DNA of 37,693 bases from Candidatus Aminicenantota bacterium. GTDB taxonomy: Bacteria; Acidobacteriota; Aminicenantia; Aminicenantales; UBA4085. The notes below the pieces were generated by a model. The model had not been told where the DNA came from, did no database searches, and worked only from the letters and a program-made list of their open reading frames with translations. Position 1 is the first letter of the stretch; each line of letters starts with the position of its first letter. The DNA lies in assembly GCA_022866045.1 (NCBI GenBank), contig JALHTW010000142.1, positions 1 through 37,693 on the forward strand, written 5' to 3'. Below are positions 1 through 37,693 of this stretch, piece after piece. The position numbers and the translations under genes are program-made.

Positions 1-436
1 GGCCGCCCGCAGCCCCCGGGCCCCGGGGAACCAGTCCCGTCGGTTCCCCCCGTCGGAAAAGCCGACGGGGCCCCCCTCCGCTACGGGGACTTGAGGGCGG
101 CCTAAGCGCCGCTCATACATTGTCACTTTATTTATTGCGTTTGTATTAGTATCGTCCGAATAGCGGCTAGCGCTTATAGGGGCGCGCAGAGGACCAAAGC
201 GCATGGAACCTCGATAGAGTGAGGGGCGGGGACAGTTGCGCTCGTCGGCGACCGGACCCGCGGCGTTTTTCACGATTCAAGGTGAGAGAAGACTTTTAAT
301 CGCCATATTGAACCCCCCAGTCAATTAGAGGGGATTAGAAATAAAGATTGAAAAAAGACTTTGAATTGGTGATATTAATCCCTCTGCCCCCCTAGTCAAT
401 GGGGGGGGTGGGAGATTAAAAGGCATGGAGGCATGA
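1..436. other. Gene-free leader region with hairpins
   Basis: I see no credible coding sequence here. The first 80 bases hold two adjacent hairpins: GGGGAACC (25-32) pairs with GGTTCCCC (42-49), and CCCCGTCGG (48-56) pairs with CCGACGGGG (62-70); they share two bases, so they compete. Bases 119-150 are AT-rich and contain TTGTCA, then TATTAG about 18 bases on, a weak sigma-70-like match. Bases 375-419 are a C-tract/G-tract palindrome listed separately. I tried to read the middle part (100-260) as tRNA, RNase P RNA or SRP RNA and found none. The stretch could be the end of a structured element continuing to the left of the window. Confidence 0.5.
375..419. repeat. C-tract/G-tract palindromic repeat, copy 1
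   Basis: The left arm runs TTAATC, C-rich, CCCCCC (375-392) and the right arm GGGGGG, G-rich, GATTAA (401-419), so the element can fold on itself. Related palindromes with the same TTAATCCCC outer ends occur at 15971-16018 and 25720-25801, and a decayed left half at about 12597-12617. All are intergenic. This copy ends only 17 bp before the etfB start codon. Confidence 0.6.
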
Positions 437-1219
437 ATGAACATCCTTGTTTTTGTTAAGCGTGTGCCGGATACGGAATCGAAGATCCGCATCCATCACG
501 AAACGAATACGGTCATCGAAGAAGGGCTGAATTTCATCATCAGCTCGAACGATGAATACGCCGTCGAGGAGGCTCTTCGCCTCAGAGAAGCCAAGGGCGG
601 CCAGGTCACGGTCATCTCGGTCGGGGCCGAAGAATCCACGACCATTCTCAGAAAATGCCTGGCCATGGGCGCGGACGAGGCCGTCCTGATCAAAGACGAC
701 CTCAAGGAAACCTACGATGGCCTGCGGATAGCTAAGATGATCACCAGAGCTGTCGAGAAAAAATTCCCCCATTTTGACTTGCTCCTCTTTGGAAAGCAAT
801 CGGTCGGAGCGGACAACGCTCAGGTGCCATCCATGGTCGCGGAGATGCTCGGCCTTCCCCAGGCCAATGTTGTGACCAAGCTCGAGATCAATGGGACACA
901 GGGAACCGCCCTCCGGGAGATCGAAGGGGCGGAGGAGAAAGTCATCTTCAGCCTGCCGGCCGTCGTATCGGCCCAAAAAGGATTGAACGAGCCGCGCTAC
1001 GAAACGCTTAAGGGCATCATGGCGGCCAAGAAAAAGATCATCCCGGTCATGACGCTCGAAGAGCTCGGCCTGAGAAAAGAAGACGTGGCGCCCCAGGTCG
1101 ATATCACCAAGATGGAAATGCCTCCGGCACGGCAAGCTGGAAAGATCATCCCGGGCCCACCCGAAGAAGCGGCCAAAAAGCTGGCCGAACTGCTTCGCCG
1201 CGAAGCAAAGGTGATCTAA
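437..1219 (+). CDS. etfB: Electron transfer flavoprotein, beta subunit
   Basis: This is the small ETF subunit. With EtfA it forms a soluble heterodimer that carries electrons between flavin dehydrogenases (for example acyl-CoA dehydrogenases) and a membrane or bifurcating partner. The 260-residue length is normal. The N-terminus (MNILVFVKRVPDTES) is the classic EtfB start, and the AMP/FAD-binding beta-alpha fold continues with GADEAVLIKDD near residue 90 and GKQSVGADNAQVP near residue 119. ATG 437 is preceded by GGAGG with 5-base spacing. etfA follows after 10 bp, so the two are one operon. No dehydrogenase is linked here, so the partner is unknown. The family call is secure; whether the complex bifurcates electrons cannot be told. 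Confidence 0.95.
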   Translation: MNILVFVKRVPDTESKIRIHHETNTVIEEGLNFIISSNDEYAVEEALRLREAKGGQVTVISVGAEESTTILRKCLAMGADEAVLIKDDLKETYDGLRIAKMITRAVEKKFPHFDLLLFGKQSVGADNAQVPSMVAEMLGLPQANVVTKLEINGTQGTALREIEGAEEKVIFSLPAVVSAQKGLNEPRYETLKGIMAAKKKIIPVMTLEELGLRKEDVAPQVDITKMEMPPARQAGKIIPGPPEEAAKKLAELLRREAKVI

Positions 1220-1229
1220 GGAGACGAAC

Positions 1230-2204
1230 ATGTTCTTAGTTTTCATCGAAACACGCGAAGGCAAGGTTAAAAAGAGTTCGTTGGAAGCGCTCAGCGAAAC
1301 GAAGCGGCGGGCGGGTGAGCTTGGTTCGGACGTCGGCGCGGCGCTCGTCGGAACCGGCCTGGAATGTCTAAATCCGGAGATTTTCTCGTTCGGCGCTTCC
1401 CAGATTTTCTTGTTGGAAAATGAACAATTGGCCCCTTATTCATCGCAGGGCTATGCCACGGCGCTCCATGAGCTGGTCAAAGAGGTGAATCCCAAGGCGA
1501 TCTTCTTCGCCGCCACGGCCATGGGCCGGGACCTCGCGCCGCGGCTCGCGGCCAAGCTCGGTGTCGCCCTGGCTTCGGACTGCACGAAGGTCGCGGTCAA
1601 GGATGGGAAGCTCGAATTCACGCGGCCGGTGTATGCCGGAAAGGCGTTCCTAACGCTCACCCTGAAATCCATGCCTCAGATTGCGACATTGAGACCGAAC
1701 GTCTTTCCCCTGGTTGAACCCCAAAATGCGGTCGGAGAAGTCAGGAAAAAAGAGGTGACCATTCCCCCAGGCGCGATCAAAGGACAGGTCGCCGAGCTTT
1801 TAAAGGAAAAAGGCGAGGAGATCGACGTCACGGAGGCCGACATCATCGTCAGCGGCGGACGCGGCATGAAAGGCCCGGAGAATTTTGCCCTTCTCAAGGA
1901 GCTCGCGGCGCTCATCCCGCGTTCGGCTGTGGGAGCTTCGCGCTCGGCGGTCGATTCCGGCTGGATCGGCCACCAGCACCAGGTCGGACAGACGGGGAAA
2001 ACCGTATCGCCCAATTTGTACATGGCCTTCGGCATTTCCGGCGCCATCCAGCACCTGGCCGGCATGTCGTCATCTAAACACATCGTTGCGGTGAACAAAG
2101 ATCCCGAAGCCCCGATCTTCAAGGTCGCGGACTACGGCATCGTGGGGGATCTCTTCCAGGTGATCCCCGCCCTGAAAGCCGAGTTGAAGAAATTATTTGA
2201 ATAG
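1230..2204 (+). CDS. etfA: Electron transfer flavoprotein, alpha subunit
   Basis: This large ETF subunit holds the redox-active FAD. At 324 residues it has normal length. The C-terminal FAD domain is complete: GASRSAVDSGW near residue 236, GQTGKTVSP near 252, SGAIQH near 271 and the NKDPEAPIF segment near 290. The N-terminal domain resembles EtfB. The gene starts 10 bp after etfB behind a GGAGA ribosome site, and its TAG stop supplies the first G of the hairpin at 2204-2227. It acts in the cytoplasm with EtfB. Confidence 0.95.
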   Translation: MFLVFIETREGKVKKSSLEALSETKRRAGELGSDVGAALVGTGLECLNPEIFSFGASQIFLLENEQLAPYSSQGYATALHELVKEVNPKAIFFAATAMGRDLAPRLAAKLGVALASDCTKVAVKDGKLEFTRPVYAGKAFLTLTLKSMPQIATLRPNVFPLVEPQNAVGEVRKKEVTIPPGAIKGQVAELLKEKGEEIDVTEADIIVSGGRGMKGPENFALLKELAALIPRSAVGASRSAVDSGWIGHQHQVGQTGKTVSPNLYMAFGISGAIQHLAGMSSSKHIVAVNKDPEAPIFKVADYGIVGDLFQVIPALKAELKKLFE

Positions 2205-2227
2205 GGGGACACAGTATTGTGTCCCCC
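2204..2227. terminator. Bidirectional hairpin terminator of the GGGGACA family
   Basis: A perfect 10-bp stem (GGGGGACACA / TGTGTCCCCC) with a 4-base loop separates two convergent genes ending at 2204 and 2235. On the + strand it is followed by a T-rich stretch (about 2237-2244), which fits intrinsic termination. The sequence is almost the same as the hairpin at 22469-22490, so it is also a member of a dispersed repeat family. Confidence 0.75.
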
Positions 2228-2234
2228 TTGATCA

Positions 2235-3830
2235 TTATTTTTTTTCCGGTTGGTCCGGGGCGATTGGCAGCAGAAGCTGGTTCTTCTCCGAGCGCTGTTC
2301 GCCGACGCTCGTCACGTAGACCGCCGGCTCATCCATGACCGGGCACTTGTTCTCGCAGATCCCGCACCCGATGCAAAGGCTCAAATCGAGGACCGGCGCC
2401 TTCTGCGTCGCCACCGACCCGTCGGCGAGTTTCGTCTCGGCCATCACGAACTTGATGGCCTTGGGCGACGTCGGGCAGTGCTCCTCGCAGACGATGCAGG
2501 GCCTGCCCAGGAAATACGGGATACAGCGGTTCTTGTTGATCCAGGCCGTGCCGATCCTGACGGTGAGCTTCTCCGGTACCGTGAGTTCCCTGATCGCGCC
2601 GGTCGGGCAGACCTGTGAGCACAGCGAGCAGTAATACTCGCAATAACCGATCTTCGGCACGAGTACCGGCGTCCACAAGCCCTCTGGTCCGGCTTCGGTC
2701 GTGGCCGGTTGGAGGCCGTTCGTCGGGCAGGCCTTCATGCACTCACCGCACTTGACGCATTTCTTGAGAAATTGAGGCTCGGGCAGCGCTCCCGGCGGCC
2801 GGATGAGCTTTTCGTGGGCCCGCTTCCCGGCTTGCGAGATCCGGAAAAAGGGAACGGAGAAAAACGCCAAGAACGATGCCAGGAGGATCTTTCTTCTCGA
2901 CAAATCCACGGCCGGGACCTTCTCTGGCGCGCCTTTGACCGGGAAGGTGATGGCCGCGGTCGGGCAGATCGCGGCGCATGTCTCGCAATAGACGCACTCC
3001 GAGCTTTTCCAGGCGTTGTCCGGCCAGGGGTTCGCCTGCGTTTCGCAGTGGAGGGTGCAGAGGTTGCACTTGATGCACTTTTCCTCGTCCACCTTCAGCT
3101 TGAAGAAATTCCAGCGGCTCACGAGCCCGAGAAACGCTCCCAGCGGGCAGATATACCGGCACCAGAAACGCTCCCGGAACATATTGAGAAGAGCGAGCCC
3201 CAAGAAAATCAGTCCGATGAAAAATCCTTGCCTGAACGTCGAATTGATCGTCAGCGTTTCGAAGAATTGAGTGAGCCTATCGCCGAGCCCGGTCAAGTGA
3301 AGGTTGTAGGTGAGCCCGATGAGCATCGAAAAGCCCTGCCCGAAAGCGGGCAGCACGCCCGTGACCGACGTCCGATATAGAAAAGACAGCGGGTCGAAGA
3401 ACCCTACCAGATCGAGGGTAAAGATCGCGCTGATCAAAATAAAAATGAGGATAAGGTATTTCCAGGCTAAGCCTCCCGTTACGACCTTCTTTGGTCGGAG
3501 GAGCTTCGCCTTCTTGAACAGCCACGAAAAAAACTGGTGGACGGCGCCGAGGGGGCAAACCCAGCCGCAGACGACGCGGCCCAGGAAAAACGTCACGACA
3601 ACCGTGATCGCCGCCAGGGCAAACGCGGCGAAGGCCGTCCTTGAGGCGATGAACGTGGCGATGGCGAGCAGCGGGTCGAAATGGAAAAAGACCTCGACGT
3701 CGCCGATATAATCCTTACCGCTGAAATGCGTCCCGAACAGAAGATAAATGAACAGCCCGATAAAGAAAATCTGGATTGCGATCCGGACGAGCTGGAGCGT
3801 CCTGTGTTTCTTAGATCGTTCTTTTTTCAA
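2235..3830 (-). CDS. Membrane polyferredoxin, NapH/NapG-like fusion
   Basis: I choose TTG at 3830 as start because GGAG lies 10 bases upstream and the earlier frame is a shadow of the next gene; this gives 531 residues. Hydrophobic helices fill residues 13-32, 55-82, 122-146 and 200-217. CxxxCP motifs near 88-92 and 224-228 are typical of NapH/CcoG-like proteins that pass electrons across the membrane. Ferredoxin-type cysteine clusters follow near 252-262, 279-289, 358-368, 397-408, 436-452 and 486-496, enough for several 4Fe-4S centres. A twin-arginine stretch with hydrophobic segment (SRRKILLASF, 311-320) sits in the middle, as at the start of NapG, so the protein looks like NapH fused to NapG. 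It overlaps the DUF362 gene by 20 bp. The electron donor and acceptor are unknown. Confidence 0.85.
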   Translation of the reverse strand: MKKERSKKHRTLQLVRIAIQIFFIGLFIYLLFGTHFSGKDYIGDVEVFFHFDPLLAIATFIASRTAFAAFALAAITVVVTFFLGRVVCGWVCPLGAVHQFFSWLFKKAKLLRPKKVVTGGLAWKYLILIFILISAIFTLDLVGFFDPLSFLYRTSVTGVLPAFGQGFSMLIGLTYNLHLTGLGDRLTQFFETLTINSTFRQGFFIGLIFLGLALLNMFRERFWCRYICPLGAFLGLVSRWNFFKLKVDEEKCIKCNLCTLHCETQANPWPDNAWKSSECVYCETCAAICPTAAITFPVKGAPEKVPAVDLSRRKILLASFLAFFSVPFFRISQAGKRAHEKLIRPPGALPEPQFLKKCVKCGECMKACPTNGLQPATTEAGPEGLWTPVLVPKIGYCEYYCSLCSQVCPTGAIRELTVPEKLTVRIGTAWINKNRCIPYFLGRPCIVCEEHCPTSPKAIKFVMAETKLADGSVATQKAPVLDLSLCIGCGICENKCPVMDEPAVYVTSVGEQRSEKNQLLLPIAPDQPEKK

Positions 3831-4707
3831 TGCGCAGCTTCTCCAGGTTGATCTCGCCGAAGCCTTTCTGGCTGGCGAGCTTGAGGAAGAGCAGCTCCGC
3901 GGGCGGGATATTGAAGAACGTGGCGCCCAGGGCATCGACGGCGACATAATCTGCTCCCGCCACGACCGTCTTCATGAGCTTTGTGTCGCTCGGCCGTCCG
4001 CCCTGCGGGCCGTTCCTGACGAGAATTCTATAAGCGTCGAGCACGGTCAGGACCGGCTTGAAGAACGCCGCGAGGTCCACCTCCGCCTGGTCGAGCTTCT
4101 GGTGGAGCTGGTTGCGAGGATCGCCGATCGCCCCGAGCCAGTTCTTCATGCCCAGCGTCACGCGGCAGAGGCTGTGGTGCTTGGCGATGGGAACGTTGAT
4201 AATCTTGTCCGCTTCGACGAACTCCTGGATGACGTCCCATTCCTTGAGCCACTCGCCCTTGATCGCCATCTTTTTGACGCGGCGCGGGTTGATGAACGGC
4301 ACGTCCGCTCCCGCCTCTTTGGCCGCGGCCTGGATGCCCGACCGAGCATAGCAGCGTTGCGCCTGGTTGGTCGTGTTGTCCATGACGACGACTTTCTTCG
4401 CCCCGGCGTTGAGGCTCATCTCGACGAGCGCCTTCACGATTTCGGGATTCGTGCAGGCGGCCATTTCCGGCGTCCGGTCCCAGCCGATGTTGGGTTTGAT
4501 CATGACCACGTCGCCCTTCGCCACGAACTTGTTCATTCCGCCAAGCGCGGCGATGGCTTCCCTGGTGATCTTGGCCGGCGAATCTCCTTGAATAAAGGCC
4601 AGGTCCGGCAATCCGGCCGCCTTCGGTGCCTGGGCCATGAGTTTTGGCCCGAGCCCAGCGATCAGGCTTCCGAGAGCCATATCTTTTATAAAATCTCTTC
4701 GGTCCAT
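3811..4707 (-). CDS. DUF362 family protein with Tat signal
   Basis: The start at 4707 gives 298 residues beginning MDRRDFIKDMALGS, a twin-arginine signal, and is preceded by AAGGA with 7-base spacing. The mature part carries DUF362 features: VMIKPNIGWDR near residue 72, GAKKVVVMDNT near 102, and an NVPIAKHH / TLGMKNWLGAIGDP segment near 180-200. DUF362 proteins are often linked to ferredoxins, and here the next gene is a polyferredoxin. The activity of the family is not established. It starts 4 bp after the amidase stop, so amidase, DUF362 and polyferredoxin form one transcript. It probably acts on the outside of the membrane. Confidence 0.85.
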   Translation of the reverse strand: MDRRDFIKDMALGSLIAGLGPKLMAQAPKAAGLPDLAFIQGDSPAKITREAIAALGGMNKFVAKGDVVMIKPNIGWDRTPEMAACTNPEIVKALVEMSLNAGAKKVVVMDNTTNQAQRCYARSGIQAAAKEAGADVPFINPRRVKKMAIKGEWLKEWDVIQEFVEADKIINVPIAKHHSLCRVTLGMKNWLGAIGDPRNQLHQKLDQAEVDLAAFFKPVLTVLDAYRILVRNGPQGGRPSDTKLMKTVVAGADYVAVDALGATFFNIPPAELLFLKLASQKGFGEINLEKLRIEKRTI

Positions 4708-4711
4708 TCCT

Positions 4712-5908
4712 TCATCCTTTTCCGAGCGATCGCATATAGGCCAGAATGCCTTCATAAATTCCTCGGGCGGCGTGCTGGCGGTAGACCTCGCTTTTCAGCC
4801 TCTGCGCTTCCTTGGCGTTGGAAAGGTGCGAGACTTCCACCAGGACCGAGGGCATCTCGCAGCCGATGAGGGTCCAGAACGGCCCTCCTCTCGTGCCCAG
4901 GTTTTTGATGTCCGAGTACTGTTGGGAGAGGTATTTTACCAGATTCTGCTGGATTTGTTCAGCCGCTTCCTTCGACTCGATGATCTTGCTATTCTGGACG
5001 ATCTTCCGGATGATCTTGTCCATCTCGCTGATGGTCTTGGTCGTCGTGGCGTTCTCCCGGGCAGCGGTCTCGTTGACGCTCGGGTCGGAGCTGAAATTGA
5101 GGTAGAAGCTTTCGATCCCGCGGCGGCGCTTGTCCGGGAAGGCATTGATGTGGACCGAAATGAAGAGGTCGGCCTTCTTCTGGCTGGCGACCACGGTCCT
5201 GTTCTCGAGCGGGACATAGATGTCGGTCTCCCGGGTCAGGATCACGTTGAGCTTGGTCTTGGCCTTGAGAAGCTCTTTGAGGCGAAGCGAGATGTCCAGA
5301 GTCAGATCCTTTTCCTTGAGTCCGGACGCGTCGAGGCAGCCCGGGTCGCGTCCGCCGTGGCCCGGGTCGATGACGACCGTCTTGATGCCGAGCCCGAGCA
5401 GGCGGGCCATGCTGTAGCCGGACTTGGCCGGCTGCGGCGGTTGGGGATTTTTCGCTCCGGCCGGACCCGGGCTGGCGGCCGGAGGCTGACCCTTCTCTTG
5501 CGGGTAGATGTCAATGACGATCCGGAACGGGTCGAAGACGTGATAAACTTGGTAGCGCCGGACGCGGGAGAAATCCACTCGGGCGGTCATGCGGACGGTG
5601 TTCGGCGATTTCTGGACGATGCGGATGAGGTTGATGTAGTCGCAATCGGACGGGATCGCTTCTTCGTGGACGATCGGATTCAGCCGCGCCTGGAAGATAT
5701 CGACATAGATCTCGCCGGGGTCGCGGCTCTCCATGGGCGCATATTCCCGGAGCGTGCCGACGTCGACGACGATCCGGGTGAAGTTGGGGTGGGTGAAGTG
5801 GCGGAGGTTATAGACCTCGGCGAGAGAGGGTTGATCGGCCGGGAGAAGACCGAAGCTAAATAAGAAAATCCCGAAGAGAGGAAGGCGGCCGATGGCGGTT
5901 CTTGTCAC
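4712..5908 (-). CDS. N-acetylmuramoyl-L-alanine amidase, AMIN plus Amidase_3
   Basis: This zinc hydrolase cleaves the amide bond between N-acetylmuramate and L-alanine in peptidoglycan. After a signal peptide comes an AMIN domain (about residues 30-135, with FTRIVVDVG and FRIVIDIYP), a Pro-rich linker, and an Amidase_3 domain. The zinc site is visible: His in IDPGHGGRDPG, Glu in GLKEKDLTLD, His in LFISVHINA, and the catalytic Glu in PSVLVEVSHLSN. A frame continues up to TTG 5971, but the promoter TATAAT lies at 5981-5986, which would leave that start nearly leaderless. I prefer GTG 5908, which begins directly with a good signal peptide (TRTAIGR then LPLFGIFLFSFG). No clear ribosome site supports either start. 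First gene of a three-gene operon. Confidence 0.9.
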   Translation of the reverse strand: MTRTAIGRLPLFGIFLFSFGLLPADQPSLAEVYNLRHFTHPNFTRIVVDVGTLREYAPMESRDPGEIYVDIFQARLNPIVHEEAIPSDCDYINLIRIVQKSPNTVRMTARVDFSRVRRYQVYHVFDPFRIVIDIYPQEKGQPPAASPGPAGAKNPQPPQPAKSGYSMARLLGLGIKTVVIDPGHGGRDPGCLDASGLKEKDLTLDISLRLKELLKAKTKLNVILTRETDIYVPLENRTVVASQKKADLFISVHINAFPDKRRRGIESFYLNFSSDPSVNETAARENATTTKTISEMDKIIRKIVQNSKIIESKEAAEQIQQNLVKYLSQQYSDIKNLGTRGGPFWTLIGCEMPSVLVEVSHLSNAKEAQRLKSEVYRQHAARGIYEGILAYMRSLGKG

Positions 5909-5980
5909 GGCGAGGCGCTTTGGGCTGTGGCCTTTTCCACCAGGGCTTCTTATCGCTTGTTCTCGACGCAATTCCTCTTA

Positions 5981-6008
5981 ATTATATAAAACCTATAAAA
6001 TAAATCAA
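5981..6008 (-). promoter_or_regulatory. Sigma-70-type promoter of the amidase operon
   Basis: Read on the minus strand, TTGATT (6003-6008) is followed after 16 bases by a perfect TATAAT (5981-5986) in an AT-rich gap between apgM and the amidase. Transcription would start near 5974. Confidence 0.55.
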
Positions 6009-6017
6009 AGATAGACC

Positions 6018-7220
6018 TCAAGCGCCGAACTTTTTGAGTTTGCCGGCGTGGGCGAGCATGAGCGGCATGGCGAAGATCGACCGGAACCGGCCGAGCAGGC
6101 CCTGGACGCACTCGCGTTCGGTGAAGACGCCGATCTCGTCCGGGAGCGCTGTCGGCGAGACGAGCAGGAACGGGTTGGGATGGAATGAATGGCCTTTCAT
6201 GAGCGACGGCGTTGAATGGTCGGACGTGATCACAAGGACATCGGGTTTCAAGGCGTCGAGCCGGGGGATGAAGGCGTCGATCTCTTCGATGGCCCGGACC
6301 TTGGCTTCGAAATTGCCGTCCTCGCCGGCGGCGTCCGTCTTTTTAAAGTGGATATAGAAGAAGTCATGTTCTTTGTAGTGGGCTTCGAGGGTGTCGAACA
6401 GGTCTTTTGTCTCCGGCCCGACATCGTAGGTCGTCATCCCGATGAGCTTGGCCAGGCCTTTATACATCGGGTAGTTGGCGATGGTCGCGGGCTTGAGTTT
6501 GTAGAGATCCTGCATTTGCGGTATGGAGGGCGGGACCGAGAAGCCGCGCAAAAGGGCGGCGTTGGCCACGGTCTCATCCTTGAGGATCTTTACGACGTCA
6601 TCCAGGAACCGGTTGATGACCTCGGCGGCCTTGGCGGCCTCTGGGGCAAGGGGCTTCGTTGGGACGGGCGGTTTGTGGTCTTTTTGGGGGTCCGCATCCG
6701 TCAGGCCGTCGGCGAGGCCGGCCGTCCGGAACCGGGCGACAAAACGGTGCTCTTTTCCCGGAAAAAGTGTCGTCTCCGGGTCCCTTTGCCCGGCGAGCGT
6801 TTTGTTCAGGATGCCGCAGAGCCGCTCGCATTCGCTCGTCGGGATCCGGCCGGCTCGGCGGTCGACGATGAGCCCGTTTTTCAGCGTGGCGAAGTTTCCG
6901 CGCGCGACAAGGTCGCCCTGCCGGACCTCGACGTCCGAGCCGAGCGCTTCGAGGATGCCGCGGCCAAGTTGATGTTTGATAGGATCGTAGCCGAAGAGTG
7001 CGAGGTGGGCCGGGCCGCTGCCTGGCGTAATGCCCATAAAGACGGGGTCGGTCAGGCCGCAGCAGCCTTTCATGGCCAGCCGGTCAAGGTTATGCGTCTG
7101 GGCCGTCTCGAGCTCGGTCTTTCCCTGGACGGGCAGCCCGCCCAGGCCGTCAATGACGAGCAGGACGATCTTCGAGTCCGTCTGGACCGATAATTCTTTG
7201 GCGAGGTCTTCCCAGTTCAT
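6018..7220 (-). CDS. apgM: 2,3-bisphosphoglycerate-independent phosphoglycerate mutase, archaeal type
   Basis: The enzyme interconverts 3- and 2-phosphoglycerate in glycolysis. At 400 residues it fits the archaeal-type (ApgM/aPGAM) branch of the alkaline phosphatase superfamily and is shorter than GpmI. Metal-site motifs are visible: IVLLVIDGLGG near residue 18, with the nucleophile Ser in ITPGSGPAHLALFGYDP near 65, RGNFAT near 107, HFKKTDAAGEDG near 296 and VITSDHSTPSLMKGHSFHP near 332. The upstream half-MITE and a structured leader separate it from the divergent guaA. ATG 7220 has no good ribosome site, but the N-terminus fits the family. Confidence 0.9.
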   Translation of the reverse strand: MNWEDLAKELSVQTDSKIVLLVIDGLGGLPVQGKTELETAQTHNLDRLAMKGCCGLTDPVFMGITPGSGPAHLALFGYDPIKHQLGRGILEALGSDVEVRQGDLVARGNFATLKNGLIVDRRAGRIPTSECERLCGILNKTLAGQRDPETTLFPGKEHRFVARFRTAGLADGLTDADPQKDHKPPVPTKPLAPEAAKAAEVINRFLDDVVKILKDETVANAALLRGFSVPPSIPQMQDLYKLKPATIANYPMYKGLAKLIGMTTYDVGPETKDLFDTLEAHYKEHDFFYIHFKKTDAAGEDGNFEAKVRAIEEIDAFIPRLDALKPDVLVITSDHSTPSLMKGHSFHPNPFLLVSPTALPDEIGVFTERECVQGLLGRFRSIFAMPLMLAHAGKLKKFGA

Positions 7221-7270
7221 AGCGGATTAACTATAGAAGAACCCGTCCTGCCTGTCAATTTAAAGGTAAG

Positions 7271-7360
7271 GGACCGGAGAACTTGGGTCATGCCCCCGAA
7301 TTCGGCGCCCGTCTGCAAATTCAGGACCTGGAGATACAACGTAATTCATGAATAATTCAG
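7271..7360 (-). repeat. Half copy of the 176-bp palindromic MITE-like element
   Basis: The reverse complement of this 90-bp stretch matches the left half of the full elements at 12725-12900 and 18291-18466, from the terminal CTGAATTATTCATGAATT to the central TTCTCCGG, with few differences. It stops at the centre of symmetry, so exactly one arm is present. It sits between the divergent apgM and guaA. Confidence 0.8.
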
Positions 7361-7373
7361 ACTAAAAAGCTTT

Positions 7374-7433
7374 AGGGCGCTAGGGGTACGTCCGCGAACA
7401 GGACCCCCAAAAATAACGGAGCGCTTGCGCCCT
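7374..7433 (+). ncRNA. Structured leader of guaA, possible cis-regulatory RNA
   Basis: AGGGCGC (7374-7380) pairs with GCGCCCT (7427-7433), enclosing a second stem GGGG..GTCC / GGAC.CCCC (7383-7408). The 3' strand of the first stem can instead form GCGC-TT-GCGC (7421-7430), so two exclusive folds exist. The element ends 41 bp before the guaA start. I do not recognise it as a known purine, PRPP or guanidine riboswitch. That it is an RNA regulator is inference from symmetry and position. Confidence 0.35.
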
Positions 7434-7474
7434 CGGCCCTTGTTAGCAATGCGCGGCTCTGATAAAATCACGGC

Positions 7475-9010
7475 ATGAACAAAGTCCTCGTCCTCGATTT
7501 CGGGTCGCAGTACACGCAGCTCATCGCCCGAAAGATCCGCGAGCTCGGTGTTTACTCGGAGATCCGGCCCTTCAACACGCCCGTTTCTCGGCTCAAAAAA
7601 GAGCGTCCGCAAGCGCTCGTCCTTTCCGGCGGTCCGCAGAGCGTCTATGAAAAAGACGCGCCCCTTCCCTCTCAAGAAATTTTCGAATTGGGCATTCCGG
7701 TCCTCGGGATCTGCTATGGGTTGCAGCTCACGGCCCATCTTCTCGGAGGCGACGTCAAGCCCTCCTCAAAGCGCGAATACGGCTTTGCCTCGCTGAGAGT
7801 CCTTGATAGGCGGGGGCTGCTCTCGGGCGTCAAGGATCGGGGGCAGGTCTGGATGAGCCACGGCGACCGGTTGGAAAAAGTCCCGGCCGGATTCTGCATC
7901 ACCGGCCGGACGGCAAACACACGGGCGGCCGTCATCGAGAACATCGACCGGCATTTTTATGGTGTCCAGTTCCACCCTGAGGTCATTCACACCAAGGAAG
8001 GGAAAAAGATCCTCGGCAATTTTCTCTTCAAGCTCGCCGGCCTCACCGCCGACTGGAGCATGAGCTCGTTCATCGAGCGCAAGGTCGAAGAGATCCGGCG
8101 CACGGTCGGAAACCGCGGAAAGGTCGTCTGCGGATTGAGCGGCGGCGTGGATTCCCTCGTCACCTCGCTTATCATCCATAAAGCCATCGGCAAACGTCTG
8201 ACCTGCATCTTCGTCGATAACGGCTTGCTCCGCAAAGGCCAGTATCATGACCTCATGAATAAATTCCGGAAGAGGTTGTCGCTCAACGTGGACGGCGTGG
8301 ACGCCGCGGACGAATTCGTCGCGGCGCTCCGGGGTATAATTTCGCCCGAGCGCAAAAGAAAGATCATCGGCGGGCTGTTCATTAAAATATTCGACCGTGA
8401 GTCGAGGAAGAGCGGCGGCGCGGAGTACCTGGCCCAGGGCACGATCTATCCCGACGTCATCGAAAGCAACCCGGTCAAAGGTCCGTCCTCGACGATCAAG
8501 TCGCACCATAACGTGGGCGGGCTTCCCAAGAACCTCAAGTTCAGGCTCGTCGAGCCGCTTAGGGAGCTTTTCAAGGACGAAGTGCGGGCGCTGGCCCTTG
8601 AGCTCGGCATCGACAAGGACTTCGTCTATCAGCATCCCTTTCCCGGCCCCGGCTTGGCCGTCAGGATCGTCGGCGAAGTCAATAAAGAAAGCCTCGAAAT
8701 CCTCCGCGATACAGACGAGATCGTCGTCGAGGAAGTGCGCAAAGCCGGCGTTCACAATAAGTTATGGCAGGCCTTCGCAGTCCTCCTTCCGGTCAAGTCC
8801 GTGGGAGTGATGGGCGATCGGAGGACGTACCAGCGGGTTGCCGTCGTTCGCCTCGTCCAGAGCGTGGACGGCATGACAGCCAACTGGTTCCCCGCGACTC
8901 CCGCTCTCCTGGCCCGGATCTCGACCCGGATCGTCAACGAGGTCAAAGGCGTCAACCGCGTCGTGTACGACGTGACGACCAAGCCGCCGGGAACGATTGA
9001 GTGGGAGTAA
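7475..9010 (+). CDS. guaA: GMP synthase (glutamine-hydrolysing)
   Basis: It converts XMP, ATP and glutamine to GMP in the cytoplasm. The 511 residues have the standard order. The class I glutamine amidotransferase domain has nucleophile Cys in GICYG near residue 80 and His-Glu in VQFHPEV near 169. The ATP pyrophosphatase domain has the PP-loop CGLSGGVDSLV near 221. The C-terminal dimerisation domain ends RVVYDVTTKPPGTIEWE. Only 1 bp separates its stop from the dnaE start, so the two are probably cotranscribed. Confidence 0.97.
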   Translation: MNKVLVLDFGSQYTQLIARKIRELGVYSEIRPFNTPVSRLKKERPQALVLSGGPQSVYEKDAPLPSQEIFELGIPVLGICYGLQLTAHLLGGDVKPSSKREYGFASLRVLDRRGLLSGVKDRGQVWMSHGDRLEKVPAGFCITGRTANTRAAVIENIDRHFYGVQFHPEVIHTKEGKKILGNFLFKLAGLTADWSMSSFIERKVEEIRRTVGNRGKVVCGLSGGVDSLVTSLIIHKAIGKRLTCIFVDNGLLRKGQYHDLMNKFRKRLSLNVDGVDAADEFVAALRGIISPERKRKIIGGLFIKIFDRESRKSGGAEYLAQGTIYPDVIESNPVKGPSSTIKSHHNVGGLPKNLKFRLVEPLRELFKDEVRALALELGIDKDFVYQHPFPGPGLAVRIVGEVNKESLEILRDTDEIVVEEVRKAGVHNKLWQAFAVLLPVKSVGVMGDRRTYQRVAVVRLVQSVDGMTANWFPATPALLARISTRIVNEVKGVNRVVYDVTTKPPGTIEWE

Positions 9011-9011
9011 G

Positions 9012-12000
9012 ATGTCGCAGAGATTCATCCACCTCCACAACCACTCCGAGTACAGCATCCTGGACGGCGCCGTCCGCATCGCCGACTTGGCGGACGCCGC
9101 TTTTCAAAATAAAATGCCCGCTGTGGCCCTGACCGACCACGGCAACATCTTCGGCGCCGTCGGTTTTTTCAAGGCCGCTAAGGCCAAAGGAATCAAGCCC
9201 ATCCTCGGCTGTGAAGTCTATGTCGCGCCCAAAAGCCGGCTCGAGAAGCAGGCTGGCGATAGAGAGCGGGTCCACTTCCATCTCGTCCTCCTCGTCAAGG
9301 ATGAAAAAGGTTACCGCAACCTCTGCCGCCTGATCACGAAGGCCTATCTCGAAGGGTTCTATTACCGCCCGCGCATCGATAAAGAAATCCTGTCCCAATA
9401 CAGCGAGGGATTGGTCGGGCTGTCGAGCTGCCTCAAGGGCGAAGTGTCGTTCCTTCTGGGAAAAGGTCTGGAGGATGACGCGGAAAACGCGGCCGCGGCC
9501 TATGCCGACATCTTCGGAAAAGGAAATTTCTACATCGAGCTTCAGGACCATGACCTCGAGCCCCAGAAGGAGGTCAATCCGAAGCTTGTCCGCCTGGCGC
9601 GGAAGCTCGGGCTTCCGCTCGTGGCCACGAACGACGTCCACTACCGCCACAAGGACGATTCCGAAAGCCATGACGTGCTCCTCTGCATTCAGACGAATAA
9701 GAAGCTGAGCGATCAGGATCGGATCCGCTTCAGCACGACGGAGTTTTACTTCAAGACGGGCGAGGAGATGGCGGCCCTTTTCCACGAAGTCCCCGAGGCG
9801 CTCGAAAACACGGCCCACATCGCCGCCCAGTGCAACTTCACGTTCCCGACGGGCGAATATTTCCTGCCCCAGTTCAAACCGCCCGACGGAAAACCGCTCC
9901 AGGAGTATTTCGAAGCGGTCGCTCGACAAGGCTTCCAAGAGCGAATGCAATCCTTGGCCGAGAAAAGGGAGAAAGGCCTGCTCGGCCATCCCCTCGAGGA
10001 ATACGAAGAGCGGCTGGAGAGGGAGATCAAGCTCATCGAGAAAATGAAGTTCGAGGGATACTTCCTCATCGTCTGGGACCTGATCCGCGCGGCGCGTTCC
10101 AAGGAGATTCCGGTCGGGCCAGGACGAGGGTCGGCGGCGGGGAGCCTTCTCGCCTACAGCTTGGGTATCACGGACATCGACCCGATCGAATACGACCTCC
10201 TTTTCGAGCGCTTCCTGAACCCGGAGCGCATCAGCCTGCCCGATATCGACATCGATTTTTGCGGGAGGCGGCGCGAAGAGGTCATCAAGTACGTCACTGA
10301 AAAATACGGCCAGGAGAACGTCAGCCAGATCATCACCTTCGGGACGATGGCCGCTCGCGCCGCAATCAGGGACGTCGGCCGCGTCCTCGAAGTGCCTCTC
10401 CCCGAGGTTGATCGCATCGCGAAAATGATCCCGTTCCAAACTGACATCACGATCGAGAAAGCGCTCGAGTCGATCGGTCCCCTTAAAGAGCTGCGCGACA
10501 AGGACCAGAAGATCGCTCATCTCCTGACGATCGCCCAGAAAGTCGAGGGCCAGGTCCGCCACCCTTCGATCCACGCCGCGGGCATCGTCATCGCGCCCAA
10601 GCCGCTGATCGAGTTCCTGCCTTTGTATCAATCGGTCAAGGGAGAAATCACGACCCAGTTCGAGATGGAAGACGTTGAGGCCATCGGCCTGCTCAAGATG
10701 GACCTCCTGGGGCTGCGCAACCTGACTGTCATCCAGGACGCGCTTGATCTTATCAAAAAAGACTTCGGCATCGACATCGACATGAAAGACCTTCCGCCCG
10801 ATGATGCGAAGACCTTCAACCTGTTCCAGGCGGGCAACACCGACGGCGTCTTCCAGTTCGAGAGCCGGGGGATGAAGGAACTGCTCCGGAGCTACAAGCC
10901 GGACGAGTTCCGCGACCTTGTCGCCTTGAACGCCCTCTACCGGCCCGGCCCGCTCAAGAGCGGCATGACGGCCGAGTTCGTCAAGCGCAAGCACCATCCC
11001 GACCAGATCATCTACGAGATCCCGGAGCTCGAGCCCATTCTTCGGGAGACGCGTGCGATCATCGTTTATCAAGAGCAGGTCATGCGGATCGCGACCGAGC
11101 TGGCGGGTTTCACTCTGGCCGAGGCTGACATGCTGCGCAAGGCCATGGGCAAGAAAGTCGGGGAGATCATGCGGGCCCAGAAGGAGAATTTCCTCAAGGG
11201 CACCCGCAAGAAGGGGATCATCAGCTTGGACAAGGCCAAGAAGCTCTTCGAAAACATCAAGAATTTTGCCGAGTACGGGTTTAACAAATCCCACAGCGCG
11301 GCGTACGCGGCCCTCGCCTACCAGACCGCCTACCTCAAGGCCCATTATCCCCACCATTTCATGGCGGCCCTGCTCACGTCCGAAGCCGAGCGGGGAGGGA
11401 CGAGCCAAGTCCAGAAATACATCAACGAATGCCAGGAGATGGGAATCGCCGTTCTTCCTCCCGACATCAACGAGAGCGATTTCAATTTCACGGTGTCCAA
11501 GGACGTGGTCCGCTTCGGCCTCGCGGCCGTCAAGAACGTCGGCGAGACGGCGGCCAAGGAGCTCATCAAGATCCGTAAGGAACACGGGAAGTTCGTCTCG
11601 CCGTTTGACGTTTGCAGCCATGCCGACAGCCGCGTCATCAACCGGAAAGTGCTGGAAAGCCTGATCAAGGCTGGGGCGTTTAATTCCCTGGGCTGGCCGC
11701 GGTCCCAGTGCTTTCACCTGGTCGACAGGATGATCGAGTTTTCGCACGAAGTCCAGAAGGCAAAAACAGCCAGGCAGAACCTGCTCTTCGGCGGCGACCA
11801 TGTTGAGCCCCCCGAGATCCCCGCCGAAGTCAAGAACATGTGCGAGTGGGACGAGTCGCTGATGCTTTCGTACGAGAAGGACGCCCTGGGCTTTTACATC
11901 ACCGGCCATCCCCTGGCCCAGTTCAAGAATCTTCATCGGCTGATCTCGCACACGGTGAGCGAGCTCGACGACGAGAAGGATTTCAACAGCGAGGTGCGCC

Positions 12001-12488
12001 TGGCCGGCATCATCACGATGTTCAAGGCCCTCACGACGAAAAAGGACGAGCGCATGGCCTCCTTTTATTTAGAGGATATGAGCGGCCGCGTCGAGGTCGT
12101 TGCCTTCCCGGACGCCTTCCGGAAGAATTATGAGTTCCTCCACGAGGACCGGCTCGTCTGGCTCAAAGGGAAATTCCTGGGCGAGGGCGACAGCCGCAAG
12201 GTCCATCTGACGCACGTCATGCCCCTGACCGAGGCGTTCCAGAAACAGGCCAAGCGGATGGTCGTCCGCATTTTCGTCCCCGGGCTGGAAGAGACGCTCC
12301 TCGACGAATTGAAGGACATCCTGGACAAGAACGCTGGCGAATGCCCCGTTTATTTCGAACTCGAGACACCTCACGCTTACCGGGTGGTCATGCAGTCCGC
12401 CGAGGTCAAAGGCGTGCTCCCGTCCGACGAGCTGACGAAGACGATTGAGAGTTTGCTCGGCGAAGATTCGGTGGATATGGAGTATTAA
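9012..12488 (+). CDS. dnaE: DNA polymerase III, alpha subunit
   Basis: The replicative DNA polymerase catalytic subunit, 1158 residues. I start at ATG 9012, one base after guaA, with GGGAG just upstream. The PHP domain opens with FIHLHNHSEYSILDG. The polymerase core carries PGRGSAAGSLLAYSLG near residue 370 and the catalytic aspartates in LPDIDIDFCGRRR near 408. The Cys/His-rich finger region is followed by GFNKSHSAAYAALAYQTAY near 757. A tandem HhH region and the C-terminal OB fold follow (VRLAGIITMFKALTTK.. FYLEDMSGRVEVVAFPD near 995-1035). There is no exonuclease insert in the PHP domain, so it is DnaE and not PolC. Confidence 0.97.
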   Translation: MSQRFIHLHNHSEYSILDGAVRIADLADAAFQNKMPAVALTDHGNIFGAVGFFKAAKAKGIKPILGCEVYVAPKSRLEKQAGDRERVHFHLVLLVKDEKGYRNLCRLITKAYLEGFYYRPRIDKEILSQYSEGLVGLSSCLKGEVSFLLGKGLEDDAENAAAAYADIFGKGNFYIELQDHDLEPQKEVNPKLVRLARKLGLPLVATNDVHYRHKDDSESHDVLLCIQTNKKLSDQDRIRFSTTEFYFKTGEEMAALFHEVPEALENTAHIAAQCNFTFPTGEYFLPQFKPPDGKPLQEYFEAVARQGFQERMQSLAEKREKGLLGHPLEEYEERLEREIKLIEKMKFEGYFLIVWDLIRAARSKEIPVGPGRGSAAGSLLAYSLGITDIDPIEYDLLFERFLNPERISLPDIDIDFCGRRREEVIKYVTEKYGQENVSQIITFGTMAARAAIRDVGRVLEVPLPEVDRIAKMIPFQTDITIEKALESIGPLKELRDKDQKIAHLLTIAQKVEGQVRHPSIHAAGIVIAPKPLIEFLPLYQSVKGEITTQFEMEDVEAIGLLKMDLLGLRNLTVIQDALDLIKKDFGIDIDMKDLPPDDAKTFNLFQAGNTDGVFQFESRGMKELLRSYKPDEFRDLVALNALYRPGPLKSGMTAEFVKRKHHPDQIIYEIPELEPILRETRAIIVYQEQVMRIATELAGFTLAEADMLRKAMGKKVGEIMRAQKENFLKGTRKKGIISLDKAKKLFENIKNFAEYGFNKSHSAAYAALAYQTAYLKAHYPHHFMAALLTSEAERGGTSQVQKYINECQEMGIAVLPPDINESDFNFTVSKDVVRFGLAAVKNVGETAAKELIKIRKEHGKFVSPFDVCSHADSRVINRKVLESLIKAGAFNSLGWPRSQCFHLVDRMIEFSHEVQKAKTARQNLLFGGDHVEPPEIPAEVKNMCEWDESLMLSYEKDALGFYITGHPLAQFKNLHRLISHTVSELDDEKDFNSEVRLAGIITMFKALTTKKDERMASFYLEDMSGRVEVVAFPDAFRKNYEFLHEDRLVWLKGKFLGEGDSRKVHLTHVMPLTEAFQKQAKRMVVRIFVPGLEETLLDELKDILDKNAGECPVYFELETPHAYRVVMQSAEVKGVLPSDELTKTIESLLGEDSVDMEY

Positions 12489-12538
12489 GCTCGGGGAGGA
12501 GATTCGCTCCCGGCGGAGATCTTGACGACCGGTGCCCG

Positions 12539-12575
12539 TTGGAAGGGGGAAACGCGACGCGGGTTCCCCCTCCAA
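12539..12575. terminator. Strong hairpin after dnaE
   Basis: A 17-bp stem with two mismatches (TTGGAAGGGGG... / ...CCCCCTCCAA) and a 3-base loop lies 50 bp after the dnaE stop. It is followed by an A/T-rich stretch but no clean T run, so it could be a terminator or another palindromic repeat. Confidence 0.45.
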
Positions 12576-12724
12576 ATTGACTTTAAATTTGTGATATGAA
12601 TCCCCCTGCCCCCTTACACAATTAATTAATGGGACTTAGCCGGTCGGTCCTCTTCGTTCTTTTCCTTTTCGCCAAGCTTAACGTAGGATTGCGTATGCGT
12701 CACGGCTTGTCATTCTTTGTTAAT

Positions 12725-12900
12725 CTGAATTATTCATGAATTACGTTATCTCTCCCGGTCGTGAATTTGCAGCCGGACGCCGAATTCGGGGACATGACCC
12801 AAATTCTCCGGAATTTGGGATCGTGTCCCCCTCGTCTTGAATTCGGCGCCATCTGCGAATCCTCTTCTCGAGGAAACGACGAAATATATGAATAATTCAG
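12725..12900. mobile_element. 176-bp palindromic MITE-like element, full copy with 6-bp target duplication
   Basis: The element begins CTGAATTATTCATGAATT and ends with the inverted ATGAATAATTCAG. It is flanked on both sides by GTTAAT (12719-12724 and 12901-12906), a perfect 6-bp direct repeat. Inside, nested inverted repeats (GAATTTGCAG.. / ..CTGCGAATT, GGGGACA / TGTCCCC, and a central CCCAAATTC-TCCG-GAATTTGGG) let the whole unit fold into one hairpin. It encodes no protein. A copy of the same 176-bp length, differing at about 15 positions by hand count, is at 18291-18466. It fills most of the 497-bp gap between dnaE and the receiver-domain gene. The gap also holds the hairpin at 12539-12575 and a decayed C-tract repeat near 12597. 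Confidence 0.8.
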
Positions 12901-12985
12901 GTTAATTAGGGAAGAAAGAAATTCATTCTTGAAGAAAGCCAAATCTTAGGATACATTTAAGACGAGATTATTATTCGGAAAGACC

Positions 12986-13615
12986 ATGGCTTATAAAGTG
13001 ATCGTAGCTGACGGCTCGCCGTCCCTGCAAAAAGCGGTGGAGCTCGCTCTGCCGGCGCCGGAGTTTACGATCTTTCCTTTCAGCGACGGCCTGGAGGCCA
13101 TCAACGCGATCGCAGGCCTTCGGCCCGACGCCATCCTCGCCGGCCTTTCTCTCCCGACCAAGGACGGATACGAAGTGGCCGGTTTTGCCAGGTCGCAAGA
13201 GGGCGGACGGCAGATTGCCCTGTTCTTTGTCCGCGGGGCGTTCGAGCCGTTGGATCTGCGGAAGGTATCCGAGGTCGATCACGACGGGATCATTGTCAAG
13301 CCCTTCGATGGCGAGTCGCTGGCCGACCTTGTCCGGGAAGCGATCGACAGGAAGAAGGAACTGCCCTCGCTTCCCGAGGAGCCGGTTGTGGAAGAGGTCG
13401 TCGAGCCCGAGAAGCCGCCGGAGAGCATCCCTGCAGCTGGGCCCGCCGTATTGGGATATCCGGGCGAACTCGAGGAAAAGATTCGAGCCATTGTCCGGGA
13501 GGAGATCCGCAACAACCGTGGCGAGCTGGAACAATTGGCCAGCGAGGTCGTTTCCGCCGAGTTCAAGAAGATGCTCGTTGAGGAGCTCAAGGGCATCGAT
13601 ACGAGAAAGATATAA
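12986..13615 (+). CDS. Degenerate response-regulator receiver protein with acidic linker and helical tail
   Basis: The 209-residue protein has a receiver-like fold over residues 1-118. The conserved Lys of the KP motif is there (GIIVKPFDGESL near 107-118). The acidic pocket is changed: VIVADGSPS replaces the usual D-D pair, and DAILAGLSLPTKDGYEV near 48 has Gly where the phospho-acceptor Asp should be. It should therefore not be phosphorylated in the normal way. A Pro/Glu linker (about 125-155) leads to a charged helix (about 160-209, ELEEKIRAIVREEIRNN). The tail has no DNA-binding domain that I recognise. It may be a phosphorylation-independent scaffold or a polar/motility-type pseudo-receiver; its role is unknown. 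The full MITE ends 85 bp upstream. Confidence 0.75.
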   Translation: MAYKVIVADGSPSLQKAVELALPAPEFTIFPFSDGLEAINAIAGLRPDAILAGLSLPTKDGYEVAGFARSQEGGRQIALFFVRGAFEPLDLRKVSEVDHDGIIVKPFDGESLADLVREAIDRKKELPSLPEEPVVEEVVEPEKPPESIPAAGPAVLGYPGELEEKIRAIVREEIRNNRGELEQLASEVVSAEFKKMLVEELKGIDTRKI

Positions 13616-13618
13616 GGA

Positions 13619-13672
13619 GGGGGTCAAAGCTTCACGTCTGACAAAAATGTCAGAGGCGGAGGTTTGGCCCCC
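13619..13672. repeat. REP-like palindrome in the birA leader
   Basis: GGGGGTCAAA (13619-13628) pairs with TTTGGCCCCC (13663-13672), with one G-T wobble. Inside, TCTGACA (13637-13643) pairs with TGTCAGA (13648-13654) around an AAAA loop. The long hairpin sits between the receiver gene stop and birA ATG 13682. It resembles dispersed GGGGTC...GACA palindromes seen in many genomes. It also contains the only purine-rich site (GCGGAGG, 13656-13662) before birA, about 20 bases from the start codon. Confidence 0.55.
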
Positions 13673-13681
13673 GTTTAAAAG

Positions 13682-14416
13682 ATGAAGTTCGAGATCCGCC
13701 GGCTCACGACGTGTTCTTCGACGAACGACGTCGCCAAAGAGCTTGTCCGGCAGGGCGCGCCCGAGGGAACGGTCGTTGTTTCCGAAGAGCAAACGGCGGG
13801 GCGGGGGACGAAAGGACGAACTTGGCATTCGGCCTGCGGAAAAGGCCTCTATGTCTCTTTGGTCCTCCGCCCGGAGACGCCGGAGATCACGCTTTTGCCT
13901 TTGGCCGCGGGCTTAGCGGTCCAAGAAGCCTTGGAGAAAACAGAGAGCCTTTCGGCGCGGCTCCGCTGGCCGAATGATATTGTGTGGGGAGGGAAGAAGC
14001 TGGGCGGGATCCTCTGCGAAAGCGGATTTTTGGGAAACCGCTCCGATTATGTTATTCTGGGCATAGGCTTGAACGTCAGCCACGAAGAAGGCGATTTTCC
14101 CGAGGACCTTCGTTCCATCGCAGTCTCGATGAGAATGGCGATCCGTGGGGAGGTTGACGTTGAATCGCTTTTACGGCATCTCCTGAGGGGCGTCGAACGC
14201 TGGTATGAGATCTTTACCCGGGGCGAATGCGGGCGCATCAAGAGTGCTTTTGAAAGACATTCGGCTTTCCGGAAGGGCGATCCGGTGATCGTGATGACGA
14301 ACGACAAGCCTGTTCAAGGCGTTTATCAAGGCATTGACATCTCCGGGGGCCTGCTCATCGAGGATAACACGGGGCTTCGGCGCTTCACGAGCGCAGAGAT
14401 CATGAACGTTATTTAA
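13682..14416 (+). CDS. birA: Biotin--[acetyl-CoA-carboxylase] ligase (no DNA-binding domain)
   Basis: It activates biotin to biotinyl-AMP and attaches it to the carrier lysine of biotin enzymes. The 244-residue length and the immediate start of the catalytic domain mark group I BirA, which lacks the N-terminal HTH and cannot act as the repressor. Visible motifs are CSSTNDVAKEL near residue 11, the biotin/ATP loop AGRGTKGRTWHS near 39, LRWPNDIVWGGKKLGGILCE near 96-115, and GIGLNVSH near 127. A small C-terminal SH3-like domain follows. It lies 18 bp upstream of coaX, a common birA-coaX pairing that links two cofactor steps. Confidence 0.95.
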   Translation: MKFEIRRLTTCSSTNDVAKELVRQGAPEGTVVVSEEQTAGRGTKGRTWHSACGKGLYVSLVLRPETPEITLLPLAAGLAVQEALEKTESLSARLRWPNDIVWGGKKLGGILCESGFLGNRSDYVILGIGLNVSHEEGDFPEDLRSIAVSMRMAIRGEVDVESLLRHLLRGVERWYEIFTRGECGRIKSAFERHSAFRKGDPVIVMTNDKPVQGVYQGIDISGGLLIEDNTGLRRFTSAEIMNVI

Positions 14417-14434
14417 AAAAAGAGGAGAACGACC

Positions 14435-15202
14435 ATGCTGCTTGCGCTTGACATCGGCAACACGACGGTCGCCATCGGCCTTTTTAAGGATAAGAAATTG
14501 GCCCATCATTGGAAGATCCGCTCGGACCGGGACAAGACTTGCGATGAGTACGGCATCGTCCTCCGGAATCTTTTTTCTTTCGCGGGCCTGGACGCCGCGG
14601 CCGTCAAGACCGTGATCATTTCGAGCGTGGTCCCTCCCCTCACGCCGATCTTTCAGACGTTGAGCCACGACCTCTTTCACGTCAAAGCGCTCGTCGTCGG
14701 ACCCGGGCTGCACACCGGGATGCCGATTCTCTACGAAGCCCCGCTCGAAGTTGGAGCTGACCGCGTTGTCGCCGCCATAGCCGCCTTCGAAAAATTCGGC
14801 GGCCCATGCATTATCGTCGATTTCGGGACCGCCACCACGTTTGACGCAGTCTCGGCTAAGGGCGAATATTTGGGCGGGGCGATCGCGCCGGGCGTCCAGA
14901 TCTCCGCGGAAGCCCTGTACCTCAAGACGGCCAAGCTGCCCCGCATCGAGGTCAAAAAACCGGCCAAGGCCATCGGGAAGACGACCGTGGCCAGCATGCA
15001 GTCGGGGCTCTACTTCGGCTATGTCGGCCTTGTTGACAATGTCATCAGCGAGATCCGAAAGGAGCTGGGCGAGGATGCCAGAGTCATCGCCACCGGAGGG
15101 TTTGGCGAGCAGATCGGCGCCGAGGTCAAGGCTATCTCCTCGTATGAACCTCACCTCGTCCTCGAAGGCCTCAGGTTCATTTACGAAAGGAACAGGTCAT
15201 GA
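14435..15202 (+). CDS. coaX: Type III pantothenate kinase
   Basis: It phosphorylates pantothenate in the first step of coenzyme A synthesis. The 255-residue protein has the ASKHA fold motifs of CoaX: phosphate loop LALDIGNTTVAIGLF at residues 3-17, SSVVPPLTP near 68, GADRVVA near 107 and DFGTATTFD near 129. CoaX enzymes usually need a monovalent cation and are not inhibited by CoA. ATG 14435 has a strong GAGGAG site 9 bases upstream. Confidence 0.95.
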   Translation: MLLALDIGNTTVAIGLFKDKKLAHHWKIRSDRDKTCDEYGIVLRNLFSFAGLDAAAVKTVIISSVVPPLTPIFQTLSHDLFHVKALVVGPGLHTGMPILYEAPLEVGADRVVAAIAAFEKFGGPCIIVDFGTATTFDAVSAKGEYLGGAIAPGVQISAEALYLKTAKLPRIEVKKPAKAIGKTTVASMQSGLYFGYVGLVDNVISEIRKELGEDARVIATGGFGEQIGAEVKAISSYEPHLVLEGLRFIYERNRS

Positions 15203-15304
15203 ATCCCTCTCCCCTGATAGGAGAAGAGCGGGGTGAACTTGCATATCATTATGCGCTTCGCCCCTTCATTCCCTCCCATGGAGGGGAGCGGAAAAAAGGC
15301 AAGA

Positions 15305-15943
15305 ATGCTGGACGATAAAGAACAGAGTCGTTATTTTCAGGGGATTGCACGGCGTTTTCTGGCGCGGCGCGGCGCCCCGTTCTTCCTCTCGGCCAAGGAC
15401 CTGGACCTTGTCTCTTCCTGGGAGCAGGCCGGCATTCCTCTCCCAGTCGTCCTGGAAGGCATCGAAAAAGCTTTTGAGAACCACCGGAAAGGGCGGCGCG
15501 AGAGAGGCAAGATCTTGTCGATTTCGTTCTGCCGGGCGCAGGTAATGCGGGCCTTCGAGCAATGCCGCGACCGGAAGGTCGGGGGAACCCAGAAGACCGC
15601 GGAGCGCCGCGAAAAAAGGGTCCTTCTCCGATCGGAAATCGACCGATTTCTCAAGCGCCCTCCGCCCGGCCTTGAATTTTTAAGGGACATTTTTCTTGAA
15701 GCGCAGGAAAAACTGGGCCGCCCGGACAGTCCCGATGAGGTCCTTGAGCGGCTGGATGAGGAAACGGAAAGGCTCCTTTTGGCGAATGCCGACGCCGAAG
15801 AGCGTGCGGCCGTAGAAAAAGAGATCTTGGCTGAGCACCAGCGCCTGGGCCGGGAAGAGCTGGCTGCGGCGGTCGAGATCAAGATCGTCAAATATCTCCG
15901 GGACAAGCACCGAGTCCCCTATCTTTCTCCTTTTTATTATTAG
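15305..15943 (+). CDS. Conserved-looking helical protein of unknown function
   Basis: I do not recognise the family. The predicted protein has 212 residues from ATG 15305; the frame is open further up to GTG 15233, but that stretch covers a C/G-rich palindrome and reads as low-complexity. It is highly charged and probably all-helical. A hydrophobic core segment (GAPFFLSAKDLDLVSSWEQ) lies near residue 20, and long Glu/Arg-rich helices follow to the end (PYLSPFYY). No catalytic motif, signal peptide or membrane segment is visible. It lies between coaX and the RNase R gene on the same strand, which could hint at RNA work, but this is only position. Confidence 0.6.
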   Translation: MLDDKEQSRYFQGIARRFLARRGAPFFLSAKDLDLVSSWEQAGIPLPVVLEGIEKAFENHRKGRRERGKILSISFCRAQVMRAFEQCRDRKVGGTQKTAERREKRVLLRSEIDRFLKRPPPGLEFLRDIFLEAQEKLGRPDSPDEVLERLDEETERLLLANADAEERAAVEKEILAEHQRLGREELAAAVEIKIVKYLRDKHRVPYLSPFYY

Positions 15944-15970
15944 ATGATATAGACGAATGAACAAAAAGCC

Positions 15971-16018
15971 TAATCTTCCCTCTCCCCCTTTTGGCACAGG
16001 GGGGTATGGGGGGATTTT
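15971..16018. repeat. C-tract/G-tract palindromic repeat, copy 2
   Basis: AATC, C-rich (15972-15990) faces G-rich, GATT (15998-16017) around a 7-base loop. It is the same family as 375-419. It lies between the unknown gene and rnr and inflates the apparent N-terminus of rnr if the most upstream start (15991) is taken. Confidence 0.6.
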
Positions 16019-16044
16019 ATTCCTTGTTTGAGGTTCGATCTCAA

Positions 16045-18096
16045 ATGGACGAGCGCATTCTTAACCTCCTGCGGCGGAACCGGCAGGGACTGACCCTCCA
16101 GAATATCTTCAAGGAGCTGGCCGTTCCCCGCAAAGAACGGGCCAAGCTCGAGAGCCGCCTTATGAGTCTCGAGGGAAAAAAGCTTGTCCGCCGCGTCAAG
16201 AACCGCTACCTCCTCCCCCCCGCGTCCGACCTCCTCCGCGGCCGGTTCGAGACGACAGGCCGGGGATTCGGCTTCGTGATACCCGAAGATCGGGAGATGG
16301 AGGATGTCTTCGTTCCCGCCCGATTCGCCAAGGGCGCCATGGAGGGCGACATCGTCGAAATCCTCTTTAAGGAACGCGGCCAGAAGGACAAATCCGAAGG
16401 CCGGGTGGTGCGCATCCTCAAGAAGGAGAAGAAGAGCATCATCGGGCGGTACGACGAGCGGTTCGGGACACCGTTCCTCGTCCCCTTCGATACCCCTTCG
16501 CTCGAGGAGATCCCGCTTGTTTCCCGAGGGTCATTTTTCCCCTTGCCAGGGATGATCGTCGCTGCGGACCGGAGCCGTCTGACCATTACCGATGTTTTCG
16601 GGATGCCGGATGAACCGGGCGTCGACACCAAGGTCATCATCCGGAAATATGGACTGTCCGTGGAATTCCCCAACGCCGCGCTTGCCGAAGCCGAGGAGGT
16701 CGCCGGACGGCCTCTCTTTTCCGGCCAGGACGGACGCGTGGACTACCGGGGCTGGACGGCGTTCACCATCGACGGCGAGAAGGCGCAGGATTTCGACGAC
16801 GCCGTGAGCATCAAGAAGATCGAGGCCGGCGGTTACCTCCTCGGCGTTCATATCGCCGACGTTTCCTCCTACGTCGAGCCGGGTTCGGCGCTCGACCGCG
16901 AGGCGGAGACCCGCGGGACGAGCGTCTATTTCCCCGACCTGACCCTGCCCATGCTGCCGGAAAGGCTTTCCAACGACGTCTGCAGTCTGCGGCCTCGCGA
17001 GGACCGGCTGACGGTTTCGGCCGTGATGGAGATCGACGCCGCGGGGAACGTCCTCCGCGCGGATTTCCACCCGTCGATCATCCGGACGACCGAACGGCTG
17101 TCGTATACGTCCGTGTTCAAGATATTCGAAGGCGACGAGGCCGAGCGCCGAAGGCTTGCGCCCCTTGTTCCCGACCTGATGATGATGCGTAAGCTGGCCC
17201 GTCTCCTCCGCGAGAAGCGGGTGGCCGAAGGGAGCCTGAATTTCGACCTCCTCGAGCCCGAGCTCGTGTACAGCGAAGGCCGGCTTCATTCCATCGCGAC
17301 CTTCGCCCAGAACGAAGCGCACAAGCTCATTGAGGAATTCATGGTGGCGGCCAACGTCGCCGTCGCGTCATTTCTGGGAGGCAAAGGCATCCCATCACTC
17401 TACCGCGTCCATCCCCAGCCCGCGGTTTCGGACCTGGAAAAGCTCCGCGAAACCCTCGTCCACTTCGGGATTGTCCTTCCGAAGCCGGAAAAGATCCGGT
17501 CAGTGGACCTGGAGCGCGCTGTCCGCGAGGCCGAAGGAAAGCCCGGCGAAAAGTCCGTCAACGTCCAGGTGTTGCGGGCTCTCCGGCTGGCCGTTTATTC
17601 CGACGAGAACGTGGGGCATTACGGCCTCGCAAAGAAGGAATACACGCATTTTACATCTCCGATCCGCCGCTACCCCGACCTGATCGTCCACCGCATTTTG
17701 AAACAGGCGATCCGCGGGTTCCTCCCCGAAACGCCGTCGCTCGCCGCGATCGCGCTGCACGCCTCAGGACAGGAGCGGAAGGCCGACGGCGCCGAGCAGG
17801 ACCTTGTCGAGTGGCGGATCTTTCGGTTCCTCAAGGAAAAGCTGGGAGAGGAATTCACGGGTATCGTCGTCGACATCACCAGGGCGGGGCTGGTGGTGGA
17901 GCTCGACGATTATTTCGTCAAAGGGCTCTTAGCCTATGAAGATCTGGGCGGTGACTATTTCCGGCAAAAGACGAGGGCCGTCCTCGCCGGAAAGAGAACC
18001 GGAAAAAAGTTTGAGCTGGGGCAGACTCTTCGAGTGTCATTGGCAGCCGTGGACCCCGTTTTAAAGCGGATGAGTCTCGTATTGGCCGATCCATAA
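16045..18096 (+). CDS. rnr: Ribonuclease R (RNB family 3'-5' exoribonuclease)
   Basis: A processive, Mg-dependent 3'-5' exoribonuclease for structured RNA and mRNA decay. I start at ATG 16045, where GAGG lies 11 bases upstream, because the earlier part is repeat sequence; this gives 683 residues. An N-terminal winged helix (DERILNLLRRNRQGLT) is followed by cold-shock domains (GRFETTGRGFGFVIPED near 63). The RNB domain has the catalytic aspartates in DGEKAQDFDDAVSI near 245, VHIADVSSYV near 270 and YTHFTSPIRRYPDLIVHR near 533. One S1 domain lies at the C-terminus (about 605-683). The basic tail of long RNase R forms is missing. Confidence 0.93.
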   Translation: MDERILNLLRRNRQGLTLQNIFKELAVPRKERAKLESRLMSLEGKKLVRRVKNRYLLPPASDLLRGRFETTGRGFGFVIPEDREMEDVFVPARFAKGAMEGDIVEILFKERGQKDKSEGRVVRILKKEKKSIIGRYDERFGTPFLVPFDTPSLEEIPLVSRGSFFPLPGMIVAADRSRLTITDVFGMPDEPGVDTKVIIRKYGLSVEFPNAALAEAEEVAGRPLFSGQDGRVDYRGWTAFTIDGEKAQDFDDAVSIKKIEAGGYLLGVHIADVSSYVEPGSALDREAETRGTSVYFPDLTLPMLPERLSNDVCSLRPREDRLTVSAVMEIDAAGNVLRADFHPSIIRTTERLSYTSVFKIFEGDEAERRRLAPLVPDLMMMRKLARLLREKRVAEGSLNFDLLEPELVYSEGRLHSIATFAQNEAHKLIEEFMVAANVAVASFLGGKGIPSLYRVHPQPAVSDLEKLRETLVHFGIVLPKPEKIRSVDLERAVREAEGKPGEKSVNVQVLRALRLAVYSDENVGHYGLAKKEYTHFTSPIRRYPDLIVHRILKQAIRGFLPETPSLAAIALHASGQERKADGAEQDLVEWRIFRFLKEKLGEEFTGIVVDITRAGLVVELDDYFVKGLLAYEDLGGDYFRQKTRAVLAGKRTGKKFELGQTLRVSLAAVDPVLKRMSLVLADP

Positions 18097-18290
18097 ATTG
18101 GCTCTCTTCCATCTTTATGAAAATCTTAATGCGCGTCTCTGCTTCGAGAAGGCTGAACCTTCCCCGGTCGCTGCGGCCGTCCCTGGATCTTCTCGCTCAT
18201 TTTTGGCCGCAAATATTTATGGAAACGAGCGAGATAAGATAAAGCTCGAAAACGCGTCTTTGGAAATAATTCGGATGCCGTCTTTATAGT

Positions 18291-18466
18291 CTGGATTATT
18301 CATGAATTGCGTTGTATCTCCAGATCCTGAATTTGCAGACGGGCGCCGAATTCGGGGACATAACCCAAATTCTCCGGAATTTGGGATCGTGTCCCCCTCG
18401 TCTTGAATTCGGCGCCATCTGCGAATTTTCTTCTCGAGGAAACGGCGCAATTTATGAATAATTCAG
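18291..18466. mobile_element. 176-bp palindromic MITE-like element, second full copy
   Basis: It has the same length and nested symmetry as the copy at 12725-12900, beginning CTGGATTATTCATGAATT and ending ATGAATAATTCAG. Flanks are TATAGT (18285-18290) and GATAGA (18467-18472), matching at the central four bases, so the target duplication is decayed or unclear. It fills the 454-bp gap between rnr and the SelB-like gene. The other bases in that gap (18097-18290) hold nothing I can name. Confidence 0.8.
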
Positions 18467-18550
18467 GATAGAGAAAGACGGTGATGAATGTGATATTATA
18501 TTTTGGACATAGGAGCATATTCCCCGGGCATTTTGGTTGAGCCAGAAAGC

Positions 18551-19324
18551 ATGGAAAAAAAATCTGACGACGCTGCAATACTCCTAAAATTGACCTGCGA
18601 AAAAAAGCTCAAGGGCGTCCGCGAAATCGAAGCAAAGATCGTCCTGCCTTTAGATCACGACGAGATCATGGGTCTCGCCCAGAAGCTCGAGGGAGAGGGA
18701 AAGCTCCGGATCCTGTCATTCTCTCCGCTGTTCGTAGTGTCGAGGGAGAGCGTGGATTTTCTCGGTCGGAAGATCCTTCATTACCTCTCTGAATTTCATA
18801 AAAAAAATCCGAAGGAGAAGGGTGTCACGCTCGACAGGCTGAAAAAAAGATTCGACGCGCCGACGAAGGTCCTTTTCCTGGCGCTAAAGGCGCTCGTCCA
18901 CGAAAAGAGGCTCAAGCAGGACGGCCGCGTTTTCTTGCTTGCGGATTTCGAGCGTCAGCTCCCGCCCCGGGAAGAGCGGCTGCTCCGGCAACTCGAGGAG
19001 ATCTGTTTCGGGGGAGATCTCCACACGGTCTGCTTGAAAGACATCCAGGAGCGGTTTCACGTCATCCCCCAGAAGCTCCAGAGCATGTTGGACATTCTCA
19101 TCGAGCGGAAGAAGGTCGTCCGGAGCACCGAAGACTTTTTCATCCATGCCCGCTGGCTGGACGAGATCATCGGGAAGGTCCGGGGCTTGGGAAAGAAAGA
19201 ATTGACCGTGGCAGATTTCAAGGCGATGACCGGACTCAGCCGCAAGTATGCCATCCCGCTTCTCGAACTGCTCGATGAGATGGGCGTAACACGGCGCACG
19301 GGGCCGGGCAGAGAGATTTTATGA
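18551..19324 (+). CDS. Stand-alone SelB-type winged-helix protein without GTPase domain
   Basis: The 257-residue protein ends in a stretch typical of the last SelB winged helix: VADFKAMTGLSRKYAIPLLELLDEMGVTRR, closing GREIL. The region before it reads as a series of small helical/winged-helix units (for example FLGRKILHYLSEFHKKNPKEKG near 75 and LHTVCLKDIQERFHVIPQKL near 160). In SelB these domains bind the SECIS RNA hairpin and the ribosome. Here the EF-Tu-like GTPase part is absent, and no frame upstream could encode it (MITE and rnr precede). It may be an RNA- or DNA-binding remnant given a new job. Start: ATG 18551 is uncertain; TTG 18503 is also open, and neither has a clear ribosome site. 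Confidence 0.7.
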   Translation: MEKKSDDAAILLKLTCEKKLKGVREIEAKIVLPLDHDEIMGLAQKLEGEGKLRILSFSPLFVVSRESVDFLGRKILHYLSEFHKKNPKEKGVTLDRLKKRFDAPTKVLFLALKALVHEKRLKQDGRVFLLADFERQLPPREERLLRQLEEICFGGDLHTVCLKDIQERFHVIPQKLQSMLDILIERKKVVRSTEDFFIHARWLDEIIGKVRGLGKKELTVADFKAMTGLSRKYAIPLLELLDEMGVTRRTGPGREIL

Positions 19325-19411
19325 AGCGCAGGGAGCGTCCGCCAGGGTAAAAAACTTTTGAAGGAGCGAATCCTTTCGGGCGAGTCCCTTCGAGCCCCCT
19401 CCCCGAGTGCC

Positions 19412-21526
19412 CTACTCTTTTTTCTTCTGTACGTCTTCTTGCCGCTTTTTCGTGAGCGCGGATTTGAGTTTTTCGGCAAAGAGATCCCCGAACATCCCTC
19501 CTGGGGACGCCGCGGGCTTAACGTCTTCCTTTTTAGGCTCTTCGGCCTCGACTTCCGGCTCGGCTTCCTCCGGGGCTTCGGCTTGAGCTTCGACGGCTCT
19601 GGCGGCCGGGGCTTCGGCTTCGGCCGCGGCGGCCTCGACTTCCTCTTCGTCCAACGCTTTCTCGGCATAGAGCGCTTCCATCTCGGATTCTTCTTCTTCA
19701 ATCCGTTCCTCGATGACGCGGCGTTCGCTTTTCTTGGCCCGCGGCGCCTTTTCGCCTTCGGTCTTGAGCTTTTTCTTCTTGTGCGGTTTTTCTCTCTTGG
19801 CCGCGGCTTCAGGCGTGGTTTTTTCGATGGCTCCGGCAGGCTCAGCTTCGAACGCAGCCTCTTCCCCGATCTCTTCGGAGATCTCATGGAGCGGGATCTC
19901 CGGAATGGCGATCTCCTCGAGGCCGGCCTCGGCCGGAATTCCCTCCGCTTCAGCGGCAGCCGCGGCGACTTCCTTAGCCGGCACGGCTTCCTGGTAACAG
20001 AAAATGCCCTTTTTCTTGTCGGATTTCGTGAATTCGGGAGAGTTGAGGAGCGTAAATTCGACATCTTCCTGGGACGTCTTTTTCAAGACGTCCAATAAGT
20101 GATAGGCGCGCAGATAATGAAGCGCATGATTCGCCGAGGGAAGGCTGAAATATTTGAAGATCAGAATGAGGAGCTCTTTGAGGTTGAGGTTGTCTCGCTG
20201 GGGATAGAGCGCGATGAGCTTCGCCAGGGTCTCGCGTTCGATAAAGATGATCTTGTTGGGCAAAGCGAGCGTTGCCGCTTCACCGGCGTCGGCGAATGTG
20301 TCGGTCGTCGGGTCATAGGTCAGCTTGGCGACGGCCAGCTTCTTTTTGGACTTCTTCAGCCAGAAGTTGAACTGGACCGTGTTTTTCCGTTCCAGGGTCA
20401 TGCTCGTCCCCTGAGGAATGTTGTTGGCGGCGAAATAATCCTTCAAGCCCAGGAAATAGCCCTGCTGGGGGCAATAATAGACGGTGTAGTTCTTGTTCTC
20501 GTCGGCGTCGGTGAAAATGTATTCCCGGGAGTGGGACAGCTCCTTGTTGAATGTCTTGGGGATCTTCACGCCGCCTGAAAGAATCTCCCTCCAGGTCAGA
20601 TAGACCTTGAGCGGGAACGCATGGAACGGCGTGACGTCAACGGGCTCGGCCGTATCGAATTCGGGAAGCGTCGCTTCATCGGCCGCCAGGGGCAGGTTTT
20701 CGGGGAGGGCGGAGAGGATGCTCTTGAGGTGCCATTTCCCCCACTCGAGCGGCGAGACCTGGATAAACTCTTTCTTGTATTTGGTCTCCAGGAGGTGGTT
20801 CAGCCCGAGGCAGTGGATGTCGAAGAGGTCGTGCGAGGCTTCGAAGCCGATGAATCTCTTGGTCAGGTCGCCGGTGGCCGCCGATTCCTTCGCGGCCGCA
20901 ATGTGGGCTTCCATCTCCTTGATCTTTTCCTCGGGGATGGCCGGCTGGTTGGCGGCGAGCTGCCAGAAATCGTTCCAGGCGAAGAACGCCGCTGATCTGG
21001 CCAGCGCCGTTCTCAGGTTCCTCTCAAGCGTCTTGAGGTCCTTGTCGGTCATCGGGAGTTCGGTCAGACGCGGGTCTTCTCCCTTGCCCAAAATCTTCGG
21101 CGGCTCGTTCGCGCCGCCGCAGTTCGCCGGGAGCAGGACCTGCGTCTTGGTTTTCTTCATATAGTCGATATACTTGCGGAACGTCCCGCCGCTCGCATAG
21201 TCGACCTCGAGCATCTCGCAGTTGAAGTTCTTATAAGGCACTTTTTTCACGACCGTCAAGACCACCGCGCCTTTGAAGGGCTCGACGGTCTTGCTGCTCA
21301 CCGCCAGGCGCTCGTCGTATTCCTTATAGATCGAGTCTCCCACCTGATAGACGCAGTTCGGATCGTAGATCTTTACGTCCTGCGTGCGCTGGGTAGCGGT
21401 CTTGAGGAAGGCCAGTTTCTCGACGAGCTCCCGGAGCATGAACGGCTTGCGCGACTTCGTCAGTTCCTGCTCGACAGAGGCGATATCGTCCGCCGTGACC
21501 TGGACGAGAGAATTGTCTTTATCCAT
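19412..21526 (-). CDS. Large protein of unknown function with acidic low-complexity tail
   Basis: I do not recognise this 704-residue protein. The N-terminus (DDIASVEQELTKSRKPFMLRELVEKLAFLKTAT) looks like a small helix-turn-helix domain. A possible beta-rich domain (about 325-420, SREYIFTDADENKNYTVYYC .. GTSMTLERKNTVQFNFWLKK) follows, then a helical part (to about 510). The last ~190 residues are Ala/Glu/Lys-rich, strongly charged and probably disordered (for example EERIEEEESEMEALYAEKAL), ending in a basic segment KLKSALTKKRQEDVQKKKE. No signal peptide or membrane helix is seen, so it is cytoplasmic. Its start overlaps the OTC stop by 8 bp, so it is the last gene of the arcC/OTC operon. A nucleic-acid-linked role, as in RNA polymerase delta with its HTH plus acidic tail, is only an analogy. 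Confidence 0.7.
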   Translation of the reverse strand: MDKDNSLVQVTADDIASVEQELTKSRKPFMLRELVEKLAFLKTATQRTQDVKIYDPNCVYQVGDSIYKEYDERLAVSSKTVEPFKGAVVLTVVKKVPYKNFNCEMLEVDYASGGTFRKYIDYMKKTKTQVLLPANCGGANEPPKILGKGEDPRLTELPMTDKDLKTLERNLRTALARSAAFFAWNDFWQLAANQPAIPEEKIKEMEAHIAAAKESAATGDLTKRFIGFEASHDLFDIHCLGLNHLLETKYKKEFIQVSPLEWGKWHLKSILSALPENLPLAADEATLPEFDTAEPVDVTPFHAFPLKVYLTWREILSGGVKIPKTFNKELSHSREYIFTDADENKNYTVYYCPQQGYFLGLKDYFAANNIPQGTSMTLERKNTVQFNFWLKKSKKKLAVAKLTYDPTTDTFADAGEAATLALPNKIIFIERETLAKLIALYPQRDNLNLKELLILIFKYFSLPSANHALHYLRAYHLLDVLKKTSQEDVEFTLLNSPEFTKSDKKKGIFCYQEAVPAKEVAAAAAEAEGIPAEAGLEEIAIPEIPLHEISEEIGEEAAFEAEPAGAIEKTTPEAAAKREKPHKKKKLKTEGEKAPRAKKSERRVIEERIEEEESEMEALYAEKALDEEEVEAAAAEAEAPAARAVEAQAEAPEEAEPEVEAEEPKKEDVKPAASPGGMFGDLFAEKLKSALTKKRQEDVQKKKE

Positions 21527-22451
21527 GTTTTTCTTTTTTCCCCATTAAAATCAGCATCATCGCTTTTTGGAAGTGAAGCCGGTTTTCCGCCTGGTCGAAC
21601 ACGACGGATTGCGGTGATTCGAAGACCGAGGCCGTGACCTCCTCTTCGCGATGGGCGGGCAGGCAGTGCATGAAAATGGCATCGAGCTTGGCCGCGGTCA
21701 TGAGCTCCGGATTCACCTGATAGGGAGCGAAGACCTTCGCCCGGGCCTCTTTTTCCTGTTCCTGTCCCATCGACGCCCAGACATCCGTATAGACGGCATC
21801 CGCGTCTTTAACGGCTGGGCGCGGGTCGTTGGTGATGAGGAGCGAGAAGCTGGTTTCTTTTCCGTCTTCGCGCGCGAGCTTGACCATTTCGGGATTCGGC
21901 TCGTAGCCTTTTGGGGAGGCGACAGCCATGGTCGATCCCGCTTTGGCCGCGGCAAGCATCAGGCTATGGCAGACGTTGTTGCCGTCGCCCACGTAGGCCA
22001 GTTTGACCTTCGACAGCCCGCCCTTTTTCTCGCGAAGCGTGAAGAAATCGGCCATGCCCTGGCAGGGATGGCTGAGGTCGGTCAGGGCGTTGATGACGGG
22101 GATCGAGACGGCCTTGGCCAGCCGGACGACGTTCTCGTGGGCGAACGTCCGGATGATGATGCCGTCCACCCAGCGTTCAAGGTTCCGTCCGACATCCTCC
22201 GCGGTCTCGCGCTTGCCGATCTGGACCTCGTTCGGGCTGAGATAGATCGCTTTCCCGCCGAGCTCCTGCATTCCGACTTCGAACGTCATCCGCGTCCGGA
22301 GCGACGGTTTCTCGAAGATCATCGCCAGGACTTGGTTCTTTAGCTTTTTATGGTATTTGTCCGGATTGTCTTTGATCTCCCGGGTCAGGTCCAGGAGTTC
22401 ATGAAATTCGTATTGGGTGAGGTCATGGATGGAAAGAAAATCCTTCTGCAT
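21519..22451 (-). CDS. Ornithine carbamoyltransferase
   Basis: It transfers the carbamoyl group between carbamoyl phosphate and ornithine/citrulline. Start ATG 22451 has AGGGAG 7 bases upstream and gives 310 residues. The carbamoyl-phosphate motif is present as FEKPSLRTRMTFE near residue 47, with Leu in place of the usual Thr of STRTR. HPCQGMADF near 126 and DGNNVCHSL near 150 are present, and the ornithine-binding Cys is in MHCLPAHREEEV near 263. Acetyl- or succinylornithine enzymes were considered, but HCLP and DVWASMGQE favour true OTC. Whether it is the anabolic argF or catabolic arcB form cannot be told. The carbamate kinase partner suggests citrulline breakdown with ATP gain. Confidence 0.88.
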   Translation of the reverse strand: MQKDFLSIHDLTQYEFHELLDLTREIKDNPDKYHKKLKNQVLAMIFEKPSLRTRMTFEVGMQELGGKAIYLSPNEVQIGKRETAEDVGRNLERWVDGIIIRTFAHENVVRLAKAVSIPVINALTDLSHPCQGMADFFTLREKKGGLSKVKLAYVGDGNNVCHSLMLAAAKAGSTMAVASPKGYEPNPEMVKLAREDGKETSFSLLITNDPRPAVKDADAVYTDVWASMGQEQEKEARAKVFAPYQVNPELMTAAKLDAIFMHCLPAHREEEVTASVFESPQSVVFDQAENRLHFQKAMMLILMGKKEKHG

Positions 22452-22461
22452 GGTCAACTCC

Positions 22462-23442
22462 CTAAAAGGGGGACACAATACTCTGTCCCCTATCTTCTAT
22501 AATTCTTGTCCCCGACCGGTTGATTAGGGCAGCCTTAAGATGGTTCGCGTCGGTGATCAGAATTTCCTTCCCGCCGGCCTTGATATATTCGATGGCGGCC
22601 CGGATCTTCGGTCCCATCGAACCGGGCGGGAACTGCCCTTCGTCCAGATATTTTTGGGCTTCCTCGACGGTCATGACGGGAATCTCCCGCTCGTTCGGTT
22701 TCCCGAAGTTGAGGCACACCCGCTCGATGCCGGTCAGGATGATGAACAGGTCCACTTTGACCTCTCGAGCGATCAGGCTTGCCGCGTAGTCCTTATCGAT
22801 GACCGCTTCGACGCCCTCATAGAAACCCCGGTTGTTGATGATGACGGGGATCCCTCCGCCGCCGGCGGCGATGACGATCCGGCCCGCCAGGGCCAGATCC
22901 CGGACGATCCATTTGGGCACGACGTCAATCGGCTTGGGCGAGGGCACGACCTTTCGGTAGCCCCGGCCGGCGTCCTCGACCATCGCCCATTTTTTCTCGC
23001 GGGTGAGCTGTTGGGCTCGATATTTCGTATAGAACGGTCCGACGGGCTTGGCCGGGTGCTCGAATGCCGGATCGCTCCTATCAACGAGGACCTGGGTGAT
23101 GAGAGTGATGACTTCTTTGTCGATGGAATGGCGGCGCAACTCGTTGGTAATGGCCCGCTCGAGCATGAAACCCATGCTCCCCTCGGTCATCGCGTTGCAG
23201 ACGTCGAGGGAGTAGGGAGGAATCTTCGTCACGGCCTCTTCCATCTGGATGAGGAGGTTGCCGACCTGCGGGCCGTTGCCGTGGACGATGATGAGCTCAT
23301 AGCCCTTGCGGACGATGTGGGCCATGAGCTGAGCGGCCCTTTCGGCGTTCTGCATCTGCTCGTCCTGCAGACCCCGCTGGTTTTCGGGGATCAGAGCGTT
23401 GCCGCCGAAGGCGATCAAGGCAAGGCGTTGTTTGATCGGCAT
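22462..23442 (-). CDS. arcC: Carbamate kinase
   Basis: It makes ATP and carbamate from carbamoyl phosphate and ADP. The 326 residues follow the family: ALIAFGGNALIP at 8-19, VHGNGPQVGNLLIQME near 54, IAAGGGGIPVI near 193, DKDYAASLIA near 217 and GSMGPKIRAAIEY near 274. The C-terminus is odd: after the normal GTRI the last residues (EDRGQSIVSPF) are encoded by a GGGGACA-family hairpin (22469-22490), so a dispersed repeat seems to have replaced the original end of the gene. It starts 5 bp after the upstream gene's stop and 10 bp separate its stop from the OTC start. Confidence 0.93.
   Translation of the reverse strand: MPIKQRLALIAFGGNALIPENQRGLQDEQMQNAERAAQLMAHIVRKGYELIIVHGNGPQVGNLLIQMEEAVTKIPPYSLDVCNAMTEGSMGFMLERAITNELRRHSIDKEVITLITQVLVDRSDPAFEHPAKPVGPFYTKYRAQQLTREKKWAMVEDAGRGYRKVVPSPKPIDVVPKWIVRDLALAGRIVIAAGGGGIPVIINNRGFYEGVEAVIDKDYAASLIAREVKVDLFIILTGIERVCLNFGKPNEREIPVMTVEEAQKYLDEGQFPPGSMGPKIRAAIEYIKAGGKEILITDANHLKAALINRSGTRIIEDRGQSIVSPF
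22469..22490. repeat. GGGGACA-family hairpin inside the arcC 3' end
   Basis: GGGGACA (22469-22475) pairs with TGTCCCC (22484-22490) around 8 bases. On the minus strand the element reads almost like the etfA terminator (shared AGTATTGTGTCCCCC core). Here it is translated as the last codons of carbamate kinase and lies about 20 bp before the OTC start. Confidence 0.7.
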
Positions 23443-23447
23443 CTAGT

Positions 23448-24752
23448 TCAGAACTTTTGCAGCACGTCTTCGAGGGTTGGGGTGCCGATCTCTTCGAGCT
23501 CGTAACCCACGGGGAGCATGGGCTGGCGGGTCGTGATCAGGCGGTTGAGGTCGATCGGCGTGGCGGAGATGATCAGGTCGCAATCGATCTTGGCGATGGT
23601 CTCGGCCAGTTCATTAATCTGTGTCTCGCTGTAGCCCATGGCCGGCAGGACCTTATCGAGATGTCTGTATTTTTCAAAGGTCTTCCTAATGCTTCCCCCG
23701 GCCGCAGGCCTGGGGTCGATGATCTGGGCCGCGCCGTATTTCTGGGCCGCGACGACACCCGCGCCATAGGTCATTCCGCCGTGGGTCACGGTCGGGCCGT
23801 CCTCGATGACGAGCACGCGTTTGCCGCGGATCCGCTCGCCGTTCTCGACGATGGTCGGCGAGTTGGCTCGGATAATCGTGGCGGTCGGGTTGATCATTTT
23901 GATGTTGGCCAGGATTTTGTCCACGCCGTCCTTGGGGGCCGTGTCGATCTTGTTGATGATTAGCACCTGAGCCCGGCGGAAGTTGGTCTCGCCGGGGTAA
24001 TAGAGAAGTTCGTGCCCAGCGCGGTGGGGGTCGACGACCACGATCTCGAGGTCGGACTTATAGAAGGGGAAGTCGTTGTTCCCGCCGTCCCAGAGGATGA
24101 TGTCGGCCTCGGCTTCGGCCTCGCGGAGGATGGCTTCGTAATCGACTCCAGCATAGACGACGATGCCATTCTTCACGTGGGGTTCGTATTCTTCGCGCTC
24201 TTCGATCGTGCATTCATGCTTGGCCATGTCGTCATACGTGGCGAAGCGCTGGACTTTTTGCTTCTCCAGGTCGCCGTACGGCATCGGATGGCGGATGACC
24301 ACCACGCTCCGGCCTTTTTTCTTAAGGAGAAGGGCGACTTTTCTTGACGTCTGGCTCTTGCCGCATCCAGTGCGGACAGCGCAGACCGAAAGGAGAGGTT
24401 TCTTGCTTTTGACCATCGTGTCCTGGGGGCCGAGGAGGACGTAGCTCGCGCCCGCAGCCTGGACCTGGGAAGCCTTGTGCATCACATATTCGTGCGAGAC
24501 ATCGCTATAGGAAAAATAGACCTTGGTTACGCCGTGTTTCCGGATCAGGTGGTCGAGGTCTTCTTCGGCGTAGATCGGGATCCCGTTGGGGTAGAGCTTG
24601 CCCGCAAGAGAGGCAGGATATTTCCTGCCCTCGATGTCGGGGATCTGCGTGGCCGTAAAGGCGACGACCTGGAAATTCGGGTTGTCTCGGAAATACGTGT
24701 TGAAATTATGAAAGTCTCGCCCGGCAGCGCCCATGATGATGACTTTTTTCAT
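23448..24752 (-). CDS. Cyclic 2,3-diphosphoglycerate synthetase-like P-loop protein
   Basis: The 434-residue protein resembles archaeal cyclic 2,3-diphosphoglycerate synthetase. An N-terminal Rossmann-like region starts VIIMGAAGRDFHNFNTYFRDN. The nucleotide-binding part begins CAVRTGCGKSQTSRK near residue 124, then DIILWDGGNNDFPF near 216, VVDPHRAGHELLYYPGE near 236, NKIDT near 264 (a GTPase-like base-recognition motif) and VIEDGPTVTHGGM near 312. In archaea the enzyme makes a compatible solute, but bacterial members next to carbamate kinase and OTC, as here, probably do something else and have no tested role that I know. First gene of the operon, with a strong ribosome site (GAGG, 5 bases) and a promoter/operator upstream. 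Confidence 0.82.
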   Translation of the reverse strand: MKKVIIMGAAGRDFHNFNTYFRDNPNFQVVAFTATQIPDIEGRKYPASLAGKLYPNGIPIYAEEDLDHLIRKHGVTKVYFSYSDVSHEYVMHKASQVQAAGASYVLLGPQDTMVKSKKPLLSVCAVRTGCGKSQTSRKVALLLKKKGRSVVVIRHPMPYGDLEKQKVQRFATYDDMAKHECTIEEREEYEPHVKNGIVVYAGVDYEAILREAEAEADIILWDGGNNDFPFYKSDLEIVVVDPHRAGHELLYYPGETNFRRAQVLIINKIDTAPKDGVDKILANIKMINPTATIIRANSPTIVENGERIRGKRVLVIEDGPTVTHGGMTYGAGVVAAQKYGAAQIIDPRPAAGGSIRKTFEKYRHLDKVLPAMGYSETQINELAETIAKIDCDLIISATPIDLNRLITTRQPMLPVGYELEEIGTPTLEDVLQKF

Positions 24753-24788
24753 GTAAACCTCTTCCTCTTTGACACACCAAATTGTTAA

Positions 24789-24823
24789 GTTTTCAGTCAG
24801 AAAAATTTAGTATAACTGAAAAC
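24789..24823. promoter_or_regulatory. 9-bp inverted repeat over the operon promoter, candidate operator
   Basis: GTTTTCAGT (24789-24797) and ACTGAAAAC (24815-24823) form a perfect inverted repeat with a 17-bp spacer. It overlaps the minus-strand -10 box at 24809-24814. The arm-to-arm distance of about two and a half turns suits a dimeric repressor. No regulator gene is adjacent, so the factor is unknown. Confidence 0.5.
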
Positions 24824-24837
24824 GCCGTTATCCTCAA
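24809..24837 (-). promoter_or_regulatory. Sigma-70-type promoter of the cDPGS-like/arcC/OTC operon
   Basis: On the minus strand, TTGAGG (24832-24837) is followed by 17 bases and TATACT (24809-24814). Transcription would begin near 24802, leaving a leader of about 50 bases before ATG 24752. Confidence 0.55.
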
Positions 24838-24929
24838 GTGGAAGGTGAGGAGGACTCCCCCCATTTCTCCGGATTGATGGGGTGGAGGGCTTGGGCGAGG
24901 GCGTTAGGGAGATGGCCGTGACAGTACCC

Positions 24930-25148
24930 TTACGATCTTTCTAGGCCGGTTTCTTTTTTCCAGACCCGTTCCTTCCGATCGTAGCCGCGCTTGCCCTTTT
25001 TGGTGGAATGGGATTTCCCGGCCGAGGGCAGAGGCTTACGGATCTGCTGCCAGATAGGTTTTTGTCGCCTATTGATCGGATGTGCCGTCGGGCGTCTCCT
25101 CTTATGGATTATAAAGCAATTATCTCCGCCTTCCCCGTTTCCGGGCAA
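24930..25148 (-). CDS. Doubtful small basic protein
   Basis: The frame encodes up to 72 residues with a very basic C-terminal half (KPLPSAGKSHSTKKGKRGYDRKERVWKKE), a composition seen in small RNA- or ribosome-linked proteins. It follows the phosphodiesterase gene on the same strand and overlaps its end by 40 bp if ATG 25148 is used. An AGAGGAG site inside the frame would suit a shorter product, but no standard start codon follows at the right distance. It may be a real small gene with an unusual start or chance. Confidence 0.3.
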   Translation of the reverse strand: MPGNGEGGDNCFIIHKRRRPTAHPINRRQKPIWQQIRKPLPSAGKSHSTKKGKRGYDRKERVWKKETGLERS

Positions 25149-25591
25149 AAGAAGGCAATGGTGCTCTTGCCCGTCAGCCAGCCGCCCGTTTCCCCGGGAT
25201 TGATGATCAGGGTTTTGCCGCTTTTCTGGATATCAGGATTATGAGTGTGCCCGATGATGATGACGTCGTATTTTTGTTGGGCGGCGTAGTTTTTAACCGG
25301 CATGTTCAGATGTGAGACAAAGATATTGATATCATTATAATTAAATATAAGCGGGGCATCTTGTATGGTCCCAAAAGGCTGGATGACGCTCATCAACCCC
25401 TTTTTTTCTCCATCGCAGTTCCCGAACACCGCCTTCATCAGGCAACCAGATTTTTCAAGCTCCCGGGCGGCGAAAGGGGCGACAAAATCCCCGGCATGAA
25501 TGATCAGCTTACACCCGGCTTCCTTGAACAGCCCCACCGCCCGCCGGAGCGTTGTCAAATTGTCATGGGAATCCGACAGAATTCCGATCAT
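25109..25591 (-). CDS. YfcE/MJ0936-type metallophosphoesterase
   Basis: A small (160 residue) calcineurin-like phosphodiesterase. The metal-site motifs occur in order: ILSDSHDN at 4-11, HAGDF near 32, FGNCDG near 56, VSHLNMP near 92 and GHTHNPD near 114, followed by NPGETGG near 131. Family members cleave phosphodiester bonds of nucleotides in vitro; natural substrates are mostly unknown. The start ATG 25591 fits the family. It is a single gene or a pair with the doubtful small ORF. Confidence 0.9.
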   Translation of the reverse strand: MIGILSDSHDNLTTLRRAVGLFKEAGCKLIIHAGDFVAPFAARELEKSGCLMKAVFGNCDGEKKGLMSVIQPFGTIQDAPLIFNYNDINIFVSHLNMPVKNYAAQQKYDVIIIGHTHNPDIQKSGKTLIINPGETGGWLTGKSTIAFFCPETGKAEIIAL

Positions 25592-25719
25592 GATGAAATT
25601 ATACCTATTTTACCTTTTCAGGTTAAGAGGAGAAAGGGGAAGGGCCGGCCGACCTTATAATCCCCCTGAATTGTGTTTAATTTCCGGAGACACAGCTTTA
25701 GGACTCTTAATTTTTGACA

Positions 25720-25801
25720 TTAATCCCCCCTTCCCCCCTTGGAATTCAAGGGGAGCAAAAATAGGTTCGTGTCCCCGGATTTGTGGGGTAGGGGGATTTA
25801 A
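25720..25801. repeat. C-tract/G-tract palindromic repeat, copy 3, with internal insertion
   Basis: Outer arms are TTAATCCCCCC (25720-25730) and GGGGGATTTAA (25791-25801). An inner CCCTTG-GAATT-CAAGGG palindrome sits at 25737-25753, and extra bases lie between the arms. Same family as 375-419 and 15971-16018. It is part of the 705-bp spacer 25592-26296, which carries repeats and no believable gene. Confidence 0.6.
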
Positions 25802-25955
25802 TATTATTAGAAGCCTTTCTTCCGGCCTATTGCCTGATGAATCCCGACTTTCTTGGGAGCCGCTGCTTTCGGAGGCAATGGTGTCCTGACTTTTCGCCTT
25901 TCCCCGAATTATTTCGTCGCCTTTTTTCTGACCGTATATCACTTTCAAATGCAAG

Positions 25956-26044
25956 GGGGACACGATACCCTGTCCCTGTTTGGTTGGTAGCTCCCCAAAG
26001 GACGATACCGTTGAAAATCGCCAGGGACAGGGAATCATGTCCCC
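25956..26044. repeat. 89-bp REP/BIME-like inverted repeat of the GGGGACA family
   Basis: Two 23-base arms (25956-25978 and 26022-26044) match at 21 positions when one is inverted. They begin GGGGACA-C/T-GAT and continue CCCTGTCCCTG. A 43-base centre separates them. The arm sequence is the longer form of the GGGGACA hairpins at 2204 and 22469. Such palindromes are often moved by REP-associated Y1 transposases elsewhere in a genome; none is in this window. Confidence 0.65.
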
Positions 26045-26061
26045 AAAAGTCAACTCGGAGG

Positions 26062-26212
26062 GGAAGACCCCTTCCGACGGTCGGCCGACTCTACGTCGGC
26101 CTCCCTGCCTCCCCTTCTCGGGCGGGGTGTCCCACGCCGCCCTGCGACCAAGGGGGCGACTCCCCCTTGGATCCCTCTCGAACGGCTCCCCGTGGCAAGC
26201 CACGGGGAGCCG
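26062..26212. repeat. Array of consecutive hairpins
   Basis: At least four separate hairpins follow each other: GGCCGAC/GTCGGCC (about 26082-26100), GGGCGGGGTG/CACGCCGCCC (about 26120-26142), CCAAGGGGG/CCCCCTTGG (26148-26170) and a 14-bp perfect palindrome CGGCTCCCCGTGGC-AA-GCCACGGGGAGCCG split around AA (26183-26212). None is coding. The last, followed by a T run at about 26233-26240, could also end transcription. The two hairpins at 25-70 have a similar CCCCGT..ACGGGG style. Confidence 0.55.
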
Positions 26213-26296
26213 CTCGTGATATACGGTCACCCCTTTTTTCTATTGACTGGATAGCGGCTTTTCATTAATATATATCCGCTCTAAAACGGCACACAT

Positions 26297-26371
26297 AGGC
26301 GCGTAGCTCAGTGGGAGAGCGCTTCCTTGACGCGGAAGAGGCCGTGGGTTCAATCCCCTCCGCGCCTACCA
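26297..26371 (+). tRNA. tRNA-Val (anticodon GAC)
   Basis: The cloverleaf folds: acceptor AGGCGCG (26297-26303) with CGCGCCT (26361-26367), D arm GCTC/GAGC, anticodon stem CTTCC/GGAAG with loop TTGACGC and anticodon GAC (26329-26331), T loop TTCAATC. The T stem GTGGG/CCCTC has one T-T mismatch. Discriminator A and an encoded CCA (26369-26371) follow. Confidence 0.93.
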
Positions 26372-26537
26372 CGAACAAAGGAGTGTCTTTTCAGACAGAC
26401 ATATATGGTCCGTATCTTTATGGATTTCCCGGCCACGTTTGACTAAATGCCCAGGCCGGATTCGGTAAACGAAGGGAAGGGAACTGGTTTCACGGAAGAG
26501 GTGGTCGTTTTTATGATTTTATGAATGGAAGACGGAA

Positions 26538-27191
26538 ATGAACAACGGCAACAAAATAAGAATGGGCAAGGACGCGGAGGACGCTCTGGAGGTCTTGAGG
26601 CACAGCGCTTCGCACCTCCTCGCCCAGGCCGTCCTTGAGCTTTTCCCCGGGACCCAGGCCGGCATCGGCCCCGCCGTAGAAAACGGCTTTTATTACGACT
26701 TTTTGCGCGGCCAGCCGTTCAGCATCCAGGACCTGGAAGCGATCGAAAACAAGATGCGCGAGCTCGCGGCCGAGAACATTCCCATCGAGAAAGTAAGGCT
26801 GCCGAAGGACGAGGCGATCCGGCTGTTCGCGGAAAAAGGCCAGACACTCAAAGTCGAGCTTATTCAAGAAAAAGCGGGCGACGAAGTCTCTTCCTTCCGT
26901 CAAGGGAACTTCATCGATTTTTGCCTGGGGCCGCACGTGGCTTCGACAGGCACGGTCCAGCATTTCAAGCTGTTATCCGTTTCCGGGGCGTACTGGAAGG
27001 GCGACGAGAAGGGCCAGCAGCTCCAGCGCATTTACGGGACGGCGTTCTTCACCAAACAGGAGCTTGATGACCACCTCCAGCTTCTCGAGGAGGCAAAAAA
27101 AAGAGACCATCGCCGGCTCGGCCCCGAGCTCGACCTCTTCAGCTTCAACGAGGATTTGGGCGCCGGGCTGGTCCTCTGGCATCCCAAGTGA
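26538..27191 (+). CDS. thrS: Threonyl-tRNA synthetase, N-terminal part, ended by in-frame TGA
   Basis: This 217-residue frame is the first third of ThrRS. It lacks the usual N-terminal TGS domain and begins at the editing domain: HSASHLLAQAV near residue 26 (HxxxH metal/editing site), NGFYYDF near 49 and DFCLGPHVASTG near 128. It reaches the first catalytic segment GLVLWHPK and stops at TGA 27189-27191. In other ThrRSs WHPK is followed by Gly, and the next codons here (AVVRQVIENFW) continue the family in the same frame, so a GGA-to-TGA change explains it. There is no room for a TGS domain, because tRNA-Val lies 166 bp upstream. ThrRS is essential, so recoding, a sequence error or another thrS copy must be considered. 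Confidence 0.9.
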   Translation: MNNGNKIRMGKDAEDALEVLRHSASHLLAQAVLELFPGTQAGIGPAVENGFYYDFLRGQPFSIQDLEAIENKMRELAAENIPIEKVRLPKDEAIRLFAEKGQTLKVELIQEKAGDEVSSFRQGNFIDFCLGPHVASTGTVQHFKLLSVSGAYWKGDEKGQQLQRIYGTAFFTKQELDDHLQLLEEAKKRDHRRLGPELDLFSFNEDLGAGLVLWHPK

Positions 27192-27197
27192 GCCGTC

Positions 27198-27230
27198 GTC
27201 CGCCAGGTGATCGAAAACTTCTGGCGTGAC
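27198..27230 (+). promoter_or_regulatory. Stem-loop just after the in-frame TGA of thrS
   Basis: GTC-CGCCAG (27198-27206) pairs with CTGGCG-(T)-GAC (27221-27230), leaving one bulged T and a 14-base loop that begins with G. The stem starts 6 bases after the TGA and the apical loop 15 bases after it. Spacing, bulge and loop G are loosely like bacterial SECIS elements, but no selenoprotein is expected here. Confidence 0.35.
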
Positions 27231-28307
27231 GAGCATACCAAGGCGGGCTACGATTACCTATATACGCCGCATATAGCCAAGCTCGATGTCTGGCGCCGCT
27301 CCGGCCATACCGAATATTACGACGCCATGTTCCCGCCGCTCGAACTCGAGGGGCTTGAATTCGAGCTCAAACCCATGAATTGCCCCTTTCACATCATGGT
27401 CTATAATTCACGCCAGCATAGCTACCGTGACCTTCCGCTGCGGTACGCCGAGCTCGGCACCGTGTACCGCTACGAGCGGAGCGGAGTTCTCCATGGACTC
27501 CTGCGTGTCCGTGGCTTTACTCAGGACGACGCCCATATCTTCTGCCGCGGCGACCAGCTTGAGGACGAGATCATCGGCGTCGTGCGCCTGGCCTGCCGGC
27601 TATTCACCGCGTTCGGGTTCGAGGATTACGATATTTACCTCTCCACCCGGCCGGAGAGGTATGTGGGGAGTCTCGAGGACTGGAACAAAGCCGAAGCGGC
27701 CCTAGAGGAGGCCCTCAAAGCCGCGGGGCTGCCCTATCGGGTGGATGTCGGCGAAGGCGTGTTCTACGGCCCGAAGATCGATATCAAGGTTAAGGACGTC
27801 CTCAAGCGTGCCTGGCAGTGCACCACGGTCCAACTCGATTTCACCTTATCCGAGCGCTTCGACCTCAAATATATCGGCGAGGACGGCAAAGAGCACCGGC
27901 CGTTCATGATCCACCGGGCCCTTCTCGGCTCGCTCGAGCGGTTCTTCGGCTTGTTGATCGAGCAATTCAACGGCAATTTTCCGCTGTGGCTCGCGCCCGT
28001 TCAGGTCGAAGTCATCCCCATCGCTGAACGCCATCATGAATACGCCTTGAAGCTCGATGCCCTCCTCAAGGATAACAAGATCCGCTCCCACGTCGACCTG
28101 CGCCGGGAGAAGATCAACTACAAGATTCGCGAGGCCGAGCATCAAAAGGTCCCTCTCCTTCTGGTCGTAGGAGACAAGGAGGTGGCCGCGAATTTCGCCT
28201 CGCTCCGCATTCATGGCCAGGGCGACAAGGGCCGGGTGGACGTTGCCGAATTCCTTGCAAAAGTCAAACAATTGAATGACAATAAATCCCTAACCGTGAA
28301 TTTTTAA
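27207..28307 (+). CDS. thrS: Threonyl-tRNA synthetase, catalytic and anticodon-binding part
   Basis: It is the same reading frame as 26538-27191 and continues ThrRS without loss. The class II core is complete: KPMNCPFH (Zn ligand Cys), motif 2 YRYERSGVLHGLLRVRGFTQDDAHIFC, EGVFYGPKID, QCTTVQLDF, and motif 3 with Zn ligand His (MIHRALLGSLERFFGLLIE). The anticodon-binding domain (LAPVQVEVIPI .. to the end) closes it. GTG 27207 could start translation only weakly, since no ribosome site precedes it. The full gene 26538-28307 would code 589 residues plus the TGA. It is the head of thrS-infC-rpmI-rplT-pheS-pheT. Confidence 0.92.
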   Translation: MIENFWRDEHTKAGYDYLYTPHIAKLDVWRRSGHTEYYDAMFPPLELEGLEFELKPMNCPFHIMVYNSRQHSYRDLPLRYAELGTVYRYERSGVLHGLLRVRGFTQDDAHIFCRGDQLEDEIIGVVRLACRLFTAFGFEDYDIYLSTRPERYVGSLEDWNKAEAALEEALKAAGLPYRVDVGEGVFYGPKIDIKVKDVLKRAWQCTTVQLDFTLSERFDLKYIGEDGKEHRPFMIHRALLGSLERFFGLLIEQFNGNFPLWLAPVQVEVIPIAERHHEYALKLDALLKDNKIRSHVDLRREKINYKIREAEHQKVPLLLVVGDKEVAANFASLRIHGQGDKGRVDVAEFLAKVKQLNDNKSLTVNF

Positions 28308-28308
28308 A

Positions 28309-28322
28309 GGAGGACCGACATT
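28309..28322 (+). promoter_or_regulatory. Ribosome site and AUU start of infC
   Basis: GGAGG (28309-28313) lies just after the thrS stop and 6 bases before ATT 28320. The ATT opens the frame that gives the family N-terminus ending HRINEMIRVPEIRVID. No such site precedes the first ATG (28383). Confidence 0.8.
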
Positions 28323-28961
28323 TTTAGAGGAAGACAACCATTTCCGCCGAGAGGAAGACCGAAACCACACAGGATAAATGAAATGATACGCGTCCCGGAG
28401 ATTCGCGTGATCGACGAAGAGAAGAAGCAATTGGGCGTCATGCCGACGTCCGAAGCCTTGTCCACGGCGCGGCAGAGGGGCCTGGACCTCGTCGAGATCG
28501 CGCCGGAAGCGACGCCTCCGGTCTGCCGGATTATGGATTACGGGAAGTTCCTTTATGAGCTCCATAAAAAAGACCATGAGGCCAAGAAGCACCAGAAAAC
28601 GATCCAGGTTAAGGAGATTAAGTTCCGGCCGAAAATCAGCATCCACGACTACACCTTCAAACTGAAGCACGTCCAGCGCTTCCTCGAAGAAGGCAACAAG
28701 GTCAAGATCACGATCATGCTCCGGGGGCGGGAGAAATCGCGGCCGGAGATGGGCCTGGCGATCCTGAACCGGGTTATCGGGGACGTTCAAGGGATCGGAA
28801 AATCGGACGGAGATGTTCGAAGACAGGACTGGGCCGTGTCGACGGTGCTCGTTCCTGTGAGGCTAGGAGGAAGAAATGCCAAAGTTAAAAACTCACAAGG
28901 GAGCGCAAAAGAGGTTCAAGGTCACGGCGGGGAAGAAAATAGTCCACAAGAAGGCCAATAA
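28320..28961 (+). CDS. infC: Translation initiation factor IF-3 with AUU start
   Basis: IF-3 binds the 30S subunit, checks the start codon and keeps subunits apart. I place the start at ATT 28320, not ATG 28383: a perfect GGAGG is 6 bases upstream, and the extra 21 residues (starting IFRGRQPFPPRGRPKPHRIN) supply the conserved RINE..RVPEIRVID. AUU starts are the known means by which IF-3 limits its own synthesis in Escherichia coli. The N-domain has VCRIMDYGKFLYE and the C-domain IKFRPKISIHDYTFKLKH and VKITIMLRGREKSRPE. The end is odd: after the usual final strand (STVLVPV) the frame runs on for ~30 residues into rpmI, so total length is 213. A small indel near 28770-28860 could explain it. 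Confidence 0.92.
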   Translation: MFRGRQPFPPRGRPKPHRINEMIRVPEIRVIDEEKKQLGVMPTSEALSTARQRGLDLVEIAPEATPPVCRIMDYGKFLYELHKKDHEAKKHQKTIQVKEIKFRPKISIHDYTFKLKHVQRFLEEGNKVKITIMLRGREKSRPEMGLAILNRVIGDVQGIGKSDGDVRRQDWAVSTVLVPVRLGGRNAKVKNSQGSAKEVQGHGGEENSPQEGQ

Positions 28962-29076
28962 AAGCCACATCCTGACCAAGAAAGCCTCGAAGAGGAAACG
29001 GAACCTCGGCCAGAAAGCCCTTGTCAGTCGCGCGGACCGCAAAGCGGTCAAGGCCATGTTTCCGTATGAATTTTGA
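28876..29076 (+). CDS. rpmI: 50S ribosomal protein L35
   Basis: This 66-residue basic protein of the large subunit shows the L35 pattern: MPKLKTHKGAQKRFKVTAGKK at the start, KKANKSHILTKKASKRKRNL in the middle and VKAMFPYE at the end. AGGAGG lies 5 bases before ATG 28876. Its first 86 bp overlap the read-through end of infC in another frame. Translation is likely coupled to infC. Confidence 0.96.
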   Translation: MPKLKTHKGAQKRFKVTAGKKIVHKKANKSHILTKKASKRKRNLGQKALVSRADRKAVKAMFPYEF

Positions 29077-29183
29077 GAGAGGGATCATCGTCTTAGACGC
29101 TTCGGGCGTTGCGGCGCAGGCACGATGCCGTATTTTATGGAACGGATTAAGCGGGTTTGAAATGTTAAGATCGGAGATTTTGT

Positions 29184-29540
29184 ATGCCACGCGTAAAAAG
29201 AGGTTTTAAGAAGAAAAACCGGCGGGTGAAGATCCTCAAGCTCGCCAAGGGCGATTGGGGAGCGAGAAGCTCGAACTACCGGACGGCTAAGGAGGCTGTG
29301 GAGCACGCTTTGATGTACGCCTACCGCGACCGCCGCGCCCGGAAGCGCGACTTCCGGCGGCTGTGGATCGTGCGGATCAAGGCTGCCGCCCAGCTCAACG
29401 GCCTGACCTACAGCCGTTTCATCCAGGGCCTTAAAAAACTCAACATCGAACTTGACCGGAAGGTCCTGGCCGAGCTCGCGGCGAACCAGCCGCAGACGTT
29501 CGGCCGCATCGCCACGAAAGTGAAAGATGCTGTCGCCTAA
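29184..29540 (+). CDS. rplT: 50S ribosomal protein L20
   Basis: L20 is needed early in 50S assembly and represses its own operon in several bacteria. The 118 residues fit fully: [29 protein letters not shown] opens with the RNA-binding tail, then [21 protein letters not shown] and [30 protein letters not shown] 107-bp gap after rpmI has a small hairpin (ACGC-TTCGG-GCGT near 29097-29109) that could be part of an L20-binding site. The gene overlaps the pheS start by 14 bp. Confidence 0.96.
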
Positions 29541-30576
29541 TATCCGGAAGTTCAAGACGACGATCGACGTTTATAGAACGAAGCTTGAGGAGCAGTCCGC
29601 CCAGATTCAGGACCTGAGGGCGCTCGAAGAACTGCACCACCAATTCCTGAGCCGGAAGCGCGGCACCATCACGCTCCTCTTCGAGCAGCTCAAAGAGTTC
29701 GATCCCGAGGAGAAGCCGGCCGCCGGCCAATTGCTCAACGCTCTCAAGAACGAAGTCCAGGAACGATTCTCTGCGCTCGAGACCAAGCTCAAGACGCCGG
29801 CCAAGCCTAAGGGCGAAATCGACATATCGCTTCCCGGGGAAAAGCTTTACTGGGGCGCGCCGCATCCGGTCCGCCTCTTCCAGCAGGAGATCGAGAATAT
29901 TTTTGTCTCGATGGGATTTTCGATCGAGGGCGGTCCCGAGATCGAAACGGATTATTACAATTTCGAAGCGCTCAATTTCCCGCCTCATCACCCGGCCCGC
30001 GACGACTGGGACACGCTCTATATCACGGACAAACTGCTTCTCCGGACGCACACGTCTCCCGTCCAGATCCGGGTGATGGAAAAGAAGAAGCCGCCGATCA
30101 AGATCATCATTCCGGGAAAAGTCTTCCGGCGCGAGACGCCGGACCCGACGCACTTGCCGATGTTCTTCCAAATCGAGGGCCTGGTCGTGGACAAAGGGAT
30201 TACCTTTGCCCATCTCAAGGGCACGCTCGAATACTTCCTCAAGCGGCTCTTCGGCGAGCGGATCAAGATAAGGTTCCGGCCGAGCTTTTTCCCCTTCACC
30301 GAGCCTTCGGCTGAAGTGGACATCGAATGCCTGGCCTGCGGGGCTAAGAATCCGGATTGCCGCATCTGCGGCGGGACGGGCTGGAAAGAGATCCTGGGCT
30401 CGGGCATGGTCGATCCGCAGGTGTTCAAGAACGTCAACATCGACCCCGAAACATATTCCGGGTGGGCGTTCGGCATGGGCATCGACCGGACGGCCATGTT
30501 CGCCTTCGGGATCTCGGACATGCGATACTTTTTCGAGAATGACCTCCGGTTCATAAGGCAGTTTACCCTCAAATGA
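29527..30576 (+). CDS. pheS: Phenylalanyl-tRNA synthetase, alpha subunit
   Basis: The catalytic subunit of the (alpha-beta)2 enzyme, 349 residues. An N-terminal helical coiled coil (about 5-95) grips tRNA-Phe. The class II core includes the motif 2 region [27 protein letters not shown] near 198-224, [19 protein letters not shown] near 256-274, and motif 3 [20 protein letters not shown] near 317-336. A CxxC..CxxC stretch ([19 protein letters not shown]) may bind zinc, as in a subset of PheS. Stop and pheT start overlap (ATGA). Confidence 0.96.
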
Positions 30577-32627
30577 AGATCAGCTTGGCCTGGCTTAGGG
30601 AGTATGTGGACGTAGAAAGTCCGCTCCCCGAATTTCTCGACCGGTTGACCATGATCGGCCTCGTCGTCGAAGAATGGAAGGAGATAAACGGCGACATCAT
30701 CCTCGACGTCGAGACCTACGCCAACCGGCCCGACACGCTCGGCCACCTCGGCATGGCCCGTGAAGTCGCGGCCATGCTCCGCTCGTCCCTGAAGGAACAG
30801 ACCTGGCCCTTGACCGAGCTCCCGGCCAAAACGTCCGCGTTCGTCGATGTCCAGATCCTGGACGAGGACCTCTGCCCCCGGTACTGCGGGATCGTCGTCA
30901 CGGGGGTCAAAACGGGACCATCGCCAGATTGGCTCCGGGCTAAGATCGAGGCCATGGGCCTCCGGCCTATCAACAACGTCGTCGATGTCACGAATTACGT
31001 CCTATTCGCGACGGGCCAGCCCATTCACGCCTTCGACCTGGCGAAGATCGCCGGGCCGCGCCTTGCCATCCGCCGGGCCAAGAAAGGCGAGGCCATCCGG
31101 ACGCTCGAAGGCAAAACTGTAGCGCTTTCGACCGATATGCTCGTGATCGCCGACGAGAAGAGGCCCGTGGCCATCGCCGGCGTTATCGGCGGCGAGGAAT
31201 CGGCCGTCACGGATGCGACCCAGGACGTGTTCATCGAGAGCGCCACCTTCGACCCGGTGTCCGTGCGTAAGACGCGCAAGGCGCTTGAGATCCAGACCGA
31301 TGCCTGCTACAGGTTCGAACGCGGCGCGGACATCGCTTTTGCGCCGCAGGCCGCGATCATGGCCGCCTCTCTCCTCACCCAGTTCGGCGGAAAAGCGGCC
31401 AAAGAGCCCGTCGACATCTATCCCAAGCCGCGCAAGCTCAAGGAAATCGTCCTCCGCGGCCGGCGGATCTCGGACCTCCTCGGTGTCGACATCGACGACG
31501 AGTTCGTGGAAATGACGCTCGGAGACCTCGGCTTCGGCCTCACGGCCAATCAGCACAGTATTTGGCGCGTTCAGGTCCCGTCCTTTCGCGTGGACATCGA
31601 GCGCGAAGCCGATCTCATCGAAGAGATCGCGCGCTTTTACGGCTACGACAAGATCCCGGTCGTTGTCCCGCCGCTCGAAGTCCTCGAGGCCGTTCCCTCG
31701 GACAGGGAAAAGATCCAAAAGCTCAGCCAGGCCCTCTTTCATCACGGGTTCGACGAGGTCATCAACCAGAGCTTCGCCGATCCCGAAAAAGAGGCCGTTT
31801 TTCGGAGCGGCAAAGCCCCCGTCGAGATCCGCAACCCCATTTCCACAAAGGCCTCGCTCCTCCGAACGACCCTCCTCGGCGGTCTTCTTGAAAACACCGC
31901 CTGGAACAGGAACCGGGGAACAGAGGGCGTTCACATTTTTGAGATCGGGAACATCTATTTCCGGAACGAAGATGCCACGGCCGAAAAGCTTCATCTCGGC
32001 CTTTCCACGACTGGCCCGCTCGGGACGCCGCATTGGAAGGGGAGGCCGGGGGAGGCCAATTTCTTCCATTTAAAGGGCGCCGTGGAAGCCTGCCTGGAGA
32101 GTCTGCGGTATGCGCCGTTCTCCTTCAAAGAGGACGGCCATCCGTTCTTCGAAGAAGATTATTCTTTGGCGGTTCTCTATAAGGGGGAGAAGATCGGCCG
32201 GATGGGGCAAGTCCACAGCCGCCTGCTCGACCTTTATTCGCTCGGAGGCCCCGTCTACGCGGCCGAGCTCGACCTAGATCTTCTCTTCGGCAAGCAGCCC
32301 AGGCCTTTCGAATACGTCCCGCCACCCAAGTTCCCGAGTGTCGTGCGCGACCTCTCATTCCTCGTGGACCGGGACGTTCCTTTCCAGGAAATCAAGCAGG
32401 CCCTCGACAAGATGGTCGTGCCCTATCTCGAGGAATTCAGCATCATCGACCATTATGCGGGAGGAAGGATCCCCAGGGACAAGAAGAGCTTGTCGCTGCG
32501 CTTCACGTTCCGCAATCCCAAAGCGACGCTCCTGGCCAAGGACGTGGACAAGGCCGAGCAGAAGATCATCAAAAACCTCAAGTCCGCCTTTAAAATTCAA
32601 CTCAGAGAAGGAGGGGAATCCCCGTGA
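30573..32627 (+). CDS. pheT: Phenylalanyl-tRNA synthetase, beta subunit, short form
   Basis: The 684-residue product is about 110 residues shorter than typical PheT. It opens [15 protein letters not shown], then jumps straight to ILDVETYANRPDTLGHLGMAREVAAML, so the OB-fold tRNA-binding (EMAP-like) domain that usually sits between them is missing. The B3/B4 editing region (VVDVTNYVLFATGQPIHAFD near 133, GGEESAVTD near 206), B5 (DLLGVDIDDEFVEMTLGDLGF near 304), the catalytic-like core and the C-terminal ferredoxin-fold anticodon domain (KFPSVVRDLSFLVDRDVPF to the end) are all present. It overlaps both neighbours by 4 bp. Confidence 0.95.
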   Translation: MKISLAWLREYVDVESPLPEFLDRLTMIGLVVEEWKEINGDIILDVETYANRPDTLGHLGMAREVAAMLRSSLKEQTWPLTELPAKTSAFVDVQILDEDLCPRYCGIVVTGVKTGPSPDWLRAKIEAMGLRPINNVVDVTNYVLFATGQPIHAFDLAKIAGPRLAIRRAKKGEAIRTLEGKTVALSTDMLVIADEKRPVAIAGVIGGEESAVTDATQDVFIESATFDPVSVRKTRKALEIQTDACYRFERGADIAFAPQAAIMAASLLTQFGGKAAKEPVDIYPKPRKLKEIVLRGRRISDLLGVDIDDEFVEMTLGDLGFGLTANQHSIWRVQVPSFRVDIEREADLIEEIARFYGYDKIPVVVPPLEVLEAVPSDREKIQKLSQALFHHGFDEVINQSFADPEKEAVFRSGKAPVEIRNPISTKASLLRTTLLGGLLENTAWNRNRGTEGVHIFEIGNIYFRNEDATAEKLHLGLSTTGPLGTPHWKGRPGEANFFHLKGAVEACLESLRYAPFSFKEDGHPFFEEDYSLAVLYKGEKIGRMGQVHSRLLDLYSLGGPVYAAELDLDLLFGKQPRPFEYVPPPKFPSVVRDLSFLVDRDVPFQEIKQALDKMVVPYLEEFSIIDHYAGGRIPRDKKSLSLRFTFRNPKATLLAKDVDKAEQKIIKNLKSAFKIQLREGGESP

Positions 32628-32884
32628 CCACCGAACTTGACCGGATGAAGATTTTAGAAGGCAAGATCAGCCATGTCATCGAGTATATCAATAAGCTGAC
32701 CGCCGAGAACGAGAAGCTGAAGCAGCAGATCAAGGACCTTCGTGTTGAGAAGAAGGACACGGAAGAGCTGGCCAAGCGGGCCGGAAAGCTTGACGAAGAC
32801 CTCAAAAGATACGAAAATGAAAGAGACCTCGTTCGAGGGAAGGTCGAGGCTATCATCACTCAGATCGACAAGCTCGGCATATGA
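32624..32884 (+). CDS. Small coiled-coil protein, ZapB-like
   Basis: The 86-residue protein is almost wholly heptad-patterned (KISHVIEYINKLTAENEKLKQQIKDLRVEKKD), like ZapB or similar cell-division coiled coils. GTG 32624 overlaps the pheT stop, and its stop overlaps the zapA start by 4 bp. Being translated directly before zapA suggests it works with ZapA at the Z-ring. Coiled coils look alike, so true orthology to ZapB is not shown. Confidence 0.7.
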   Translation: MTTELDRMKILEGKISHVIEYINKLTAENEKLKQQIKDLRVEKKDTEELAKRAGKLDEDLKRYENERDLVRGKVEAIITQIDKLGI

Positions 32885-33210
32885 TTGACAAGATCATCGA
32901 AATCGAAATTTTCGGACGAACATATAAAATACGAGTCAAAGGCGAAGAGGACGAGAAATACATCAGCCATTTGACGTCCTATGTTGATCAGAAGATGCAG
33001 GAGATTGCAGTGAAATCGAAATCCACGGACGCGCTCAAGATCGCCGTCTTGGCGGCCTTGAACATCGCGGACGAATATTTCTTGAGCCAGAAGAGGTTCG
33101 ATCAACTCGAAGACGTCATCGGCCAGATGGAAACCGAAATGGAAAATCTGGAGAAGAATTTTTTCAAAGATGACCAAGCGTACCCCGACATCGAAAAAGC
33201 GATATCTTAA
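32881..33210 (+). CDS. zapA: Cell division protein ZapA
   Basis: ZapA binds and bundles FtsZ filaments. The 109-residue protein has the family start (KIIEIEIFGRTYKIRVKGEEDEKYISHLTSYVDQKMQEI) and the long C-terminal helix (LKIAVLAALNIADEYFLSQKRFDQLEDVI). It follows pheT and the coiled-coil gene, a common zapA place. No 6S RNA fits in the 116-bp gap that follows. Confidence 0.88.
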   Translation: MIDKIIEIEIFGRTYKIRVKGEEDEKYISHLTSYVDQKMQEIAVKSKSTDALKIAVLAALNIADEYFLSQKRFDQLEDVIGQMETEMENLEKNFFKDDQAYPDIEKAIS

Positions 33211-33326
33211 GATGGAAATAGCCCCACACGTGTCCATAGAGTGTCCGCCGGGGACGCCGGCTTCCTAAGCGTATCCGGCTTCTTCTTACTTCTCCTCGCC
33301 TTGGCTCCTGCAGGAGGTGAATTGCC

Positions 33327-34889
33327 GTGAACATCATTTATTACACAGGCCTTGCCGTTCTCATCGTCCTGGCCGCCCTGATCATAATCATCCTGCTCAA
33401 GAAGAATGCAGGAACCCGAGGGCTTCTGCGGGCCGGCCAAGAAGCCAAGGAGATCCTGGAACAAGCCAAGATCCAGGCCGAAAAGATCACCCGGGACGTC
33501 CAGCAGCAGGCGAAGGAGAAGCTCGCTTCCGTCGACGCGGAGTTCGAGCAACGAACCCGCGAGAAGTACCGCAAGATCAACGAGATGGAGCGGCGCCTGA
33601 TCCACAAAGAGGAGAACCTGGAGCGGAAATTCCAGGGTCTGGACCGGAAGGAGCGCGAGATCTCCGCTAAGGAGAACCGCATCTCCCAACGCGAGAAAGA
33701 GCTCGACCTCCAGGAAGAAAAGGTGAATGCCCTCGTCAAGAAGCAGATGGAGGAGCTGGAGCGGATCGCCGGCCTGTCCCAGGAAGAGGCGAAGAGCCAG
33801 CTGATCAAAAAGATCGAGGACGAGGCGCGCCTTGAATCCTTTGAGGTCGTACGCCGGGTCGAAGAGGAAACGCGGACCAAGAGCCGGCAGATCGCCGGCG
33901 AGATCATCGGCCAGGCCATCCAGCGGTCGGCGGCCGAGCACGTCGTCGAGACGACCGTATCGGTCGTGGACCTGCCGTCCGAAGACATGAAGGGGCGAAT
34001 CATCGGCCGCGAAGGCCGGAACATCCGGGCCCTCGAGATGGCGACGGGCGTCGATATCATCGTCGACGACACTCCCGAGGCCGTCATCCTCTCCAGCTTC
34101 GATCCGATCCGGCGCGAAACGGCGCGCCTCGCGATCCAGAAACTTGTTGTGGACGGACGGATCCATCCGGCCCGGATCGAGGACATCGTCGAGAACGTCC
34201 GGGCCGAGCTCGAGGAGAAGATCCGCCAGGAAGGCGAGTCGGTCGCCTACGAGCTCCGAGTGCAGAACCTTCATCCCGAGTTGATCAAGCTCCTGGGGAA
34301 GCTGCGCTTCAGGACGAGCTACGGCCAGAACGTCCTCCAGCATTCCAAGGAAGTGGCCTTCCTGGCGGCCGCCATGGCCAGTGAGCTGGGGCTTAATACC
34401 AACGTGGCGTTGCGCGCCGGCCTTCTCCACGACATCGGGAAGGCCGTGGACAGGGAAGTTGAGGGAACACACACCGAGCTCAGCGTCGAGCTCTGCCGCA
34501 AGTACGGCGAGTCCGAGGCCGTGATCCAGGCGATCGCCAGCCACCACCGCGACGTGGACTTCCCTTCGATCGAGGCTGTCCTTGTCCAGTCTGCGGACAC
34601 CTTGTCCGCTGCCCGGCCGGGCGCCCGCCGCGAGCTTCTCGAATCTTACATCAAGCGGCTCGAGAAGCTCGAAGGTCTGGCCAAGTCTTTCGACGGCGTT
34701 TCTAAGGCGTTCGCCCTCCAGGCCGGCCGGGAGATCCGGATCATGGTCGAAGCCCAAAAGGTTTCGGACGACAGGGCGGCGCTCATCGCCAAGGACATCG
34801 CGACGAAGATCAAGAACGAGCTCGACTATCCGGGGCAGATCAAGGTCACCGTCATCCGCGAAATGAGGGCCGTGGAATATGCCCGGTAA
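33327..34889 (+). CDS. rny: Ribonuclease Y
   Basis: A membrane-anchored endoribonuclease that starts mRNA decay. The 520 residues show, in order: one N-terminal transmembrane helix (about 4-24, [20 protein letters not shown]), a long charged coiled coil (about 35-195), a KH domain with [28 protein letters not shown] near 224-251, and an HD domain ([17 protein letters not shown] and [10 protein letters not shown] near 335-371). GTG 33327 has AGGAGG upstream. The site lies in the palindrome CTCCTGCAGGAG (33305-33316), which could partly mask it. ymdB follows with an 11-bp overlap, a pairing known from Bacillus. Confidence 0.96.
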
Positions 34890-35688
34890 GATCGGTGTCC
34901 TTTTCATCGGCGATATCCTAGGCCGTCCTGGCCGGAACGCGCTGAAGAGGAGCCTTCCGCAGCTTGTGAAGAAGTTCGCTCCGACGCTTATCATCGCCAA
35001 CGGCGAGAACGCCGCAGGAGGCGTCGGCATTACAGAAGACATCGGGGAGGACCTGTTCGCCTTCGTCGATGTCCTGACGTCGGGCAACCACGTCTGGGAC
35101 AAGAAGGAAGCGCTGGCTTATCTCGATAAGGAGCCGCGGCTGTTGCGGCCGGCGAACTACCCGCCCCAAAACCCGGGGAAGGGCGTCTATGTTGCGACCG
35201 ACGCCGAGGGACGGAAGGTTGGCGTGTTGAACCTGCAGGGCCGCGTGTTCATGGAAGCGCTCGACTGCCCGTTCCGTGCGGCCGATGTAGAGATCGAAAA
35301 GCTCCGCCGCGAAACGCCGGCTGTCATCGTCGATTTCCATGCTGAGGCGAGCTCGGAAAAGCAGGCCATGGGCTGGTACCTTGATGGACGGGCGTCGGCG
35401 GTCATCGGGACGCACACGCACGTGCCGACGGCGGATGAGCGGGTGCTCCCGGGCGGGACGGCTTACATTACGGACGCCGGCATGGCCGGTGCCCTAAATT
35501 CGGTCATCGGCATGAAGCGGGAGCAGGCCCTTCAGAAGTTCCTGACGGGCCGGCCGCAGCGTTTCGAGCCGGCGAAAGACGGCGTGTTCCTGTCCGCCGT
35601 GCATATCGAGATTGACGCCGACACGGGAAAGGCGCTTTCGATACGACGGGAAATTATCCGAGAAGCCGAGGACGACGTTGAAGAGTGA
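34879..35688 (+). CDS. ymdB: YmdB family metallophosphoesterase
   Basis: A 269-residue calcineurin-like phosphodiesterase of the TIGR00282/YmdB group. The two-iron site is formed by [10 protein letters not shown] near 10, NGENAAGG near 40, [12 protein letters not shown] near 68, [20 protein letters not shown] near 152 and [11 protein letters not shown] near 176. Bacillus YmdB cleaves cyclic nucleotides and affects biofilm and motility decisions; it is encoded next to rny, as here. Its natural substrate in this organism is unknown. Confidence 0.93.
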
Positions 35689-37027
35689 AAGCCTTGTCCT
35701 TCCGGACAAAGTTTACACGGTCAGCGAGATCACGAGTCTCATCAAGCTCGATCTTGAGACGAGCTTTCCGCTCGTCTGGGTTACGGGCGAGGTTTCGAAT
35801 TTCCATGCCCACTCCTCAGGCCATTGGTACTTTACGTTGAAAGACCCATCCTGCCAGCTCCAGGCTGTCATGTGGCGGAGCGATTCAGCCCGGGTCAAAT
35901 TTGATTTCAAAGATGGGCTGCAGCTCATCTGTCGCGGGCGGATTAACATCTATGCCCAGAGGAGTCAATACCAGCTCGTCGTCGATCTGGCCGAGCCTAA
36001 GGGCAAGGGCGCCCTCCAGCTCGCCTTCGAGCAGCTCAAGGAGAAGCTGCGGGCCGAAGGGCTTTTCGACCCCCAGCGAAAAAAGAAGCTGCCGCTCCTG
36101 CCCAAGAAGATCGGGATCGTGACCTCGCCGAGAGGCGCGGCCCTTGTCGATATCTTGCGGACGCTCGAGCGGCGGTTCGCGAAGCTCGAGATCCTGATCT
36201 ACCCGGCGCTCGTCCAGGGCGAAGGCGCCGCTGACCAGATCGTCGCGGGGATCGAATACCTCGGGAGCCGGGCCGACCTCGACGCGATCATCATCGGCCG
36301 CGGCGGCGGCTCGATTGAGGACCTCTGGGCGTTTAACGAAGAGAAGGTCGCGCGCGCCATCTTCCTCTGCCCGGTGCCGGTCATCTCTGCGGTCGGCCAC
36401 GAGGTGGACTTCACAATCGCCGACTTCGTCGCCGACATCCGCGCTTCGACGCCGACGGCGGCAGCCGAGATGGTCGTCGAAAAAGAGGAGGCGTTCACCG
36501 AGCGGATCGATAACCTGGAGCGCCGGGCTCTCCAGAGCATCAAATTCGCGATCCAGGGGCACAAACAGGGAGTCATAGCGCTCTCCCAGCACCGCATTTT
36601 CCAGAATTTCCGGGTCCGGCTGATGAACCGGGCCCAGTACATCGACGATCTCGAATCGAGAGCGTGGGAGGTCGTGCGCGGCGAGCAGAAAAAGATCGCC
36701 GAGGCGCGCGCCCGGACGATCCTGCTTCGGGAAAAAGCAGCGAGCCTCGTCCGCCACCTGCTGCGGGACCGGCTGGCTGCCTGGGAAAGGCTCTCGGCCA
36801 GCCTCCACGGCCAAAGCCCGCTCAATATCCTGAAAAAAGGGTATACCCTCTGCTGGACGGGCGATGGCCGCCGGGCCGTGACGGCCATCGAGGACGTCCG
36901 GGCCAACGACGAGATGCTCGTCTCTTTTTATAAAGGTGAATTCCGATGCCGCGTCGAGGACGTCGATCCCGAGACGCGGATCGAATCCCGTGCTGTCAAG
37001 GAAAAGGTCGGAGGAGGCTCATCATGA
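35678..37027 (+). CDS. xseA: Exodeoxyribonuclease VII, large subunit
   Basis: Catalytic subunit of the enzyme that degrades single-stranded DNA to oligonucleotides. I pick TTG 35678 because GAGGAC lies about 5 bases upstream and the N-terminus (KVYTVSEITSLIKLDLE) then fits the family; the frame itself is open from 35612. This gives 449 residues. The N-terminal OB fold includes VWVTGEVSNFHAHSSGHWYFTLKD. The catalytic core has KKIGIVTSPRGAALVDIL, IIGRGGGSIEDLWAFNEE and PVISAVGHEVDFTIADFVADIRASTPTAAAE. A long coiled coil follows, ending with the typical SPLNILKKGYTL and a short beta tail. ATGA overlap with xseB. Confidence 0.95.
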   Translation: MKSESLVLPDKVYTVSEITSLIKLDLETSFPLVWVTGEVSNFHAHSSGHWYFTLKDPSCQLQAVMWRSDSARVKFDFKDGLQLICRGRINIYAQRSQYQLVVDLAEPKGKGALQLAFEQLKEKLRAEGLFDPQRKKKLPLLPKKIGIVTSPRGAALVDILRTLERRFAKLEILIYPALVQGEGAADQIVAGIEYLGSRADLDAIIIGRGGGSIEDLWAFNEEKVARAIFLCPVPVISAVGHEVDFTIADFVADIRASTPTAAAEMVVEKEEAFTERIDNLERRALQSIKFAIQGHKQGVIALSQHRIFQNFRVRLMNRAQYIDDLESRAWEVVRGEQKKIAEARARTILLREKAASLVRHLLRDRLAAWERLSASLHGQSPLNILKKGYTLCWTGDGRRAVTAIEDVRANDEMLVSFYKGEFRCRVEDVDPETRIESRAVKEKVGGGSS

Positions 37028-37389
37028 AAGACAAAGACCTGAATTTTGAGAAAGCGCTGGCAGACCTTGAACAGATTGTCGAGAAGCTAGAGAAAGGCGG
37101 ATTCAGCCTGAACGAGTCATTGGGCCTTTTCGAGAAGGGCGTCAATCTCGCCCGCTTTCTGCGGGCCGAGCTCGAGAAGGCGGAGAAGAAGGTCGAGATC
37201 CTTCTCAAGGACGAGAAAGGCGGGCTCCACAGGGAGCCCTTCAGCCCGAACGAAGGAGAAGCCGGCCAAGGCTCCGAAGAGAAAGCGGAGGAGGGTGAAG
37301 GCGGGGAAGAGCCGGAGAAAAAAGGCCGGCCGCGGAGCGCGAAGAAGAGACCGGGCGGCGATGACGGAGACGACAAGCTGCCGTTTTGA
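37024..37389 (+). CDS. xseB: Exodeoxyribonuclease VII, small subunit with long charged tail
   Basis: The first ~70 residues are a normal XseB: NFEKALADLEQIVEKLEKGGFSLNESLGLFEKGVNLARF. The protein is 121 residues because of an extra Glu/Gly/Lys-rich disordered tail (from about residue 68 to the end), while XseB is usually 60-85. Several small subunits bind along the XseA coiled coil. The frame is open further upstream, but the 4-bp overlap with xseA supports ATG 37024. Confidence 0.92.
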   Translation: MKDKDLNFEKALADLEQIVEKLEKGGFSLNESLGLFEKGVNLARFLRAELEKAEKKVEILLKDEKGGLHREPFSPNEGEAGQGSEEKAEEGEGGEEPEKKGRPRSAKKRPGGDDGDDKLPF

Positions 37390-37438
37390 GGAAAAATGAT
37401 AGAAACGAGGGACATTGTTATCCGTCCGTCATTGCGGG

Positions 37439-37453
37439 GCCGGCGTAGCCGGC
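37439..37453. repeat. GCCGGC-GTA-GCCGGC hairpin between xseB and ispA
   Basis: A 6-bp perfect stem with a 3-base loop sits in the 114-bp gap. The surrounding CATTGCGGGG..GGCCATCTC pattern resembles common REP-type spacers. No T run follows, so it is a weak terminator at best. Confidence 0.35.
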
Positions 37454-37503
37454 TATGGCCATCTCGCTCATGTTCCGGGCCATAACATTATGCTCGTAAA
37501 GCT

Positions 37504-37693
37504 ATGACCATCGAACAAAGACTTGAACGTGACAAGAGGGCGATCGAGCGGGAGCTCGAGCGCATTCTCTCCCGCCGGAACACACTTCTCTTCCAGGCCA
37601 TGCGTTACAGCGTTCTCGGCGGCGGGAAAAGATATCGCCCTCTCCTTTGCCTGGCGACATCGGACTGTTTTGGCGCGGAGCCTGGCCCGATTA
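37504..37693 (+). CDS. ispA: Polyprenyl synthetase (geranyl/farnesyl diphosphate synthase), 5' part
   Basis: Only the first 63 codons are in the window. The frame opens MTIEQRLERDKRAIERELER and reaches FQAMRYSVLGGGKRYRPLLCLAT, the GGKR-RP motif that binds isopentenyl diphosphate in short-chain prenyl synthases. The gene commonly follows xseB, often with dxs next. The DDxxD motifs lie beyond the window, so chain length cannot be judged. Confidence 0.85.
   Translation, partial: MTIEQRLERDKRAIERELERILSRRNTLLFQAMRYSVLGGGKRYRPLLCLATSDCFGAEPGPI

Follow-up and report, generated by a model that had tools for sequence, protein, structure and literature searches.

A Candidatus Aminicenantota genome (GCA_022866045.1; order Aminicenantales) carries on contig JALHTW010000142.1 an open reading frame whose product resembles the C-terminal end of SelB and has nothing of its GTPase. 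The locus raises the question of whether such a gene is a broken piece of selB, a component of selenocysteine (Sec) decoding or a protein with a job of its own. We analysed the whole 37,693-nucleotide stretch around it (the window), together with related genomes. A sequence-only reading of the window had described the gene as an orphan SelB winged-helix protein without an EF-Tu-like domain, had taken its C-terminal motif as a hallmark of SelB, and had offered as possible roles a competitor or regulator of UGA decoding or a repurposed RNA-binding protein, perhaps tied to an in-frame UGA in the nearby thrS. Profile searches with the SelB-wing families, structure prediction and a search of the genome for selB, selA and tRNA-Sec were named there as checks, and all of these were carried out.

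Sequence profiles, sequence comparison and structure agree on the identity of the protein, which we call the orphan (Table 1). Pfam SelB-wing_3 matched residues 215–253 (2.7e-16) and SelB-wing_2 residues 77–126 (4.1e-9), both above the gathering score, and phmmer against the PDB aligned residues 21–255 with Moorella SelB (1LVA) at approximately 1e-19. The AlphaFold model (mean pLDDT 89.2) shows four winged helices (WH1–WH4); Foldseek ranked 1LVA first for this model (E 1.9e-16), with other SelB structures next, among them fragments of SelB determined together with SECIS RNA. Pfam FeoC stayed below its threshold (14.2 against 21 bits), and DNA-binding regulators were found far below the SelB structures in the fold ranking, although such a ranking leaves room for DNA binding. 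The orphan is thus confirmed as a homologue of SelB domain IV, and its start position agrees with that of its relatives, whose proteins begin at an equivalent place. With regard to the C-terminal motif, it does mark the RNA-binding end of SelB as had been proposed, but it covers WH4 alone, while the protein has all four winged helices.

Table 1. Features of the orphan locus in the window, and positions of a palindrome found beside the orphan in related loci
Feature	Position	Strand	Evidence
rnr (RNase R), the gene directly before the orphan throughout the order	15991..18096	+	TIGR02063, 656.8 bits; adjacency
Palindromic repeat element, ~185 bp, MITE/REP-like, between rnr and the orphan	18287..18475		Inverted arms 18291-18318/18439-18466; copies; DNA fold
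Orphan SelB relative without GTPase (WH1–WH4), 257 aa	18551..19324	+	ORF call (ATG 18551 to TGA 19324, 257 codons), Pfam, NCBIfam, PDB sequence, AlphaFold, Foldseek
WH1, residues 1–64	18551..18742	+	Model secondary structure; matches 2V9V/1LVA
WH2, residues 65–130	18743..18940	+	Pfam SelB-wing_2; model
WH3, residues 139–199	18965..19147	+	Model; Foldseek match 1WSU
WH4, residues 200–257, SECIS-hairpin-binding module in SelB	19148..19321	+	Pfam SelB-wing_3; identity
WH4 core FKAMTGLSRKYAIPLLELLDEMGVTRRT, residues 223–250	19217..19300	+	79.2% mean pairwise identity, 55 orphans
CCTACTANNNTAGTAGG sites	L084 8808-8824; L088 7936-7952; L089 7933-7949; L091 8811-8827; L092 7934-7950; L093 8801-8817		

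The remainder of SelB is missing at this locus. No G motifs or GTPase domain were found in the open reading frame, neither the frame nor the model of the window copy contains EF-Tu-like domains II and III, and a tblastn search with the SelB G domain (residues 1–265) against 79 orphan loci returned a single chance match (E 7.1). The absence of an EF-Tu-like domain thus held up. The NCBIfam selB profile is matched over positions 407–576 of 581, which is its last third, at 37.8 bits as compared to a full-length cut-off of 242. The genome of the window (3.28 Mb, 365 contigs) nevertheless has a complete selB on another contig (C257:4654-6549, 345 bits), with selA about 1.4 kb upstream (C257:1897-3261) and, just behind selB, the start of a tRNA gene with a UCA anticodon (tRNA-Sec, read by eye) that is cut by the contig end. 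Since a normal selA–selB–tRNA-Sec system coexists with it, the orphan is not a split half of SelB; the intact selB and the lack of any G-domain relic at the orphan loci also ruled out an overlooked GTPase.

It is also evident that the orphan is not a local fragment, as it recurs through the class. As a match separate from SelB it was present in 58 of the 59 genomes of the order, and in the one exception (G004) a true absence was rejected, rnr being broken off by the end of the contig at the very point where the orphan would be expected. At class level (Ca. Aminicenantes) 135 of 142 genomes gave a match, SelB matches counted in. In the families outside the order (f8 to f12) all frames among the matches listed were 253–498 aa long, except for one 892-codon frame fused with pgi. 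The phylum search produced matches in 288 of 396 genomes; outside the class these were, among the matches listed, mainly frames of SelB length (~620–700 aa), the shorter ones being G207 (289 aa), G379 (478 aa), G400 (564 aa) and one of the two G337 matches (580 aa). G207, the one short frame examined, was rejected as an orphan outside the class, being a frame-split SelB with the GTPase part upstream. Viral contigs gave 34 pattern matches with no relative among them, and each of the eight plasmid records matched was annotated as selB of Terrisporobacter.

The orphans of the different families differ in how much of SelB they have retained. When their profiles were compared with six Acidobacteriota SelBs, the f11 proteins (~470–497 aa) aligned from SelB residue 203 to the end (7e-25), corresponding to domains II, III and IV, most proteins of the order (~360 aa) from residue 268 through the C-terminus (E 1.4e-48), corresponding to domains III and IV, and the f12 proteins from residue ~350 to the end (1.3e-21), corresponding to domain IV, with their N-terminal part unaligned. 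In the window's own family (f1) domain IV alone remains. As judged by these alignments, the family displays a stepwise N-terminal loss, from II+III+IV through III+IV to IV. A model of one long form (L066, pLDDT 91) is in line with the domain assignment: its tail compared with 1LVA by VIA gave a Z of 17.6, and its N-terminal barrel matched EF-Tu/SelB domain III with a Z of ~11. With a G domain missing from every copy examined and the EF-Tu-like barrels in an eroded state, the orphan appears very unlikely to deliver tRNA.

The orphans also stand apart phylogenetically. A careful, unrooted tree of 64 rows placed 36 orphans (the order and f8–f11) opposite 28 SelBs with a branch support of 100/100; the f12 rows were left out of it, as were two long-branch sequences, E. 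coli SelB and L186. When nine f12 rows were included in a quick tree, all 45 orphans stayed together (SH-aLRT 98), with long branches there. The rows of the quick tree were a selection, comprising the window and 24 of the 58 other loci of the order, 11 sequences from f8–f11, nine from f12, 14 Aminicenantia SelBs, 14 other Acidobacteriota SelBs and two references. The SelBs of the order formed a clade of their own, and the orphans were closer to SelBs from other Acidobacteriota (92/89) than to those of their own order. A topology joining the orphans to the order's SelBs was not rejected (AU p 0.22), and we therefore make no claim as to the source of the gene.

In 11 of 12 close pairs of orphans dN/dS was 0.09–0.38, the remaining pair being saturated. 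An alignment of 55 of the 59 orphans of the order (L068, L076, L100 and L101 were excluded as near-copy, doubtful start or fragments) gave mean pairwise identities of 41.7, 35.6 and 40.4% for WH1, WH2 and WH3, and 64.9% for WH4, with 18 invariant columns located mostly inside WH4. The orphan family is accordingly a working gene under purifying selection. If the orphan were a functionless selB fragment in decay, the step-by-step disappearance of its N-terminal domains and the repeat element inserted in front of the window copy would be readily accounted for; its retention throughout the order and class, the low dN/dS values and the invariant columns reduce the chance of this to next to nothing, and the family-wide conservation already refutes it for the family as a whole.

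The conserved stretch of WH4 we take to be where SelB holds its SECIS contacts, presumably with a role for Arg606 of Moorella SelB; R231 of the orphan aligns with this residue in the phmmer alignment. Since the WH4 sequence that grips SECIS hairpins has been kept almost unchanged, the orphan is likely to bind a particular RNA hairpin. It should be underlined that WH4 is well conserved among SelBs too, so that part of its conservation in the orphans may be structural. We infer RNA binding from conservation, and winged helices are also able to bind DNA or proteins; of the roles that the sequence-only reading had offered, a repurposed RNA-binding protein is nonetheless the best supported.

The other of these roles places the free tail in Sec decoding, where it would occupy SECIS hairpins and compete with SelB, tuning or blocking it. 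A complete Sec gene set in the same genome and a WH4 motif like that of SelB are what such a regulator would call for. The distribution of the orphan argues against it. selB was found at or above the cut-off in 19 of the 59 genomes of the order and selA in 22, the 19 falling within the 22, and strong tRNA-Sec matches (>60 bits) were obtained in 13 genomes. The remaining 37 genomes have neither selA nor selB above the cut-off and every one of them keeps the orphan, which in these 37 of 59 does not co-occur with the Sec trait (selA, tRNA-Sec) in the way expected of SelB. Among high-quality genomes, 23 of 39 lack any selA match. Moreover, WH4 identity hardly differs between orphans from genomes with selA (69.3%, 21 sequences) and from genomes without selA (64.0%, 34 sequences), and in the window the orphan has no sel genes nearby. 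A link to selenocysteine is thus not supported, and regulation of UGA decoding as a general role is highly improbable; the orphan may have such a role in Sec-positive genomes alone. Because the orphan is kept where Sec is no longer used, the tail probably has a new RNA-binding job. For the same reason, namely the 37 of 59 genomes with an orphan and without selA or selB above the cut-off, a SelB-wing match should not be annotated as proof of selenocysteine decoding. Rfam detected only a tRNA in the window, and no SECIS-like hairpin tied to the orphan gene was found. As a separate observation, the selB frame comprises ~1050 codons in some genomes of group g10 (L111, L112, L113 and L115), where additional sequence precedes the SelB winged-helix region.

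The suggested connection to thrS was rejected. This gene (26538-28307), the only thrS over the cut-off in the genome, contains a single in-frame TGA at 27189-27191, and of the 28 thrS genes that reached the cut-off in a set of 30 genomes this one alone has an in-frame stop. The UGA sits at a glycine codon (WHPK-Gly-A), which is Gly in 25 of 27 relatives' loci, the pattern being not found or located elsewhere in the other two. The TGA is a point change or an assembly error at a glycine codon and unrelated to the orphan, the proximity of thrS reflecting ordinary conserved synteny. Other options for this TGA are a sequencing error, a pseudogene or suppression.

With regard to the surrounding genes, 54 of the 58 order loci have rnr upstream in the same orientation, and contig edges truncate the remaining four. 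In 20 of these 54 loci the rnr stop and the orphan start overlap by 4 nt, a mark of translational coupling, although the count is rough because start codons were chosen mechanically. The position directly after the RNase R gene, often with this overlap, is our reason for proposing co-translation with RNase R. Outside the order the gene order is rnr-pgi-orphan in f9–f11 (pgi named from the sequence by eye) and pgi-orphan in f8, where no rnr was seen nearby; the f12 copies are located elsewhere. In one f8 genome (L155 4180-6855) glucose-6-phosphate isomerase (identified by eye) and the orphan form the single 892-codon frame, connected by a charged linker. Since the whole neighbourhood is conserved in the order, as a wider block birA-coaX-rnr-orphan ... 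argF-arcC-...-thrS, the adjacency to rnr may be plain synteny, and we regard the RNase R link as suggestive, not strong. The block-conserved proteins at 19412-21526 (-), 23448-24752 (-) and 15233-15943 (+) had no Pfam match at E 1e-4. In the window genome the gap between rnr and the orphan has been widened to 454 nt by the repeat element listed in Table 1, which exists in ~40 copies in the genome at 82–96% identity (DNA fold z -10); a second copy in the window is found at 12721-12904.

The coupling to rnr or pgi genes is also consistent with a scaffold, in which the arm placing SelB on the ribosome has been kept as a docking piece for the ribosome or RNase R and grips no specific RNA hairpin. 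SelB acts on the ribosome, and domain III is retained in most forms of the orphan. However, domain III is poorly conserved and gone altogether in the window's family, whereas the constrained end is the RNA-binding WH4, and we consider a scaffold unlikely. In one genus (g15), six loci carry a palindrome, CCTACTANNNTAGTAGG, close behind the 3' end of the orphan and between convergent genes. Each of the six g15 genomes tested has 3–8 copies of it and the two tested genomes of other genera have none; it resembles a motif of a small regulon or a terminator. Together with the widespread use of winged helices for DNA binding, it could point to a transcription factor, the tail now binding DNA and, for instance, autoregulating its operon. 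What persists in the orphan is nevertheless the SelB-specific WH4 sequence and the four-winged-helix layout of 1LVA, and the palindrome, apart from its position between convergent genes, is limited to one genus of the three tested; a DNA-binding role is accordingly quite unlikely.

On balance we favour the reading that the gene is the remnant of an old SelB, minus the GTPase and tRNA-binding parts, which has been reused as a stand-alone putative RNA-hairpin-binding protein. The course of events could have been that a SelB lost its G domain and then its N-terminal barrels, domain IV being retained as a free protein that would grip a particular RNA hairpin through WH4. In the order the orphan would be co-translated with RNase R, and might hold, mark or shield structured RNA (mRNA or rRNA hairpins) handled by this enzyme. 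That the orphan and RNase R would act together on structured RNA is the weakest step and is put forward tentatively, with a plain translational or decay regulator as the fallback. Rather unlikely in its entirety is the most far-reaching version, a class-wide and ancient exaptation of the SECIS-recognition arm into a free hairpin-binding factor that works with RNase R, independently of Sec, as an adaptor or guard for RNA decay. Known as an accessory in selenocysteine insertion, the C-terminal arm of SelB has here survived the loss of the GTPase and, in the majority of genomes, that of the Sec trait. That its best-kept part is WH4, the RNA-gripping module, raises the question of which hairpin it would now bind.

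In the open-access literature searched (subscription papers and preprints lay outside the search) we found no description of a GTPase-less SelB tail. The orphan resembles domain IV of SelB (M. thermoacetica structures 1LVA, 1WSU, 2PLY and 2UWM) in the order and fold of its four winged helices, and the WH4 motif SRKY...PLLE.LD...TRR is common to both; the long forms also share the EF-Tu-like domain III with SelB, and the f11 forms domain II as well. Unlike SelB, no copy examined has a G domain, domains II and III are eroded to varying degrees, and the orphan has its own branch in the tree, occurs without selA and selB, and is found beside rnr or pgi instead of sel genes. Pseudogenes that follow recent Sec loss, such as in Yersinia pestis CO92 (PMC1273633), likewise represent a selB damaged once Sec decoding has gone. 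They are recent frameshifts in strains of a single species, whereas the orphan is old, spread across the class and subject to purifying selection. Among published systems, the closest parallel we found is the archaeal aSelBL group, SelB-like proteins in organisms that do not use selenocysteine, which are described as commoner there than true SelB and without an assigned function (BMC Evol Biol 2011, PMC3037878). Like aSelBL, the orphan is a SelB relative kept without selenocysteine, but the two have kept opposite halves: aSelBL has the EF-Tu-like core with a damaged GTPase and no C-terminal SECIS extension, while the orphan consists of the C-terminal arm alone with no GTPase (PMC3037878). If the proposed reading is true, the RNase R-linked hairpin factor would be the mirror image of aSelBL.
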